A DNA stretch of 64,000 bases, taken from positions 2,852,001 through 2,916,000 of the forward strand of contig NZ_JAPEOX010000001.1 of NCBI RefSeq assembly GCF_026340675.1, in the 5' to 3' direction. Below, one piece after another: positions 1 to 64,000 of this stretch. The translations under genes and the position numbers were made by a program. Below the pieces are notes generated by a model. It searched no databases and was not told the DNA's origin. It was given only the letters and a program-made list of their open reading frames with translations. How positions within the stretch are numbered: position 1 is the first letter of the stretch; each line of letters opens with the position of its first letter. The DNA is from Streptomyces sp. NBC_01264. Its GTDB lineage: Bacteria > Actinomycetota > Actinomycetes > Streptomycetales > Streptomycetaceae.

Positions 1-1096
1 CGAACTCGAAGCGGCGGACCATCTCGTCCTTGACGTCGGCGGCGTCCACGTAGAACTGCTCGTACCAGCGGCGGAGCTGGTAGACGGGGCCGTCCTCCTC
101 GGTGAGGAGGGGGTTGTCGATGCGCGCCTTGTTCTTCCAGATCTCGACGTCCTGCTCGAAGCCGACGGCGAGGCCCTCGGAGGTGAGGCGGGCGGCCTCG
201 GCGGCCTGTTCGTCGCTCATGCCGGGGAGCTTCTTGACGATGGTCCCGTACATGAGCATGAAGCTGTTCTCGTCGATCGGGTAATGGCAGTTGATGAGGA
301 CCGATTCGAGTTCGACGCCGCCGCCGATGTCGCTCCACAGCTTGTCGATCATGTAGGAGGGGCCGTGGTACGAGGCGTCCGAGCGCAGGCCGCCGCCGGT
401 GGAGAGGGTGCCGAGGTCCACGTCGCCGCGCGGGGTGGACTCCATGTACTGGGTGGCGACGTGGCCGTCGAAGACGTTCTTGAAGTAGTGCGGGAAGGCG
501 TAGTGCACGTAGTAGAAGTGCGCCATGTCGACGACGTTGTCGACGATCTCGCGGCAGTTGGAGTTCTCCACGCGCAGGAAGTTCCAGCTCCAGTCGCTCC
601 ATTCGGGGTCGCCGACGCCCTCGATGACGGGGATCGTGACCTCGGGCCGCGGCGGGTTGCCCTCCGGGTCGTGCCAGACGTAGAGCTGGCCGTTCCGCTC
701 CAGGCTGGTCCAGGCGCGGGTCCTGGCGCGCGGCGGGACGCGGCGGGCGTAGGGGATGGCGGCGCAGCGGCCGTCCCCGGACCAGCGCCAGTCGTGGAAG
801 GGGCAGGCGACGGTGTCGCCCTTGACGGTGCCGTGGGCGAGGTTGCCGCCCATGTGGGGGCAGTGGGCGTTCAGGACGCTCAGCTCGCCGCCCTTGCGCT
901 CGCCGCTGGTGCCTTCCGTCCCGGACCGGCCTTGGAACACGACCAGCTTGGTCCCGAAGGCCTCCACTTCGTGCGGGGCACCGTCCTTGAAGGCGGCGGC
1001 GAGGCCGAGGCAGTGCCAGCCGCGGGCGAACCGCACGGGCACGGGGGCGGCTTCGATGAGGCGGGGTCCTGCGTCGGATTCGGTCGGTGCGGCCAT
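1..1096 (-). CDS. kshA: 3-ketosteroid 9alpha-hydroxylase, Rieske oxygenase subunit (3' end outside window)
   Basis: Oxygenase part of the two-component enzyme that hydroxylates C9 of 3-ketosteroids, which with delta-1 dehydrogenation opens ring B. Reading starts at ATG 1096 and runs off the window after about 365 codons; the family is roughly 380-400 residues, so only a short C-terminal part is missing. Seen directly: Rieske ligands C79-P-H81 and C98-P-F-H101, then a catalytic domain with the mononuclear-iron motif DNVVDMAHFYYVH. This D-x3-H-x4-H pattern and the following YAFPHYF are typical of KshA. It lies downstream of hsaE-hsaG-hsaF on the same strand after a 131-bp gap with no obvious gene or operator. 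Other Rieske steroid oxygenases are possible, but KshA fits best. Confidence 0.85.
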   Translation of the reverse strand, partial: MAAPTESDAGPRLIEAAPVPVRFARGWHCLGLAAAFKDGAPHEVEAFGTKLVVFQGRSGTEGTSGERKGGELSVLNAHCPHMGGNLAHGTVKGDTVACPFHDWRWSGDGRCAAIPYARRVPPRARTRAWTSLERNGQLYVWHDPEGNPPRPEVTIPVIEGVGDPEWSDWSWNFLRVENSNCREIVDNVVDMAHFYYVHYAFPHYFKNVFDGHVATQYMESTPRGDVDLGTLSTGGGLRSDASYHGPSYMIDKLWSDIGGGVELESVLINCHYPIDENSFMLMYGTIVKKLPGMSDEQAAEAARLTSEGLAVGFEQDVEIWKNKARIDNPLLTEEDGPVYQLRRWYEQFYVDAADVKDEMVRRFEF

Positions 1097-1227
1097 GGGG
1101 CCCTCCACTACGTTGGGGTGAGCGGTGTGGTGGTGCGGGTGCTCAGTTCGGCTGTGGCGCCGCCGCACGGGTCGGCGGGGCAGGACGTGCCGGCGGGTGC
1201 TGCCGAAGTCGGCCGGGGCAGCGCGCG

Positions 1228-2262
1228 CTAGCGCTGCGCGGCGAGTTCGACGGCGATGTCGATGAGCTGGTCCTCCTGGCCGCCGACGAGGCGGCGCTCG
1301 CCCGCGCGCAGGAGGATCTGCGCGCCGGAGACCCCGTAGCGCTCGGCCTGCCGGTAGGCGTGCTTGAGGAAGCTGGAGTAGACGCCGGCGTGGCCCATGA
1401 GCAGGGCCATGCGGTCGAGGGTGCACTCGTCTTCCATGACGGGGCGGACCACGTCCTCGGCCGCGTCGATGATCTTCAGGACGTCGATGCCGGTGCGGAT
1501 GCCCATCTTCCGGCAGACGGCGGCGAAGGCCTCTACGGGCGTGTTCCCGGCTCCCGCGCCGAGGCGCCGGGTGGAGCCGTCGATCTGGAGCGCGCCGGCG
1601 CGGACGGCGGCGACCGAATTGCCCACGCCCAGGCCGAGGTTCTCGTGGCCGTGGAAGCCGACCTGGGCGTCGGTGCCGAGCTCGGCGACGAGCGCGGCGA
1701 CCCGGTCGGTGACCTCGTCCATGACCATGGCGCCGGCCGAGTCGACCACATACACGCACTGGCAGCCGGCGTCGGCCATGATCCGGGCCTGGCGGGCCAG
1801 GTTCTCGGGGGTGGTGGAGTGGGCCATCATCAGGAACCCGACGGTCTCCAGGCCCATGTCGCGGGCGAGGCCGAAGTGCTGGACGGAGATGTCGGCCTCG
1901 GTGCAGTGGGTGGCGATCCGGCAGATCTGCCCGCCGTTGCCGTGGGCGGCGCGGATGTCGTCCTTGACGCCGAGCCCCGGGAGCATCAGGAAGGCGATCT
2001 TCGCGTGGCGCGCCGTGTCGGCGGCGATCTTGATGAGTTCCTGCTCGGGGGTCTTCGAGAAGCCGTAGGTGAAGGAGGACCCGCCGAGTCCGTCGCCGTG
2101 CGTGACCTCGATGACGGGGACCCCCGCGCCGTCGAGGGCGGAGACGATCGACCGTACGTCCTCGCCCGTGAACTGGTGGCGCTTGGCGTGCGACCCGTCG
2201 CGCAGGGAGGAGTCGGTGATGCGGATGTCGAGACTGGCCGAGTAGCTCGGGTAGGTGGTCAC
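1228..2262 (-). CDS. hsaF: 4-hydroxy-2-oxovalerate aldolase
   Basis: Class II, divalent-metal aldolase that splits 4-hydroxy-2-oxo acids into pyruvate and an aldehyde, which is passed to the partner dehydrogenase. The 344 residues match the DmpG/BphI/HsaF family length. The N-terminal [16 protein letters not shown] carries the Arg-Asp metal and catalytic segment. [11 protein letters not shown] carries the two metal-binding histidines, and the C-terminal communication domain follows. The ATG overlaps the stop of hsaG by 4 nt, as expected for subunits of a substrate-channelling complex. In steroid breakdown the substrate comes from the A/B-ring product; in other bacteria the same enzymes serve meta-cleavage of aromatics, so the Hsa name rests on the neighbouring steroid genes. 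Confidence 0.88.
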
Positions 2263-3161
2263 TTCTGCGGTCCCTTCGCGAACTCCTCGCCGACCTTGGT
2301 GGCGGCGGCGGTCATGATGTCGAGGTTTCCGGCGTAGGGCGGCAGGTAGTCGCCGGCGCCCTCCACCTCCAGGAAGATCGCGACCCGGGCCATGCCCCCG
2401 TTGAGCGGGGAGGGGTCGTCGAACTGCGGCTCGGTGCGCAGCCGGTAGCCCGGTACGTACGAGGCCACGTCCTCGGCGACCTGTTTGACGGAGGCCGCGA
2501 TGGCCGCGCGGTCGGCGTCGGCCGGGATCGCGCAGAAGACGGTGTCGCGCATCATGACGGGAGGGTCGGCGGGGTTGAGGATGATGATGGCCTTGCCGCG
2601 GGCGGCGCCGCCGATCTCCTCGATGCCCCGGGAGGTGGTACGGGTGAACTCGTCGATGTTGGCGCGGGTGCCGGGGCCGGCCGAGACGGAGGCCACCGAG
2701 GCGACGATCTCGGCGTAGGCGACGGGCACCACGCGGGAGACGGCGTACACCATGGGGATGGTGGCCTGGCCGCCGCAGGTGATCATGTTGACGTTGGCCC
2801 GGTCGAGGTGGGCTGTCAGGTTCGCGGGCGGGACCACGGCGGGGCCGACGGCGGCGGGGGTCAGGTCGACGGCCTTGATGCCGAGTTCGGCGTAGCGCGG
2901 GGCGTTGGAGCGGTGCACGGAGGCGGAGGTGGCCTCGAAGACCAGGTCCGGCAGCTCGCCCCGGGCGAGCAGCCAGTCCACGCCCGCGTGGGAGGCCTCG
3001 AGTCCGGCGCGGCGGGCGCGGGCCAGTCCCTCGCTGCCGGGGTCCACGCCGATCATCCAGCGGGGTTCTACGTGCGGGGAGCGCAGGAGCTTGTAGAGCA
3101 GGTCGGTCCCGATGTTCCCGGAGCCGACGATGGCGGCGGTCGCTTTCGGCGTGTTCGTCAT
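2259..3161 (-). CDS. hsaG: Acetaldehyde/propionaldehyde dehydrogenase (acylating)
   Basis: Oxidises the aldehyde released by HsaF to acyl-CoA using NAD+ and CoA. The 300 residues show an N-terminal Rossmann nucleotide site ([13 protein letters not shown]), the catalytic cysteine in [15 protein letters not shown] near residue 127, and the conserved arginine-rich segment [15 protein letters not shown]. Length and motifs match the DmpF/BphJ/HsaG family. The gene begins 15 nt after hsaE behind a GAGG ribosome site and overlaps hsaF by 4 nt, so the three form one operon. HsaG and HsaF form a known heterotetramer type in which the aldehyde passes through an internal tunnel; that part is family knowledge. 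Confidence 0.9.
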
Positions 3162-3176
3162 GGCACCTCAGACGGA

Positions 3177-3959
3177 TCAGATGAAGGAGAGGGACACCGG
3201 GCCGAGCCCGGTGAAGTCGGCGGTGTACGTCCGCCCGGCGGCCACGTCCACGGCGCGGGTGCAGGACCCGGGCAGGATGAGGTGGCCCTTGCGGAGCCGG
3301 ACCCCGAAGCGGGCGACGGTGCGGGCCAGCCAGGCGACGGAGGCGGCCGGATCGCCGAGCACGGCGTCGCTGCGGCCGCTCGCCAGGGTGTCGGATCCGC
3401 GGGTCAAGGTGGCGTCGACGGCCTTCAGGTCCAGCTCGCGGGGGGCCCGGCCCTCGCCGATGACGTATCCGGCGGAAGAGGCGTTGTCGGCGATGGTGTC
3501 GGCGATGGTGATCCGCCAGTCGGCGATCCGGCTGTCGATGAGCTCCAGGGCCGGGACGACCCGCTCGGTGGCGGCCAGGACGTCTGCGACGGTGCAGCCC
3601 TCGCCGGGGAGGTCGGCGCCGAGGACGAAGCCGATCTCGACCTCGACGCGCGGCGCGCAGTAGGCGGCCGTGGGGACCGGGGTGTCCTCGTACAGCTCCA
3701 TGGAGTGCAGCAGGTGCCCGTAGTCGGGTTCCTCGACGCCCATCATGGCCTGCATGACGGGGGACGACAGCCCGACCTTGTGCCCGGTGACGCGGTCGCC
3801 GGCCGCGAGGCGGTGGCGGATGTTGAGGAGCTGGATCTCGTAGGCGTCCTCGGTGTCGATCCCCGCGAACAGCCCGGCCAGCGGCGATACGGGCGCCCGG
3901 CGCAGCTCCGCCCCGCGCAGCAGTTCGGCGGCCTCGCGCCGGAGGGGGTCGTTCAGCAT
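3177..3959 (-). CDS. hsaE: 2-hydroxypenta-2,4-dienoate hydratase (2-keto-4-pentenoate hydratase)
   Basis: Hydrates a 2-hydroxyalka-2,4-dienoate to the 4-hydroxy-2-oxo acid used by HsaF. The 260-residue protein has the MhpD/HsaE fold signature: [23 protein letters not shown] near residues 60-83, the acidic metal-binding segment [11 protein letters not shown], and a C-terminal segment with [21 protein letters not shown] 3959 is preceded by GGGAGG at a good distance. It is the first gene of the hsaE-hsaG-hsaF operon, with kshA further downstream. Its upstream region (3960-4095) shows no clear KstR or KstR2 motif, so regulation is unclear. Members of this family acting on aromatic catabolites look alike, so the steroid role is inferred from context. 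Confidence 0.85.
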
Positions 3960-4056
3960 GGGGCCTCCCGGCTGAGGTGGTGTGTGGTGCGGCAGACGGT
4001 AGGCCGGGGCCGGGTGTGCGCGGGAGGCCCCGTTCCCGCTGAGCGGGAAGGGATCC

Positions 4057-4084
4057 GGGCCGGGACCCTTTCGGGTCCCGGCCC
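4057..4084 (-). terminator. Perfect 12-bp hairpin, likely terminator
   Basis: GGGCCGGGACCC (4057-4068), loop TTTC, then GGGTCCCGGCCC (4073-4084). It lies just beyond the stop of the small minus-strand gene at 4096 and before hsaE, so it probably ends that transcript. There is no long T-tract, which is usual in GC-rich actinomycetes. Confidence 0.65.
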
Positions 4085-4095
4085 GCCGGGAGGGG

Positions 4096-4257
4096 CTAAC
4101 GGGGGTACCAGGCCACTCCCGCGAAGGTCCCCCCGAGCGTGGTGAGCACGGTGAGGAGGCGGTACGGGATCCGTTCGACGGTCAGGTGAAAACCCCGGAC
4201 CCGGATCTCCAGGAACGGAGGTGCCTCGCGGTCGGCTGTGCGTAGGGTTCGCGACAT
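4096..4257 (-). CDS. Small hypothetical protein with one hydrophobic segment
   Basis: A 53-residue reading frame starting at ATG 4257, preceded by AAGGAG nine bases upstream. The N-terminal half is charged (MSRTLRTADREAPPFLEIRV). The C-terminal half has a run (LLTVLTTLGGTFAGVAWY) that could be a membrane helix or amphipathic anchor. A strong hairpin follows the stop. It is divergent from the helix-turn-helix/coiled-coil gene at 4396. I do not recognise the family and propose no function; the support is the ribosome site, codon usage and terminator. It could still be a non-coding leader. Confidence 0.5.
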   Translation of the reverse strand: MSRTLRTADREAPPFLEIRVRGFHLTVERIPYRLLTVLTTLGGTFAGVAWYPR

Positions 4258-4395
4258 GGTGGTGTTCTCCTTCTTCCCGGCCCCGTGGCGGGCCGCTGGG
4301 CCAAGGGAACGTCCCGGACATCGTGTTGGCGACGCCGCAAGGCGGTCTTGCTCGACCGGCCGCAACATGCGCGTCCCGCAAGAGGGAGAAGGTGC

Positions 4396-5640
4396 ATGTC
4401 AGAGCTGCCCGTGAGCATCCGCGGGACACAACCCCCGCAGCGGTTAGGCCCTTTGTCGGGGCTGAGCGAGGAGGAGGCCGCGTTCGCCCAGCACTTGCGA
4501 GATCTTCGGGAGGACCTGGGGATGTCCTCCTCGGACATCGTGAAGTGGCTCAAGGAGGCCGAGCCCGGAGCCGCGGTCGACGCCAGCAGGCTCTCCCGCT
4601 TCCTGAGCGGCGCCGACCTGCCGAGGCCCTCGCTGCTCCCGGCCCTGTACCGGCTCCTGGCCACCCGGCAGGCCGTGGACCCGGACAGGGTGGCGCAGGG
4701 GTGGAACCTGCTCTACACCGCGGCCCGGACCAAGGGTCCGCTGGTGGCGCGCGAGTACAAGGAGGAGGCCTCCCGGATCGCGCTGGAGGAGTACCGCGTG
4801 CAGACCGCACAGGACCTGGCCGCCCTGCGCGAGCAGCTCGAACGGGGGCGCGAGCACCGCGACCAGCTCGAAGGGAGCCTCGCGGACGCGTTCGCCCGGG
4901 CGGAGGGCAATCACCAGCAGGTGCAGGAGCTGGAGGAGCAGCTGGGCCGGGTCGGGCACCGCCTCGACGAGCTGGAGGACCTGGTGCGGCAGCACGAGTC
5001 CGAGCTGCGCCTCCTCCAGTGGGATGCCGAGCGTGGTGCGCGGGCCCAGCGGGAGACCAGCGCGGAGATCGACGTGTGGCGCGGCACCGCACCGATCCCC
5101 TGGACGGGTGACCCGCCGGCGGTGGCGCGAGCCGTTTCCGCGCTCCGGGACGAAGGTGCGGAAGAGCAGGCCGACCAGCTGCTCGCGCTCGCGGCGAGGG
5201 ACCTGCCCGTGTCGCTCCTGCCTGAGCTGTACGACGCCTTCGAGGAGATCGGCCGTCTGCTGGAGCGCGCCCGGCTGAGCCGCTTCATCGCGGCGCAGCG
5301 CAGGGCGAAGGAGATCCTCGGGCTCACGAAGCCCACCCGGACGGTCGGACTTTCGCAGCCCCTCTCCGTCGATGTCCTGCCGGACTGGGGGTCACAGGTC
5401 CTCGTCGAGACGGGTGCGCGGGCAGCGGTGCGCGAGCTCGTCCTGCTGGTGAAACTCCTTGAGGAGACCGGACGGACCGAGCATCGGATCCATCTGGTCA
5501 GAGGGCTGCGGCAGCGCCGCACGGACCTGGCGGAGATCGCCGCTTCCGGCGTGTTCAACGAGCGGGAGGTGCCCGCGGCCGGGGGCATCTCGTGGAATCC
5601 CGCGCTCTCGGCTCCCCGGCGGCGCTGGTTCCGCTTCTGA
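4396..5640 (+). CDS. Helix-turn-helix-like protein with long coiled coil, unknown role
   Basis: A 414-residue protein from ATG 4396, chosen because GGGAGAAGG lies just upstream; in-frame sequence further upstream has no ribosome site. Residues about 28-85 look like an XRE-type DNA-binding fold (HLRDLREDLGMSSSDIVKWL, then DASRLSRFLSGADLPRPSLL). Residues about 115-235 are strongly heptad-like, rich in Glu, Arg, Leu and Gln, and likely form a dimeric coiled coil. The C-terminal part is helical and not recognised. Streptomyces carry many such HTH-plus-helical proteins of uncertain role. It sits alone between hsaE and the KstR2-type SDR genes, on the opposite strand to both, so a direct link to steroid catabolism cannot be claimed. 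Confidence 0.65.
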   Translation: MSELPVSIRGTQPPQRLGPLSGLSEEEAAFAQHLRDLREDLGMSSSDIVKWLKEAEPGAAVDASRLSRFLSGADLPRPSLLPALYRLLATRQAVDPDRVAQGWNLLYTAARTKGPLVAREYKEEASRIALEEYRVQTAQDLAALREQLERGREHRDQLEGSLADAFARAEGNHQQVQELEEQLGRVGHRLDELEDLVRQHESELRLLQWDAERGARAQRETSAEIDVWRGTAPIPWTGDPPAVARAVSALRDEGAEEQADQLLALAARDLPVSLLPELYDAFEEIGRLLERARLSRFIAAQRRAKEILGLTKPTRTVGLSQPLSVDVLPDWGSQVLVETGARAAVRELVLLVKLLEETGRTEHRIHLVRGLRQRRTDLAEIAASGVFNEREVPAAGGISWNPALSAPRRRWFRF

Positions 5641-5669
5641 CCCCGCGGCCGCGGACGGCCGGTCCGCGG

Positions 5670-6578
5670 CTACCGCGCCCCGTACACCGGTTGCGGCGGC
5701 TGCGACGCCGCGAGGAGCTTGACCGTCGCCTCCCCCGCGTCCGACGGGGTCCACCGTGACCCGCAGTCGGCCGTGGGGCCGGGCCGCCAGCCCTCCATCA
5801 CCGTGATCCGGCCGCCCTCCGCCTCGAAGACGCGGCCCGTGACCCCCGCCGAGGCGTCGGAGCCCAGCCACACCACCAGCGGGGACACGTTCTCCGGGGC
5901 CATCGCGTCGAAGGCTCCGGCTTCCGGGGCGGCCATGGTGTCCGCGAAGGTCTGCTCCGTCATTCGGGTGCGCGCCGCGGGGGCGATCGCGTTGACCTGG
6001 ACGCCGTAGCGGCCCATCTCGGCGGCCGACACCAGGGTCAGCCCCAGGATCCCGGCCTTGGCCGCGCTGTAGTTGCCCTGGCCCACGGAGCCGAGGAGTC
6101 CCGCCCCCGAGGAGGTGTTCACGACCCGCGCGGCGACCTGCCGGCCTTCCTTCGCCTCGGCCCGCCAGTACGCCGCCGCGTGCTTGAGCGGCAGGAAGTG
6201 CCCCTTCAGGTGGACCCGCATCACGGCGTCCCAGTCGTCCTCGTCGAGGTTCACGAGCATCCGGTCGCGCAGGAACCCCGCGTTGTTGACCAGGGTGTCC
6301 AGCCGCCCGAAGGCCGAGACGGCCGTCTCGACCAATGACGCCGCGCCGTGCGCCGTGGCGATGTCACCGCCGTGCGCCACGGCCTGTCCGCCCATGGCCC
6401 GGATCTCGGCGACGACCAGCGCCGCCGGGCTCTCCGGTCCCGGCAGCCCGTCCAGGCCGACGCCGAGGTCGTTGACCACGACCCGCGCCCCCTCCTCGGC
6501 GAAGGCCAGCGCGTGGGCGCGGCCCAGCCCCCGTCCGGCGCCCGTCACGATGACCACACGGCCTTCGGCAAGTCCCAT
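5670..6578 (-). CDS. Short-chain dehydrogenase, KstR2-regulon type (Rv3548c-like)
   Basis: A 302-residue SDR: cofactor motif VTGAGRGLGRAHALAFAEEG at the N-terminus, NNAG in VNNAGFLRDRM, catalytic NTSSGAG and the Y-x3-K of GNYSAAKAG. About 50 extra C-terminal residues (GWRPGPTADCGSRWTPSDAG) resemble the longer SDR next to echA20 in M. tuberculosis. ATG 6578 is preferred because it follows the stop of the upstream SDR by one base and has a GGAGAG site; an upstream in-frame start would overlap that gene. The protein probably oxidises or reduces a hydroxy/keto group on a CoA-bound ring C/D intermediate, but the exact substrate is not established. Confidence 0.8.
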   Translation of the reverse strand: MGLAEGRVVIVTGAGRGLGRAHALAFAEEGARVVVNDLGVGLDGLPGPESPAALVVAEIRAMGGQAVAHGGDIATAHGAASLVETAVSAFGRLDTLVNNAGFLRDRMLVNLDEDDWDAVMRVHLKGHFLPLKHAAAYWRAEAKEGRQVAARVVNTSSGAGLLGSVGQGNYSAAKAGILGLTLVSAAEMGRYGVQVNAIAPAARTRMTEQTFADTMAAPEAGAFDAMAPENVSPLVVWLGSDASAGVTGRVFEAEGGRITVMEGWRPGPTADCGSRWTPSDAGEATVKLLAASQPPQPVYGAR

Positions 6579-6579
6579 G

Positions 6580-7344
6580 TCAGCTCTCCTTGTTCGCAGT
6601 TGCCGCATCCAAAAACGCCGGCCGTTCGCCGCCCCCGTGCACGAGCAGGCTCGCCCCGCTCACGTACGCCGCCCGGCCGGAGGCCAGGAAGACGGCCGCC
6701 TCGCCCACGTCCGAGGGCTCCGCCAGCCGTCCCAGCGGTACGGTCGCGCCGACGGCGGCGATCCCGCTCTCGTCGCCGTAGTGCAGGTGCGACAGCTCGG
6801 TCCGCACCATGCCCAGGACCAGCGAGTTGACCCGCACCTCGGGGGCCCACTCCACGGCCATGGAGCGGGCCAGGTTCTCCATGCCCGCCTTCGCGGCCCC
6901 GTAGGCCGCCGTGCCCGGCGAGGGCCGGGTCCCGCTGACGCTGCCGATCATCACGATCGAGCCCCGGGTCTCCCGGAGCCAGGGGTACGCGGCGACCGAG
7001 GCGGTCATCGGGGCGATCAGGTTGAGTGCGACGACCCGTGCGTGGCGCTCGGCCTCGCCCTCCCCCAGCAGCCGGTACGGGGTCCCGCCGGCGTTGTTCA
7101 CCAGGCAGTCGAGCCGCCCGTGGCGCGCGGCGACCGATCCGAAGAAATCCTGTACGGCGGCCGGATCGCGCAGGTCCAGGGCGGCGAAGAGCGCCGTACG
7201 GCCCTGCGCCTCGACCGGTTCCTCCGGCGGCCGGCGCGCGCAGACGACGACCTCGGCCCCCGCCGCGAGGAACGACCGCGCGATCCCGGCGCCGACGCCC
7301 CGGGTTCCGCCGGTGACGACGACAACCCTCCCGTTGAGCTCCAT
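6580..7344 (-). CDS. Short-chain dehydrogenase, KstR2-regulon type (Rv3549c-like)
   Basis: A 254-residue classical SDR starting at ATG 7344. The NAD(P) motif is TGGTRGVGAGIARSF, followed by NNAGG, a serine in MIGSVSG and Y-x3-K in AAYGAAKAGMENLARS. It is the first gene of a two-SDR operon divergent from echA20, and a KstR2-like operator lies 22 bases upstream of its start. The same head-to-head layout (two SDRs versus echA20-ipdA-ipdB-ipdC) is remembered from M. tuberculosis. It probably works on a steroid ring C/D catabolite. SDR substrate cannot be read from sequence. Confidence 0.8.
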   Translation of the reverse strand: MELNGRVVVVTGGTRGVGAGIARSFLAAGAEVVVCARRPPEEPVEAQGRTALFAALDLRDPAAVQDFFGSVAARHGRLDCLVNNAGGTPYRLLGEGEAERHARVVALNLIAPMTASVAAYPWLRETRGSIVMIGSVSGTRPSPGTAAYGAAKAGMENLARSMAVEWAPEVRVNSLVLGMVRTELSHLHYGDESGIAAVGATVPLGRLAEPSDVGEAAVFLASGRAAYVSGASLLVHGGGERPAFLDAATANKES

Positions 7345-7365
7345 CGGCTGCTACCTTCCTCACCT

Positions 7366-7379
7366 AACAAATGTTTGGT
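7366..7379. promoter_or_regulatory. KstR2-like operator in the divergent SDR/echA20 promoter
   Basis: AACAAATGTTTGGT at 7366-7379 fits the published 14-bp KstR2 motif AnCAAGnnCTTGnT at 12 of 14 positions (G to A at 6, C to T at 9) and is an imperfect palindrome. It lies between the divergent starts at 7344 and 7401, where a repressor could block both promoters. Confidence 0.7.
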
Positions 7380-7400
7380 GGAAAGGTAGCTGATCCGCTC

Positions 7401-8171
7401 ATGGGTGTCTCCACCTCAAGCCCCGACAAGGGCATCGCACTCGTCACAGTCGACTTCCCGCCCGTCAACGCACTGCCCGTGCAGGGCTGGTACGACCTGG
7501 CCGACGCCCTGCGCGCGGCCGGCCGCGACCCGGAGGTCCGCTGCGTGGTCCTGGCCGCCGAGGGCCGCGGCTTCAACGCCGGCGTCGACATCAAGGAGAT
7601 GCAGCGCGACACCGGCCACGCCTCGCTCATCGGCGCCAACCGGGGCTGCTACGAGGCCTTCGCCGCCGTCTACGAGTGCGAGGTCCCGGTCGTGGCGGCC
7701 GTGAACGGCTTCTGCCTCGGCGGCGGGATCGGCCTGGTCGGCAACGCCGACGCCATCGTCGCCTCCGAGGACGCGACCTTCGGACTGCCGGAGCTGGACC
7801 GCGGCGCCCTCGGGGCCGCCACCCACCTGGCCCGGCTCGTCCCGCAGCACATGATGCGCACCCTCTACTACACCTCGCGCACCGCCACCGCCGCCGAACT
7901 GCACGCGCACGGCTCGGTGTGGAAGGTGGTCCCCCGCGAGGAACTGCGGGCGGCCGCCCTGGAGCTGGCCGCCGAGATCGCGAAAAAGGACGGCTACCTC
8001 ATCCGGCTCGCCAAGGCCGCCATCAACGGCATCGACCCCGTGGACGTGCGCCGCAGCTACCGCTTCGAGCAGGGCTTCACCTTCGAGGCCAACCTCAGCG
8101 GCGTGGCCGACCGGGTCCGCGACACCTTCGGCAGCAGCGAGAAGAGCGACGCAAAGGCGGAATCGGCATGA
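7401..8171 (+). CDS. echA20: Enoyl-CoA hydratase-family ring D hydrolase EchA20
   Basis: Crotonase-fold enzyme that, in the M. tuberculosis pathway, hydrolytically opens steroid ring D on a CoA thioester. The 256 residues begin MGVSTSSPDKGIALVTVDFP, which aligns with remembered EchA20. The oxyanion segments are GRGFNAGVDIKEMQR and NGFCLGGGIGLVGNADAIVA, followed by FGLPELDRGALGAATHLARL. An earlier in-frame ATG at 7371 lies inside the KstR2-like operator and has no homology support, so ATG 7401 is chosen. It is the first gene of the echA20-ipdA-ipdB-ipdC operon and its stop overlaps ipdA by 4 nt. Confidence 0.88.
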   Translation: MGVSTSSPDKGIALVTVDFPPVNALPVQGWYDLADALRAAGRDPEVRCVVLAAEGRGFNAGVDIKEMQRDTGHASLIGANRGCYEAFAAVYECEVPVVAAVNGFCLGGGIGLVGNADAIVASEDATFGLPELDRGALGAATHLARLVPQHMMRTLYYTSRTATAAELHAHGSVWKVVPREELRAAALELAAEIAKKDGYLIRLAKAAINGIDPVDVRRSYRFEQGFTFEANLSGVADRVRDTFGSSEKSDAKAESA

Positions 8172-9019
8172 CCGACAAGACCATGACCCCCGACGAGGTG
8201 GTCGGGCGGCTGAGCAGCGGGATGACGGTGGGCATCGGCGGCTGGGGCTCGCGGCGCAAGCCCATGGCCCTGGTGCGCGCACTGCTCCGCTCCGAGATCA
8301 CCGATCTCACCGTGATCTCGTACGGCGGTCCCGACGTCGGCCTGCTGGCCGCCGCCGGCCGGATCCGCAAGCTGGTCACCCCCTTCGTCACCCTCGACTC
8401 CATCCCGCTGGAGCCCCACTACCGGGCCGCCCGCGAGAGCCGGGCCTTCGCCCTCACCGAGCTCGACGAGGCCATGTTCATGTGGGGCCTGCACGCGGCC
8501 GCCAACCGGATGCCCTTCCTCCCGGTCCGCGCCGGCCTCGGCTCCGACGTCATGCGCGTCAACCCCGAGCTGCGCACCGTCACCTCCCCGTACGCCGACG
8601 GGGAGGAGTTCGTCGCGGTCCCGGCCCTGCGCATGGACGCCGCGCTGGTCCACCTCAACCGCGCCGACCGGCTCGGCAACGCCCAGTACCTGGGCCCCGA
8701 CCCGTACTTCGACGACCTCTTCTGCGAGGCCGCCGACGCCGCCTACGTCTCCTGCGAGCAGATCGTGGAGACCGCGGAGCTCTCCAAGTCCGGGCCGCCG
8801 CAGTCCCTGCTCGTCAGCCGGCACTCGGTCACCGGGGTCGTGGAGACTCCGAACGGCGCGCACTTCACCTCCTGCGCCCCCGACTACGGCCGCGACGAGG
8901 CCTTCCAGAAGCTGTACGCGACCACCCCCTGGCCCGAGTTCGCCGAGCGCTTCCTGTCCGGCGGCAGCGAGCACGCCTACCAGTCCGCCGTCCAGGCCTG
9001 GCACGAGGAGCAGAAGTGA
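8168..9019 (+). CDS. ipdA: CoA-transferase-family ring C hydrolase, alpha subunit
   Basis: With IpdB this forms a class I CoA-transferase-like heterodimer that acts as a hydrolase opening the last steroid ring (COCHEA-CoA hydrolase in the literature). The 283 residues start at ATG 8168, inside an ATGA overlap with echA20. The N-terminus (TPDEVVGRLSSGMTVGIGGWGSRRKPM) has the glycine-rich CoA-binding turn of the family, and the long helical C-terminal part (CEAADAAYVSCEQIVETAEL) is typical of IpdA. The stop overlaps the GTG of ipdB. The gene order is the same as in M. tuberculosis. Confidence 0.88.
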   Translation: MTDKTMTPDEVVGRLSSGMTVGIGGWGSRRKPMALVRALLRSEITDLTVISYGGPDVGLLAAAGRIRKLVTPFVTLDSIPLEPHYRAARESRAFALTELDEAMFMWGLHAAANRMPFLPVRAGLGSDVMRVNPELRTVTSPYADGEEFVAVPALRMDAALVHLNRADRLGNAQYLGPDPYFDDLFCEAADAAYVSCEQIVETAELSKSGPPQSLLVSRHSVTGVVETPNGAHFTSCAPDYGRDEAFQKLYATTPWPEFAERFLSGGSEHAYQSAVQAWHEEQK

Positions 9020-9768
9020 GCACGCCCTCCACGACGACCGCGGCCGCGGTCACCCGCGCCGAGTACTGCGTGATCGCCTGCGCCGAGGCCTGGCGGGACA
9101 ACGGCGAGGTGCTGGCCAGCCCGATGGGGCTGGTGCCCTCCTTCGGGGCCCGGCTGGCGAAGCGGACCTTCTCCCCCGACCTGCTGCTGACCGACGGCGA
9201 AGCCATGCTGGTCGGGCTGGACGGTTCGGCCGAGGGCTGGCTCCCGTACCGCCGTCACCTGACGATGGTCACCGGCGGGCGCCGGCACGTGATGATGGGC
9301 GCCAGCCAGATCGACCGGTTCGGCAACCAGAACATCTCCTGCATCGGGGACTGGGAACAGCCGGCCCGCCAGCTCCTCGGCGTGCGCGGTGCCCCGGTGA
9401 ACACCCTGAACAATCCGGTGAGCTACTGGATCCCCAAGCACTCCACCCGGGTGTTCGTCGAGCGCGTCGACATGGTCAGCGGTGTGGGCTACGACCGTGC
9501 GGAGGCGGCCGGGGTGACCCGCTTCCACCGGCTCCCCCGGGTGGTCAGCGACCTCGGCGTCTTCGACTTCGGCGGCCCGGACCACGCCATGCGCCTGGCC
9601 TCCCTGCACCCCGGGGTCACGGTGGAGCAGGTCCGGGCGGCGACCGGCTTCGAGCTGGCGATCGCCGACGACGTCCCGTACACGCGGGAGCCGACGGCGC
9701 AGGAGCTGCGGCTGATCCGCGAGGTCATCGACCCCAAGGGCCTGCGCGACCGCGAAGTGCGGGTCTGA
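9016..9768 (+). CDS. ipdB: CoA-transferase-family ring C hydrolase, beta subunit
   Basis: Partner of IpdA. GTG 9016 lies in a GTGA overlap with ipdA, and the 250-residue product aligns along its length with remembered IpdB: RAEYCVIACAEAWRDNGEVL near the start, DLLLTDGEAMLVG, GRRHVMMGASQIDRFGNQNI, and the C-terminal VIDPKGLRDREVRV. These features separate it from ordinary CoA transferases. The tight overlap fits stoichiometric expression of the two subunits. It ends four bases before ipdC. Confidence 0.9.
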   Translation: MSTPSTTTAAAVTRAEYCVIACAEAWRDNGEVLASPMGLVPSFGARLAKRTFSPDLLLTDGEAMLVGLDGSAEGWLPYRRHLTMVTGGRRHVMMGASQIDRFGNQNISCIGDWEQPARQLLGVRGAPVNTLNNPVSYWIPKHSTRVFVERVDMVSGVGYDRAEAAGVTRFHRLPRVVSDLGVFDFGGPDHAMRLASLHPGVTVEQVRAATGFELAIADDVPYTREPTAQELRLIREVIDPKGLRDREVRV

Positions 9769-9772
9769 GCCG

Positions 9773-10879
9773 ATGGAGACGGCATTCACCAAGCTGGTCG
9801 GGGTCGAGCATCCGATCGTGCAGACGGGCATGGGCTGGGTGGCCGGTCCTCGCCTGGTGTCGGGGGCCGCCAACGCGGGCGCGCTCGGCATCCTGGCCTC
9901 GGCCACCATGACGATGGAGCAGCTGCGGGCGGCGGTGCACGAGGTCAAGTCCCGTACGGACGCCCCCTTCGGGGTCAACCTGCGCGCGGACGCCGGGGAC
10001 GCGGCCGAGCGCGCGCAGCTCATCATCGACGAGGGCGTCCGGGTGGCCTCCTTCGCGCTGGCCCCGTCCAAGGAGCTGATCGCTCGGCTGAAGGACGCGG
10101 GCGTGGTCGTGATCCCCTCGATCGGGGCCCGCCGGCACGCCGAGAAGGTCGCGGCGTGGGGCGCCGACGCGGTGATCGTGCAGGGCGGCGAGGGCGGCGG
10201 GCACACCGGCGACGTGGCCACGACGGTGCTGCTGCCGCAGGTGGTCGACGCGGTGGACATCCCGGTCGTCGCGGCCGGTGGTTTCAGCGACGGCCGCGGC
10301 CTGGTGGCGGCGCTGGGCTACGGGGCCGCGGGCATCGCCATGGGCACCCGGTTCCTGCTGACCTCCGACTCGACGGTCCCGGACGCGGTGAAGGCCGAGT
10401 ACCTGAAGGCGACCGTGAAGGACGTCACCGTCACCACGGCCGTGGACGGGCTCCCGCACCGGATGCTGCGCAGCGAGCTGGTCGCTTCCCTGGAGCGGGC
10501 CGGGCGGGCGAAGGCACTGGCCAAGGCGGTGCGGCACGCGGCCGGCTTCAAGAAGCTCTCGGGCCTGACCTGGGCGGAGATGGTCCGGGACGGCCTCGCG
10601 ATGAAACACGGCAAGGACCTGTCCTGGAGCCAGGTGCTGCTCGCCGCGAACACCCCCATGCTCCTCAAGGCGTCCATGGTCGAGGGCCGTACGGACCTCG
10701 GCGTCATGGCATCGGGCCAGGTCGCGGGCGTGATCGAGGATCTGCCGTCCTGTGCGGAGCTCGTCACCCGCGTCATGGCCGAGGCGTACGCCGTGCTGGA
10801 ACGGCTGAACGGCCTCACTCCCCCACAGCTTCTCCCCCTCCCCCCGCACCCGCTCGGCACCCTGCCACCACCAGGGTGA
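9773..10879 (+). CDS. ipdC: Flavin-dependent 2-nitropropane dioxygenase-like reductase IpdC
   Basis: NMO-like TIM-barrel flavoprotein of 368 residues. In the KstR2 pathway IpdC is proposed to introduce a double bond into a ring C/D CoA intermediate before EchA20 acts. Visible family features are the start KLVGVEHPIVQTGMGWVAG, FMN-phosphate loops VVAAGGFSDGRGLVAAL and AAGIAMGTRFLLTSDS, and the substrate-side QGGEGGGHTGDV. It starts four bases after ipdB and is the last gene of the operon. The tail (TPPQLLPLPPHPLGTLPPPG) is proline-rich and probably disordered. The next gene has its own ribosome site and an unrelated function. Confidence 0.87.
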   Translation: METAFTKLVGVEHPIVQTGMGWVAGPRLVSGAANAGALGILASATMTMEQLRAAVHEVKSRTDAPFGVNLRADAGDAAERAQLIIDEGVRVASFALAPSKELIARLKDAGVVVIPSIGARRHAEKVAAWGADAVIVQGGEGGGHTGDVATTVLLPQVVDAVDIPVVAAGGFSDGRGLVAALGYGAAGIAMGTRFLLTSDSTVPDAVKAEYLKATVKDVTVTTAVDGLPHRMLRSELVASLERAGRAKALAKAVRHAAGFKKLSGLTWAEMVRDGLAMKHGKDLSWSQVLLAANTPMLLKASMVEGRTDLGVMASGQVAGVIEDLPSCAELVTRVMAEAYAVLERLNGLTPPQLLPLPPHPLGTLPPPG

Positions 10880-10910
10880 TTCCCCTTCTCCGTTACAGGA
10901 GTTGCCCCAG

Positions 10911-11843
10911 ATGAGCCGTGCTCGAATCCGCCTGGCGACCGCGGTGCTCGCCTCCGCCCTCGCCATCGGAACCCTGCCCGCCGCCGCGTACGCCGCGCCG
11001 GCCGGCAGCGGCGCCACCTCGCGTCACCACTGGCACACGCAGTCGGCGGAAACGATCCGCCAGATCCCCCTCCAGGGCGCGGTCAACGTCCGCGACCTCG
11101 GTGGCTACCGCACATGGACGGGAGGCCAGGTTCGTCAGGGACTGGTCTACCGCGCCGACGCACTGGGCAAGCTGACCGCCCCGGACATCACCACCGTGGG
11201 CGGTCTGGGCCTCAAGAAGGTCCTCGATTTCCGCATCCCGATGGAGGTCCAGTACGACGGGGCCGACAAGCTGCCCGCCGGTCTGACCTCCACCGCCCGC
11301 CCGGTCAACGACAACGGCCTGTACGGGCTGCTGCTGTCCGCGATCGGCAGCGGTGACCCGGTGAAGCAGGAGCAGATGCTCGGCGGCGGCCGCGCCGAGG
11401 CGTACATGCGCGACGTCTACCGTGCGTTCGTGACCAATCCCGGGAACCGGGCGCAGTTCGCGGCCACCCTCCGCGAGATCGCCGACGGCAACCAGGGCCC
11501 GCTGCTGTACCACTGCACCTCGGGCAAGGACCGTACCGGCTGGATGAGCTACATCCTGCTGACCGCGCTGGCCGTCCCACAAGGCACCGCCGAGCGCGAC
11601 TACCTGGCCTCGAACACCTTCCGCGGGGCGTACGACGCCCAGGTGCGGGCGGGGCTGAAGGCATCCGGCCGGATGCAGAACCCCGATCTGCTGATCCCGC
11701 TCCAGGAGGTCCGCCAGGACTACCTGGACGCCGCGACCACGCAGATGGAGGCCGACTACGGCAGCTTCTACGGCTACCTCACCGACGGCCTCGGCCTGGA
11801 CCTGCGGACCCTGGCGAAGCTCCAGGCGAAGCTGGTCCGCTAG
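10911..11843 (+). CDS. Secreted tyrosine/serine phosphatase (Y_phosphatase3 family)
   Basis: A 310-residue exported phosphatase. ATG 10911 follows an AGGAG site nine bases upstream; the first 30 residues form a classical signal peptide (MSRARIRLATAVLASALAIG followed by an AxA cleavage region, AAAYAAP). The catalytic P-loop is HCTSGKDRTGW near residue 200, and the N-terminal NVRDLGGYRT motif is shared with other bacterial protein-tyrosine phosphatases that may also accept phosphoinositides. It follows ipdC by about 30 bp on the same strand but has no evident role in steroid breakdown. Transcription should stop at the strong hairpin just downstream. Confidence 0.85.
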   Translation: MSRARIRLATAVLASALAIGTLPAAAYAAPAGSGATSRHHWHTQSAETIRQIPLQGAVNVRDLGGYRTWTGGQVRQGLVYRADALGKLTAPDITTVGGLGLKKVLDFRIPMEVQYDGADKLPAGLTSTARPVNDNGLYGLLLSAIGSGDPVKQEQMLGGGRAEAYMRDVYRAFVTNPGNRAQFAATLREIADGNQGPLLYHCTSGKDRTGWMSYILLTALAVPQGTAERDYLASNTFRGAYDAQVRAGLKASGRMQNPDLLIPLQEVRQDYLDAATTQMEADYGSFYGYLTDGLGLDLRTLAKLQAKLVR

Positions 11844-11855
11844 ACAGCGAAAACA

Positions 11856-11893
11856 CCCCTGCTCCGGGCGGCATGTGCCGCCCGGATCAGGGG
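11856..11893. terminator. Bidirectional terminator hairpin
   Basis: CCCCTGCTCCGGGCGGCA (11856-11873) pairs with TGCCGCCCGGATCAGGGG (11876-11893) with one mismatch. It lies between the convergent phosphatase and DEAD-box helicase genes and can serve both. Confidence 0.8.
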
Positions 11894-11914
11894 TTCGTTA
11901 CGCGTCCGAGCCGA

Positions 11915-13606
11915 TCAGGCGGAGCGGCGACGGCCCTGGCCGGCGCCACCCACGCGGCTGCGGGCCGAAGCGGCGGCAGCGCCACCGGCGGGGGCCCCGC
12001 CGGTACGCCGGCCGCGCTCGCCGGAACCGCCCGTGGAGCCGCCCTGTCCGCCCTGGCCACGGCGGGCCTGGCCGGAGCCGGAGGCCGGAGCCTGCCCGGC
12101 GGCGCCGCCACCGGTGCGACGGCCGCGGCCGCCGCCCGCGGCCGGAGCCGCACCCGTGCCGGAGCCCGTACGCGGTCCGCCCGAGCGGCGGCGCGCGCCG
12201 GAGCCCGAGCCCCCGCCGGCCTGGCCGGTGGAACGCTGACGCGGCGGGGTGGCCTGCGGCACCTCCATGACGACCGGGATGCCCGAGGGCTCCTTGGCGC
12301 CGGTGATGCGGGCGAGCTCCTCGTCGGAGGACTTGATCTGCGCCGTGCGCGGGGAGATCCCGGCGTCCGACATCAGACGGGTCATGTCGCGCTTCTGGTC
12401 GGGCAGGACCAGGGTGACGACGCTGCCGGACTCACCGGCGCGGGCGGTACGGCCGCCGCGGTGCAGGTAGTCCTTGTGGTCGGTCGGCGGGTCCACGTTG
12501 ACGACCAGGTCGAGGTCGTCGATGTGGATGCCTCGCGCGGCCACGTTGGTGGCGACCAGCGCGGTGACCTCGCCCGTCTTGAACCAGTCGAGGGTCCGGT
12601 TGCGCTGCGGCTGCGAGCGGCCGCCGTGCAGGCCGGAGGCGCGGACGCCGTCGGCGAGGAGCTTCTTGACCATGCGGTCGACCCCGCGCTTGGTGTCGAC
12701 GAACATGATCACCCGGCCGTCACGAGCGGCTATGCGCGTGGCCACGGCCTTCTTGTCGGTCTCGTCCATGACGTACAGGACGTGGTGCTCCATCGTGCTG
12801 ACCGCACCGGCGGACGGGTCGACCGAGAAGGCGACCGGGTCGGTGAGGAACATCTTGACGAGCTTGTCGATGTTCTTGTCGAGGGTCGCCGAGAAGAGCA
12901 TGGTCTGGCCCTCCGGCCGGACCTGCTTCAGCAGGGCGGTGACCTGCGGCATGAAGCCCATGTCGGTCATCTGGTCGGCCTCGTCGAGGACCGTGATGGA
13001 GACCTGCGAGAGGTCCGCGTCACCGCGGTCGATGAGGTCCTTCAGGCGGCCGGGGGTGGCGACGAGCACCTCGGCGCCGCGGCGCAGGGCGCCGGACTGG
13101 CGGTTGATCGACATGCCGCCGACGACGGTCGTGATGCGCAGGTTGACGGCCGTGGCGTACGGGGCCATGGCGTCGGTCACCTGCTGCGCGAGCTCACGGG
13201 TCGGTACGAGGACCAGTGCGAGCGGCTGCTTCGGCTGGGCGCGGCGGCCGGCGGTGCGGGCCAGCAGGGCCAGGCCGAAGGCCAGCGTCTTGCCGGAGCC
13301 GGTACGGCCGCGGCCGAGCAGGTCACGGCCGACGAGGGAGTTCGGCAGGGTCGCGGCCTGGATCGGGAACGGCTCGGTGACGCCCTGGGCGGCGAGGGTC
13401 TTCAGCAGCGCCTCGGGCATGTCCATGTCGCCGAACGCGTCCACCGGCGGCAGGGCCGGGGTCAGCGGTTCGGGCATGGTGAATTCTTGGGGCCTGGCTA
13501 CGGGGGCGGACTTCTGCCGTCCCGCGCCAGCCTTCGGACGTCCCTGGGCCGCACCTCGACCCCGGGTGGGGCGGCGGCTGGGTCGTGCGGAGCTGGAGCT
13601 GGTCAT
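11915..13606 (-). CDS. DEAD-box ATP-dependent RNA helicase with Gly/Arg-rich tail
   Basis: A 563-residue RNA helicase. Motifs appear in order: Q motif region (FPIQAATLP), I (GRTGSGKT), Ia (PTRELAQQ), DEAD box (VLDEADQM), III (SATL), then domain 2 with VATNVAARGIHI and HRGGRTARAGE. The first 45 residues are basic and low-complexity. The last 110 residues are rich in Gly, Arg, Ser and Ala with RGR/RRTGG repeats, like RGG-type RNA-binding tails. It lies downstream of cspA on the same strand, separated by a hairpin. That arrangement suggests partial read-through and a role in unwinding cold-stabilised RNA or in ribosome assembly. Confidence 0.9.
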   Translation of the reverse strand: MTSSSSARPSRRPTRGRGAAQGRPKAGAGRQKSAPVARPQEFTMPEPLTPALPPVDAFGDMDMPEALLKTLAAQGVTEPFPIQAATLPNSLVGRDLLGRGRTGSGKTLAFGLALLARTAGRRAQPKQPLALVLVPTRELAQQVTDAMAPYATAVNLRITTVVGGMSINRQSGALRRGAEVLVATPGRLKDLIDRGDADLSQVSITVLDEADQMTDMGFMPQVTALLKQVRPEGQTMLFSATLDKNIDKLVKMFLTDPVAFSVDPSAGAVSTMEHHVLYVMDETDKKAVATRIAARDGRVIMFVDTKRGVDRMVKKLLADGVRASGLHGGRSQPQRNRTLDWFKTGEVTALVATNVAARGIHIDDLDLVVNVDPPTDHKDYLHRGGRTARAGESGSVVTLVLPDQKRDMTRLMSDAGISPRTAQIKSSDEELARITGAKEPSGIPVVMEVPQATPPRQRSTGQAGGGSGSGARRRSGGPRTGSGTGAAPAAGGGRGRRTGGGAAGQAPASGSGQARRGQGGQGGSTGGSGERGRRTGGAPAGGAAAASARSRVGGAGQGRRRSA

Positions 13607-13680
13607 GCGGAAAAGCCCTCCTGAAACCGGCAGGTACTACAAAGGCACTGCACATCAAATGGTGCGAAACAGCAGACAAG

Positions 13681-13713
13681 CCGGGGCCCGCACCTACTCG
13701 GTGCGGACCCCGG
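13681..13713 (-). terminator. Hairpin between cspA and the helicase gene
   Basis: CCGGGGCCCGCACC (13681-13694) pairs with GGTGCGGACCCCGG (13700-13713) with one mismatch and a TACTC loop. It lies 13 bases past the cspA stop and about 75 bases before the helicase start, so it may attenuate rather than fully end transcription. Confidence 0.75.
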
Positions 13714-13726
13714 CGTGCTGACTGCC

Positions 13727-13930
13727 TTAGGCGGGGAGGATGTTCTCCGCCTGGGGGCCCTTCTGGCCCTGGGTGACGTCGAAGGACACGCGCTGGCCCT
13801 CGTTGAGCTCACGGAAGCCCTGGGTGGCGATGTTCGAGTAGTGGGCGAAGACGTCCGGGCCGCCACCGTCCTGCTCGATGAAGCCGAAGCCCTTTTCCGA
13901 GTTGAACCACTTCACGGTGCCAAGTGCCAT
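13727..13930 (-). CDS. cspA: Cold-shock protein (CspA/CSD family)
   Basis: A 67-residue single cold-shock domain: [20 protein letters not shown] contains RNP1 (KGFGFI), and DVFAHYSNI corresponds to RNP2 (VFAHY here). This is the standard length for Streptomyces cold-shock proteins, which bind single-stranded nucleic acid and act as RNA chaperones and antiterminators. ATG 13930 is preceded by GGAGATTC. A terminator of the upstream histidine-kinase gene lies at 13993-14021, so cspA has its own promoter in the roughly 60 bases between. The DEAD-box helicase gene follows on the same strand. Confidence 0.93.
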
Positions 13931-13980
13931 TTTTGAATCTCCTGAATAGGCGGCAAAGGGCCCCATCCGGAGATTCCGGC

Positions 13981-14021
13981 AAAACAATAAAAGCGCCTGT
14001 CGGAGCATTCCCGTCAGGCGC
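13981..14021 (-). terminator. Rho-independent terminator of the histidine-kinase gene
   Basis: On the minus strand a 7-bp outer stem, GCGCCTG/CAGGCGC (14021-13993), encloses an imperfect inner stem and is followed by TTTTATTGTTTT (13992-13981). A T-tract this good is rare in such GC-rich DNA, which makes the call firm. Confidence 0.8.
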
Positions 14022-14057
14022 ACATAAAGTTCATGGGTACCACAACTGCAACGAGCT

Positions 14058-15263
14058 CTAAGCTAGCACACGTCGGTCGGGGAGTGTCGCCGAGAGCATG
14101 TGACCTCCGTCCCGGGTGGACCCGACGCGCAGCTTCCCGCCCACCTCCGTGAGGGCGAGCCGGAGCCCCGGAATGCCCATGCCACCGGAGTCGAGGACGA
14201 TCCGCTCCCCCTCCGGGGCGGTGTTGACCACGTCCAGGCGGACCTCCCCGTCGTCGGCGTAGAGATTCATCCGAACGACGGAGCCGGGGGCGTACTTCGC
14301 CGCGTTGGTGAGCCCCTCGCGGGCTATCCGCAGCAGCAGCCGCCCGTCGGCCGCCGGGAAGGGCCCCAGGCCGGGCTGGGTGTGGTGGGTGATCTCCATG
14401 CCGGTGGCCCGCATGTTCCGGGCCAGGGAGCCGAGGAAGCGGCCCACGTCCACGGGGGAGGTGTACGCACGGCTGCCCGCGGGGTCGGTCAGCATGTCCA
14501 GCACCTCCCTGACCTCGGCCATCGCGGCCCGCGCCGATTCCTCCACGGCTCCGGCGGCCTCCCGGACCCGGGGGTCGGCCCCGGCGTCCAGGCGCAGGGC
14601 GGCGGCCTGCAGGGTGAGGGCGGTGAGCCGGTGGCCGAGCCCGTCGTGGGTGCGCTGGGCCAAACGGGTGCGTTCCTGGACGACGGCCAGGTCCGCCGCC
14701 TGGTCCACGGCGGCGTGGGCCTGGCGGGCCCGCTCGCGCAGCGCGGTCATGACGTGCCGGTTGCGCCGCACGGTCTCCCCGTACAGGGCGGGCACGAGGA
14801 TGGAGCCGAGGACGAAGGAGGCGGGGTCGCGCCCCGCGTACCCGAGCGGCAGGAACACGTCGCGGGTGGCGGCGTAGACGACGGCCATCAGCAGGACCCC
14901 GCCCCAGCGGTGGGTACGGCCGTACGCGGCCAGGGCGTAGGCGGCGAAGACGAGGGGTCCGCGGTCGTCGGAGACGAGGGTGGCGGCGGTGGCCGCGAGG
15001 GCCGGGATCCAGGGGTGGGAGCGGCGCCAGAGCAGGGAGAGCGCCGCGAGCCAGCCGGCGGCCAGGCTCGTGGGGTAGTCGGTGACGAGGCCGAAGCGGT
15101 GGACGTCGTGGAGGTTGAGGGTGGTGAGCAGCCCACAGACCAGGGCGAGCCAGATGTCGGTGCGGCGGGCGCGCACCGGGTCGGGCGCCCCGCCGCTCTC
15201 CCCGGTCAGGGTGCGCAGACCCCGTTCCAGCAGCTGTCCGGCGCGACCGGGCACGGCCTGCAT
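14058..15263 (-). CDS. Sensor histidine kinase (HisKA_3 type)
   Basis: A 401-residue two-component kinase. The N-terminal 170 residues contain about four to five hydrophobic segments (for example [27 protein letters not shown]) and form a membrane sensor without an obvious extracellular domain. The phosphoacceptor box is [19 protein letters not shown] (H near residue 206), the N-box is [12 protein letters not shown], and the G-box region is [16 protein letters not shown] 15263 is preferred over ATG 15281 because GGGGGG lies seven bases upstream. The likely partner is the NarL-type regulator at 16767, beyond an intervening hydrolase gene and on the opposite strand. The signal is unknown; cell-wall status is a guess from that gene. 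Confidence 0.85.
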
Positions 15264-15403
15264 GACTCCACCACCCCCCATCGGCGCACAGAAGTGAGCA
15301 GAACATGGCAAAACGTCCCCCCAGGTTGCCCTTCTTCCGCCGAAGGGGCATCCCCGGGGGACGGGTACGGGGTGGACCGGGCCTTGGCGGCCCCGCACAT
15401 TCC

Positions 15404-16528
15404 TTAGAGGGAGACGCCGTGGTTGTTCAGCCAGGTGACCGGGTTGACGTCGGCGCCGTAGCTGTTGCTGGAGCGGACCTCGAAGTGGAGGTGCGGGCCG
15501 GTGGAGTTGCCGGTGTTGCCGGAGCGGCCGATCCGCTCGCCGGCAAAGACGCGCTCGCCTTCGGAGGCGGTCGCCGAGGAGAGGTGGGCGGAGAGGGTGT
15601 AGCGGCCGTCGTCGTGCTTGATGACCACGGCGTTGCCGTACGCGCCCTGCCAGCCGGAGGACACGACGGTGCCCGCGGCCGCGGCCCGGACCGGGGTGCC
15701 GGTGGACACCGCGAAGTCGATGCCGGTGTGGTAGCCGGCGGCCCAGCCGCCCGCCTGGTGGTAGCGCGCGGAGATGCTGCCGCCCGAGACGGGCAGGACG
15801 CCCTCGGCGCCGCTGCTGGAGCGGCTCCCCGAGGAGTCGGAGGACTTCGAGGAACTGGACGAGCCGGCGGGCTTCGGCGCGGCCGGGGTGCTGCTCCCGG
15901 AGTCGGAGGAGCCGCCGGAGCCGGAGCCGTAAGCGAGGCGCTGGCCCGGGAAGATCACGTCCGGGTCGGACCCGATCACCGAGCGGTTCTCGGAGTAGAG
16001 GGCCTGCCAGCTGACGCCCAGTTCGGAACCGATGGTGCCGAGGGTGTCGCCGCTGACGACGGTGTAGCTGTTGGCGCCCTGGGCGCGCTTCGGAGCGGCC
16101 GGGGTGTCGCTGTTCTTGTCGGCGGTCGAGGTGCCCGTGCCCTTGGCGGGGGCCTCGGGTGCCTCGGGGGCCGGGCCGCCGCGCTGGAGGCCGGCGAGCT
16201 TGCCGCAGGAGGGCCAGGCGCCGGGGCCCTGGGTCGCCAGGACCTTCTCGGCGACGGCTATCTGCTGCGCCTTGGTGGCCTGGTCGGCCTGGGGCGCGTA
16301 CTGCCGGCCGCCGAACTCCGCCCAGCTGCTGGAGGAGAACTGCAGGCCGCCGTAGTAGCCGTTGCCGGTGCTGATGCTCCAGTCGTTGGTGGACTCGCAC
16401 TGGGCGACCTCGTCCCACGTGCCGACCGACGCGGCGGACGCGGGCTGTGCCACGAGACCCACGGCGGCGGGTGCGGCGATACCGGCGACAACGAGACCGG
16501 CGAGGGTACGAGCAGACGGGAAAGACAT
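15404..16528 (-). CDS. Secreted Rpf-like transglycosylase with LysM and M23 endopeptidase domains
   Basis: A 374-residue secreted cell-wall hydrolase. Signal peptide residues 1-33 end in AQPASA-A. Residues about 35-110 form the resuscitation-promoting-factor domain (WDEVAQCESTNDWSISTGNG, catalytic Glu in the CES context, GGLQFSSSSW). A LysM domain follows near 150-196 (YTVVSGDTLGTIGSELGVSW), then a Ser/Gly-rich linker, then the M23 domain with HTGIDFAVSTGTPVRA and HLHFEV holding the zinc ligands. It should cleave both glycan strands and peptide cross-links, as in spore germination or growth. ATG 16528 has GGAA upstream. The leader can form a long-range paired structure (see 16540-16637). Confidence 0.9.
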   Translation of the reverse strand: MSFPSARTLAGLVVAGIAAPAAVGLVAQPASAASVGTWDEVAQCESTNDWSISTGNGYYGGLQFSSSSWAEFGGRQYAPQADQATKAQQIAVAEKVLATQGPGAWPSCGKLAGLQRGGPAPEAPEAPAKGTGTSTADKNSDTPAAPKRAQGANSYTVVSGDTLGTIGSELGVSWQALYSENRSVIGSDPDVIFPGQRLAYGSGSGGSSDSGSSTPAAPKPAGSSSSSKSSDSSGSRSSSGAEGVLPVSGGSISARYHQAGGWAAGYHTGIDFAVSTGTPVRAAAAGTVVSSGWQGAYGNAVVIKHDDGRYTLSAHLSSATASEGERVFAGERIGRSGNTGNSTGPHLHFEVRSSNSYGADVNPVTWLNNHGVSL

Positions 16529-16539
16529 GCGGAGTTCCT

Positions 16540-16637
16540 GACTTCGGGGACATTGCGGAGGCCGGAGCACCGGGTGAAGCGGTGGTGCGCTCTGCCTCGG
16601 TCACCACCGTCCGGGAGGACGGGGGGTGCCCGAAGTC
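16540..16637 (-). promoter_or_regulatory. Structured 5' leader of the Rpf/M23 gene
   Basis: On the minus strand GACTTCGGG (16637-16629) pairs perfectly with CCCGAAGTC (16548-16540), closing a multi-branch region. Inside are CCGTCC-TCCC-GGACGG and a second helix GGTGGTG/CACCACC. The closing helix ends about a dozen bases before the ATG, next to the ribosome site. Rpf and other cell-wall hydrolase genes of Streptomyces often carry c-di-AMP (ydaO) riboswitches, but I could not find the conserved ydaO blocks, so the element is left unnamed. Confidence 0.45.
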
Positions 16638-16766
16638 GCTGAAAGAGGACAAGCGGGGCAGCAAAAGGGGACTGGGGAGGGAGGGTTGGGCGGACTTAAG
16701 TCCCGGTATGGCGGTAATGTCCGTAATAAGACGGGGAATCAGGGACATCAGGGGGAGGTGGGTCAC

Positions 16767-17420
16767 ATGACGATCCGCGTGATGGTGGTCGACGACCAGA
16801 GCCTCATACGGTCGGGACTGGTGACCCTGCTCGCGAGCGCTCCCGACATCGAGGTCGTCGCGGAGGCCGCCGACGGGGCCGAGGCCGTACCACTGGCCCG
16901 TACGTACCGGCCGGACGTCGTGCTGATGGACCTGGTCATGCCGAAGGTCGACGGCATGGAGGCCACCTTGCAGCTGCTGCGGCTGCCGGATCCGCCGCGC
17001 GTGCTCGTCCTCACCGGCTACACGGCGGACGACCTGGTCCTGGACGCGCTACGGGCCGGAGCGGCCGGGTTCCTGCTGAAGGACCTGCGCCCCGAGGAGC
17101 TCTTCGCCGGGATCCGCACGGTCGCGGCCGGCGGCAGCGCCCTGGCGCCCGGGGTGATGCGGGTGCTGCTGGAACGGGCGGACACCCGCACCGAGGCCCC
17201 CGACCACGCGGAGCAGCTCTCCACCCTGTCCCCCGGTGAGCGGGACGTCCTCGCACTGGTCGGCGAGGGCCGGACCAACCTCCAGATAGCGCAGGCGCTG
17301 CACCTGTCCCCGGCGAGCGTGAAGACGTACGTCTCGCGGATCCTGACGCAGCTCGACCTCTCGAACCGGACCCAGGCCGCGATCCTCGCCTACGAGGCGG
17401 GGCTGGTCCGCGCCGCCTGA
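16767..17420 (+). CDS. NarL/LuxR-family response regulator
   Basis: A 217-residue regulator. The receiver domain (1-120) has the acidic pocket VVDDQ, phospho-acceptor Asp in DVVLMDLVMP, conserved Thr in VLVLTGYTADD and Lys in GFLLKDLRPEE. The C-terminal LuxR HTH (about 150-210) contains LSPGERDVLALVGEGRTNLQ and SPASVKTYVSRILTQLDL. ATG 16767 has GGGGGAGG upstream. It is divergent from the Rpf/M23 gene, on whose other side lies the likely cognate histidine kinase, so the system may control that hydrolase through the shared 238-bp region. The pairing is inferred from proximity. Confidence 0.87.
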   Translation: MTIRVMVVDDQSLIRSGLVTLLASAPDIEVVAEAADGAEAVPLARTYRPDVVLMDLVMPKVDGMEATLQLLRLPDPPRVLVLTGYTADDLVLDALRAGAAGFLLKDLRPEELFAGIRTVAAGGSALAPGVMRVLLERADTRTEAPDHAEQLSTLSPGERDVLALVGEGRTNLQIAQALHLSPASVKTYVSRILTQLDLSNRTQAAILAYEAGLVRAA

Positions 17421-17473
17421 CCGCTGCCCCGGAAGGGCTGGCCGGGACGGGCGTGATCGAAAACAATGACGCC

Positions 17474-18268
17474 ATGACGATCACTCCCCGCTCCCGGGCC
17501 CGGTCCTTCGACGGCGCCGCCGCCCTCTACGGGAAGCACCGGCCGGGCTACCCCGAGACCCTGTACGACGCCGTCGAGGAGCTGGCCGGCCGCCGGTTCG
17601 CCGGGGCCCGGGTCGCCGACGTGGGCGCGGGGACCGGGATCGGGACGGCGCCGATGCGCGCCCGGGGGGCCGAGGTGGTGGCGGTGGAGCCCGGGGACGG
17701 GATGGCCGCGGAGTTCCGGCGGACCCGGCCGGGGATCCCGATCGTGCGCGGGGACGGGAACCGGCTGCCACTGGCCGGGGCCGCCTTCGATTTCCTGACG
17801 TACGCGCAGGCCTGGCACTGGACGGATCCGGCGCGCTCCGTGCCCGAGGCCCGCCGGGTGCTGAAGCCCGGCGGGGCGCTCGCGATCTGGTGGAACGACC
17901 TGGACGAGTCGGCCGGCTGGATCGCGGCGCAGGGCGAGCGGATCCGTGCCTTCTTCGGGGCCGACGGCCCGGGCGGCGCGGTCGCGGGCGGGGCCGGCGC
18001 CGTGGGCGGGAGCGCCGAGACCCTGGGCTTCCGTACGCTCCCGCGCGGCCTCGACTCCGGCTTCACCACGCGGACCGTCCCGTGGTCCCGGCGGATCCCG
18101 CTGGAGGCGCACCTGGCGAACCTGGCCAGTCACTCGGCGTTCCTGCTGCTGGGCGAGGCGGGGACGCGGGAGTTCCTGGACGCCGAGCGGGAGCTCCTGA
18201 ACCCGCTCTTTCCGGACGGAACGGTGGAGGAGCCCTACGTGGTGAGCATCAGCGTGGCCGTCATCTGA
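17474..18268 (+). CDS. Class I SAM-dependent methyltransferase
   Basis: A 264-residue methyltransferase of the Methyltransf_11 type. Motif I is VADVGAGTGIGTAPM near residues 45-60, the acidic residue after strand 2 is in VVAVEPGDGM, and the motif II/III region is DFLTYAQAWHWTDPARSVPE followed by RRVLKPGGALAIWW. ATG 17474 is preferred to an upstream GTG because the homologous part begins ARSFDGAAALYGKHRPGYPE. The Gly-rich segment near residue 170 is a likely insertion. Similar proteins act on small molecules such as quinones or polyketides; the substrate cannot be read here. It stands alone, downstream of the response regulator on the same strand. Confidence 0.8.
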   Translation: MTITPRSRARSFDGAAALYGKHRPGYPETLYDAVEELAGRRFAGARVADVGAGTGIGTAPMRARGAEVVAVEPGDGMAAEFRRTRPGIPIVRGDGNRLPLAGAAFDFLTYAQAWHWTDPARSVPEARRVLKPGGALAIWWNDLDESAGWIAAQGERIRAFFGADGPGGAVAGGAGAVGGSAETLGFRTLPRGLDSGFTTRTVPWSRRIPLEAHLANLASHSAFLLLGEAGTREFLDAERELLNPLFPDGTVEEPYVVSISVAVI

Positions 18269-18322
18269 GACGGCCCGGTGTGGAGTGGCGCCTTCCGCCC
18301 GGGCGGCACGAGGCTGACCGCC

Positions 18323-18697
18323 ATGGCTTCCTCTTCCGACCTGCCCCCTGCCGTCAAGGTGTTCTTCCTCGCCAACGAGGGTCTGGCCTTCCTGCTGGAG
18401 CTGCTGGCCCTGGGCCTGCTGGCCTGGTGGGGCTGGACCCGTGACATCGGGCGGGCGGGCTCCGTCGCCCTGGCGGTGGCCGCGCCGCTCGCCGCCGCCG
18501 TGCTCTGGGGGATGTTCGCCGCGCCGAAGGCCCGGTACGCCGTCCCGCTCGCCGCTCAGCTCGGGGTGAAGGCGGTGGTGTTCGGCTCCGCCGCCCTGGC
18601 GCTGCTCGCGCTGGGGCAGCGGCTGCCGTCCCTCTGGTTCACGGTGGTCATCGTGGTGAACACCGCCCTGGCCACGTACTACCGCAGCCGCTCCTGA
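18323..18697 (+). CDS. Small membrane protein, YrdB/DUF2568-like
   Basis: A 124-residue integral membrane protein with about four transmembrane helices (AFLLELLALGLLAWWGW; VALAVAAPLAAAVLWGMF; AVVFGSAALALLAL; LWFTVVIVVNTALATYY) and the short conserved FAAPKARY loop of the YrdB group. ATG 18323 is chosen because the helix-bearing part starts directly after it. The function of the family is unknown. Its last 19 bases overlap the convergent acyl-CoA dehydrogenase gene, so the two transcripts are antisense at their ends and no terminator separates them. Confidence 0.7.
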   Translation: MASSSDLPPAVKVFFLANEGLAFLLELLALGLLAWWGWTRDIGRAGSVALAVAAPLAAAVLWGMFAAPKARYAVPLAAQLGVKAVVFGSAALALLALGQRLPSLWFTVVIVVNTALATYYRSRS

Positions 18698-19662
18698 AGC
18701 ACCGCCGCCCGGCACTGCGAGGGGCTCCCCCAGGCATCGCGCAGCGGGCGGGCCTTGCGCAGCCACAGGGAGAGGTCGAGTTCCTCGGTGTAGCCGACGG
18801 CGCCGTGCAGCTGGAGCGCGGTCATCGCGGCCGCGTACGCCGCTTCGCCCGCGGTCAGCTTCGCCGCCGCGACCTCCCCGGGGTCCAGCGAGAGCGCGGC
18901 CGCCCACAGCAGCGGCCGGGCGAACTCCAGCCCGATCAGGGTGTCGGCGAGCCGGTGCTTCACCGCCTGGAAGCCGCCGATCGCCGTGCCGAACTGCGTG
19001 CGCTGCTTCGCGTACCCCACCGTGCGCGCGAGGAGGGCCTCGCCGGTGCCGAGGCACTGGGCGGCGGTGAGCAGCCGGGCCCAGTCCGCGGCGTCCCGGG
19101 CCGCCGCGGTGACCGCCGGGCCGGCGGCGAGGAGCTCGCCGCCGCCGTCCGGGAGGGCGAGGCGGCGGGCGGGGTCGGTGGAGGTGCGCAGCGGTCCGGC
19201 GCCGGGGGCCAGGCGGAGCTCCCCGGCCGGGGACACCGTGAAGAGGTGGGTGGCCGCGTCGGCGTCCAGGGCGTACGGGCCTGCGCCGGGCAGGGTGAGG
19301 GTGGCGGAGGTCTCCCCCGCCGCCAGTCCGGGGAGGAACCGCTTGGCCAGTGCCTCGTCGCCGAGCCGGGTCAGGAGCACGGCGGCGGCGGCCGTCTCCA
19401 CGACCGGGCCGGGGACCCCGGCGCGGCCCAGCTCCACGAAGCCGGTGGCCAGTTCCAGGGGCAGCAGGCCCATGCCCTCGTGGGCCTCGTCGGCCGCGAG
19501 GGCGAACAGTCCGGTGGCGGCGAGCCGCGCCCACAGCGCCCTGCCGGGAGCGTGGTCGCCCGCGCCCCAGGCCCGTACCGCTGCCGGGACCTCGGACGCG
19601 GCGAGCAGACCGCGCAGGGTGCGGGCGAAGTCCGACTGTTCCTCGGACGGCAGGAAGCGCAT
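18679..19662 (-). CDS. fadE32: Acyl-CoA dehydrogenase subunit, FadE32-like
   Basis: A 327-residue short acyl-CoA dehydrogenase beginning MRFLPSEEQSDFARTLRGLL. FAD-binding features are weak, but the C-terminal helical domain is clear: AKQRTQFGTAIGGFQAVKHR, then ALQLHGAVGYTEELDLSLWL. The usual C-terminal EIQR segment is absent. Short FadE proteins like this act as one half of alpha2-beta2 heterotetramers in mycobacterial steroid breakdown, with the second half encoded next door. The start overlaps the FadE31-like stop as TGATG, giving strong coupling. The assignment to FadE32 rather than FadE33 rests on gene order and length and is provisional. Confidence 0.7.
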   Translation of the reverse strand: MRFLPSEEQSDFARTLRGLLAASEVPAAVRAWGAGDHAPGRALWARLAATGLFALAADEAHEGMGLLPLELATGFVELGRAGVPGPVVETAAAAVLLTRLGDEALAKRFLPGLAAGETSATLTLPGAGPYALDADAATHLFTVSPAGELRLAPGAGPLRTSTDPARRLALPDGGGELLAAGPAVTAAARDAADWARLLTAAQCLGTGEALLARTVGYAKQRTQFGTAIGGFQAVKHRLADTLIGLEFARPLLWAAALSLDPGEVAAAKLTAGEAAYAAAMTALQLHGAVGYTEELDLSLWLRKARPLRDAWGSPSQCRAAVLQERLR

Positions 19663-20807
19663 CAGCGGCGGCCCTTCGGGAGGCCGAGCAGCCGCTCGGC
19701 GATGATGTCGCGCTGGATCTCGTTGGTCCCCGCGTAGATGGGACCGGCGAGGGAGAAGATCCACGGCTCGGCCCATTCCCCGTCGGCGAGTTCCGCGTCG
19801 GGGCCCAGCAGGTCGAGGGCGCTCTCGTGCAGGGCTATGTCGTACCGGGACCAGAACACCTTGTTCAGGCTGGACTCGGCGCCGATCGTCTCCCCGGCGG
19901 CGAAGCGGGAGGCGTTGGCCCAGGTGAACAGCTGGTAGGCGCGGGCTCCGACGACCGCGTCGGCGACCCGGTCGCGCAGGGCGGTGTCGGCCGGGTCCCC
20001 GAGGTCGTGCCACAGGTCCACGAGGCGGTCGGCCGCGGCGAGGAAGCGGCCGGGGGCGCGCAGGGTGAGTCCGCGCTCGTTGCCGGTGGTGGACATGGCG
20101 ATCCGCCAGCCCTGTCCGGGCTCCCCGATGACGTCCGCGTCGGGGACGAAGACCTCGTCGAGGAAGAGTTCCGCGAAGGCGGGCTTGCCGTCGAGGCGGC
20201 CGATGGGCCGCACGGTGACCCCGGGGGCCCGCAGGTCGAACATCAGGTAGGTGAGGCCCTGGTGGGGTTTGGGGGTGTCGGGGTCGGTGCGGAAGATGCC
20301 GAAGGCCCGGTCGGCGAAGGCGGCCCGCGAGGACCAGGTCTTCTGCCCGGTGAGCAGCCAGCCGCCTTCGGTGCGCACCGCCCGGGAGGTGAGGGAGGCG
20401 AGGTCGGAGCCGGATTCGGGCTCGGACCAGGCCTGGGCCCAGATCGTCTCGCCACTGGCCATGGAGGGCAGGACGCGGGCGCGCTGTTCGTCCGTGGCGT
20501 GGTCGAAGAGGGTGGGGGCGAGCAGGTTGATGCCGTTCTGCGAGACCCGGCCGGGTGCGCCGGCGGCCCAGTACTCCTCCTCGAAGACCAGCCAGTGCTC
20601 GATGTCGACGCCGCGGCCTCCGTACTCCTCGGGCCAGGACACCACCGCCCAGCGGGCGGCGTGCAGGAGCGCCTCCCATTCCCGGTGGGCGGCGAAGCCC
20701 TCGCGGGTCTCCAGCGAGGGCAGGGGGGTGGCGGGCACGTGGGCGGCGAGCCAGTCGCGCGCCTCGGCCCGGAAGGCCTCCACGTCCGCCGAGTGGTTCA
20801 GGTCCAT
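19662..20807 (-). CDS. fadE31: Acyl-CoA dehydrogenase subunit, FadE31-like
   Basis: A 381-residue acyl-CoA dehydrogenase. The N-terminal helical domain carries WPEEYGGRGVDIEHWLVFEE, the middle domain IWAQAWSEPESGSDLASLTS and GQKTWSSRAAFADRAFG, and the C-terminus the family end IYAGTNEIQRDIIAERLLGL. It should oxidise a CoA thioester derived from rings C/D and pass electrons to ETF. Its start overlaps the stop of the enoyl-CoA hydratase gene by one base (TGATG) and its stop overlaps the FadE32-like start the same way. The three are thus one translationally linked operon controlled from the 21,687 operator. Confidence 0.75.
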   Translation of the reverse strand: MDLNHSADVEAFRAEARDWLAAHVPATPLPSLETREGFAAHREWEALLHAARWAVVSWPEEYGGRGVDIEHWLVFEEEYWAAGAPGRVSQNGINLLAPTLFDHATDEQRARVLPSMASGETIWAQAWSEPESGSDLASLTSRAVRTEGGWLLTGQKTWSSRAAFADRAFGIFRTDPDTPKPHQGLTYLMFDLRAPGVTVRPIGRLDGKPAFAELFLDEVFVPDADVIGEPGQGWRIAMSTTGNERGLTLRAPGRFLAAADRLVDLWHDLGDPADTALRDRVADAVVGARAYQLFTWANASRFAAGETIGAESSLNKVFWSRYDIALHESALDLLGPDAELADGEWAEPWIFSLAGPIYAGTNEIQRDIIAERLLGLPKGRR

Positions 20808-21670
20808 CAGCTGTTCGCCTCCTTCATGGCGGCTTCCTTCATCGCAGACAGGTTCATGCCGCCGAGCGAGTCCGCCGCGGTCTCGGCGTTGTGGGCGTGC
20901 GCGAGGTGGTGCAGGCCGAAGACGGAGTCCATGCCGGTGTGCAGGCCCTGGAGGTCCTCGGCCTGGTTGACGGCCCGCTTGGTGAGGGCGAGTCCGAAGG
21001 AGGGCATCTCGGCGATCCGCAGGGCGAGCCGGTCGGTGGCCTCTGCCAGTTCGGCCCGCTCGACGACGCGGTTGACCATGCCGATCTCGTAGGCCCGGCG
21101 GGCGGGCATCCGGTCGCCGGTGTAGAGGAATTCCTTGGCGATGCGCGGGGGCATGGCCCACGGGTGGGCGAAGTACTCGACGCCGGGGATGCCCATGCGG
21201 ACGACGGGATCGGCGAAGAAGGCGTCCTCGCTGGCCACGATCAGGTCGCAGACCCAGGCGAGCATCAGCCCGCCGGCCACGCACGCGCCGTGGACGGAGG
21301 CGATGACGGGCTTGGGCAGTTCGCGCCAGCGCCGGCACATGCCGAGGTAGACCTCGGATTCTCGGGCGAAGCGGGATTCGGCGCCGGAGCGCTGGGAGTG
21401 GTCCCACCACAGGCCTGCCCGGCGTTCGAAGGGCAGGTGCGCGTCGCGCTCGGGCGTGCCGATGTCGTGGCCGGCGGAGAAGTGCTCGCCGGCCCCGGCC
21501 AGGACGAGGACCTTGACCGCGGGATCGTCGGCGGCCCGGTAGAAGGCGTCGTCGAGGGCGTAGGTCATCGCGCTGTTCTGGGCGTTGCGGTACCGGGGGC
21601 GGTTCATGGTCACGTACGCGACCGGTCCGCGGCGCTCGTAGAGCACGGGGCTGTCATCGGGCATCGGCAT
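20807..21670 (-). CDS. Enoyl-CoA hydratase/isomerase family protein
   Basis: A 287-residue crotonase. Oxyanion-hole segments are GEHFSAGHDIGTPERD and VHGACVAGGLMLAWVCDL, followed by FFADPVVRMGIPGVEYFAHP where catalytic acids often lie. An earlier TTG in the same frame sits inside the KstR2-like operator; ATG 21670 with the GGATC site is preferred. It is the first gene of the operon with the FadE31- and FadE32-like genes and diverges from fadE30. Its role is probably hydration of a CoA intermediate after dehydrogenation. It is not the EchA20-type ring hydrolase, which is at 7401. Confidence 0.78.
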   Translation of the reverse strand: MPMPDDSPVLYERRGPVAYVTMNRPRYRNAQNSAMTYALDDAFYRAADDPAVKVLVLAGAGEHFSAGHDIGTPERDAHLPFERRAGLWWDHSQRSGAESRFARESEVYLGMCRRWRELPKPVIASVHGACVAGGLMLAWVCDLIVASEDAFFADPVVRMGIPGVEYFAHPWAMPPRIAKEFLYTGDRMPARRAYEIGMVNRVVERAELAEATDRLALRIAEMPSFGLALTKRAVNQAEDLQGLHTGMDSVFGLHHLAHAHNAETAADSLGGMNLSAMKEAAMKEANS

Positions 21671-21686
21671 CCCAGGATCCTTCCCT

Positions 21687-21700
21687 AACAAGTGTTTGGT
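21687..21700. promoter_or_regulatory. KstR2-like operator in the divergent echA/fadE30 promoter
   Basis: AACAAGTGTTTGGT at 21687-21700 matches AnCAAGnnCTTGnT at 13 of 14 positions, the only change being C to T at position 9. It lies 16 bases before the fadE30 ATG and 16 bases before the divergent hydratase ATG. It probably also controls kstR2 itself, which is the third gene of the fadE30 operon. Confidence 0.8.
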
Positions 21701-21716
21701 AGGTTAACGTACGGCC

Positions 21717-22865
21717 ATGAGCAGCGTCGAGGAGTTCCGCACCGAGGTTCGGAGTTGGCTACGGACCCACCTCACCGGCGAGTTCGCCGCCCTCAAGGGC
21801 CGCGGCGGACCGGGCCGGGAGCACGAGGCCTTCGCCGAACGCCTCACCTGGGAGCGGCACATGGCGGCGCACGGCTGGACCTGCGTGGGCTGGCCCGTCG
21901 AGTACGGCGGCCGCGGCGCGAGCACCGAGCAGCAGATCGCCTTCCACGAGGAGTACGCGCTGGCCGACGCGCCCGCGCGCGTGAACCACATAGGGGAGCA
22001 GCTCCTCGGCCCCACCCTCATCGCGCACGGCACCGAGGAGCAGCGGCGGCGCTTCCTGCCGCCCATCCGGGCCGTGGAGGAGCTGTGGTGCCAGGGCTAC
22101 AGCGAGCCCGACGCCGGCTCGGACCTGGCGAACATCCGCACCCGGGCCGCCCTGGCGGACGGCGCGTGGGTGGTGGACGGCCAGAAGATCTGGACCTCCC
22201 TGGCCCACGAGGCGCAGTGGTGCTTCGTCGTCGCCCGCACCGAGCCGGGCTCCCGCCGGCACGCGGGGCTCTCCTACCTCCTGGTCCCGATGGACCAGCC
22301 CGGGGTGGAGGTCCGGCCCATCGTGCAGCTGACCGGGACCTCGGAGTTCAACGAGGTCTTCTTCGACGGGGCGCGGACCGACGCCGCCCACGTGGTCGGC
22401 GCGCCCGGTGAGGGCTGGGCCGTGGCCATGGCCACCCTCGGCTTCGAGCGCGGGGTCTCCACCCTCGGCCAGCAGGTCGGCTTCCGCCGCGAGCTCGAAG
22501 ACCTGGCCGCGCTGGCGAGGCGCAACGGCGCGATGGCCGATCCGCTGATCCGCGACCGGCTCGTCCGGGCCTGGATCGGCCTGGAGACCATGCGCGCCTC
22601 CGCGCTGCTGCCCGGGGTCGCCCCGTCCACGGCCAAGCTGTACTGGGCCCGCTGGCACCGGGACCTCGGCGAGCTCGCCATGGACGTCTGCGGAGCCGCC
22701 TCGCTCCTCGCGGCGGGGGCGCACGGGGACCCGTACGACCTCGACGACTGGCAGCGGCTCTTCCTCTTCTCCCGCTCCGACACCCTCTACGCGGGCTCCG
22801 ACGAGATCCAGCGCACCATCGTCGCCGAGCGCATCCTCGGCCTTCCCAAGGAGGTACGGGCATGA
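21717..22865 (+). CDS. fadE30: Acyl-CoA dehydrogenase FadE30
   Basis: A 382-residue acyl-CoA dehydrogenase that aligns from end to end with remembered mycobacterial FadE30: VEEFRTEVRSWL, GEFAALKGRGGPGREHEAFA, QGYSEPDAGSDLANI, WTSLAHEAQWCFVVARTEPG and SDEIQRTIVAERILGLPKEV. FadE30 is proposed to act early in beta-oxidation of the HIP-CoA side chain. ATG 21717 lies only 16 bases after the operator and has a weak ribosome site, so the message may be leaderless or nearly so. Its stop overlaps the ipdF ATG by 4 nt. Confidence 0.88.
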   Translation: MSSVEEFRTEVRSWLRTHLTGEFAALKGRGGPGREHEAFAERLTWERHMAAHGWTCVGWPVEYGGRGASTEQQIAFHEEYALADAPARVNHIGEQLLGPTLIAHGTEEQRRRFLPPIRAVEELWCQGYSEPDAGSDLANIRTRAALADGAWVVDGQKIWTSLAHEAQWCFVVARTEPGSRRHAGLSYLLVPMDQPGVEVRPIVQLTGTSEFNEVFFDGARTDAAHVVGAPGEGWAVAMATLGFERGVSTLGQQVGFRRELEDLAALARRNGAMADPLIRDRLVRAWIGLETMRASALLPGVAPSTAKLYWARWHRDLGELAMDVCGAASLLAAGAHGDPYDLDDWQRLFLFSRSDTLYAGSDEIQRTIVAERILGLPKEVRA

Positions 22866-23656
22866 ACGCGCTCGGCAACGCACCCGAGTACGTGACGGGC
22901 CACGGGCTGCTCAAGGGCCGGACGGCCGTGATCACCGCGGCCGCCGGGGCCGGCATCGGCGGGGCCACCGCCCGGCGGTTCCTGGAGGAGGGGGCCCGCG
23001 TCCTCATCGGCGACGCGCACGCCCGCCGGCTCAAGGAGAGCGAGGAGGCACTGGCCGTGGAGTTCGGCGCGGACCGGGTCGCCTCCCTGCCCTGCGACGT
23101 CACCGACGAGGAGCAGGTGGGCGCCTTCTTCGCGCTCGCCGAACGGCTCCACGGCCGCCTCGACCTCGTCGTCAACAACGCCGGGCTCGGCGGCACGGCG
23201 AACCTCGTCGACATGACCGACGAGCAGTGGTCCCGCGTCCTCGACGTCACGCTGAACGGCACCTTCCGCTGCACCCGCGCCGCGATGCGCTCCATGCGGG
23301 CCTCCGGAACGGGCGGGGTGATCGTCAACAACGCCTCCGTCATCGGCTGGCGCGCCCAGACCGGGCAGGCCCACTACGCCGCCGCCAAGGCCGGGGTGAT
23401 GGCGCTGACCCGCTGCGCGGCGCTGGAGGCGGCGGAGTTCGGCGTACGGATCAACGCGGTCGCCCCGAGCCTGGCCATGCACCCGCACCTGGTGAAGGTC
23501 ACCAGCGAGGAACTGCTCACCGAACTCACCGCCCGCGAGGCCTTCGGCCGCTACGCCGAGCCCTGGGAGGTGGCCAACGTCATCGTGTTCCTGGCCAGCG
23601 GCTACTCGTCGTACATGACGGGCGAGACCGTGTCGGTCAGCAGTCAGCACGCGTAG
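22862..23656 (+). CDS. ipdF: Short-chain dehydrogenase IpdF
   Basis: A 264-residue SDR that matches remembered IpdF: GHGLLKGRTAVITAAAGAGI (glycine-rich cofactor loop), VNNAGLGGTANLVDMTDEQW, VNNASVIGWRAQTGQAHYAA with the catalytic Ser and Tyr, and the end GYSSYMTGETVSVSSQHA. IpdF is proposed to interconvert a hydroxyl and a ketone on a ring C/D propanoyl-CoA intermediate. It lies between fadE30 (ATGA overlap) and kstR2 (26-bp gap), the same cluster content as in M. tuberculosis. Confidence 0.87.
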   Translation: MNALGNAPEYVTGHGLLKGRTAVITAAAGAGIGGATARRFLEEGARVLIGDAHARRLKESEEALAVEFGADRVASLPCDVTDEEQVGAFFALAERLHGRLDLVVNNAGLGGTANLVDMTDEQWSRVLDVTLNGTFRCTRAAMRSMRASGTGGVIVNNASVIGWRAQTGQAHYAAAKAGVMALTRCAALEAAEFGVRINAVAPSLAMHPHLVKVTSEELLTELTAREAFGRYAEPWEVANVIVFLASGYSSYMTGETVSVSSQHA

Positions 23657-23681
23657 GGCGACCTATGACGAGAATGGCCGG

Positions 23682-24317
23682 GTGCCAACGAACAAGCCGA
23701 TCGCATCGACGGCCAAGAAGAAGCCCCAGGTGACGGCGTCGCCCGAACGCCGCCGCGAACTCCTCGACACCGCCGCCGAGGTCTTCGCCGCGCAGGGCTA
23801 CAACGCCACCACCGTCCGCAAGATCGCCGACGCCGCCGGCATGCTCGCCGGCAGCCTCTACTACCACTTCGATTCCAAGGAATCGATGCTCGACGAGATC
23901 CTCTCCGCCTTCCTGACCGAGCTGTGGGAGGGGTACGACACCGTGCTCGCCGCCGGTCTCGGGCCCAGGGAGACCATCGAGGCCCTCGTCACCGAATCGT
24001 TCCGGGAGATCGACCGGCACCGCGCCGCGGTCGCCATCTACCAGAAGGAGTCCCGGACCCTGTCGGTCCAGCCCCGCTTCCACTACCTCTCCGACTCGCA
24101 GGTCAAGTTCGAGAAGGCGTGGCTGGGGACGCTGGAGCGCGGGGTCGCGGACGGGGTCTTCCGCGCCGACCTGGACATCCGCCTCACCTACCGCTTCGTG
24201 CGCGACACGGTGTGGGTGGCGGCGTCCTGGTACCGGCCGGGCGGCCAGCACAGCCCCGAGGAGATCGCCCGCCAGTACCTGTCGATGGTCCTGGACGGCA
24301 TCGCCACACGCACGTAA
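23682..24317 (+). CDS. kstR2: TetR-family repressor KstR2
   Basis: A 211-residue TetR regulator starting at GTG 23682, preceded by a weak purine-rich stretch. The N-terminal HTH is ERRRELLDTAAEVFAAQGYN and TTVRKIADAAGMLAGSLYYH. The ligand domain contains IYQKESRTLSVQPRFHYLSD and FVRDTVWVAASWYRPGGQHS, which match remembered KstR2, the repressor released by HIP-CoA. A Lys-rich tail (STAKKKPQ) precedes the HTH. Two KstR2-like operators in the window sit in the divergent promoters of its likely targets. Autoregulation is expected, because it lies third in the fadE30 operon. Confidence 0.88.
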   Translation: MPTNKPIASTAKKKPQVTASPERRRELLDTAAEVFAAQGYNATTVRKIADAAGMLAGSLYYHFDSKESMLDEILSAFLTELWEGYDTVLAAGLGPRETIEALVTESFREIDRHRAAVAIYQKESRTLSVQPRFHYLSDSQVKFEKAWLGTLERGVADGVFRADLDIRLTYRFVRDTVWVAASWYRPGGQHSPEEIARQYLSMVLDGIATRT

Positions 24318-24332
24318 CCCTGAGGAGTTCTG

Positions 24333-25490
24333 ATGCCCGAGGCCTACATAGTCGAAGCGGTACGCACCCCCGTGGGGCGGCGCAAGGGAGGCCTGTCCGA
24401 GGTCCACCCGGCCGACCTGGGGGCGCACGTCCTCAAGGCGCTCGTCGAACGGTCCGGGATCGACCCGTCGGCCGTGGAGGACGTGGTCTTCGGCTGCCTC
24501 GACACGGTGGGGCCGCAGGCCGGCGACATCGCCCGGACCGCCTGGCTGGCGGCGGGGCTCCCCGAGGAGGTCCCGGGCGTCACCATCGACCGCCAGTGCG
24601 GATCCTCGCAGCAGGCCGTGCACTTCGCCGCGCAGGGCGTCATGTCCGGCACCCAGGACCTGGTCGTCGCGGGCGGCACCCAGAACATGTCGATGATCCC
24701 GATCGCCTTCGCCTCGCGGCAGGCGGCGGAGCCGCTCGGCTTCACCGAGGGCCCGTACCTGGGCTCGGCGGGATGGCGGGCCCGGTACGGGGACTCCCCC
24801 GTCAACCAGTTCTACGGGGCCCAGCTGATCGCCGAGAAGTGGGGCATCTCCCGCCTCGACATGGAGGAGTTCGCCCTGCGCTCCCACCAGCGGGCGCTGC
24901 GCGCGATCGACGAGGGCCGCTTCGAGCGGGAGATCGTGCCGTACGGGTCGGTGTCGGTGGACGAGGGCCCGCGCCGCGACACGACGCTGGAGAAGATGGC
25001 GGGGCTCAAGCCGGTCATGGAGGGCGGCACGATCACGGCGGCGGTCTCCTCCCAGGTCTCGGACGGCGCGGCGGCGATGCTGCTGGCCTCCGAGCGGGCG
25101 GTACGGGAACACGGGCTGCGCCCGCGGGCCCGCATCCACCACCTGTCGGTGCGCGGCGAGGACCCGATCCGCATGCTGTCGGCGCCGATCCCGGCGACGG
25201 CGTACGCCCTGAAGAAGACGGGCATGTCCCTGGCGGACATCGACCTGGTCGAGATCAACGAGGCCTTCGCCCCGGTGGCCCTGGCCTGGCTGAAGGAGAC
25301 GGGCGCGGACCCGGAGCGGGTCAACGTCAACGGCGGCGCGATCGCCCTGGGGCACCCCCTGGGCGCGACGGGCGTCAAGCTGATGACCACCCTCCTGCAC
25401 GAACTGGAGCGCACGGGCGGCCGCTTCGGCCTCCAGACCATGTGCGAGGGCGGCGGCCAGGCCAACGTCACGATCATCGAGCGGCTGTAG
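24333..25490 (+). CDS. fadA6: Acetyl-CoA acetyltransferase/thiolase FadA6
   Basis: A 385-residue thiolase. The nucleophilic cysteine is in IDRQCGSSQQAVHFAAQGVM near residue 90, the histidine in GAIALGHPLGATG, and the second cysteine in FGLQTMCEGGGQANV. The length and the motif EAVRTPVGRRKGGLSEVHPA match the steroid-pathway FadA6 group. It should carry out the thiolytic cleavage of ring-derived beta-ketoacyl-CoAs after IpdAB. It starts 15 bases after kstR2 behind a GAGGAG site and ends the operon, after which a Streptomyces-type palindromic repeat follows. Confidence 0.88.
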   Translation: MPEAYIVEAVRTPVGRRKGGLSEVHPADLGAHVLKALVERSGIDPSAVEDVVFGCLDTVGPQAGDIARTAWLAAGLPEEVPGVTIDRQCGSSQQAVHFAAQGVMSGTQDLVVAGGTQNMSMIPIAFASRQAAEPLGFTEGPYLGSAGWRARYGDSPVNQFYGAQLIAEKWGISRLDMEEFALRSHQRALRAIDEGRFEREIVPYGSVSVDEGPRRDTTLEKMAGLKPVMEGGTITAAVSSQVSDGAAAMLLASERAVREHGLRPRARIHHLSVRGEDPIRMLSAPIPATAYALKKTGMSLADIDLVEINEAFAPVALAWLKETGADPERVNVNGGAIALGHPLGATGVKLMTTLLHELERTGGRFGLQTMCEGGGQANVTIIERL

Positions 25491-25549
25491 CCCCCGCCGG
25501 AGCCCGGCTGTCCCCCGGGGACCGGCCCCCGGACCCAGCGCACGCGGAG

Positions 25550-25630
25550 CGAAATCCAGCCTCGCCGGCGTTTGAGGCGCGGGGTCTGGGGCGGAGCCCC
25601 AGGGGGTCCGGGCGCAGCCCGGGGAACGGG
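25550..25630. repeat. Dispersed Streptomyces-type palindromic repeat
   Basis: The segment contains CCAGCCTCGCCGGCGTTTGA followed by two hairpins: CTGGGGC-gga-GCCCCAG (25586-25602) and CCGGGC-gca-GCCCGG (25608-25622). From memory this composite is common between genes in Streptomyces. It lies downstream of fadA6 and can act as a terminator or RNA stabiliser. Confidence 0.6.
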
Positions 25631-25695
25631 CGAAGGGCGGGGAGGGGACATCGCCCCGCGCGGCGGCACATCCGCAGCCGGGCCGGCCGGTCGGC

Positions 25696-26025
25696 TCAAG
25701 GGGCGGGCAGACGCCGCGAGAGACGGGTCAGAGACACCGTCTGGGCCAAGACCAGACCGCCGGTCAGGATCTGCCAGAGCAGCGGGTCGGGTGCGTCCCA
25801 GGCGCGGGCAGCGCACAGCGCGATCGCCACCGCGCCCAGCGCCAGCCCGATCCGGTGGAGGAAGCCCGCGTCGGTGCCGTGCGGCAGTCCGGACACGAGG
25901 GCGACCAGCCCCAGCATGACCGGCAGCCAGTGCGGCTGGGAGCCGCGCATCAGCAGGACCGCGGCGAACTCCGCTGCGAAGGCGAGGGAGTTGCGCGCCA
26001 GGGCCCCCGGGACCGATATCGACAT
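25696..26025 (-). CDS. Small integral membrane protein, unknown
   Basis: A 109-residue protein from ATG 26025 (GTG 26031 is also possible) with about four hydrophobic segments: LAFAAEFAAVLLMRG, LPVMLGLVALVSGL, IGLALGAVAIALCAARAW and LWQILTGGLVLAQTVSL. It ends in a basic tail. I do not recognise the family. It is convergent with fadA6 across the palindromic repeat, and the tRNA-like element lies just beyond its start. Codon third positions are GC-rich as in the neighbours, which supports coding. Confidence 0.55.
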   Translation of the reverse strand: MSISVPGALARNSLAFAAEFAAVLLMRGSQPHWLPVMLGLVALVSGLPHGTDAGFLHRIGLALGAVAIALCAARAWDAPDPLLWQILTGGLVLAQTVSLTRLSRRLPAP

Positions 26026-26093
26026 GCACACATCATGCCGGGGATATTCGTGTGCGCGTCCGGCGGGGCCGGGCCTAGGATCCCGGGCAAGGG

Positions 26094-26165
26094 CTGGGTC
26101 GTAGCACAGAGGTAGTGCGCCTACACAGCATGGAGGAGGACGCCGGTTCGAATCCGGCCGCCCAG
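26094..26165 (+). tRNA. tRNA-like element, possibly a degenerate tRNA
   Basis: A 72-nt cloverleaf can be drawn. The acceptor CTGGG(T)CG pairs with CGCCCAG with one bulged T. U8-A9 are followed by a D arm GCAC-AGAGGTA-GTGC with GG in the loop. The anticodon arm is CCTAC-ACAGCAT-GGAGG (one A-G mismatch), and the T arm GCCGG-TTCGAAT-CCGGC is perfect. The anticodon loop has C instead of the universal U33 and would read AGC, rare in bacteria. CCA is not encoded. It may be a degenerate tRNA, a tRNA-like RNA or an old attachment site. Confidence 0.45.
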
Positions 26166-26178
26166 ACCCCCTCCCCTC

Positions 26179-27072
26179 CTACTTCACGGCCGTCGCCGCC
26201 ACCCACGCCCCCGCCGCCCCGATCGCCGCGGCCGCGGCGGGGAGCGGCAGGCCGAGGAAGCCGTGGAAGACCCCGGGGGCCAGGTGGATCCCGCAGTCGA
26301 CTCCCGCTTCGCCCAGCCGGCGCCCGTAGGCCAGGCCCTCGTCCCGCAGGACGTCGCAGTCGGCCAGCACCAGCAGCGTGCGCGGCAGCCCCGAGAGGTC
26401 GGGGGCCCGCAGCGGGGAGACGTGGGGGTGGTCCGGGTCGCCGCCGTACTGGTCCCAGTACCAGGCCATGTGCGCGGCCGTATGGAAGTGGCCCCGCGCG
26501 AACTCGGCCACGGAGGGGTGCGCCATCGAGGCGTCCAGCGGCGGGTAGAACAGCAGCTGGCCGGCGACCAGTTCGGGGGTCCGCAGAGCGGTCACGGCCG
26601 CGAGGTTGCCTCCGCTGGAGTCCCCGGCGACGACCAGCCGCGCGGGGTCGCAGCCCAGGGCGGCCGCCCGGGCCCGGGCCCACAGCAGCACCGTCAGCGC
26701 GTCGTCGGGCGCGGCCGGCCAGGGGTGTTCGGGTGCGAGGCGGTAGTCCGCGGAGACCACCACGGCGCCCGAGGCCACGGCCAGGGCCCGGCACAGCGCG
26801 TCGTGGGTGTCCAGGCCGCACATCACCCAGCCCCCGCCGTGGAAGAACGCCACCAGGGGGCGGCCTTCGCCGCCGCCGGGCTCCGGGTCGTAGATCCGGA
26901 CGGGGACGCCGTCCGCGTCCGCGTCCCGTGCGGAGGCCACTTCCGGGCCGCCGCCCGGGGAGCCGGAGGCGGCCGCCCGCAGGGCGTCCGGGTCCCCCGG
27001 GCCGGGGAAGACCGCCGCCATCGCGTCGCAGAGCCGGCGGGCCGCCGGGGACAGCCGGTCGGTACCGCTCAT
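26179..27072 (-). CDS. Alpha/beta hydrolase, hormone-sensitive-lipase family
   Basis: A 297-residue esterase-like protein. The HSL-family oxyanion motif HGGGW is near residue 78, the nucleophile elbow GDSSGGN near 150, the acid in [11 protein letters not shown] and the histidine in VFHGFLG near the C-terminus, so the catalytic triad looks complete. ATG 27072 overlaps the stop of the SDR at 27069 by 4 nt. Beside steroid dehydrogenase-like genes it may hydrolyse a steroid ester or lactone, but HSL esterases are broad and this is only inference. The stop lies 14 bases beyond the end of the tRNA-like element. Confidence 0.82.
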
Positions 27073-27800
27073 CGCGCCGTCATCCCGCCGTCGACCGTGA
27101 ACTCCGCGCCCGTGATGTACGAGGACCCCTCCGAGCAGAGGAAGACGACCAGCTCCCCGACCTCCTCCGGCCGCCCGATCCGCCCCAGCGGCAGGTGCGA
27201 CCAGTCCCGTCCCGCGACGGCCCCGCTGACCATCGGGGTGTCGATCGCCCCCGGGTGCACGGAGTTGATCCTGATCTCGTCCCCCGCCAGGTCCAGCGCG
27301 GCCGACTTCGTCAGCCCGCGCAGGGCGAACTTGCTGGAGCCGTACGCCGCGTGGCCCGGGATGCCGACCAGTCCGGCGGTGGAGGAGACGTTGACGATCG
27401 AGCCGCCCCCACCGGCGCGCAGCACCGGGGCCACCGCCTGGATGCCGAGGAACGGTCCGAGCAGGTTGACCCGGAGCAGGGCTTCGAAGTCCTCCAGGCC
27501 CTGGCGCTCCACGTGGGCCGTGCGCCACAGCGCGGCGTTGTTGACCAGGGCGGAGACCGTGCCGAAGGCGCGTACGGCCTCGCGGACCACCTCCGCCCAG
27601 CTGTCGGCGTCGGCCACGTCGTGGCGCACGTAGAGCGCCTGGTCGCCGAGGGAGGCGGCGACCTCGCGGCCCTCTTCCTCCCGGATGTCGGTGACGACGA
27701 CGCGCGCTCCGGCCTCCGCGCACAGCCGGGCCTCGGCCGCGCCCTGGCCGCGTCCGGCGCCGGTGATGACGACGACCTTGCCGTCGAGCGAGGGGGTCAC
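27069..27800 (-). CDS. SDR resembling 3alpha/3beta,20beta-hydroxysteroid dehydrogenase
   Basis: A 243-residue classical SDR. The cofactor motif is [19 protein letters not shown], then NNAALWRT, catalytic Ser in [11 protein letters not shown] and Y-x3-K in [13 protein letters not shown], and a C-terminal [23 protein letters not shown] and the [11 protein letters not shown] context resemble the Streptomyces 20beta-hydroxysteroid dehydrogenase and its mycobacterial homologue. It probably acts on a hydroxyl or keto group of a steroid. It lies four bases after the LLM monooxygenase gene and overlaps the esterase gene, so three genes form one operon. Confidence 0.72.
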
Positions 27801-27803
27801 GGG

Positions 27804-28934
27804 TCAGCCCTCCAGGGCGCGGAAGTGCGGGATGACGACCTCGCCCCACTGGCGGATGGTCTCCATGCAGGCCTCCTGGGGGACGGTGCCCATCTGGATC
27901 AGGCACATGACCTCGTCGACGCCGATCTCGCGCAGCTGCTCGACGTAGGCGATGGCCGTCCGGGCGTCGCCGTAGGCATGCTCGGCGTTGTAGGTGCCGG
28001 TGTCTACGGGGCGTGCCGGGATGTTGGCCTCGTGGAGCTTGGCGACCAGCTCCTCGCGGCCCCTGCCCAGCGCGGCCACGTGCTCCTCGGCGGTCTCGTC
28101 CTCGGAGTAGCCGGTCGGCTCGGGGGCGTTGCCGTACCAGTGGGCGATGGACTCGGCGAAGAAGCGCTGGCCGCGGGTGCCCAGGCGCAGCGCGCGCTCG
28201 GCGTCGTCGAGGACGATGGTGGGGCAGAGCGCGGAGAGGTGGTCGTTGACCTCGGTGGAGACGAAGCGGTCCCCGGTGCGGGTGGCGATGGCCTCGTCGT
28301 AGACCTTGCGCATGGCGCGCACGTCGTCGGCGCCGGCGAAGCCCATCACGAGGGCTCCGATGCCCAGTTCTGCGGCGAGCTTGAGGGTGTCGTGCTTGGA
28401 GCAGGCCATGAAGAGCGGCGGGTGCGGGTCCTGGACCGGGCGGGGCAGGATCGCGCCGGGGCCGATGTCGATGGAGCCGTGCCACTCGAACTTCTCCTCG
28501 CGCCAGGCGGAGGAGAAGATCCGCAGCGCCTCTTCCATCTGCGGGTAGGTGTCCTCGGGGCGGACCCCGTACATGGACATCTCCTGGCGGGTGGCGCCGC
28601 GGCCGGCGCCGATGTCCACGCGGCCGCCGGAGAGCACGTCGAGCATGGCGGCGCGTTCGGCCACGCGCACGGGGTGCTGGTAGCCGAAGGGCATGGTGAC
28701 GACTCCGTGGCCGATGCGGATCTTCTCGGTCCGGGCGGCGACCCAGGTCAGGAAGATCTCGGAGGCGCTCATGTGGGCGTACTGGGTGAGGGCGTGGTGT
28801 TCCACGGCCCAGATCCGGTCGAAGCCCATCTCCTCGGCGAACACGGCCTGTTCGACGCAGTCGCGGATGACCTGGCGCTCGCGTTCGGGCGTCGGGTCGA
28901 CGAGCTGCGCCTCGAAGATCATCGAGAACTTCAC
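27804..28934 (-). CDS. LLM-class flavin-dependent oxidoreductase
   Basis: A 376-residue bacterial-luciferase-like TIM-barrel protein. GTG 28934 is chosen because GGGAGG lies just upstream and the family homology starts at VKFSMIFEAQL; an upstream start would lie in the leader hairpin. Conserved features are FAEEMGFDRIWAVEHHALTQ, RIGHGVVTMPFGYQHPVRVA and GRVDIGAGRGATRQEMSMYG. It may use FMNH2 from a reductase or F420. The nearest reductase is the HsaB-like gene at 29,590. It heads an operon with the SDR and esterase and diverges from a PadR regulator. The substrate is unknown; steroid or another hydrophobic ketone fits the context. Confidence 0.78.
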   Translation of the reverse strand: MKFSMIFEAQLVDPTPERERQVIRDCVEQAVFAEEMGFDRIWAVEHHALTQYAHMSASEIFLTWVAARTEKIRIGHGVVTMPFGYQHPVRVAERAAMLDVLSGGRVDIGAGRGATRQEMSMYGVRPEDTYPQMEEALRIFSSAWREEKFEWHGSIDIGPGAILPRPVQDPHPPLFMACSKHDTLKLAAELGIGALVMGFAGADDVRAMRKVYDEAIATRTGDRFVSTEVNDHLSALCPTIVLDDAERALRLGTRGQRFFAESIAHWYGNAPEPTGYSEDETAEEHVAALGRGREELVAKLHEANIPARPVDTGTYNAEHAYGDARTAIAYVEQLREIGVDEVMCLIQMGTVPQEACMETIRQWGEVVIPHFRALEG

Positions 28935-29071
28935 GGGGGAACCTCCCAGCCGTGCGCTGCGCACGGCACGTCGGTGATGCATTTCGAATAGGAATACTTC
29001 TAGCAGTCATACCGGGCCGGGGGAAGAGCCGCCACCAAGACCGGCCGCGGACCGGTCGTAGACTGCGCTGC

Positions 29072-29698
29072 GTGACCAACGAGGCGGCAGAAGACACGAA
29101 CGGACGCACGCTCCCCGCGACCAGCTGGGCGGTGCTCGGGCTGCTCTCCTTCGGGGAGGAGCTCTCCGGTTACGACCTGAAGAAGTGGTCGGACTGGTCG
29201 CTGCGCTTCTTCTACTGGAGCCCGTCCTTCAGCCAGATCTACAGCGAGCTCAAGCGGCTGGAGAAGGCCGGCTACGCCTCTTCGCGGATGGTCGCGCAGG
29301 AGACCGGCACCCGTGACAAGCGGGTGTACCGGATCACGGACGAGGGCATGACGGCCGTACGGCGCTGGGCGCGCGAGGCACCCGTCGACCCGCCCGTGCT
29401 CAAGCACGGACCGATGCTGCGACTGTGGCTCGGCCACCTGCTGGAGCCGGAGCAGATGCGCGAAGTCCTCGTACAGCACCAGGAGTTCACGGAGAAGATG
29501 CGGCGGCGCGCGGTGGCCGACGCGGACGGGGCCCGGGAAGAAGCCTCGTGGGCGTACCCGACGCTCACCCTCAAGTGGGCCGAGCGGTACTACGCCTCCG
29601 AGCGGGACCTGGCGGCGGCCATGCTCGACGACATCGCGGAGCTGGAGAGGGTGCGCGGCGCGGCTCCGGCTCCCGGCGAGCCCGGCAAGCGCCCGTAG
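29072..29698 (+). CDS. PadR-family transcriptional regulator
   Basis: A 208-residue regulator from GTG 29072. The winged-helix domain is near residues 14-90: SWAVLGLLSFGEELSGYDLK, FFYWSPSFSQIYSELKRLEK and KRVYRITDEG. The C-terminal half is the helical dimerisation region of the PadR/Vir group (LWLGHLLEPEQMREVLVQHQ). It lies between the LLM operon and the HsaB-like reductase gene, divergent from the first and convergent with the second. Both target promoters share the octamer TAGGAATA, a possible operator. Its last 109 bases overlap the reductase gene on the other strand. Confidence 0.8.
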   Translation: MTNEAAEDTNGRTLPATSWAVLGLLSFGEELSGYDLKKWSDWSLRFFYWSPSFSQIYSELKRLEKAGYASSRMVAQETGTRDKRVYRITDEGMTAVRRWAREAPVDPPVLKHGPMLRLWLGHLLEPEQMREVLVQHQEFTEKMRRRAVADADGAREEASWAYPTLTLKWAERYYASERDLAAAMLDDIAELERVRGAAPAPGEPGKRP

Positions 29699-30159
29699 GT
29701 GCGCCGGAAGTAGAGCAGCGGCGCGCCCTCGCGGTGTGCCGTCAGGGCGGTGACCCTCCCCAGCGCGATGGCGTGGTCGCCGCCGTCCAGGACCGCCTCC
29801 ACATCGCACTCGACGGTGGCGAGGACCCCGTCCAGCAGGGGCGACCCGTTGCCACCGGCCCGCCAGGGGACTCCGGCGAACTTGTCGCCCCCGGTGACGG
29901 CGAAGCGGCGGCACAGCTCCCGCTGGTCGGCGGCGAGGATGTTGACGGCGAAGGCTCCCGCCGCCTGGATCCGGGGCCAGGTGCTGGACGTGCGCGCGGG
30001 GCAGAAGCAGACCAGCGGCGGATCCAGGGACACGGACGAGAAGGACTGGACGGCCATCCCCACGGGACGGCCGTCGGCTCCGCGCGCCGTGATGACGGCG
30101 ACGCCGGTGCAGAAGCTGGACAGGACCGACTTCATGTCGGACATGACTGCCTCCCTCAT
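29590..30159 (-). CDS. hsaB: Flavin reductase, HsaB-like
   Basis: A 189-residue short-chain flavin reductase of the HpaC/HsaB type. ATG 30159 has GGGAGG five bases upstream. The core FCTGVAVITARGADGRPVGM, SLDPPLVCFCPARTSSTWP, DKFAGVPWRAGGNGSPLLDG and DGGDHAIALGRVTAL aligns well with remembered HsaB, which feeds reduced flavin to the 3-HSA hydroxylase HsaA. No hsaA is seen in the window. The last 30 residues (rich in Ala and Ser) are an unusual extension that runs antisense to the PadR gene. It could serve the neighbouring LLM monooxygenase instead. Confidence 0.75.
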   Translation of the reverse strand: MREAVMSDMKSVLSSFCTGVAVITARGADGRPVGMAVQSFSSVSLDPPLVCFCPARTSSTWPRIQAAGAFAVNILAADQRELCRRFAVTGGDKFAGVPWRAGGNGSPLLDGVLATVECDVEAVLDGGDHAIALGRVTALTAHREGAPLLYFRRTYGRLPGSPGAGAAPRTLSSSAMSSSMAAARSRSEA

Positions 30160-30257
30160 GAGAACCTCCCTGATTATTCCTACTAGGTATATGCCTAACC
30201 GAAACACCTGTGATTGGATACCGCCCACGCTCGCTCGTCAAGTAGGGAGGGTCCCCG

Positions 30258-31859
30258 ATGCCACCGCCCCCGCCTCAGCCGCCCGCCACGCTCGCCCGGC
30301 TCCCCGAGTACGCCGCCTCCGCGTACGGGGAGCGCGAGGCGCTCGCCGACGGGGAGGTCCGCTGGACCTTCGCCCGCCTCGCCGCCGAGATCTCCGCGGC
30401 CGCCCGCGCCGCCATCGCCCACGGCATCCGCCCCGGCGACCGGGTCGCGATCTGGGCTCCCAACAGCCGCCGCTGGATCACCGCCGCCCTGGGCGCGGTC
30501 GGCGCCGGAGCGGTCCTCGTACCGGTCAACACCCGCTACAAGCCCGCCGAGGCCGCCGACATCGTCCGGCGCAGCGGGGCCCGCGTCCTGTTCACCGAGC
30601 GCGGGTTCCTCGGTACCGACTACGTCCGTGACCTGCACGCCTCCGGCGAGGACCTCGGGGCGCTCGCCTCGACGGTGATCCTGCGCGACGGGCGCGCAGA
30701 AGGTGATGACGGCGCGGGTGTCTCCTGGGAGGCCTACCTGCGCGCCGGCCAGGCCGTCCCGGACGCCGAGCGGGCCGCGCGCGCGGCCGCCGTGCGCCCC
30801 GGGGACCTCAGCGACATCCTCTACACCTCCGGCACCACCGGCCGTTCCAAGGGCGTCATGACCACCCACGGCCAGACGGTCCGGCTCTACGCCTCCTGGT
30901 CCGGCCTCGTCAGCCTGCGCCCCGGCGACCGGTACCTGCTGGTGAACCCCTTCTTCCACACCTTCGGCTACAAGGCCGGGGTGCTCGCCTGCCTGCTGCG
31001 CGGGGTCACCATGCTCCCCGAGGCGGTCTACGACACCGACCGCATCCTGCACCGCATGGCCGCCGAGCGCGTCACCTGCCTGATGGGTCCGCCGACCGTC
31101 TTCCACGGCCTGATCCGCCACCCGGAGCGGGCCGCCCACGACCTGTCCGCGCTGCGTCTGGCCGGCACCGGGGCCGCCTCGGTGCCCACCTCGCTCGTCG
31201 AGGAGATCCGCGGCGAGCTGGGGGCGCCCGACGTGTTCACCGCGTACGGGCTCACCGAGTCCGGCGGGGTCGTGTCCGTCTGCCCCACCGACGCCGACGC
31301 CTGGACCCTCGCCCACACGGTCGGCCTGCCGCTGCCGGACACCGAGGTACGGATCACCGACCCGCTCGGCGCGGTGCTGCCCGCCGGGGAGCCGGGCGAG
31401 GTGCAGGTCCGCGGCTACCACGTCACCCCCGGCTATCTGGACGACCCGGCGAGCACCGCCGAGGCCGTCCTGCCCGGCGGCTGGCTGCGGACCGGGGACA
31501 TCGGCGTGCTCGACGCACGGGGCTACCTCGCCATCACCGACCGGCTGAAGGACATGTACGTGGTCGGCGGTTTCAACGCCTACCCGGCGGAGGTGGAGAA
31601 CGTGCTGCTGACCCACCCCGCCATCACCGACGCGGCGGTCGTCGGCGCCCCCGACGAGCGGCTCGGCGAGGTGGGCGTGGCCTACGTGGTCACCACCGGG
31701 CCCGTCACCTCCGAGGAGCTGACCGCCTGGACCCGGGAACGGCTGGCCAACTTCAAGGTGCCGCGGCGGTTCACCCGGCTCGAGGAGCTCCCGCGCAACG
31801 CGGGCGGCAAGCTGCTGAAGACAGAGCTGCGCCGCACGGCGCGAGGGGAGTCGGCATGA
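30258..31859 (+). CDS. fadD3: Acyl-CoA synthetase FadD3-like (HIP-CoA ligase)
   Basis: A 533-residue ANL-superfamily ligase. The P-loop motif YTSGTTGRSKGVMTTH lies near residues 189-204, A5 is TAYGLTESGG, A7 TGDIGVLDARGYLAITDRLK, and the C-terminal catalytic lysine is in RNAGGKLLKTEL. The product should activate the two-ring acid HIP to HIP-CoA, the first step of ring C/D breakdown and the source of the KstR2 inducer. It diverges from the hsaB-like gene and overlaps the downstream fadE by 4 nt. No KstR2 motif is evident in its promoter, which is odd if it belongs to the regulon. Another acid could be the substrate. Confidence 0.78.
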   Translation: MPPPPPQPPATLARLPEYAASAYGEREALADGEVRWTFARLAAEISAAARAAIAHGIRPGDRVAIWAPNSRRWITAALGAVGAGAVLVPVNTRYKPAEAADIVRRSGARVLFTERGFLGTDYVRDLHASGEDLGALASTVILRDGRAEGDDGAGVSWEAYLRAGQAVPDAERAARAAAVRPGDLSDILYTSGTTGRSKGVMTTHGQTVRLYASWSGLVSLRPGDRYLLVNPFFHTFGYKAGVLACLLRGVTMLPEAVYDTDRILHRMAAERVTCLMGPPTVFHGLIRHPERAAHDLSALRLAGTGAASVPTSLVEEIRGELGAPDVFTAYGLTESGGVVSVCPTDADAWTLAHTVGLPLPDTEVRITDPLGAVLPAGEPGEVQVRGYHVTPGYLDDPASTAEAVLPGGWLRTGDIGVLDARGYLAITDRLKDMYVVGGFNAYPAEVENVLLTHPAITDAAVVGAPDERLGEVGVAYVVTTGPVTSEELTAWTRERLANFKVPRRFTRLEELPRNAGGKLLKTELRRTARGESA

Positions 31860-33034
31860 GGCCGCTGGAACCGACCGGGGAGCAGGAGGAGCTCCGGGAC
31901 GCCGTACGGGCCGTCCTGGCGCGCCACCCCGGCCACACGGCCTGGGCTCCGCTGACGGCCCAGATCGGCGCGGCCGCGCTGGCGGTCCCCGAGGAGTACG
32001 GCGGGCTGGGCTGCGGGCCGGCCGAGGTCGGGGTGGTCATGGCGGAACTGGGGCGCGCGCTGAGCCCCGTACCGTACCTGGGTTCGGCGGTGCTGACGGT
32101 GGGGGCCCTGCTCGCGTCCGGCGACCGTCAGGCCTGCGCGAAGCACCTGCCGCACCTGGCGGAGGGCACGGTCGTGGGCGCGCTGGCCTGGGCGGAGGCT
32201 CCGCCCGGGCAGCCGGGCGCCGCGGGCCACGGCCCGGACACGTACGGCCCGCCCGCCCCCGGTGGTGGCTGGGAGGCGGGCGACCTGTCGGCCCGGGCCG
32301 AGCCGGCCGGGGCGGACTGGCTGCTCACCGGCTCCAAGCGGTACGTCCTGGCCGGCCCCGCCGAGCCGTCCCTGCTGCTCGCGTTCGCCCGGATGGATCC
32401 GCCTCCGCGCCCGGCCACCGTGCCCGGCGCCCCCGTCCCGCCCGGCCAGGACCTGCGCCGGCTCGGGCTGTTCGAACTCCTCGCCGCACCGGCGGCCTTC
32501 ACCGTACGGTCCACGATGGACCGCACCCGGCCCCTCGCGGAGCTCGCCCTGGACCGGACCCCGGCCCGGCTGCTCTCGGCCGACGGCGCCGGGGTCCTGG
32601 CCCGGGTCCGGGACCTGGGCTGCACGGCGCTCGCCGCCGAGCAGGCGGGGGCGGCGGCCCGAGCGCTGGAGGTGACGGTCCGGTACGCGAAGGAGCGGGT
32701 GCAGTTCGGGCGGCCCATCGGCTCCTTCCAGGCGGTCAAGCACCGGCTCGCGGACCTGCACACCGCGGTGGAGGGCGCCCGCTCGCTCGCCCTCGCGGCG
32801 GCCGCCTCCGACGCGGCCCCGGACCTGGCGGCCGCCGCCAAGTCGGCCTGCTCGGAGGCGTACGCGTACGTGGCGGGCGAGATGATCCAGCTGCACGGCG
32901 GCATCGGCATCACGTGGGAGCACGAGGCGCACGAGTACTTCAAGCGGGCCCACGGCTCGGCGTTGCTCTTCGGTTCCCCCGCCGCGCACCGTGAACGGCT
33001 GGCGGCCCGGCTGGGGTTCCGCCCGGCCGGGTGA
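31856..33034 (+). CDS. Acyl-CoA dehydrogenase family protein
   Basis: A 392-residue acyl-CoA dehydrogenase starting at ATG 31856 in an ATGA overlap with fadD3. The N-terminus has AALAVPEEYGGLGCGPAEVG. The middle domain is divergent, with a Gly/Pro-rich insertion near residue 125. The C-terminal domain has YAKERVQFGRPIGSFQAVKH and MIQLHGGIGITWEHEAHEYF. It lacks the C-terminal EIQR motif, like the smaller halves of steroid FadE heterotetramers, so it may need a partner subunit encoded elsewhere. FadE33 is a possible name but is not proven, so no symbol is given. Confidence 0.75.
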   Translation: MRPLEPTGEQEELRDAVRAVLARHPGHTAWAPLTAQIGAAALAVPEEYGGLGCGPAEVGVVMAELGRALSPVPYLGSAVLTVGALLASGDRQACAKHLPHLAEGTVVGALAWAEAPPGQPGAAGHGPDTYGPPAPGGGWEAGDLSARAEPAGADWLLTGSKRYVLAGPAEPSLLLAFARMDPPPRPATVPGAPVPPGQDLRRLGLFELLAAPAAFTVRSTMDRTRPLAELALDRTPARLLSADGAGVLARVRDLGCTALAAEQAGAAARALEVTVRYAKERVQFGRPIGSFQAVKHRLADLHTAVEGARSLALAAAASDAAPDLAAAAKSACSEAYAYVAGEMIQLHGGIGITWEHEAHEYFKRAHGSALLFGSPAAHRERLAARLGFRPAG

Positions 33035-33086
33035 CGCGCCGCCGACCGCGACCGCGGGGGCGGCGGGCTGTCGTACGCTCGGCCGC

Positions 33087-33815
33087 ATGACGGGCAGCGC
33101 GATAGACCTCCGGAAGATCGAAGAGCGCGCTCCGGCGCTGGTGAACCTCTACAAGAGCGCCGGGACCTCGCTCCGCAAGCACGGCCTGGAGGGCGGGCGG
33201 GCCGCCGTCTACCTGGTGCTCGACTACTCGGGCTCCATGCGCCCGTACTACGAGGACGGCAGCGTGCAGGCCCTCGCCGACCGGGTGCTGGGACTCTCCG
33301 CGCACCTGGACGACGATGCCCGCGTGCCGGTCGTGTTCTTCTCCACCGAGGTCGACGCGGTCGAGGAGATCTCCCTGGCCGGACACGAGGGGCGGGTCAC
33401 CGCGATCGCCGCCGGACTCGGCCACATGGGCAAGACCTCGTATCACGCGGCGATGGACGCGGTGATCGACCACTACCTGGACTCGGGGACCGCCCTCCCC
33501 GCACTCGTGGTCTTCCAGACCGACGGCGGTCCGATCAACAAGCTCGCCGCCGAGAAGTACCTGTGCAAGGCGGCCCGGCTGCCGCTCTTCTGGCAGTTCG
33601 TCGGCTTCGGCAACACCCGCAGCTCGCAGTTCGACTTCCTGCGGCGGCTGGACGAACTGCCCGTCCCCCAGAAGCGGATGGTGGACAACGCGGGCTACTT
33701 CCACGCCGGACCGGACCCGCGCGCCGTCGCCGACGCGGAGCTGTACGACCGGCTGGTCTCGGAGTTCCCGGCCTGGCTGGCGGCGGCCCGTGCGGCGGGC
33801 ATCGTGCGCGCCTGA
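33087..33815 (+). CDS. VWA-domain protein, TerF-like
   Basis: A 242-residue von Willebrand A domain protein. The metal-ion-dependent adhesion site is complete: VLDYSGSM (DxSxS) near residue 48, the conserved Thr in GHMGKTSYHAAM, and the Asp in VVFQTDGG. The end LPLFWQFVGFGNTRSSQFDF resembles the C-terminal VWA domain of TerF/TerY-type tellurium-resistance and stress proteins. No signal peptide or membrane segment is seen. It stands alone and no ter genes are near, so a role in metal or envelope stress is only inferred from family. ATG 33087 is used as the start. Confidence 0.8.
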   Translation: MTGSAIDLRKIEERAPALVNLYKSAGTSLRKHGLEGGRAAVYLVLDYSGSMRPYYEDGSVQALADRVLGLSAHLDDDARVPVVFFSTEVDAVEEISLAGHEGRVTAIAAGLGHMGKTSYHAAMDAVIDHYLDSGTALPALVVFQTDGGPINKLAAEKYLCKAARLPLFWQFVGFGNTRSSQFDFLRRLDELPVPQKRMVDNAGYFHAGPDPRAVADAELYDRLVSEFPAWLAAARAAGIVRA

Positions 33816-33851
33816 GCGGCGGGCGGCGGTACCCCGCGCTTTGATGGACGT

Positions 33852-34373
33852 ATGACGACGAACAACTGGGCCGTATTCGAAAAGGCGGAACCGGACTTCG
33901 CGGCGGCCGTCCAGGCCCGCTTCGCACAGTTCCCGCACCACGTCCTGGCGACCCTGCGCAAGGACGGCTCCCCGCGCGCGACCGGACTGAACGTCGAGAT
34001 CCGCGGCGGCGAGCTGTGGCTGGGCATGATGCCGGGCTCGATGAAGGGGAAGGACCTGCGGCGCGATCCCCGCTTCGCCCTGCACACCAACCCGGGCGCG
34101 GACGAGGCGATGCCCGACGGGGACGTGCGGATCGCCGGACGCGCGGTGGAGATCGTGGAACAGCCCGAGCTCCACCGGTACGCGGAGGAGGCCGAGGAGA
34201 ACGACACCCCGCACCCCTTCGACCTGTTCCGCGCCGAGCTGACCGAGGTGGTGCACGTCGGGGTCGAGGGGGACGACCTGGTGGTCCGCTCGTGGACCCC
34301 GGAGCACGGACTGCGCACCCTGCGCCGGGGCAATGACGACGAGCCGGCCCGCGAGGAGCCCGCGGCGGGCTGA
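33852..34373 (+). CDS. Pyridoxamine 5'-phosphate oxidase-family flavoprotein
   Basis: A 173-residue split-barrel protein of the PPOX group, with the typical opening ARFAQFPHHVLATLRKDGSP, the sheet GELWLGMMPGSMKGKDLRRD and DVRIAGRAVEIVEQPE. Such proteins bind FMN or F420 and act as reductases, oxidases or heme-binding proteins; the exact reaction cannot be told. The C-terminal 15 residues are Glu/Ala-rich and probably disordered. It starts at ATG 33852 and is convergent with the DUF1906 gene, whose stop lies eight bases away. Confidence 0.78.
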   Translation: MTTNNWAVFEKAEPDFAAAVQARFAQFPHHVLATLRKDGSPRATGLNVEIRGGELWLGMMPGSMKGKDLRRDPRFALHTNPGADEAMPDGDVRIAGRAVEIVEQPELHRYAEEAEENDTPHPFDLFRAELTEVVHVGVEGDDLVVRSWTPEHGLRTLRRGNDDEPAREEPAAG

Positions 34374-34380
34374 GCGGGAA

Positions 34381-35832
34381 CTAGATCCTGGCCGGGGTCC
34401 TCGCCGGGACGACCGCGGGCGTCTTGGCGGGCGTCTTCGCCGGGACCTTGGCCGGGGACTTCGCCGCGGAGTTCGCCGGGGACTTGCCCGGGGACTTGAC
34501 GGGAGCCTTCTTGGCCTTGCCCGGTGTCTTGGGGGTCTTCGGGGCCTTCGCGGCACCGGCCGGGGTCGGGGCGGCGATGTCCAGCCAGCTCCGGTCGATG
34601 TTCAGGGTCACGTCTCCGTACGTGGCGTCGTGGTCCCCGCGGAACTGGTGGGCGCGGCGGCCCCCCGTCCACTGGCCGGTCCCGGCGGGGAGTCCCAGGT
34701 CGGCGTCGGTGACCGAGGCCGCGCGGTTCCAGCGGGCCACCCACAGCACGTCGGGCATGGCGTCGGGGGCCTGGGCGAAGTGGGCGCTCAGCGCCTTGGC
34801 CCCGGAGCTCGCGGAGACGTAGGCGGCGCCCCCGTAGCCCAGTTCGTGCAGCCGGACCGTCCAGGCCGTGAGGTAGGCGACGACCGGGGCGTCCCAGGTG
34901 GCCCGGTCCGTGTAGTTCTCCAGGTCGTTGTAGAGCACCGTGCCCGGGGCCATGCCCAGGGCCGCGGCCGCGTGGGCCGCGCCCTCGGCCTCGGCCCGGC
35001 CCTGTTCGTTGGCCTCGGAAGAGTCGGTGGAGAGCCCCGTGGAGGAGCTGTTCCAGGGCTGGGGGCCGACCCAGATCGGCATGAGGTGCCAGCCCGCGGC
35101 GGCCTGCCGGCTCACCCATCCGGCGGTGAGCTGCGGCTGGGCGCAGGCGCGGGCCCGGCCGCCGATGTAGACGCCGACGGCGCCGAAGGGCGAGTCGGCC
35201 CGCCAGGCGTCCATGGTGCGCTGGGTCGGGGCCGTGCAGGCGTCGAAGCCCTCGCCGGTGAAGGGCGGCTGGACGGCGGTACGCGAACCCCCGCCGATGA
35301 CGCCGACCGGGTCGACGGGGACCGGGCCGGGGGCGGCCGGGGGTGTCAGGGCGCGGGCCCCGGTGAGGACGGAGCGGACGGCCTCGGGGGTGGACGCGTA
35401 GGAGACGGTGGCCATCACCCCGGCGCGGCGCAGGGCGTAGCGGATCTCGTTGCTGTCGCCCCGGACCTTGACCAGGGGGTCGCCCTCGTCGCCTCCGACC
35501 GTGGGGATGTCGGCGCGCGGCGGGGCCCCGTCGAGCGGCTCCAGGTGCAGGGTGTCGGAGCGGGGTGCCGCGGCGCGGGCGGCTCCGCATTCGCCCTGGG
35601 CGCCGGCGTGCCCGAGGTAGAGGGTGGGCAGGTCCAGGCGCAGGCAGGCGTCGGGGTTGCGGTCGAGGTCGACGACCCGCCAGTCGGTGGGGACGGTGAG
35701 GCGCAGCCCGCGGTAGTCGACGGTGCGGCCGTCGGCGCCGGTGCCCGTGGTGCCGTCGGCGGCCCCGAGCGGGACGGGGGCGAGCAGCGCGGCGCCCAGG
35801 AGGCAGCTCAACATCATGTGGGAGGGGAGCAT
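34381..35832 (-). CDS. Secreted DUF1906 (glycoside hydrolase-like) protein with basic tail
   Basis: A 483-residue exported protein. Residues 1-24 form a signal peptide (MLPSHMMLSCLLGAALLAPV). The DUF1906 TIM-barrel-like domain covers about 165-415: GEGFDACTAPTQRTMDAWRA, GVYIGGRARACAQPQLTAGW, TVLYNDLENYTDRATWDAPV, then the end DVTLNIDRSWLD. Members such as Rv2525c resemble glycoside hydrolases and are linked to the cell envelope. The last 60 residues are a Lys/Pro/Ala tail with repeats of the KSPAK/KTPAK kind. ATG 35832 is the chosen start; ATG 35817 and a longer form from 35877 are alternatives. It has no partner genes. Confidence 0.78.
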   Translation of the reverse strand: MLPSHMMLSCLLGAALLAPVPLGAADGTTGTGADGRTVDYRGLRLTVPTDWRVVDLDRNPDACLRLDLPTLYLGHAGAQGECGAARAAAPRSDTLHLEPLDGAPPRADIPTVGGDEGDPLVKVRGDSNEIRYALRRAGVMATVSYASTPEAVRSVLTGARALTPPAAPGPVPVDPVGVIGGGSRTAVQPPFTGEGFDACTAPTQRTMDAWRADSPFGAVGVYIGGRARACAQPQLTAGWVSRQAAAGWHLMPIWVGPQPWNSSSTGLSTDSSEANEQGRAEAEGAAHAAAALGMAPGTVLYNDLENYTDRATWDAPVVAYLTAWTVRLHELGYGGAAYVSASSGAKALSAHFAQAPDAMPDVLWVARWNRAASVTDADLGLPAGTGQWTGGRRAHQFRGDHDATYGDVTLNIDRSWLDIAAPTPAGAAKAPKTPKTPGKAKKAPVKSPGKSPANSAAKSPAKVPAKTPAKTPAVVPARTPARI

Positions 35833-35941
35833 GTGACCCACTGTTACCAGAAGGCCCGGGGGTTGACGCAGAGGCACGAGAGCACGCGCTCACGTGTTGA
35901 CGGGACGGCCGCACCGCACCGCGGATGCCCCCCTCGCTCCC

Positions 35942-36436
35942 CTACTCCGCCGCCGGGCGGCCCTTGCTCCGGCGGGGTCCGGCCGCGGCGCGGATCTCCT
36001 CCGTGGCCGCGCGGAACGCGGGCGCGGCGCGGGCGAAGTAGTCGAAGAGCAGGGCCTGCTGCTCCGGGGTGTAGGAGCCGATCACTGCCGCGACGTGCCG
36101 GCGGGCCGGTCCGACCACGTCCTCGATGCGGTCCAGCGCGTCCGGTACGGGTTCCACGATGACCCGGCGCCGGTCCCCCGGATCGGCGGCCCTCCGGGCG
36201 TAACCGGCCCGTTCGAGGCGGTCGATGAGCCGGGTCGTCGCGCCCGTCGTCAAGCCGGTGCGGGTGGCGAGCTCGCCGGAGGACAGGCCCCCTTCCAGGG
36301 TGATGAGACTGAGCGCGTACCACTCGGAGGTGTGCAGTCCGGCCGCCTCGGCGCTGGCCAGGCCCTGGAGCCCGACGGCGTCCAGGTACTGCCGGAAGTT
36401 CGTGTGCGCGTCCGGGCCGCCGCCGCCTGTTGCCAT
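35942..36436 (-). CDS. MarR-family transcriptional regulator
   Basis: A 164-residue winged-helix regulator. The DNA-binding part is TSEWYALSLITLEGGLSSGE, LATRTGLTTGATTRLIDRLE and GYARRAADPGDRRRVIVEPV, with the DxRxxxV wing typical of MarR. ATG 36436 follows an AGGAGG stretch. It diverges from a gene chain encoding two SnoaL-like proteins and an SDR. A perfect palindrome TATCTGCA-CACA-TGCAGATA lies in the shared promoter region, which makes repression of those genes and of itself by this regulator likely. The ligand is unknown. Confidence 0.85.
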   Translation of the reverse strand: MATGGGGPDAHTNFRQYLDAVGLQGLASAEAAGLHTSEWYALSLITLEGGLSSGELATRTGLTTGATTRLIDRLERAGYARRAADPGDRRRVIVEPVPDALDRIEDVVGPARRHVAAVIGSYTPEQQALLFDYFARAAPAFRAATEEIRAAAGPRRSKGRPAAE

Positions 36437-36460
36437 TCTCGGGATCGCCTCCTACCTTTA

Positions 36461-36480
36461 TATCTGCACACATGCAGATA
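36461..36480. promoter_or_regulatory. Palindromic operator, probable MarR site
   Basis: Perfect 8-bp arms TATCTGCA/TGCAGATA separated by CACA at 36461-36480, plus an extra half-site TATCTGC at 36495-36501. It lies between the divergent MarR gene (ATG 36436) and the SnoaL-like gene (ATG 36533). Confidence 0.7.
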
Positions 36481-36532
36481 CTGCATTCAGTAAGTATCTG
36501 CGCCAGTCTAATCACATGGGGAGTGGTCCGTC

Positions 36533-37000
36533 ATGCAGCAGCCCACCGGCGAGTCCGCAACCGCCGTCTCCACCGCCGTCCGGACCGTGCTCGACCGGCT
36601 CGTCTCCGCCTGGGAGCGCCACGACGCCGAGGCGTACGGCGAGCTGTTCACCGAGGACGCCACGTACATCACCTACGTCGGCACCTTCTACCGGGGCCGC
36701 CGCGACATCGTGGACAGCCACCGCGCCCTCTTCTCCGGCTTCCTCAAGGGCACCCGGCTGGCGGACGAGATCCTCGACGTCCGCTTCTACGGGCCGGACA
36801 CGGCGGTGGTCAACGGCCGCGGGGACACCTACAAGGGCAAGCGCCCGGCGAAGCTCACCAAGATCCAGACGTACACCCTCGTCCGTGACGCGGACGGGTC
36901 ATGGCGGATCGCCGCCTTCCAGAACACCAAGCGCAAGCCCCTGATGGAGGCCGTGTCCTACCGGTTCGCCCCGGACCTCGTCCCGGCCGCCGAGCGCTGA
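36533..37000 (+). CDS. SgcJ/EcaC-family SnoaL-like protein
   Basis: A 155-residue NTF2-like cone-fold protein: VRTVLDRLVSAWERHDAEAY, GELFTEDATYITYVGTFYRG, SHRALFSGFLKGTRLADEIL and the last strand WRIAAFQNTKRKPLME. Such proteins are small-ligand binders or cyclase/isomerase-like enzymes, often of unknown substrate. ATG 36533 is chosen. It is the first gene of the MarR-controlled chain. The next gene encodes a paralogue with the same core preceded by a membrane anchor, which suggests local duplication. Confidence 0.8.
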   Translation: MQQPTGESATAVSTAVRTVLDRLVSAWERHDAEAYGELFTEDATYITYVGTFYRGRRDIVDSHRALFSGFLKGTRLADEILDVRFYGPDTAVVNGRGDTYKGKRPAKLTKIQTYTLVRDADGSWRIAAFQNTKRKPLMEAVSYRFAPDLVPAAER

Positions 37001-37056
37001 CCGTGCGCAGCGCCTCCTCGCCCGCCCCCACCCCGACGACCTTACGGAGAGCCCGC

Positions 37057-37752
37057 ATGGCCACCGCCCGTACCGACGACCGCGCCACCACGCCGAGCAC
37101 CGACCCGGACTCCGCCCCGGGCACCGACCCGGCGGCCCCGCCCGCGCCCCGCTCCCGCAGGCGCACGCTCAAGCGCGCCCTGATCGGCGCCGCGCTCGCC
37201 CTCGGCCTCACGGCCGGCGGCGGCTACCTGTGGCTCGACGCCACCTCGGAGGTCAGGGTCACCGGCTCCGCCGCCTGCACGGCCGTCACCGCCACCGGCA
37301 CCGCGGGTGTTACGGGCGACCGCGACGCCGTCTGCGGTGTGCTGGCCTCGCTCGCCGGGGCCTGGGGCGCCGGCGACGCCGACGCGTACGGAGCCCTCTT
37401 CACGCCGGACGCCACGTACACGACGTACGTCGGCACCCACTACCAGGGCCGCGGCGACATCACCGAGGCCCACCGGGCCCTCTTCGGCGGCTTCGTCAAA
37501 GGCACGGAGCTGGCCGACTCGATCCTGGGCATCCGCTTCCTCGGCCCCGACGCGGCCGTGGTCACCAGCCGCGGCGACACCTACGAGGGCGGGCGGCCGA
37601 CGGAGCTGTCGAAGGTCCAGACGTACACGCTGACCCGCGAGAGCGACGGACGGTGGCGGATCGCCGCGTTCCAGAACACCCAGCGGCAGCCGGTCATGGA
37701 GCGCGCGTCCTTCCTCCTGTCGCCCGGCACGGTGCCCGGAGCCGAGAAATGA
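37057..37752 (+). CDS. Membrane-anchored SgcJ/SnoaL-like protein
   Basis: A 231-residue protein. Residues 1-40 are a Pro/Thr/Asp-rich cytoplasmic part ending in basic RSRRRTLKR. One transmembrane helix follows (ALIGAALALGLTAGGGYLWL), then an extracytoplasmic SnoaL-like domain from about residue 80: LASLAGAWGAGDADAYGALF, DATYTTYVGTHYQGRGDITE and WRIAAFQNTQRQPVME. The domain is clearly paralogous to the upstream gene product. ATG 37057 has GGAGAG upstream and the stop overlaps the SDR start by 4 nt. The N-terminal anchor implies that the domain acts outside the membrane or is lipid-facing. Confidence 0.78.
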   Translation: MATARTDDRATTPSTDPDSAPGTDPAAPPAPRSRRRTLKRALIGAALALGLTAGGGYLWLDATSEVRVTGSAACTAVTATGTAGVTGDRDAVCGVLASLAGAWGAGDADAYGALFTPDATYTTYVGTHYQGRGDITEAHRALFGGFVKGTELADSILGIRFLGPDAAVVTSRGDTYEGGRPTELSKVQTYTLTRESDGRWRIAAFQNTQRQPVMERASFLLSPGTVPGAEK

Positions 37753-38534
37753 CGCCGCGCACCGCCCTGATCACCGGGGCCAGTTCGGGCATCGGCCGGG
37801 CCTTCGCCCGCGAACTCGCCGCGGCCGGCTGGACCGTGACCCTCGTGGCCCGGGGCGAGGACCGGCTGCGCGCCCTCGCGGAGGAGCTCGGACCCGGTCA
37901 CCGCCTACTGGCCGCCGACCTGTCCATCCCCGAGGGACAGGCACTGGTCGCCGCCGAGCTGCGCCGGCGCCCCGTCAACCTGCTGGTCAACAGCGCCGGC
38001 GCCGCCCACCACGGGCCCTTCGCGGAGTCCGACCCCCTGGACGCCCTCGCCGCCACGCGCCTGGGCTGCGACGCCCTCGTCACGCTGGCGCACGCCTTCC
38101 TCTCCGGGGCCCGGCGCGGGGACGCCCTCGTCAACGTCTCCTCCACCCTCGGCAGCACCCCGACCCCCGGCCTCGCCGTCTACAGCGCCGGCAAGGCCTT
38201 CGTGACCGCCTTCTCCGAAGCCCTCTGGCACGAGCAACGCCCCCTCGGCGTCCACGTCATGGCCCTCTGCCCCGGCCCCACCGCCGCGGAACCGGAGCCG
38301 GAGCCGGAGCCGACGTCCCCGGCCCCGATCCCGCCCGCATCCCCGCCCCGGCGGCACCAGGATGCCCCCGCCGCCCTGGTCCGGAGCCCGGAGGCCGTGG
38401 TGCGCGCCGCCCTGCGTGCCCTGGAGCGCCGCAGCACCCGCCCGACCGTCGTCCCCGGACGCGCGAACGCCCTCTTCGTCCTCGCCGCACGCACGCTCCC
38501 GCGCCGCGCACTGCTGGCCCTGCTCAGCCGCTAG
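37749..38534 (+). CDS. Short-chain dehydrogenase
   Basis: A 261-residue SDR with TGASSGIGRAFARELAAAGW at the N-terminus, NSAGAAHHGPF, the catalytic Ser in VNVSSTLG and Y-x3-K in AVYSAGKAFV. A Pro/Glu-rich insertion (EPEPEPEPTSPAPIPPASPP) near residues 182-200 breaks the substrate loop region and is unlike classical members. The C-terminus (ARTLPRRALLALLSR) is basic and hydrophobic, as in membrane-associated SDRs of the DltE/YqjQ kind. It is translationally coupled to the SnoaL-like gene. The substrate is unknown. Confidence 0.78.
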   Translation: MTPRTALITGASSGIGRAFARELAAAGWTVTLVARGEDRLRALAEELGPGHRLLAADLSIPEGQALVAAELRRRPVNLLVNSAGAAHHGPFAESDPLDALAATRLGCDALVTLAHAFLSGARRGDALVNVSSTLGSTPTPGLAVYSAGKAFVTAFSEALWHEQRPLGVHVMALCPGPTAAEPEPEPEPTSPAPIPPASPPRRHQDAPAALVRSPEAVVRAALRALERRSTRPTVVPGRANALFVLAARTLPRRALLALLSR

Positions 38535-38556
38535 CGCCTGGCGTCTCGAGGACTCG

Positions 38557-39645
38557 CTACTCCTCCTGCTCCTGGAAGGCCGGCAGGGCGAAGATCCGCT
38601 CCTTCCCGGCCTCCTCCATGAGCTCGACGAGCGGCAGCACCAGCTCCCACAGGTCCTGCTTGTCCACCTCCCGTACGAGCCCTTCGAGCTCCTCGTCGCC
38701 CAGCCCGGCGGCGGCATCGGCCACCACCTTGCGGGCCTCCTCGGGCAGTACGCCGACCAGCGGCAGGAAGGCGCCCCAGAGCGCGGTCGCCACGACGGCC
38801 CGTACCACTCCGGCCAGTACGAGCGGGTCCCGCAGGGACTCCAGCCGGGCCACCGCGAGCCGGTCCTCCTCGCCGAGCAGCGCCACGAGCGGGAGCAGGG
38901 ACTCCCACAGGCCCTCGGCGTGCGTCACCCGTACGAGCGAGTCGAGTTCGGCGGCGTCGAGACGCGCGGTGAGCTCGGCGATCCGCAGCCGCTGGTCGCC
39001 GCCGACCATCGCGGCGACGCCGAGGGCCTCCTCCCAGAGCCCCTCGGCGGCAGCGGCCCGTACGACCGCGCCGAGGCGGCCGTCGCCCATGAGCTCCAGG
39101 ATCCGGGGCAGCCGCTCGGGCAGGTCCACGTAGAAGCCGGCGCGCAGCACCGCCGCGTCGTCCACCTGGTCGAGGATCCGGCGGAGCACCTGGTCCCGCA
39201 TGTGGCCGACGAACCGGCCCATGGTGAGGTGGTCGCGGTTCTCGGCGAGGGTGGTGGCGATGCGTACGACGAGACCCTCGTCGAGCCGGTCGACGATCCC
39301 GGAGATCTTCCGGGGGTCCAGGTGTCCGCAGGCCTCGGCCGTGAAGGAGACGGGCAGCTTCTCGATGATGGCGGCGGCCCGCCCCGATTCCAGGCGGCCG
39401 GCCACGCCCGCGGCCAGCCGGGGTCCGAGCGCCCTCTGCGAGATGGCGGCCGCGACCCCGGCCGGCACCAGCTTGGTCGCGGCGGCGATCCGGTCGAGCA
39501 TCTCGGGTGCGCCGTCGTTCAGTACGCCGCTGACCTGCTCGCGGAACGCCCGTACGTCCTCGTCCGGCAGCCCGCGCAGGAAGCCGAGCTCCCCGGCGTC
39601 CGCGCCGACCAGGCGGGCGATCTTCTCCACTTCGGCGCGGCTCAC
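38557..39645 (-). CDS. Hypothetical helical-repeat protein
   Basis: A 362-residue protein that is almost entirely helical. From about residue 190 a unit of roughly 48 residues recurs about three to four times with the pattern LxxLVR...LWExLLPLVxLL, for example LDSLVRVTHAEGLWESLLPL, VLAGVVRAVVATALWGAFLP and LEGLVREVDKQDLWELVLPL. Earlier residues (LPDEDVRAFREQVSGVL, HLDPRKISGIVDRLDEG) resemble MgtE-N-like helical hairpins. There is no signal peptide or clear membrane helix. The start overlaps the stop of a 74-residue partner gene by 4 nt. I do not recognise the function; a scaffold or coupling role would fit. Confidence 0.65.
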   Translation of the reverse strand: MSRAEVEKIARLVGADAGELGFLRGLPDEDVRAFREQVSGVLNDGAPEMLDRIAAATKLVPAGVAAAISQRALGPRLAAGVAGRLESGRAAAIIEKLPVSFTAEACGHLDPRKISGIVDRLDEGLVVRIATTLAENRDHLTMGRFVGHMRDQVLRRILDQVDDAAVLRAGFYVDLPERLPRILELMGDGRLGAVVRAAAAEGLWEEALGVAAMVGGDQRLRIAELTARLDAAELDSLVRVTHAEGLWESLLPLVALLGEEDRLAVARLESLRDPLVLAGVVRAVVATALWGAFLPLVGVLPEEARKVVADAAAGLGDEELEGLVREVDKQDLWELVLPLVELMEEAGKERIFALPAFQEQEE

Positions 39646-39866
39646 CGGAACAGCACCTTGCGCACGGCCCCGCGTGCGAGGGCCGGGACCAGTCCCAGCG
39701 CCTCCTCCGCGGCCTGGTTCAGGCCTTCGGCCTGGCGTGCCCGCTCCGCTTTGAGCGCCTCGGCGAGCCGCGCGAGCTCCCCGGCGTCCAGCTCCGCGAA
39801 CGACGCGGGAGGCCGGGCGCCCCCCAACTCCCCTGCCAAACGGCCCATTTCCTCATCTGTACGCAC
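39642..39866 (-). CDS. Small helical protein coupled to the repeat protein
   Basis: A 74-residue protein from GTG 39866, chosen because GGGAGG lies seven bases upstream; an in-frame upstream ATG has no ribosome site. It is mainly one charged helix (LDAGELARLAEALKAERARQ, AEGLNQAAEEALGL) with a basic end (ARGAVRKVLFR). The stop overlaps the ATG of the 362-residue helical-repeat gene as ATGA, so the two products are probably partners. A palindrome ATTGACT-AAT-AGTCAAT lies about 57 bases upstream. The family is not recognised. Confidence 0.6.
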   Translation of the reverse strand: MRTDEEMGRLAGELGGARPPASFAELDAGELARLAEALKAERARQAEGLNQAAEEALGLVPALARGAVRKVLFR

Positions 39867-39922
39867 GGGACGACCTCCCACACCAGAGACGACACGACGG
39901 CTCGCGTCGAGCGTGGGCCTGA

Positions 39923-39939
39923 ATTGACTAATAGTCAAT
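39923..39939. promoter_or_regulatory. Perfect palindrome, likely repressor operator
   Basis: ATTGACT-AAT-AGTCAAT, seven-base arms with a three-base centre, in the promoter region of the two-gene helical-repeat operon. It is AT-rich within GC-rich DNA and has the size of a TetR or MarR operator. No regulator of that type is adjacent except the MarR at 35,942, whose own site differs. Confidence 0.6.
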
Positions 39940-39966
39940 ACTCGCGGGTAGGGCCGGCCGGCGACA

Positions 39967-40884
39967 TCAGCTCCCGCCCTCCACCAGCTCCTTGAGGACG
40001 AGGTCCAGCGCGGTGGCCCGTACGCCGAGCACGGTCTCGGTCTCGGAGGCGTCGAGGCGCAGCGCCCGGTCGTACAGGTACGCCATCTCCGGGACCTCGG
40101 CCATCAGCGCGTCCCGGGCGACCAGCTCCGCCAGCTCCCCGGGCGTCATGCGGCGCAGCTTCGGGTCCGGCGCACCCGCGGCTTGGGCCAGCCGGCCGGC
40201 CAGTGCCCGGATGGACAGCTCCGAGGTGGACGGCACGTGCCAGGCGCGGCCCCAGCCGTCCTCCCGGCCGCCGACGGCGACGAGGGTACGAGCCACATCG
40301 CCCACGTAGGACCAGGCGTGCGCCTCCTCCAGGCCGACGGGGAAGACCGCCTCCGTGCCCGCGAGCACGGCCGGGACGGCCGTCCAGGTGAACAGGGAGA
40401 GCGCCCCCGCACCGAGGAAGTCACTGGCCCGGACCTCGGCGGCGCGCACGCGCCCGGCCTCGTGGGCGGCCAGGGCCTCCTCCCAGATGGCGGCGCGCAC
40501 CCGCCCCTTGTCCGAGGTCGGCCGCAGGGGCAGGCCGGGTGTGAGGGGCTGCGGCGCGGATCCGTACCCGTAGAGGTTCCCCAGCATCACGTAGTCCGTG
40601 CCGGTCCGCTCGGCGGCGGTGAGGAGGGAGGCCGCCAGCGGGGGGAAGGCGGTGCGCCAGTCCTGGTAGGCGGGCGCGGCCGCGTTGTAGAGGGTGCGGG
40701 CGCCCCGGAGCAGTCCGGTGAGGCGGTCGGTGTCGGTGATGTCGGCGGCGACCCTCTCGACGAGCGGATGCTCGGGCCCGCCGCCGCTTCGGGTGATGAC
40801 ACGGACCCGCTCGCCGGACGCGGCGAGCAGGCGGGCGGTGGCGGTGCCGATCGGGCCGGCGCCGGTGACGACGTGCACGGACAT
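39967..40884 (-). CDS. NAD-dependent epimerase/dehydratase-family protein
   Basis: A 305-residue extended-SDR/NmrA-like protein. The N-terminal Rossmann motif is VVTGAGPIGTATARLLAASG, followed by RVRVITRSGG and VERVAADITDTDRLTGLLRG. YGYGSAPQ sits where the active-site Tyr usually lies, but the Y-x3-K pattern is not clean, so it may be a redox sensor or an isomerase rather than an epimerase. ATG 40884 has GGGAG upstream. It diverges from the GlxA-type regulator at 40,996, which may control it. Confidence 0.75.
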   Translation of the reverse strand: MSVHVVTGAGPIGTATARLLAASGERVRVITRSGGGPEHPLVERVAADITDTDRLTGLLRGARTLYNAAAPAYQDWRTAFPPLAASLLTAAERTGTDYVMLGNLYGYGSAPQPLTPGLPLRPTSDKGRVRAAIWEEALAAHEAGRVRAAEVRASDFLGAGALSLFTWTAVPAVLAGTEAVFPVGLEEAHAWSYVGDVARTLVAVGGREDGWGRAWHVPSTSELSIRALAGRLAQAAGAPDPKLRRMTPGELAELVARDALMAEVPEMAYLYDRALRLDASETETVLGVRATALDLVLKELVEGGS

Positions 40885-40995
40885 GGCCGTACTCCCTTGC
40901 TGGAGGCTGGAGTTGAAGAGGTCGTGGATCAACTCTCACGCCCGGCGGCCCCGTACAGTAGTGGCCCGAATGCCAGCCTTCCGGAGATTCGAGCC

Positions 40996-42066
40996 ATGAC
41001 GACCCCGCATGTGCCTGCTTCCACCAGCCGCCGTCCGCACCGGGTGGTGGTCGTCGCGGTTCCCCCGGTGACCACCTTCGACCTGTCGATCCCGGAGGTG
41101 GTCTTCGGTGCGACGCGCGTCGGGGAAGACCCGGCCTACGAGGTGACCATCTGCACGCCCACCCCCGGCGTCGTCGAGGCGGCGATCGGCATCGACATCG
41201 TCGTGCGCCACGGCCTGGAGGCGATCGAGCGGGCCGACACGGTGATCGTGACGGGGACGGGCGCCCGGGTCAGCGGCGATCCGCGGGTACTGGACGCCCT
41301 GCGGGCGGCCGCCGCGCGGGGCGGGCGGATCGCGTCGATCTGCACGGGCGCCTTCGTCCTCGCGCAGGCCGGTCTGCTCGACTCACGGCGCGCCACCACC
41401 TTCTGGAGCATGTCGCAGGAGTTCGAGGAGCGCTTCCCCGCGGTCGACCTCGTGCCGGGCGTGCTGTTCGTCGAGGACGACGGGGTGCTGACCTCGGCGG
41501 GACTCTCGGCCGGCATCGACCTGTGCCTGCACATGGTGCGCGGCGACTACGGCGCCGCCGTCGCGAACGCCACCGCCCGCCTGGTGGTCGCGGCCCCCGT
41601 ACGGCCGGGCGGCCAGGCCCAGTTCATCGAGACCCCGCTCCCGGCCGACCGCGGCACCTCCCTCGCCGCGACCCGCGGCTGGGCCCTGGCCCGTCTGCAC
41701 GAGCCGACGGCTCTGGCCGACCTGGCCCGGCACGCGGGCCTGAGCGTACGGACCCTGACCCGCCGCTTCCGCTCCGAGACCGGTCTCAGCCCCCTCCAGT
41801 GGCTCCTGCACCAGCGCCTCCACCGCGCCCGCGAGATCCTGGAGACGACCGCCCTCCCCGTGGACCAGGTGGCCGCCCGGAGCGGCCTCGGCACGGCCGA
41901 CTCCCTGCGCACCCACCTGGTCCGCTCCACGGGCCTCACCCCGACCGCCTACCGGGCCGCGTCGCGAGGCAGACGGGAATGCGGCGACAGGCCCTACGAA
42001 CCGGTGGGGGCGGCGGCCCGCTCCAGCACCTCCAGCACCGTGTCGCGGAACAGGGTGGCCTTGTAG
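40996..42066 (+). CDS. GlxA-type transcriptional regulator (DJ-1/PfpI plus AraC HTH)
   Basis: A 356-residue regulator. Residues 15-190 are a DJ-1/PfpI-like domain (VVVVAVPPVTTFDLSIPEVV; RIASICTGAFVLAQAGLLDS with the nucleophile-elbow Cys position; VLFVEDDGVLTSAGLSAGID). Residues 230-330 are the AraC double HTH (LADLARHAGLSVRTLTRRFR; QRLHRAREILETTALPVDQV; GLTPTAYRAA). Similar proteins are common in Streptomyces and control small redox or catabolic operons. ATG 40996 is used. The last 73 bases run antisense to the molybdenum-hydroxylase FAD-subunit gene, so the C-terminal tail may be dispensable. The divergent epimerase-like gene is the likeliest target. Confidence 0.83.
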   Translation: MTTPHVPASTSRRPHRVVVVAVPPVTTFDLSIPEVVFGATRVGEDPAYEVTICTPTPGVVEAAIGIDIVVRHGLEAIERADTVIVTGTGARVSGDPRVLDALRAAAARGGRIASICTGAFVLAQAGLLDSRRATTFWSMSQEFEERFPAVDLVPGVLFVEDDGVLTSAGLSAGIDLCLHMVRGDYGAAVANATARLVVAAPVRPGGQAQFIETPLPADRGTSLAATRGWALARLHEPTALADLARHAGLSVRTLTRRFRSETGLSPLQWLLHQRLHRAREILETTALPVDQVAARSGLGTADSLRTHLVRSTGLTPTAYRAASRGRRECGDRPYEPVGAAARSSTSSTVSRNRVAL

Positions 42067-42953
42067 CCGGTCTGCGGGAGCGGCCGGCAGCGGGCCAGCA
42101 CCGTCTCGGCCGCCGCCGCGAGGAGCTCGGGGGTGGCCTCCCGGCCGATCAGGACGGTCTCCACCTCCGGCAGCCGCAGCGGTACCCGCGCCACGCCGCC
42201 CGCCGCTACGGCGGCGTGCGTGACGGTGGCGCCGTCCAGCGCGAGCCGGGCGGTGGCCTCCACCAGGGGCCATTCGCCGTGGGCCCGGCTGGTGGCCCGG
42301 TGGTAGGCGGCGCGCTCGCCGGGCAGGGGCGGCGGCAGCAGGACCGCGGTGAGGACGCGGTCGGGTGCCAGTAGGTGGTCGGCCCGGTGGAGCCCGTCGC
42401 CGTCCCCGTACAACTCGGCCACCGTGCGCGGCGATTCGCCGTGGACCTCGACCCCGGCGTCGTAGGTGAGCAGGGCCGCCGCGAGGGTCGACGGGTGCGG
42501 GGCGACGCACGGGCCGTCGCCGCTGACCACGCCGAAGTGGTGGTCGCCCTCGCGCGCGGGGCAGCCGGAGCCGCCCTTCTGCAGGCAGCTGAAGTGCGGA
42601 TTGCGGTAGTACCAGCAGCGGTTGCGCTGGAGCAGGTTGCCGCCCAGGGTGCCGGCGGCGCGGATCTGCGGGGTCGCCGCGCTCCCGGCCGACACCGCCA
42701 GGCCCGGCCAGCCGGAGCGCACCCGCGGATCGGTCGCCAGCTCGGTGAGCGTGGTCAGGGCGCCGATCCGCAAGCCCCCGCCGGGCAGCGGCGTACAGCC
42801 GCGCAGGCTGCTGGCGCCGTCGAGGTCGGTGAACGGGCCCGGGGCGATGCCCGCGCGGTGCCGGGCGGTGGTGTCGGTACCGCCGGCGCGCAGCTCCCCG
42901 CCGTGCGCCAGGACGGAGGCCGAGAGGTCGGTGAGGGTGGGCTCGGTGCTCAC
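41994..42953 (-). CDS. Molybdenum hydroxylase FAD subunit with Fe-S insertion (PaoB-like)
   Basis: A 319-residue FAD_binding_5/CO-dehydrogenase-flavoprotein-type subunit. FAD contacts are likely in LRAGGTDTTARHRAG and GSAATPQIRAAGTLGGNLLQ. Residues about 112-135 hold a Cys-rich insertion (NRCWYYRNPHFSC then KGGSGCP), the kind that binds an extra [4Fe-4S] cluster in E. coli PaoB and 4-hydroxybenzoyl-CoA reductase beta. The start is GTG 42953, overlapping the stop of the large subunit gene. The electron path would be Mo, two [2Fe-2S], [4Fe-4S], FAD. The final acceptor is unknown. Confidence 0.82.
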   Translation of the reverse strand: MSTEPTLTDLSASVLAHGGELRAGGTDTTARHRAGIAPGPFTDLDGASSLRGCTPLPGGGLRIGALTTLTELATDPRVRSGWPGLAVSAGSAATPQIRAAGTLGGNLLQRNRCWYYRNPHFSCLQKGGSGCPAREGDHHFGVVSGDGPCVAPHPSTLAAALLTYDAGVEVHGESPRTVAELYGDGDGLHRADHLLAPDRVLTAVLLPPPLPGERAAYHRATSRAHGEWPLVEATARLALDGATVTHAAVAAGGVARVPLRLPEVETVLIGREATPELLAAAAETVLARCRPLPQTGYKATLFRDTVLEVLERAAAPTGS

Positions 42954-45511
42954 GTACCCAGTCCTTCCAGGAGCCGGTCGGGTCGGATGGGCATGTCGTA
43001 CGGGCGCCAGCCGGTCGCGTCGTGGACGGCGTTGGCCAGGGCTGCCGCGGTGGGCAGGGTGGAGATCTCCCCGAGGCCGACTCCGCCGCCGGGGACGTGC
43101 TCGAAGCCCTCCTGGTGGAAGTGGACGGTGATCTCGGGGGTGTCCCCGATGCCGGGGATGCGGTAGTCCTCCAGGTTGTCGGTCAGCACCCGTCCCGTGG
43201 CCGGGTCGGTGCGCCGCTCCTCGAACAGGGCGTAGCCGACGCCCTGGACGACGGCGCCCTCGCACTGGCTGCGGGCGAGCCGTTCCTCGTGGATGCGGCC
43301 CGCGGCGATGCCGCTCCACACGCGCAGCGGGCGGATCCGGCCGAGCCGGGTGTCCACCTCCACCTCGGCGACCTGCACCGATCCGGTGAAGCCGCGGCCG
43401 ATCGCGATGCCGCCCATGGTCAGGTTGAGGGGGGTCACGAAGCCCCGGTGGTCGCGGGGGCGCCGGCCGGTGACCCGTACGCCGTTCGCGAGCCCCAGCC
43501 GGGAGGCCACGTCGCCGTCGTCGGCGCCGAGCGCGGCGCGCAGCCGTTCGGCGGCGTCCATGGCGGCGGGCACGACGGACGGCGTGGTGCGGCTGCCGCC
43601 GGAGGTGGGCCCGTGCACGGTGTCGCTGTGCCCGACCTCGGCGCGCACCTTCTCCTCCGGCACGCCGAGCCCTTCGGCGACGGCCCGGCGCAGTACGGTG
43701 CGCGAGCCGGTGCCCATGTCCTGCACGGCGCAGCGGGCGACCACGGTCCCGTCCTCGACGGTGAGCTCCACCTCGGTGACGGGGTCGAGGAAGTACAGCC
43801 AGTTGGCCGCGGCCACGCCGACGCCCCGGCGGAACCGTCCGGTGCCGCCCCGGGTCGCCGACCAGGCCGGGAGCGCCGCGGCCAGGTCGTACAGCGCGTG
43901 GCGCTTCGGGTTGCCGTCCCAGCGGCGGCGCAGGGCGATCGGATGCTCTCCCAGCCGGTGGGCCATCTCGTCGACGGCCTGTTCCAGGCCCCAGCACATC
44001 GTGGGCCCGCCGGGACCGCGGAAGGGGGCGCCCGGCGGCCGGTGGGTGACGGTGTCGAAGTCCCGTAGCCGGCGCGGGGCCTTGCCGTACATGAACCGGG
44101 CCAGCGCCGCGACGGTGCCGCCCACCGAGACCCCGCCGTCGGTGTCCACGTCCATGGCCAGTGCGCTCAGCCCGCCCGCGGCGTCCGCGGCCATCGCCAG
44201 CCGGATCCGGGTCCCGGGGCGGTAGCCGCCGTCGGTGAGCTCCTCGTCGCGGTCCAGCACCACCCGTACCGGGGCGCCGTGCAGCCGGGCCAGCTCCACC
44301 GCGGCGACCACGTCGGAGGTCAGCCCCATCTTGCAGCCGAAGCCGCCGCCCACGTGGACGGCCCGCGCCACCACCCGTTCGAGGGGCACCCCGAAACGCT
44401 CGGCGGCGAGTACGGCCACCTGTTTGACGGACTGCGTGGACACCTCCAGGTGGAGGGTGCCTTCGTCCCAACGGGCCAGGCAGGCGTGCGGTTCGAGCGG
44501 GGTGTGCGTCTGTGCGGCCGTGGTGAAGAGCCCCTCGACCACCCGCTCGGGGCTGCGCTCCCGTGCCTGGATGATCCGGCGCACCGCGGTGGCGGCCCGC
44601 TTGTTCATGGCGGAGGGCCCCCGCCGGTTGCCGCGCCAGCGGGCGGGCGTCAGCTGCGGGGCCTCACCGGATCCGGGCGCCAGCTTCCGCGCCGCCTTGT
44701 CCTCGTAGACCAGCGGCCCCTCACCGGCCCGGGACCGGTCCACGTCGAGGGCGGCCGGCAGCACCTCGTACTCCACCTTGACCCGCTCGGCGGCCGCCCG
44801 GGCCGCGTCCCGGTCCGCGGCGGCGACCGCCGCCACGGGCTGCCCGACGTACCGCACCACGCCGTCGGGCGGAAGCAGCGGCACCACCGCGACGTCCCCG
44901 GCCTCCAGGGACCGTACGTGCGCATGCGCGTGCGGCGACCGGATGATCACCCCCTCCAGCAGCCCCTCGGGCCGATGATCGGTGGTGTACCGGGCCGACC
45001 CGTCGACCTTCTGGGGAGCCTCGGCGCGCGCAGCGGCGGCCGCCTCTCCGTCGTACTCACCCGCACAGGCCGCCGCCACGGCACTGAAGATCCCCTCGTA
45101 CGCCCCGCACCGGCACAGATGCCCCGCCAGCGCCTCCGCGATCTCCTCCCGCCCCGGCCTGCTCCTTCCGTGCGCGGCCCGCCACCGCTCGAAGAACGCG
45201 GCCGCCTCGACCACGAATCCAGGGGTGCAGTAACCGCACTGCAGAGCGTCCTCACCGGCGAAGGCACGCCCGACCGGGTGACCGGCCAGCCCCTCCACGG
45301 TCGTCACCCGCCGCCCGCCCAGCCGCGCCGCCGGCGTCAGGCACGCCACCCGCGGCTCCCCGTCGACCTGGATCGTGCACGCCCCGCACACCCCGCCGGA
45401 GCAGACCAGCTTGGTCCCGGTCAGCCCCAACCGCTCCCGCACCACCTCGACGGCAGCCGGATCACCGTCCACGTCCACGGCACACGGGACGCCATTGACC
45501 TCGAACTCCAC
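42950..45511 (-). CDS. Molybdenum hydroxylase: fused [2Fe-2S] and molybdopterin subunit
   Basis: An 853-residue fusion. Residues 1-155 carry two [2Fe-2S] clusters (C37, C42, C45, C57, then QCGYCTPGF and HLCRCGAYEG), usually a separate subunit. Residues 165-853 form the molybdopterin domain with VGQPVAAVAA, HVGGGFGCKMGLTSDVVAAV, PFRGPGGPTMCWGLEQAVDE and GGVGLGEISTLPTAAAL, whose Glu is the expected base. GTG 45511 is chosen because GAGGAG lies eight bases upstream; a GTG at 45520 abuts that site and is too close. An aldehyde oxidoreductase of the Pao type is most likely, though xanthine-type substrates cannot be excluded. The FAD subunit gene overlaps downstream. Confidence 0.83.
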   Translation of the reverse strand: MEFEVNGVPCAVDVDGDPAAVEVVRERLGLTGTKLVCSGGVCGACTIQVDGEPRVACLTPAARLGGRRVTTVEGLAGHPVGRAFAGEDALQCGYCTPGFVVEAAAFFERWRAAHGRSRPGREEIAEALAGHLCRCGAYEGIFSAVAAACAGEYDGEAAAAARAEAPQKVDGSARYTTDHRPEGLLEGVIIRSPHAHAHVRSLEAGDVAVVPLLPPDGVVRYVGQPVAAVAAADRDAARAAAERVKVEYEVLPAALDVDRSRAGEGPLVYEDKAARKLAPGSGEAPQLTPARWRGNRRGPSAMNKRAATAVRRIIQARERSPERVVEGLFTTAAQTHTPLEPHACLARWDEGTLHLEVSTQSVKQVAVLAAERFGVPLERVVARAVHVGGGFGCKMGLTSDVVAAVELARLHGAPVRVVLDRDEELTDGGYRPGTRIRLAMAADAAGGLSALAMDVDTDGGVSVGGTVAALARFMYGKAPRRLRDFDTVTHRPPGAPFRGPGGPTMCWGLEQAVDEMAHRLGEHPIALRRRWDGNPKRHALYDLAAALPAWSATRGGTGRFRRGVGVAAANWLYFLDPVTEVELTVEDGTVVARCAVQDMGTGSRTVLRRAVAEGLGVPEEKVRAEVGHSDTVHGPTSGGSRTTPSVVPAAMDAAERLRAALGADDGDVASRLGLANGVRVTGRRPRDHRGFVTPLNLTMGGIAIGRGFTGSVQVAEVEVDTRLGRIRPLRVWSGIAAGRIHEERLARSQCEGAVVQGVGYALFEERRTDPATGRVLTDNLEDYRIPGIGDTPEITVHFHQEGFEHVPGGGVGLGEISTLPTAAALANAVHDATGWRPYDMPIRPDRLLEGLGT

Positions 45512-45752
45512 GAGACGCACTCCTCAACCGTGGGGGGCGACGACCCCCACACCACCGGGCTCGCCTTCACCCCCTTGATAACCCGCCCCCACCCTCGCCG
45601 CAGCCCGGCACACCCACTCAGCGGGATCGCTCACCGGGGCGCCTGACCGCCGTTCCTCGACCTCGCCGCCATTACCTCTGCGGTCATCGCACCGCCCGAC
45701 CGGCCTCGGCTACGTTCGCGGTCATCGCCCACCCCCGGAACGAAGGAGCCCC

Positions 45753-46097
45753 GTGGTGCCCGCTTACGGCTTCGCCCATCTCCGCAGCCGCCGGAATCAC
45801 TCCGACGTCATCGAGTACCTGGAGCGCATCCAGGCGACCCTCGACCCCTTCGCAGGCCACTTCGTCATCCACGGTCCGCCGACCGAAATCGTCGAGGGCA
45901 GTTGGCCCGGCAGTATGGTTCTGATCGAGTTCCCCGGCCTTGCCGAAGCCCGTGCCTGGTACGACTCTCCGGCCTACCGGGCCATCCTGCGCCTGCGCAC
46001 CGACCACATCGAAGGCGACCTCCTGCTGATCGAAGGCGTCGGCCCGAACTACGACCCGGCCGAACGAGCCCGCAAGCTGCGAGCAGCCGCCGACTGA
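45753..46097 (+). CDS. DUF1330-family protein
   Basis: A 114-residue dimeric ferredoxin-like fold protein: VIEYLERIQATLDPFAGHFV, GSWPGSMVLIEFPGLAEARA and WYDSPAYRAILRLRTDHIEG are typical DUF1330 features. The start is one of two adjacent GTG codons (45753 or 45756) behind GAAGGAG. The family's activity is unknown. It is followed by a strong hairpin terminator whose 55-bp surrounding sequence recurs at the right edge of the IS110 element. No operon partner is seen. Confidence 0.8.
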   Translation: MVPAYGFAHLRSRRNHSDVIEYLERIQATLDPFAGHFVIHGPPTEIVEGSWPGSMVLIEFPGLAEARAWYDSPAYRAILRLRTDHIEGDLLLIEGVGPNYDPAERARKLRAAAD

Positions 46098-46109
46098 GCG
46101 AGCCGGTCC

Positions 46110-46164
46110 GACCACCCCGGAACGCCACAACGCCCGCCACCCCTGGTCGGGGACGTGGCGGGCG
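46110..46164 (+). repeat. 55-bp terminator repeat, copy 1
   Basis: Identical over 55 bases to 49543-49597. It starts GACCACCCCGG and includes the hairpin ACGCCCGCCAC/GTGGCGGGCGT with an inner CCCC/GGGG. It follows the DUF1330 stop. Confidence 0.9.
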
Positions 46165-46165
46165 T
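46130..46165. terminator. Hairpin terminator after the DUF1330 gene
   Basis: A perfect 11-bp stem ACGCCCGCCAC (46130-46140) with GTGGCGGGCGT (46155-46165), loop CCCTGGTCGGGGAC. It lies between convergent genes and probably serves both the DUF1330 and the ATPase-domain genes. Confidence 0.8.
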
Positions 46166-46185
46166 CGTATCAACCGTCACTCACC

Positions 46186-46575
46186 TCAGGCCGAAGCCAG
46201 CTTGAACCCGGCCCAGACCGCCTTGCCCACCCGCTCGTCACGGATCTGGAACTCGTCCGCGAGCTCAGCCACCAACCAGAGCCCCCGGCCGCTCCGGGCA
46301 CCACGGTCGGGCTGCTGCACGACGGGGGAACCCGGGCCGCTGTCGCGCACTTCGATCATCACGATCCCGCCCTCCCGCTCCAGACGCACGGAGAACTCCC
46401 GCCCCAGCGGGACCCCGTGCAGTACGGCATTCGTGGCGAGCTCGGACACGCAGAGCCGTATGTCGTCGCGCCGCTCGGACACACCCCAATCGCCAAGCGT
46501 GTCACCTACAAACTGACGGGCCGCGCACACCGAGGCACGGGCCCGAGGGAACCGCTGCTGCCGGGACAAGGACAT
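46186..46575 (-). CDS. HATPase_c-domain protein (anti-sigma/RsbW-like)
   Basis: A 129-residue single-domain ATP-binding protein. The N-box is LCVSELATNAVLHG, the G1 box VRDSGPGSPVV and the G2 region GRGLWLVAELADEFQI. Streptomyces have dozens of such RsbW/SpoIIAB-like proteins that act as anti-sigma factors or signalling kinases. No sigma or anti-anti-sigma gene is adjacent. It is divergent from the UTRA-only gene at 46,724, a frequent pairing of regulatory genes in Streptomyces. ATG 46575 is the start. Confidence 0.82.
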   Translation of the reverse strand: MSLSRQQRFPRARASVCAARQFVGDTLGDWGVSERRDDIRLCVSELATNAVLHGVPLGREFSVRLEREGGIVMIEVRDSGPGSPVVQQPDRGARSGRGLWLVAELADEFQIRDERVGKAVWAGFKLASA

Positions 46576-46723
46576 AGCACCCCACCGCCTTAACGCTGAG
46601 CTTCCAAGGCCTCACAGAACGTATCGCTATTCGCGAAAAGCGGCAAGGTTTGCAGGCTGGGATAGCGCAGAAGTGTCGCTTAACGTGGGCACCGGCAGAG
46701 AGCGACGGACACCAGGAGGCACC

Positions 46724-47272
46724 GTGAGTGGCAGCGGATGGACCAGCACGTCGATGCCGTACCTGACCCCTCGCGCCGACGGGGACTCCGACGCCTGGAC
46801 CGCCGAGGCCGCCGCCTCGGGCCGTCGCGGCGCGCAGCGCATCCTGCACGCCGGCGAGGTCCGCGCCCCGACCGAAGTCGCCCGGATGCTCGGCCTACCG
46901 ACCGGGGAGAACGTCGTCGTCCGCCGCCGGATCATCGAACTCGACGGCGAGCCGACCGAATTGACCGACACCTATTACCCTGCCGACATCGCCGCGGGCA
47001 CCCCTCTGGCCGGAACGGCGAAGATCCGGGGTGGCGCCGTGACTCTGATGGCCGGGCTCGGACACATCGGCGCACGAGCCGTCGAAAATGTGACAGCGCG
47101 GATGCCCGGTCCCGAGGAGCGGGAGCACCTACGCCTCGGGCCGGTCGATCCGGTCCTCCAACTCGCCCGTACGACTTACAACTCGGCGGGCCGACCGATC
47201 CAGGCCGACGTGATGATCATGCCCGCCGGACGCCAGCAGTTGCGGTACGAGATCGACATCGAGGTCGCATGA
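46724..47272 (+). CDS. UTRA-domain protein lacking a DNA-binding domain
   Basis: A 182-residue protein from GTG 46724, chosen because AGGAGG lies a few bases upstream. It is a UTRA ligand domain like the C-terminal half of GntR/HutC regulators: LPTGENVVVRRRIIELDGEP, TELTDTYYPADIAAGTPL and RTTYNSAGRPIQADVMIMPA. The first 40 residues (GSGWTSTSMPYLTPRADGDS) are not a winged helix, so it cannot bind DNA by the usual route. Its stop overlaps the ATG of a full GntR protein with a similar UTRA domain, which suggests it is a ligand-sensing or dominant partner of that regulator. Confidence 0.75.
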   Translation: MSGSGWTSTSMPYLTPRADGDSDAWTAEAAASGRRGAQRILHAGEVRAPTEVARMLGLPTGENVVVRRRIIELDGEPTELTDTYYPADIAAGTPLAGTAKIRGGAVTLMAGLGHIGARAVENVTARMPGPEEREHLRLGPVDPVLQLARTTYNSAGRPIQADVMIMPAGRQQLRYEIDIEVA

Positions 47273-48051
47273 CCCTGTCCAGTTCCGCAGCCGCGGGCCC
47301 CGACCCCCGTCCGCTCCACGCCCGCATCGCCGCCGACCTGCGGGACGAGATCATGAGCGGCGACCTCGCACCGGGATCGAAGCTGCCTTCGACCTCGCGG
47401 ATGAAATCCCGGTTCGACGCCTCCAACGCAACGATCCAGAAGGCCGTCCAGCTCCTCAAGGACGAGGGGCTCGTCCTTGGCCGTGCGGGCGCGGCAGTGA
47501 CCGTACGGGACACCCGGCAGCGGACCGTTCGCCCGGCAGGCTCCCTCGCACCGGCCGTGGACGGGGCGGCCTACCCGTGGCTCGCCGAAGCATCGGAACC
47601 GGCCCGCGCAGCTCACAGCACCCTGCTGGCGGTGGAAGAGGTGCCCGCCGCCGGTGATGTCGCTGCCGCGCTCGGCCTCCCGGAGGGCAGCCCGGCCGTG
47701 TGCAGGCGCCAGCTGATCACCATCGAGGACGAACCCGCCGAGCTGGTGAGCTCGTACTACCCGCCGGCCCTCGCACGCGGCACGGCGCTCGCGGAGACCC
47801 GCCGGATCCGGGGCGGCACTCCGACCCTGCTGACGGAACTCGGGTTCGCGCCCCGCCGGAGCGTGGACCGGCTCTCCGCCCGGGTCGCGACGCAGGAGCA
47901 GTACACCGCCCTACGGCTGCCCGGCGACCTGCCCGTCCTGCGGACCCTCCGTACGGTGTACGGCGAGGACGGGCGACCGATCGAAGTCACCGTGATGGTG
48001 AAGGCAGGCCATCTGTACGAGCTCCAGTACGAGTTCACACCCGAAGCCTAA
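47269..48051 (+). CDS. GntR-family (HutC/UTRA) transcriptional regulator
   Basis: A 260-residue regulator. The winged helix is RIAADLRDEIMSGDLAPGSK, STSRMKSRFDASNATIQKAV and LLKDEGLVLGRAGAAVTVRD. The UTRA domain (95-255) contains ALGLPEGSPAVCRRQLITIE and ELVSSYYPPALARGTALAET. It is coupled to the HTH-less UTRA gene by an ATGA overlap. The stop codon TAA begins with the T of the IS110 core dinucleotide (CT, 48048-48049), and its last two bases come from the element. Before insertion the gene would have ended GCC-TGA, so the protein is unchanged, but its terminator now lies 1.5 kb away. Confidence 0.83.
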   Translation: MTLSSSAAAGPDPRPLHARIAADLRDEIMSGDLAPGSKLPSTSRMKSRFDASNATIQKAVQLLKDEGLVLGRAGAAVTVRDTRQRTVRPAGSLAPAVDGAAYPWLAEASEPARAAHSTLLAVEEVPAAGDVAAALGLPEGSPAVCRRQLITIEDEPAELVSSYYPPALARGTALAETRRIRGGTPTLLTELGFAPRRSVDRLSARVATQEQYTALRLPGDLPVLRTLRTVYGEDGRPIEVTVMVKAGHLYELQYEFTPEA

Positions 48052-48063
48052 TGGGACGTATCG

Positions 48064-48240
48064 GGTCGTAGAGACTTGATGTTGTAGCCGCCAGCAGGTG
48101 AGCACTTCCGATGCCGGAGCCGTTCGAGTTCTGTGGTCAGACCGTGCCCCTGCTGGTCGGCCGGGAGGCCATGACCGCTGATGGGATGGCGTGCCCGCCC
48201 ACGGGCGTGAGCACTGGATCCATTAGGCCGCGTGCCGTGC
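48064..48240 (+). ncRNA. Predicted IS110 bridge RNA
   Basis: Target loop: stem CCAGCAGG (48091-48098)/CCTGCTGG (48149-48156). It holds CCGATGC (48108-48114), near-identical to the left flank CCGAAGC at 48041-48047, and GTGGTCAG (48133-48140), the reverse complement of CTGACCAC at the right junction (49541-49548). Donor loop: hairpin GCCCG-CCCA-CGGGC (48193-48206) flanked by ATGGGATG (48181-48188), identical to the right end at 49532-49539, and by CCATTAG (48220-48226), the reverse complement of CTAATGG at the left end (48048-48054). This is the layout known for IS621 bridge RNA. The exact 5' and 3' ends are estimates. Confidence 0.7.
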
Positions 48241-48293
48241 CTTCCGCAGGCTGCTGTGCAACTGAACGAACGGATACGAGCGGGAGAGAACTG

Positions 48294-49520
48294 TTGCTGC
48301 TGATCGGTGACGACTGGGCCGAAGACCATCACGATGTCGAGGTCCAGGACGGGACGGGCCGCAAGCTGGCCGTCGCGACCCTGCCCGAGGGGGTGGAGGG
48401 CATCGCGAAACTGCACGCGCTCATCGCGAAGTACGGTGGCGCGGATGTGGACTCCGCCGAGGTGGTGGTGGGGATCGAGACCGATCGCGGCCCGTGGGTG
48501 CAGGCCCTGATCGCCTCCGGCTACCAGGTGTTCGCGATCAACCCGAGGCAGGTCAACCGGTTCAAGGAACGCTACGGAACCTCCGGCGCCAAGAGCGATA
48601 AAGGCGATGCGCACGCGCTGGCAGACATGGTCCGTATCGACCGTGACCAGTTGCGGCCCGTCGCTGGAGACAGCGAGCAGGCCCAGGCCGTGAAGGTCGT
48701 CGCCCGTGCCCACCAGACACTGATCTGGGAACGCACCCGCACCTTCCAGCGGCTGCGCAATACGCTGCGCGAGTACTTCCCCGCGGCCCTGGACGCCTAC
48801 GCCGACTTGGCGCTGACCAGCACGGACGCACTGGAGCTGCTGATCAAGGCGCCCACGCCCGCCACCGCGGCGAAGCTGACGCGCCCCCAGATCACCGCGG
48901 TCCTGACCCGCCACCGCCGGCACAACCGGCCCCAGAAAGCCGCCACGATCCAGACCGCGCTGCGAGAAGAACACCTCGGTCTGCCCGAACCGGTGACCGC
49001 CGCCTACGCGGCCGCCGCGACAGCCCACGCGCGCCTGCTGATCAGTCTGAACGAGCAGATAGCCGAGCTCGAAAGGCAGGTGAAGGCACATTTTCTTGAG
49101 CACCCGGACGCTGAGATCTACCTCTCGATGCCCGGCATCGCGGAGATCACCGGCGCCCGGGTGCTCGCCGAGTTCGGGGACGACCCCACCCGCTACGACA
49201 ACGCGAAGGCCCGCAAGAACTACGCCGGGACCAGCCCTATCACCCGGGCCTCCGGCAAGAGCCACACCGTCCAGGCCCGCTACGTCCGCAACAACCGCCT
49301 CGCCTCGGCCCTGCAACTCCAGGCGTTCTCCGCGCTGAACACCTCACCCGGCGCCCGCCGCTACTACGACAAGCAGCGCGCCCGCGACGCCGGCTACAAC
49401 CCTGCCCTCCGCCAGGTCGGAAACCGCCTCGTCGGCATCCTCCACGGATGCCTCAAAACCCGCACCCACTACGACGAAGCAACCGCCTGGTCACACCACG
49501 CCCAGCTCTATCCCTCTTGA
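48294..49520 (+). CDS. IS110-family transposase/recombinase
   Basis: A 408-residue IS110 recombinase. The RuvC-like DEDD domain supplies Asp in IGDDWAEDHHDVEVQD, Glu in VVGIETDRGP and Asp in GAKSDKGDAHALADMV. A coiled-coil stretch follows, then the C-terminal Transposase_20 domain with LSMPGIAEITGARVLAEFG and YAGTSPITRASGKSHTV, where the nucleophilic Ser is expected. TTG 48294 is chosen because GGGAGAG is upstream and homology begins at LLLIGDDW; an earlier in-frame ATG would translate through the predicted bridge RNA. The frame is complete. Only 20 bases separate the stop from the element's right end. Confidence 0.88.
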   Translation: MLLIGDDWAEDHHDVEVQDGTGRKLAVATLPEGVEGIAKLHALIAKYGGADVDSAEVVVGIETDRGPWVQALIASGYQVFAINPRQVNRFKERYGTSGAKSDKGDAHALADMVRIDRDQLRPVAGDSEQAQAVKVVARAHQTLIWERTRTFQRLRNTLREYFPAALDAYADLALTSTDALELLIKAPTPATAAKLTRPQITAVLTRHRRHNRPQKAATIQTALREEHLGLPEPVTAAYAAAATAHARLLISLNEQIAELERQVKAHFLEHPDAEIYLSMPGIAEITGARVLAEFGDDPTRYDNAKARKNYAGTSPITRASGKSHTVQARYVRNNRLASALQLQAFSALNTSPGARRYYDKQRARDAGYNPALRQVGNRLVGILHGCLKTRTHYDEATAWSHHAQLYPS

Positions 49521-49542
49521 CATGAAACGGCATGGGATGTCT

Positions 49543-49597
49543 GACCACCCCGGAACGCCACAACGCCCGCCACCCCTGGTCGGGGACGTGGCGGGCG
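49543..49597 (+). repeat. 55-bp terminator repeat, copy 2
   Basis: Identical to 46110-46164. It starts exactly after the right core of the IS110 element and includes the same 11-bp terminator stem. It was probably the original terminator of the GntR gene. Confidence 0.9.
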
Positions 49598-49667
49598 CTG
49601 TGTCGGAGTGCCGCACTTCGTTGTGCGGACCGAATGAGGGGTCCCGGCCGAAGCCGGGGGTACTGCG
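49587..49667. repeat. 81-bp direct repeat, copy 1
   Basis: An identical copy lies at 49772-49852 (period 185). It contains the hairpins CCGCAC-TTCGTT-GTGCGG and CCCGGC-CGAA-GCCGGG. The 104 bases between the copies carry further GC palindromes (for example CCGGGC-GAA-GCCCGG). No reading frame is supported here. Confidence 0.9.
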
Positions 49668-49771
49668 AAACCTCAAGCCACCACCCGACGGCCGGAGGCC
49701 GGCGCAGCCGGGCGAAGCCCGGGAGGCCGCCTGCGGCCGAGCGGTACGCGAGCACGGCGTCCAGAAGGAGT

Positions 49772-49852
49772 CGTGGCGGGCGCTGTGTCGGAGTGCCGCA
49801 CTTCGTTGTGCGGACCGAATGAGGGGTCCCGGCCGAAGCCGGGGGTACTGCG
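49772..49852. repeat. 81-bp direct repeat, copy 2
   Basis: Second identical copy of the 49587-49667 unit, ending 21 bases before the gltD stop. Its hairpins are placed to act as the terminator of the gltB-gltD operon. Confidence 0.9.
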
Positions 49853-49873
49853 GGTCAGGCAGGGTGCTGCAGG

Positions 49874-51326
49874 TCAGACGGTGATCGAGCGGTCCGTCGG
49901 CTTGACCGGGTACGGGAGGGCGCTGGTGCCGGTCAGGAAGCGGTCCACGCCGCGGGCGGCCGAGCGGCCTTCCGCGATGGCCCAGACGATCAACGACTGG
50001 CCGCGGCCGGCGTCGCCGGCGACGAAGACGCCGTCCACGTTGGTCGCGTAGGAGGCGTCGCGCTCGATGTTGCCGCGGGCGTCCATCGCCAGGCCGAACT
50101 GCGCCGTCAGGCCGTTCTCCTGGTCGGTGCCGGTGAAGCCCATCGCCAGGGTGACCAGCTGCGCGGGGAGGACGCGCTCGGTGCCGGGCTTCTGGACGAG
50201 CTTGCCGTCCTCGAAGGCGACCTCGACCAGGTGGAGGGCCTGGACGTTGCCGTCCTCGTCGCCCTCGAAGTGGGTGGTGGAGACGGAGTAGATCCGCTCG
50301 CCGCCCTCCTCGTGAGCAGAGGTGACCTTGTACAGCATGGGGAAGGTCGGCCAGGGCTGGCCGGCCGGCCGGTCCTCGGAGGGACGCGGCATGATCTCCA
50401 GCTGCGTGACCGAGGCCGCGCCCTGGCGGTGGGCGGTGCCCACGCAGTCCGCGCCGGTGTCGCCGCCGCCGATGACGACCACGTGCTTGCCCTCGGCCGT
50501 GATGGGGGGCGCCATGAAGTCGCCCTCCTGGACCTTGTTCGCGAGGGGGAGGTACTCCATCGCGAAGTGGATGCCGTTCAGGTCGCGTCCCGGGACCGGG
50601 AGGTCGCGGGAGATCGTCGCGCCCGCCGCGATGACGACCGCGTCGAACCGCTTGCGCAGGTCGGTGGCGGTGATGTCACGGCCGACCTCGATGCCGGTAC
50701 GGAACTTGGTGCCCTCCGCGCGCATCTGCTCGATGCGGCGGTTGATGTGCACCTTCTCCATCTTGAACTCGGGGATGCCGTAGCGCAGCAGCCCGCCGAT
50801 GCGGTCGGCGCGCTCGTACACCACCACGGTGTGGCCGGCCCGGGTCAGCTGCTGGGCCGCGGCGAGACCCGCCGGGCCGGAGCCGATGACCGCGGCGGTC
50901 TTGCCCGACAGGCGCTCGGGCGCCTGCGGGGTGACGTCGCCGTTGTCCCACGCCTTGTCGATGATCGAGACTTCGACGTTCTTGATGGTGACGGCCGGCT
51001 GGTTGATGCCGAGCACGCACGCCGACTCGCAGGGAGCCGGGCACAGCCGCCCGGTGAACTCCGGGAAGTTGTTCGTCGCGTGCAGACGCTCGGAAGCCGC
51101 GGTCCAGTCCTCGCGGTACGCGAAGTCGTTCCACTCGGGGATCAGGTTCCCGAGCGGGCAGCCGTTGTGGCAGAACGGGATGCCGCAGTCCATGCAGCGG
51201 CCGGCCTGCTTGCTGATGATCGGCAGCAGCGAGCCCGGAACGTAGACCTCGTTCCAGTCCCCCAGGCGCTCGGCCACAGGACGGGTGCAGGCGGTCTCGC
51301 GCGGGGTGGTGAGGAAGCCCTTCGGG

Positions 51327-51334
<8 letters not shown>
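49874..51334 (-). CDS. gltD: Glutamate synthase (NADPH) small subunit
   Basis: A 486-residue beta subunit that takes electrons from NADPH and passes them through FAD and [4Fe-4S] clusters to GltB. N-terminal cluster cysteines are C47, C50, C55 and C59 ([14 protein letters not shown]), with a second set in [13 protein letters not shown]. The FAD motif is [20 protein letters not shown] and the NAD(P) motif [16 protein letters not shown]. The start overlaps the gltB stop by 8 bases. With GltB it turns glutamine and 2-oxoglutarate into two glutamates, the assimilatory partner of glutamine synthetase. Confidence 0.95.
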
Positions 51335-55925
<4,591 letters not shown>

Positions 55926-56244
55926 CGGCTCTCCCGTCGTCGTCGTGGCATATGTGCATAGCCGAGGGACGACGTTGGCCCTCTGCGAAATTTCGTGCAG
56001 ATTACATGATGACGACAATCCCGAGAAGCGGATATGTCATTCCAACATGCGGACACTGCACGGAGCAGACAAGAGGGGACTTTCGCAGGTGCCCGACTCT
56101 CGGGACACGGGACGAAGGTCCCGCAACGGGGCGGGCCTCATTGCCCGGCGCCCAGGGTCTGATGCCCGGCGGACACAGGATCGAAACCGCCGAGTAACTG
56201 ACTACTTATGTTGTCTACTGCATAGTGTCTCACTCTCCGCGCGG
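55926..56244. other. Non-coding region between gltB and the VIT gene
   Basis: 319 bases without a supported gene, between the gltB start and the VIT-gene stop; both genes are on the minus strand. It must hold the gltB promoter. Visible features are the palindrome CGAAATTTCG at 55984-55993, about 60 bases before the gltB ATG, and the hairpin CGGGAC-GAAG-GTCCCG at 56108-56123, which may terminate the VIT transcript. I see no known riboswitch motif. Confidence 0.5.
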
Positions 56245-56976
56245 TCAGCCTACGGCGCCACCGATCCAGGTTCCCAGGATGTACGTCACACCCGCGGCGG
56301 CGCCACCCAGGACGAGCTGGCGCATCCCGCTGTACCACCAGGACCGGGCCGTGACCCGGGAGACCACCGCGCCGCAGGCGAAGAGACCCAGCAGTGCGAG
56401 CAGGACCGCCGGCCACAGGGTGACCGCTCCGAGCAGGTACGGGAGCAGCGGGATCAGCGCGCCGAGGGCGAAGGACCCGAAGGAGGACACGGCCGCGACC
56501 ATCGGCGACGGCAGGTCGTCCGGGTCGATCCCGAGCTCCTCGCGGGCGTGGATCTCCAGCGCCTGCTCCGGGTCGCGGGACAGCTGCATGGCCACCTCGC
56601 GGGCCAGCGCCGGCTCGACGCCTCGCGAGACGTAGAGCTCGGCCAGCTCCTCCATCTCGTCGATGGGGTGCTTGCGCAACTGCTGGCGTTCTATGTCCAG
56701 TTCGGCGAGGACGAGCTCGCGCTGCGAGGCGACCGAGGTGTACTCCCCCGCCGCCATGGAGAAGGCTCCGGCGGCGAGGCCGGCCAGGCCGGTGACGACG
56801 ATGACGTGCGGGGCGACGGCGCCCCCGGCCACGCCGGTCATCAGGGCGAGGTTGGAGACGAGCCCGTCCATCGCACCGAAGACCGCCGGGCGCAGCCATC
56901 CGCCGTTGACGTCACGGTGGGTGTGGTTGTCGCGGTGGGCGGTGTGAAGCGGCGCTTCGATATCGATGATGGACAT
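56245..56976 (-). CDS. VIT1/CCC1-family transporter
   Basis: A 243-residue membrane protein of the vacuolar iron transporter/CCC1 family, exporting Fe2+ or Mn2+ or storing it. TM1 to TM3 cover RPAVFGAMDGLVSNLALMTG and VIVVTGLAGLAAGAFSMAAG with the conserved GEYTSV. A cytosolic metal-binding helix pair follows (ELAELYVSRGVEPALAREVA with many Glu). TM4 and TM5 are ALGALIPLLPYLLGA and VLLALLGLFACG. The N-terminus is His-rich (HTAHRDNHTHRD). ATG 56976 is the start. It lies upstream of gltB on the same strand but 319 bases away, and diverges from the ADP-ribosylglycohydrolase operon. Confidence 0.85.
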   Translation of the reverse strand: MSIIDIEAPLHTAHRDNHTHRDVNGGWLRPAVFGAMDGLVSNLALMTGVAGGAVAPHVIVVTGLAGLAAGAFSMAAGEYTSVASQRELVLAELDIERQQLRKHPIDEMEELAELYVSRGVEPALAREVAMQLSRDPEQALEIHAREELGIDPDDLPSPMVAAVSSFGSFALGALIPLLPYLLGAVTLWPAVLLALLGLFACGAVVSRVTARSWWYSGMRQLVLGGAAAGVTYILGTWIGGAVG

Positions 56977-57246
56977 ACCGGCTATCTCCTCTTTTGTACG
57001 AGTGAGCGCACAGAGCTGTGCCGTGCACGACGCGCGGACACCCACTCCCCCTGAACTCCTCGAAACTACGCACGATTTCCGCCGCCCGCCAGCAAGGAAG
57101 GCCGTACTTACCTGGGGTTTTGGGGATCGGCGACCGGGTGACGGGGACCTGCGGCGGGTGTTTCGCAACGAGCGACAAACCACATGCCATGGCACAAATC
57201 CCCCAAGGGCTCAATATGAGTTCCATCCAAGTGGGAGAGGCGCGCC

Positions 57247-58242
57247 ATGGAGCTGATGAAGCAGATTGCATGCAATCCGCAGGTCCTCCTCGAACGGGCC
57301 CGGGGTGCTCTTCTCGGACTCGCGGTGGGTGACGCGCTGGGCGCCCCCGCGGAGAACATGAAGCCGTCGGAGATCCGTGCGAAGTGGGGCCGGATCGAGG
57401 GCTTCGTCTCGGACGACCCGGCGGGCACGGACGACACCGAGTACGCGATCTTCTCGGGCCTGCTGCTGGCCCGCCACGGATCGGCGCTGACGGTCGCCCA
57501 CGTCGAACGGGCGTGGCACCACTGGATCGCCGACCTGGACGAGGGCCCGTTCCGCGGCGCGGGCTTCTCGGAGCGCGGCACCCTGGAGAACCTCCGCCGG
57601 GGCCTGGCGGCCCCCATCTCCGCGCAGCACCGGCACGCCTGGTCGGACGGTCTGGCCATGCGGGCGGCCCCCTTCGGCGTCTTCTCGGCGGGCCGGCCCG
57701 CCGAAGCCGCCCGGCTGGTCGCCATCGACGGCTGCGTCAGCCACGACGGCGAGGGCATCTACGGCGGCCAGGCCGTCGCGGCGGGGGTCGCGGCGGCGAT
57801 GGCCGGCGGCTCCGCGGCCTCCGTCATCTCGGCCGCCCTCTCCGTCATCCCCTCCGACTCCTGGACGGCCCGCTCCCTGCGCCGGGCCGTGACGGCCGCC
57901 CCGCGCGGCGAGCGGGCGGTCCGCTCGGCGGTGGTCATCGGCGGCTACCCCTGGACGGACCTGGCCCCGGAGGCGGTGGGCCTCGCCTTCGGCGCGTTCG
58001 CCGCGTGCGGCGGCGACTTCGCCGGCTCCGTCCTCATGGCGGTCAACATGGGCCGCGACGCGGACACCACGGCCGCCGTCGCGGGCGCGCTCGCCGGAGC
58101 GATGTCCGGCGCCCCCGCCATCCCGGCCGCCTGGTCCTCGGCGATCGGCCCGGTCCGCGGAAGCTGCCTCCCCTCGATGCGCGGCTACCACGTCCTGGAC
58201 ATCGCGGACCTCCTCACTCCGGAAACCGAGACCCCCCGATGA
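57247..58242 (+). CDS. ADP-ribosylglycohydrolase-family protein 1
   Basis: A 331-residue DraG/ARH-fold hydrolase. It has the family metal-binding segments: GDALG at 28-32, T61-D-D-T-E near the N-terminus and NMGRDADTTAAVAGALAGAM with D271 and D273. These bind two Mg2+ and normally remove ADP-ribose from proteins or other N- or O-linked ribosyl groups. It is all-helical with no signal peptide. ATG 57247 follows GGGAGAGG and has no close in-frame rival. It is the first of five genes linked by ATGA overlaps and ending in a ribokinase-like gene. The substrate is unknown. Confidence 0.85.
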   Translation: MELMKQIACNPQVLLERARGALLGLAVGDALGAPAENMKPSEIRAKWGRIEGFVSDDPAGTDDTEYAIFSGLLLARHGSALTVAHVERAWHHWIADLDEGPFRGAGFSERGTLENLRRGLAAPISAQHRHAWSDGLAMRAAPFGVFSAGRPAEAARLVAIDGCVSHDGEGIYGGQAVAAGVAAAMAGGSAASVISAALSVIPSDSWTARSLRRAVTAAPRGERAVRSAVVIGGYPWTDLAPEAVGLAFGAFAACGGDFAGSVLMAVNMGRDADTTAAVAGALAGAMSGAPAIPAAWSSAIGPVRGSCLPSMRGYHVLDIADLLTPETETPR

Positions 58243-60629
58243 CCCTGACCCCCACCACCCCGCCCCCACCCCAGGAAGCCAACCCCCTGACGGGCCCTCC
58301 GCGCCCGTCCCCGGAGGACTCCGCCGGGCCCGAGCGGTCCCGGGAGGGCTACACACCGACCGGGCAGCCCCGACGTGGCGACGCCCTCACCGAACCGGCC
58401 CCGGAGGGCGACGCACCGGACGGGCAGACCCCACGAGGCAACGCCCCGACCGGGCCGGGCCCGGAGGGCGACCCCAAGCCCGAGCGCGCCCGGCAGGGCG
58501 ACACCCTCACCGAGCTGGCCCCGGAGGGCAACGCACCGACCGGGCAGACCCCACGGGGCGACGCCCTCACCGGGCCGGGCAGGGGGCCCGCCGGTACGCC
58601 GGTGCCCCGGTTCCTTCGAGCCGCGACCGCGGTACGGGGCAACGCCGCCCCCGGGGCCGCGGAGGTGCCGGCCGCGCCGGTCCGGGGGCCCGGGGGCCTG
58701 CCCCCGGTTTCGGGAAGGGGCGGGTACGGGGAGAGTCCCCCCGCCCCGCACGACGCCCCGCCGCGCACGCAGGCCCGTACCGCCGACGCGCTCGAGGCCC
58801 CCGGCCAGGAAACCGGGGGCCACACCCCGCCCCCGCACGGGCCCGCCACCGGCCGGGAAACCCCGCCGAGCGGGACGCCACAGCCGTGCACCCCGGGGGC
58901 CGCCTCCGGCCCGGTCACCACCCCGTTGGGGGCCACGTCCAGCCCGGTCACCACCCCCACGGGCGCCCTCTCCGGCCCGGTCACCACCCCCACGGGGACC
59001 ACGTCCAGCCCGCACACCACCCCCACGGGCGCCTCCTCCGGCCCGCACACCACCCCCACGGGGGCCCTCTCCGGCCCGGTCACCACCCCCACGGGGGCCT
59101 CGTCCCGCTCGCACACCGCCCCCACGGGCGCTCTCTCCGGCCCGGTCACCACCCCCGCGGGGACCACGTCCAGCCCGCACACCACCCCCGTGGGGGCTAC
59201 GCCCAGCCCGCACACCACCCCCGTAGGCGCCGCCTCCGGCCCGCACACCACCCCCACAGAGGCCGCCCCCGGCCAGCGCGCCACCCCGCCCTACCCATCG
59301 ACCCGCACCGCCCCGCCAGGGCCCTGGGCCACCCCCGGCCCCGCGGCCCGCACCGCCCCGGCGGAGGTGACGGGCGGCCCGCTCACCGCCCCGTCGGGAC
59401 CCGCCCCGCGGGACGCGCAGGCCCGTACGACCACGGCCACCGCCCCCCAGGCCGAGGCGTCCCCCGGCCCCCGCCGCATCGAGGGCCTGCTCCTCGGGCT
59501 CGCCGCGGGCGACGCCGCCGGATGGCCCGCGGCCCGCCACCGCGCCAGCCGCATGCCCGAGTGGACCCGCCGCCTCACCCGCGAGCTCGACACCTTCGCG
59601 GAGCAGAACGCCACCACCACCCTCCCCGTCCCCATCGCCCTCAACCAGCCCCCGGAACCCCTGCGGCTGGGGCCGAGTGACGACGCCGAGTGGGCCGCCT
59701 TCGCCGCCGAGTCCGTCCTCACCGCCGCCGGCGTGCTGCTCAGCGACCTCTCCCGGTCCCGCCGCATGCGCGCCGCCATCGACCTCGCCTGGAACGCCCT
59801 GGCCAGCGAGGTCGCCGCGGCAGCGGAACGCGCGCCCGAGGTCGAGTCCGCCGTCCTGCCCCTCCGTGCCCGGATCTCCGTCCGCGCCGGCCTCGGCAAC
59901 CTCGCCGCCGGCCTGCGTCCGCCCGCCACCGGCCACGACAACCCGCACTACTTCGACGACGCCGCCTGCATCCGCGCCTGCGTCCTCGCCGTCGTCCATC
60001 CCGGGGACCCCGAGGCCGCCGCGGACCTCGCGGAGTTCGACGCCCGCTACACGCAGGACGGCGACGGGGTCCACGGCGCCCGCGCCATGGCCGCCGCCAT
60101 CGCCACCGCCCTCGCGGGCAGCGGAACCTGCACGGCCTCCGACACCGACGCGGCCGTCGACGCCGCCCTCGCGCAGCTCCCGGAGTCCACCGAGATCGGC
60201 CGCAACGCCCGGCACGCGGTGAAACTCGCCCGAGCCGAGACGAGCGGCGGGACCGGCGGAGCCTTCGCCATCGTCCCGCTCCTGGAGCACCAGATCGTCG
60301 ACCACGTCTACAGCTACGGCATCGCCGCCGCGGAAACCGTCCCCGTGGCCCTGGCCCTCGCCACCGCCGCCCGCGGCCGGGTCGGCGAGGCGGTCCCGGC
60401 CGCCGCCTGCCTGTCGCGCGTCGCGGACTCCGCCCCCGCCCTCGCCGGCGCGCTGACCGGCGCGCTCGGCGGCGGCGACTCGCTCCCCGCCGCCTGGCGC
60501 GAAGCGTGCCGCACCCTCTCCGGCTGCGCCCTCCCCCGCCTCGCGGGCACCGACCTCGTCGAACTGGCCGCGTTGCTCACCCGTACGGAACTCACCTCAC
60601 CCAAGCCCCAAGGAAAGCCCCGGACATGA
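58239..60629 (+). CDS. ADP-ribosylglycohydrolase-family protein 2, with repeat-rich N-terminus and altered metal site
   Basis: A 796-residue protein. Residues 1-405 are low-complexity and disordered: seven 10-residue units (47-116, GDALTEPAPE type), a REP-encoded stretch (152-167) and eleven 11-residue units (221-341, ALSGPVTTPTG type). The hydrolase domain covers about 410-796: GLLLGLAAGDAAGWPAARHR, then SDDAEW where active members have TDDT. The final motif is LSRVADSAPALAGALTGALG in place of GRDADTTAAVAGALAG, so one of the two metal-binding Asp is missing. It is therefore probably inactive or altered, perhaps a partner or binding subunit. The start is ATG 58239, overlapping gene 1. Confidence 0.78.
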   Translation: MTLTPTTPPPPQEANPLTGPPRPSPEDSAGPERSREGYTPTGQPRRGDALTEPAPEGDAPDGQTPRGNAPTGPGPEGDPKPERARQGDTLTELAPEGNAPTGQTPRGDALTGPGRGPAGTPVPRFLRAATAVRGNAAPGAAEVPAAPVRGPGGLPPVSGRGGYGESPPAPHDAPPRTQARTADALEAPGQETGGHTPPPHGPATGRETPPSGTPQPCTPGAASGPVTTPLGATSSPVTTPTGALSGPVTTPTGTTSSPHTTPTGASSGPHTTPTGALSGPVTTPTGASSRSHTAPTGALSGPVTTPAGTTSSPHTTPVGATPSPHTTPVGAASGPHTTPTEAAPGQRATPPYPSTRTAPPGPWATPGPAARTAPAEVTGGPLTAPSGPAPRDAQARTTTATAPQAEASPGPRRIEGLLLGLAAGDAAGWPAARHRASRMPEWTRRLTRELDTFAEQNATTTLPVPIALNQPPEPLRLGPSDDAEWAAFAAESVLTAAGVLLSDLSRSRRMRAAIDLAWNALASEVAAAAERAPEVESAVLPLRARISVRAGLGNLAAGLRPPATGHDNPHYFDDAACIRACVLAVVHPGDPEAAADLAEFDARYTQDGDGVHGARAMAAAIATALAGSGTCTASDTDAAVDAALAQLPESTEIGRNARHAVKLARAETSGGTGGAFAIVPLLEHQIVDHVYSYGIAAAETVPVALALATAARGRVGEAVPAAACLSRVADSAPALAGALTGALGGGDSLPAAWREACRTLSGCALPRLAGTDLVELAALLTRTELTSPKPQGKPRT
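58377..58586 (+). repeat. 30-bp coding minisatellite (seven units)
   Basis: Seven imperfect 30-bp units encode 10-residue repeats such as GDALTEPAPE and GNAPTGQTPR (residues 47-116 of hydrolase protein 2). It is in frame with no stop. Confidence 0.8.
58692..58724. repeat. Streptomyces-type palindromic repeat inside a gene, copy A
   Basis: GGGGCCTGCCCCCGGTTTCG and the following AAGGGGCGGG are repeated at 62240-62271 with one difference in 32 bases. In hydrolase gene 2 it encodes GGLPPVSGRGG. Confidence 0.75.
58899..59261 (+). repeat. 33-bp coding minisatellite (eleven units)
   Basis: Eleven imperfect 33-bp units encode 11-residue repeats of the type ALSGPVTTPTG, alternating GPV and SPH variants (residues 221-341 of hydrolase protein 2). 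The alternation suggests expansion of a larger two-unit block. Confidence 0.88.
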
Positions 60630-61834
60630 CGACCCTGACCCCCGTGGACCCCACCCCCCACACCACCTCGCCCACCACCTCGACCACCACCTCCCCCACC
60701 CTGGACGACCGGATCACCGGCGCCCTCGTCGGCGCGGCCGTCGGCGACGCGCTGGGCGGCCCGGTGGAGGGCTGGACCCCGGAACAGATCGTGGAGCGGC
60801 ACGGCGGCCGGGTACGCGGCATCGTCGGCCCGTGGCACGAGGACTGGCGTACGGCCCGCCCGATCGCCCCGTACCACAAGGGCGACGGCCACGTCACCGA
60901 CGACACCCTGATGACGCACGCGCTGGTACGGGTCTACGAGGCCGTACGGGACCACCTGGACGCCTACGCGATCGCCGAGCACCTGGTCCCGGACCTGATG
61001 ACGACCCCCCGCTGGATCCCCGAACTGGAGGCGGAGGCCCTCCCCCTCCAGCGGATCTTCCTCGCCGAGAAGTGGATCGTGACCCGGCTGCACTACGCGC
61101 ACGCGGACCCGCGGGAGGCGGGCAGCGGCAACATCGTCAACTGCGGCGCGGCGATGTACATGGCGCCGGTGGGCCTCGTCAACGCGGGCCATCCGGCCGG
61201 GGCGTACGCGGAGGCGCTGGACGTCACCGGCGCGCACCAGTCCTCGTACGGGCGGGAGGCGGCGGGCGTGTTCGCGGCGGCGGTCGCGGCGGCCTGCGTG
61301 CCGGGCGCCACCGCCTCCTCCGTGGTCGAAACGGCCCTCTCCCTGGCCAAGGACGGCACCCGCGCGGCCATCGCGGCGGTCTGCGAAGTCGCCGCCCGCC
61401 ACCGGGACTTCGAGTCGGCGCTGGCCCCGCTCCGGGCGGCGGTCGCCCCGTACGACTCGGTCGGCCCGGACTACCGCAACCCGTCCCTGGGCGCACGGCG
61501 CCCCTCCCGCCTGCACTCCATCGAGGAACTCCCCATCGCCCTGGGCATGTTGCTCGTCGCGGACGGCTGCTACGAGACCTCCGTGCTCGGCGCGGTCAAC
61601 TACGGCCGGGACTGCGACTCCATCGCCACCATGGCCGGTGCGATCGCGGGCGCCCTGTCGGGCGGGGCGGCGGTCCCGCCCGCCTGGGCGGACCGGGTCG
61701 CCGAGGCCAGCCGCCTGGACCTGCACGCCCCGGCGTCCGCCCTGGCCGCGGTGACCCGGGAGATCTTCACCCGCGACCACTCCCGCCGCCGCACCCACGA
61801 AGCCGCCTTCGCCACCCTGACGGCCCCCCGATGA
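60626..61834 (+). CDS. ADP-ribosylglycohydrolase-family protein 3
   Basis: A 402-residue DraG/ARH-fold protein with an intact site: GAAVGDALGGPVEGWTPEQI at 37-56, T91-D-D-T and Y326-G-R-D329-C-D331-S with GAIAGALSGGA. The Thr/Pro-rich first 24 residues are disordered. The segment NIVNCGAAMYMAPVGLVNAG and the longer length resemble ADP-ribosylglycohydrolases found in sugar or nucleoside catabolic clusters rather than the nitrogenase regulator DraG. ATG 60626 overlaps the stop of gene 2, with AAGGAAAG upstream. It is predicted to be an active Mg2+-dependent glycohydrolase with unknown substrate. Confidence 0.85.
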   Translation: MTTLTPVDPTPHTTSPTTSTTTSPTLDDRITGALVGAAVGDALGGPVEGWTPEQIVERHGGRVRGIVGPWHEDWRTARPIAPYHKGDGHVTDDTLMTHALVRVYEAVRDHLDAYAIAEHLVPDLMTTPRWIPELEAEALPLQRIFLAEKWIVTRLHYAHADPREAGSGNIVNCGAAMYMAPVGLVNAGHPAGAYAEALDVTGAHQSSYGREAAGVFAAAVAAACVPGATASSVVETALSLAKDGTRAAIAAVCEVAARHRDFESALAPLRAAVAPYDSVGPDYRNPSLGARRPSRLHSIEELPIALGMLLVADGCYETSVLGAVNYGRDCDSIATMAGAIAGALSGGAAVPPAWADRVAEASRLDLHAPASALAAVTREIFTRDHSRRRTHEAAFATLTAPR

Positions 61835-63561
61835 CCCCCACCTCCCCAACCCCGCCCGCTCCCCCGGCCACACCCACGGCCCCGCCGCCCTCTCGGGCCC
61901 AGGCCACGACCGGGACCGGGACCGGGACCGCGGCAGGGGCCGGGACCGCGGCAGGGGCCGGGACAGGCCGGCTGACCTGGGTGCAGCCCGAGGATCTGGT
62001 CGGACACGAGTTCCGGCAGGCCGCCGAGGACGGCCGCGGGGAGGCCGCGGAGCCGCTGCTGCGCGTCTGGCTCGCCGCGGGCGGCCACCTCGCCCCGGCC
62101 CGGGCGGGCGCCTCCCCCACCCCGGCCCCGCCGGAACTCCGCGCCCTCGCCACCGACCTCCTGACGGCCCTCGCGGCCCTCCCCCACCCCACCTCCGACA
62201 CGGAACAAGCCCCCTGGGCCACCCCCACCCCGGGGTCCAGGGGCCTGCCCCCGGTTTCGGAAAGGGGCGGGGTGGGGGAACTCTCCCCCACCGGAGCCGC
62301 CGGCACCCGCACCCGGACCCCCAGCCCCGCGGCCGCAGCAAGGGCCGAGCCAGAACCCAGGGCAAAGGCCGGCCCCAGCCCCGCAAGCCCCGCCTCCGCC
62401 GGAGCCGGAGCCGGAGCCGAAGACGGAGGAGCCGAAGCCGCCGCCCGAGCGGTCAAGCCCGCCCCCCGGGCCAAGGCGTCCGCCCCCGACCCCGCCCTGC
62501 GCCGCCGCCTGGAGGCGGCATGGCTGGGCCGCGCCGTCGGGTGCGTGCTCGGGAAGCCCGTGGAGAAGCTGCCCCTGCACGGGATCCGGGCCCTGGCGCG
62601 GGCCGCCGGGAACTGGCCGCTCGCCGACTGGTTCACCGAGCGCGGCGTACCACCGGAGGTACTCGCCGCCCACCCCTGGAACCGCCGCTCCGCGCCCACC
62701 TCCCTCGCCGAGAACATCGACGGCACCCCCGAGGACGACGACCTCAACTACCCCCTCCTCGGCCTGCTGCTCCTCCAGCGCCACGGCAAGGCCTTCACCA
62801 CCGCCGACGTCGGCCGGCTCTGGCTCGACGAGCTGCCGGCAGGCCGTACGTTCACGGCCGAGCGGGTCGCGTACCGCAATCTCCTCCAGGGGCTGGAGCC
62901 CCCCGCCACCGCCACCCACCACAACCCCTTCCGCGAATGGATCGGCGCACTGATCCGCGCCGACGTCCACGGCTGGACCAACCCGGGCGATCCGGCCGCC
63001 GCCGCGGCCCAGGCGCACCGGGACGCCGCCCTCACCCACACCGGCAACGGCGCCCACGCCGCCGCGTTCGTGGCCGCCGCCACCGCCGCCGCGGCCACCG
63101 GCCGGGCCGACGTGCACACGGCGCTCCGGGCCGGTCTGGCCGTCGTACCGCCCCGTTCCCGCCTCGCCGAGGCCGTCCGCTTCGGGATCGGGACCGCCTC
63201 CGACGCGCGCGCCACCGGCACCGACTTCGATGGCGTCGTCGACCTGCTCCACGCCCGCTACGGCCACTACCACTGGGTCCACGCCGTCCCCAACACCGCC
63301 GTGATCGCCGCCTCCCTCACCCACGCCGACGGGGACTTCACCCACTCCGTCTGCCGCGCCGTGTCCGGCGGCTGGGACACCGACTCCAACGGCGCCACCG
63401 CCGGCGCCCTCGCCGGACTGGTCGCCGGCTCCCCCGACGCCCTCCCGCACCGCTGGACGGCCCCGCTGAAGAACCGCCTCGCCACCACCGTTCCCGGCTT
63501 CGACGGCATCGGCTTCGACGCCCTCGCCCACCTCACCGCACAGGAGGCAGCCCGCTCATGA
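61831..63561 (+). CDS. ADP-ribosylglycohydrolase-family protein 4, with long N-terminal extension
   Basis: A 576-residue protein. Residues 1-45 are Pro/Thr/Gly-rich. A short helical part follows (WVQPEDLVGHEFRQAAEDGR to about 115), then a disordered linker that includes the REP-encoded GLPPVSERGG (near 137-147) and an Ala/Pro/Glu stretch to about 225. The hydrolase domain spans 229-576: WLGRAVGCVLGKPVEKL, E301-D-D-D and GGW515-D516-T-D518-SNGATAGALAG, all metal ligands present. PFREWIGALIRADVHGWTNP resembles a distinct subgroup of ADP-ribosylglycohydrolases. It overlaps gene 3 (ATGA) and the kinase gene (ATGA). The substrate is unknown. Confidence 0.82.
   Translation: MTPTSPTPPAPPATPTAPPPSRAQATTGTGTGTAAGAGTAAGAGTGRLTWVQPEDLVGHEFRQAAEDGRGEAAEPLLRVWLAAGGHLAPARAGASPTPAPPELRALATDLLTALAALPHPTSDTEQAPWATPTPGSRGLPPVSERGGVGELSPTGAAGTRTRTPSPAAAARAEPEPRAKAGPSPASPASAGAGAGAEDGGAEAAARAVKPAPRAKASAPDPALRRRLEAAWLGRAVGCVLGKPVEKLPLHGIRALARAAGNWPLADWFTERGVPPEVLAAHPWNRRSAPTSLAENIDGTPEDDDLNYPLLGLLLLQRHGKAFTTADVGRLWLDELPAGRTFTAERVAYRNLLQGLEPPATATHHNPFREWIGALIRADVHGWTNPGDPAAAAAQAHRDAALTHTGNGAHAAAFVAAATAAAATGRADVHTALRAGLAVVPPRSRLAEAVRFGIGTASDARATGTDFDGVVDLLHARYGHYHWVHAVPNTAVIAASLTHADGDFTHSVCRAVSGGWDTDSNGATAGALAGLVAGSPDALPHRWTAPLKNRLATTVPGFDGIGFDALAHLTAQEAARS
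62240..62271. repeat. Streptomyces-type palindromic repeat inside a gene, copy B
   Basis: 31 of 32 bases match the copy in hydrolase gene 2 (58692-58724). It is read in the same frame and encodes GLPPVSERGG in the linker of hydrolase protein 4. Confidence 0.75.
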
Positions 63562-64000
63562 CGGCCATCGCCGTGCTCGGCAGTACCAACATGGACCTCG
63601 TCGCCTACGTCTCCAAGGCCCCCCGCCTCGGCGAGACCGTCACCGGCCGCGAATTCCGCACGGTCCCCGGCGGGAAGGGTGCCAACCAGGCCGTCGCCGC
63701 CGCCCGCTGCGGCGCGGAGGTGGTGATGATCGGCGCGGTCGGGGCCGACGAGTTCGGCGTACGGCTGCGCTCCGCGCTCACCGGCGCCGGGGTCGGGACG
63801 ACGGCCCTGCGCACCGTCGAGGGCGCCAGCGGCACCGCGCACATCACCGTGGACGACGAGGGCGGCAACAGCATCATCGTCATCCCCGGCGCCAACGCCC
63901 TCGTCACCTCCCTGGAACCGGGCGACGAAGGCCGCATCGGCGCCGCCGACTCCCTGCTCCTCCAGCTCGAACTGCCCCTGGAGGCGGTGCTCGCCGGCGC
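63558..64000 (+). CDS. Ribokinase-like PfkB carbohydrate kinase (3' end outside window)
   Basis: The first 147 codons of a PfkB-family sugar kinase. VLGSTNMDLVAYVSKAPRLG and the substrate motif VPGGKGANQAVAAARCGAEV are the N-terminal PfkB signature of ribokinases, followed by IGAVGADEFGVRLRSAL and TAHITVDDEGGNSIIVIPGA. The ATP-binding C-terminal motif lies beyond the window. ATG 63558 overlaps the stop of hydrolase gene 4. A ribokinase as the last seen gene fits a pathway in which the hydrolases release ribose from a ribosyl compound and the kinase traps it as ribose 5-phosphate. The exact sugar is inferred. Confidence 0.85.
   Translation, partial: MTAIAVLGSTNMDLVAYVSKAPRLGETVTGREFRTVPGGKGANQAVAAARCGAEVVMIGAVGADEFGVRLRSALTGAGVGTTALRTVEGASGTAHITVDDEGGNSIIVIPGANALVTSLEPGDEGRIGAADSLLLQLELPLEAVLAG

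Follow-up and report, generated by a model that had tools for sequence, protein, structure and literature searches.

The element at positions 48048 to 49542 on the forward strand of the window (the whole 64,000-nucleotide stretch of Streptomyces sp. NBC_01264 DNA that was analysed) is very probably an insertion sequence of the IS110 group, mobilised through bridge-RNA-guided recombination, a mechanism already published for the family (PMC11208160, PMC11208158, PMC11187229). Sequence comparison is taken to establish the anatomy of the element, its borders, covariation of its target guides with flanking DNA, a weaker covariation on the donor side, an RNA structure evidenced by compensatory change, and the occupation of 14 sites under one guide; transcription, circle formation, catalysis and reprogrammability are predicted by analogy with the known family. 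In the proposed mechanism, an excised circle would bring the right and left ends together, and their junction would create a promoter (TTGACA, 17 bp, T-CT-AAT) for transcription of the left end; the left-end RNA would fold into two loops, one for the target and one for the donor. The target loop would pair with GC-CT-GACC plus weaker bases on either side, the donor loop would pair with the joined ends, and the recombinase would exchange strands at the CT core. On insertion the junction promoter is split, so that the element should then fall silent. The guides and borders of the original prediction are supported by these results, with a correction of one base to the right target guide.

Borders, copies and recombinase of the element

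The left end of the element is 246 bases long and the right end 22 bases, cores counted in; a long non-coding left end 5' of the gene is a trait of the IS110 group and not of IS1111. IS110 and the mini-circle of Streptomyces coelicolor belong to the same family and come from the same genus as the window element. The 10.67-Mb host genome holds 14 copies with 100% identity across all 1495 bases, and every one of them is joined to its flanks as GC|CT on the left and CT|GACC on the right. In the window copy the left core dinucleotide CT lies at 48048-48049 and the right core CT at 49541-49542 (forward strand), with 1491 bp between the cores. A search of other genomes with the joined flanks of the window copy gave 11 alignments that spanned the junction. 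In four related genomes (L231, L232, L233 and L235) the site reads CCCGAAGC-CT-GACC with no element in it, and the borders are thereby fixed; the remaining seven of the 11 alignments differ around the insertion point. This empty-site comparison, which had been proposed as a check, places both core dinucleotides where they were predicted, and only the predicted end at 49548 overshoots the right core, by six bases. The identical host copies and the empty sites, together with the guide covariation described below, bear out the prediction of an intact IS110-group element with a bridge RNA in its left end. A plasmid search returned 135 matching records, of which the best reached 80-90% identity, and among the ten listed the annotation was IS110 family transposase or none. 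A stretch of approximately 65 bases 3' of the element is present twice, by eye at about 49600-49668 and 49778-49852.

The recombinase gene (48294-49520, forward strand) encodes 408 amino acids from a putative TTG start that was picked by homology and position. The protein scores 198.1 bits against NCBIfam NF033542 (cutoff 140), 125.4 bits against Pfam DEDD_Tnp_IS110 (cutoff 29) and 51.7 bits against Transposase_20 (cutoff 21.3); a search by sequence against solved structures gave no PDB chain at E 0.001. Inspection of the protein located the DEDD residues and the G--P----SG motif in the segments IGDDWAE, GIETD, KSDKGDAHALAD and GTSPITRASG, and certain acidic residues of the DEDD segments are presumably the catalytic ones. 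Among 25 aligned proteins D6, D7, D102, D105, P315, S320 and G321 are invariant, and E62 is conserved in at least 90%. The G--P----SG motif is that stated for the IS110 family in PMC11187229. Two relatives, L101 and L119, have an in-frame stop codon inside the recombinase-matched stretch. The only Rfam match inside the element above its gathering score is Ms_AS-4, an actinobacterial sRNA, at 49127-49208 on the minus strand and hence antisense to the recombinase gene; the Ms_AS-4 family may merely trace IS110 recombinase genes. An antisense open frame of 422 amino acids (48048-49316, minus strand) spans most of the element, as the hed frame of IS900 is said to do (PMC8141618); antisense frames are common because of the high G+C content.

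Guide segments, RNA structure and covariation

All four predicted guide segments are found in the left end, in the order of the published IS621 model. The left target guide (LTG) CCGATGC (48108-48114, forward strand, as are all the RNA features below) covaries with the left flank, and its match is enriched in the 14 host sites. The right target guide (RTG) TGGTCAG (48134-48140) is the complement of the core CT and of positions +1 to +5, and covaries with the right flank. It had been predicted as eight nucleotides, (G)TGGTCAG from 48133 to 48140; the seven that reach +5 hold, and the leading G, which matched in the window by luck, does not. Since 11 of the 14 copies have G at +6 and three have C, despite a guide base that would call for C, the right guide works to +5 and is effectively 7 nt long. 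The left donor guide (LDG) ATGGGATG(G)C occupies 48181-48190, with ATGGGATG at 48181-48188, and matches the right end at 49532-49541 except for one base. The right donor guide (RDG) CCATTAG (48220-48226) is the complement of the left end CTAATGG and varies with the left end in relatives. When the sequence is read against the IS621 model, the handshake guide of the target loop would be AC (48141-48142), complementary to the donor GT before the core, and that of the donor loop would be GC (48227-48228), complementary to the target GC before the core. The left-end RNA, the two internal loops, the LTG-RTG-LDG-RDG order and the CT core are common to IS621 and the window element (PMC11208160, PMC11208158), as are the handshake guides after both right guides and the circle-junction promoter. 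With one mismatch tolerated in the left guide and the right guide taken as 7 nt, none of 40,000 order-1 random left ends held all four matches in order.

The predicted two-loop fold is supported by comparative alignment and not by minimum-free-energy folding of the whole left end, in which the native sequence did not outperform shuffles (z -0.94, equalled or beaten by 39 of 200); the comparative test took the place of this folding. The RNAalifold consensus of 39 left ends (alignment A1, from which L114 is absent) places the helices of the two-loop part of the bridge RNA at 48084-48254. It consists of a target-binding hairpin (48090-48157, helices 2 and 3) and a donor-binding hairpin (48162-48246, helices 4-8), the positions of both having been converted by hand from alignment columns, and the guides sit in internal loops. 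Of the 45 consensus pairs, 22 have changes on both sides, and 97.1% of cells are paired; none of 500 shuffles equalled this pairing, and slid partners pair at just 38-47%. A search of Rfam 15 with the left end gave no family match, a difference from IS621, as is the preference for G at +6 described below.

Named bacterial genomes were scanned for relatives of the element, and the 80 best of 355 relatives were retained. The parser received 117 of 147 loci (L015, L016 and L018-L045 were left out) and could read 104 but not 13, yielding 39 distinct guide sets; a later batch of 22 loci included three that could not be parsed. The loci of Streptomyces blattellae were entered twice, with identical flanks counted once; the right flank of L112 was excluded for a spurious end match; and the left-guide window was shifted by hand by two bases (L145) and three bases (L146) because of longer loops. 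The proposed test of guides changing with insertion sites was run on these relatives, and guides do follow flanks. By permutations that take no account of kinship among elements, the guides matched their own left flanks at 4.83 of 7 positions versus 2.86 when reassigned (39 guide sets, 70 sites) and their own right flanks at 4.55 of 5 positions versus 2.25 (32 sets, 59 sites), and on neither side did any of 10,000 permutations reach the own value. Close (Streptomyces-type) and distant relatives each pass the test separately. For example, the NBC_00154 element has the guide GGAGTCAG and a right flank that starts with GACTC at four of four sites, and the G129 and G167 elements have the guide GGTGTCAG and a right flank that starts with GACAC at nine of nine. 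In pooled data (41 guide sets, 81 left and 71 right sites) the left match is 95-96% at -2 and -1, 59-75% at -6 to -3 and 33% at -7, and the right match is 99-100% at +1 to +4, 68% at +5 and 32% at +6. The counter-cases are L098, L099, L101 and L105, with left flanks that match the guide at one or two of seven positions; the right side fits at five of five in the first three, which could be the result of later rearrangement, and for L105 no right flank was found.

These data bear on an explanation in which the recombinase protein alone reads the target and the guide-like matches are incidental. Such a protein would account for the octamer that is invariant at all 14 host sites and for the G at +6 that is encoded by no guide. 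The explanation is highly improbable, as guides and flanks change together while the recombinases of the close group stay about 80-90% identical to that of the window; within the close group alone, none of 10,000 permutations reached the own value for the left flanks (17 sets) or for the right flanks (14 sets).

Covariation on the donor side, as expected if the bridge RNA also reads the element ends, is weaker. Over 13 distinct combinations the right donor guide matches the left end at 4.92 of 5 positions versus 4.08 (2 of 5,000 permutations), and a single combination, L122, falls short of a full match; relatives with the left end CTAATCA, CTAATGA or CTAATAA carry the corresponding right donor guide. 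In the window the left donor guide, compared by eye, agrees with the right end. In IS621, strand exchange is followed by pairing of the two bases 3' of each right guide with the partner DNA (PMC11208158). With one site taken per guide set, 37 of 39 have G as the first donor-loop handshake base, usually opposite C at -1, and the second base is often unpaired; in L215, from the later batch, the G is opposite T. This supports the handshake reading for the window and in part only for the clade.

Joining of the ends creates TTGACA-17-TCTAAT, in which the core lies within the -10 box and the predicted -35 box, TTGACA at 49517-49522 (forward strand), overlaps the TGA stop codon of the recombinase gene. 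All 36 distinct end pairs have TTGAC-N at a distance of 16-18 bp from the -10 box of the junction, 27 of them with the full TTGACA, and the -10 box is TCTAAT in 34 and CCTAAT in two; in the host genome a match of at least 5/6 occurs at 0.4% of random points. The promoter is predicted to arise only upon joining of the ends, and the constancy of CTAAT could be explained by its belonging to the junction -10 box.

Target choice in host copies and the base at +6

Fourteen identical copies at 14 sites are a natural specificity assay of one bridge RNA. The octamer GCCTGACC, which is present 1,167 times in the host genome, is invariant at all 14 insertion sites, and insertion sites were compared with a background of 149 such octamers from 1.26 Mb, those at most 600 bases from a stretch end or beside element copies having been dropped. 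At -7 to -3 the left guide matches insertion sites at 2.79 of 5 positions versus 1.22 for the background (p = 2.6e-6), and the A at +5 specified by the right guide is found at seven of 14 insertion sites versus 19 of 149. The predicted left target guide is obeyed in part: all 14 copies have the same bases at -2 and -1, the guide base is enriched over the matched background at -6, -4 and -3, -5 is borderline and -7 is not enriched. Among the 13 distinct left flanks of host copies none matches the guide at 7/7 and one matches at 2/7. The perfect 13-base target, CCGATGCCTGACC, has one uninterrupted occurrence in the host genome (G000:C1:3325677-3325689), and the loose left side may therefore partly reflect the scarcity of perfect sites. 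The window element has natural targets that are much looser on the left than those of IS621, for which 129 of 173 sites match its natural target (PMC11208160), compared to none of the 13 distinct flanks with a full match here.

The host copies also reveal a base preference. G at +6 is found at 11 of 14 insertion sites versus 39 of 149 background octamers, with p = 1.6e-4; this uncorrected value is for the most favourable of the four bases, taken at each of 30 positions, and unguided positions reached 0.01. A guide match at +6 was considered and rejected, G being favoured whatever the guide base in both host copies and pooled sites. A reading in which the bridge RNA picks the target and a G at +6, read by protein or duplex, sets part of the specificity for target and donor alike would explain this enrichment, the G at 43 of 71 pooled sites where the guide base calls for C in 66 of 71, and the G at +6 in all 13 combinations of right donor guide and left end. 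Against it stand the uncorrected p-value, a matched background that comes from the host genome only, the C at 20 of 71 pooled sites, the elements of G129/G167 (G at five, A at two and C at two of nine sites) and NBC_00154 (G at one of four), and the left end of L128/L129, unparsed and outside the counts, which reads CTAATGGTT with T at +6. Weighing both sides, we give this reading a shade under an even chance. The preference for G at +6 is the newest part of the analysis.

Stop codons, sister elements and related systems

The window copy is inserted at the TGA stop of a gene for a GntR-UTRA regulator (47269-48051, forward strand). The last two codons of the gene are GCC TGA in relatives but GCC TAA in the window, where the element end supplies the TAA, and a called gene ends at the same TGA in L231, L232, L233 and L235; since TGA is replaced by TAA, the end of the protein is unchanged. 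With genes called by our own simple scorer of codon-position G+C rather than by annotation, seven of 14 host insertions are at stop codons versus 27 of 149 background octamers (p = 0.011), and outside the host genome the same caller places 11 of 31 GA-target sites at stops; for contigs that end at the element the guide supplied the right-hand bases, and the call then tests the upstream gene only. This excess, together with the exchange of GCC TGA for GCC TAA in the window gene, is what would be expected if insertion at stop codons were an adaptation of targeting, in which a TGA target and a CTAA end keep the upstream protein whole. Such an adaptation is unlikely. The bias can be accounted for if gene interiors are avoided, stops among sites outside genes being not clearly more frequent for insertions (seven of 11) than for the background (27 of 54); the CTAAT end doubles as the -10 box and is found in sister elements whose targets differ; and one of the seven stop-codon insertions (L011) lies inside a second called gene as well. 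The stop-codon bias is likely to be a by-product of motif and selection.

In other actinobacterial families, the targets of sister elements are Shine-Dalgarno-like sequences. The 16 sites of elements with TTC guides (within L107-L138) lie on GAAAGGA-like sequence on the opposite strand, and a start codon (ATG or GTG) is 4-10 nt away at 10 of 16 TTC-target sites versus 11 of 56 GA-target sites. The published target motif of IS900, an IS110-family element of Mycobacterium avium subsp. paratuberculosis, is CATGN6TCTCCTT (PMC8141618) and resembles these TTC-target sites, whereas the window element targets GC|CT|GACC. ISEc21 likewise has an upstream non-coding RNA that names its target, and natural retargeting between relatives has been reported for IS1111-type seekRNA elements (PMC11187229); compared to the ISEc21/IS1111 type, the window element has a different target, and its donor guides are identified too. 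The term "stop codon" is absent from PMC11208160 and PMC11187229, and a search of titles and abstract beginnings, with most subscription journals and all preprints outside its scope, found no paper on the window element, stop-codon targets or the +6 base.

A broader proposal is that actinobacterial bridge recombinases need, in addition to the bases paired with RNA, a PAM-like G at +6 in target and donor, which either the protein or the edge of the re-formed duplex would read, and that their guides have come to specify translation signals, with TGA stops as targets of the Streptomyces group and Shine-Dalgarno sequences as those of the sister group; insertion at such signals would often spare the neighbouring protein. 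It is put forward tentatively, as possible but appreciably short of evenly balanced. The assay provided by the host copies shows which guide positions count in the wild and reveals a base preference that no guide encodes. The guide sets of the clade suggest that the IS900-type target, too, may be read by a guide RNA, and the 41 guide sets, with 81 left and 71 right sites, represent candidate bridge recombinases for GC-rich hosts.
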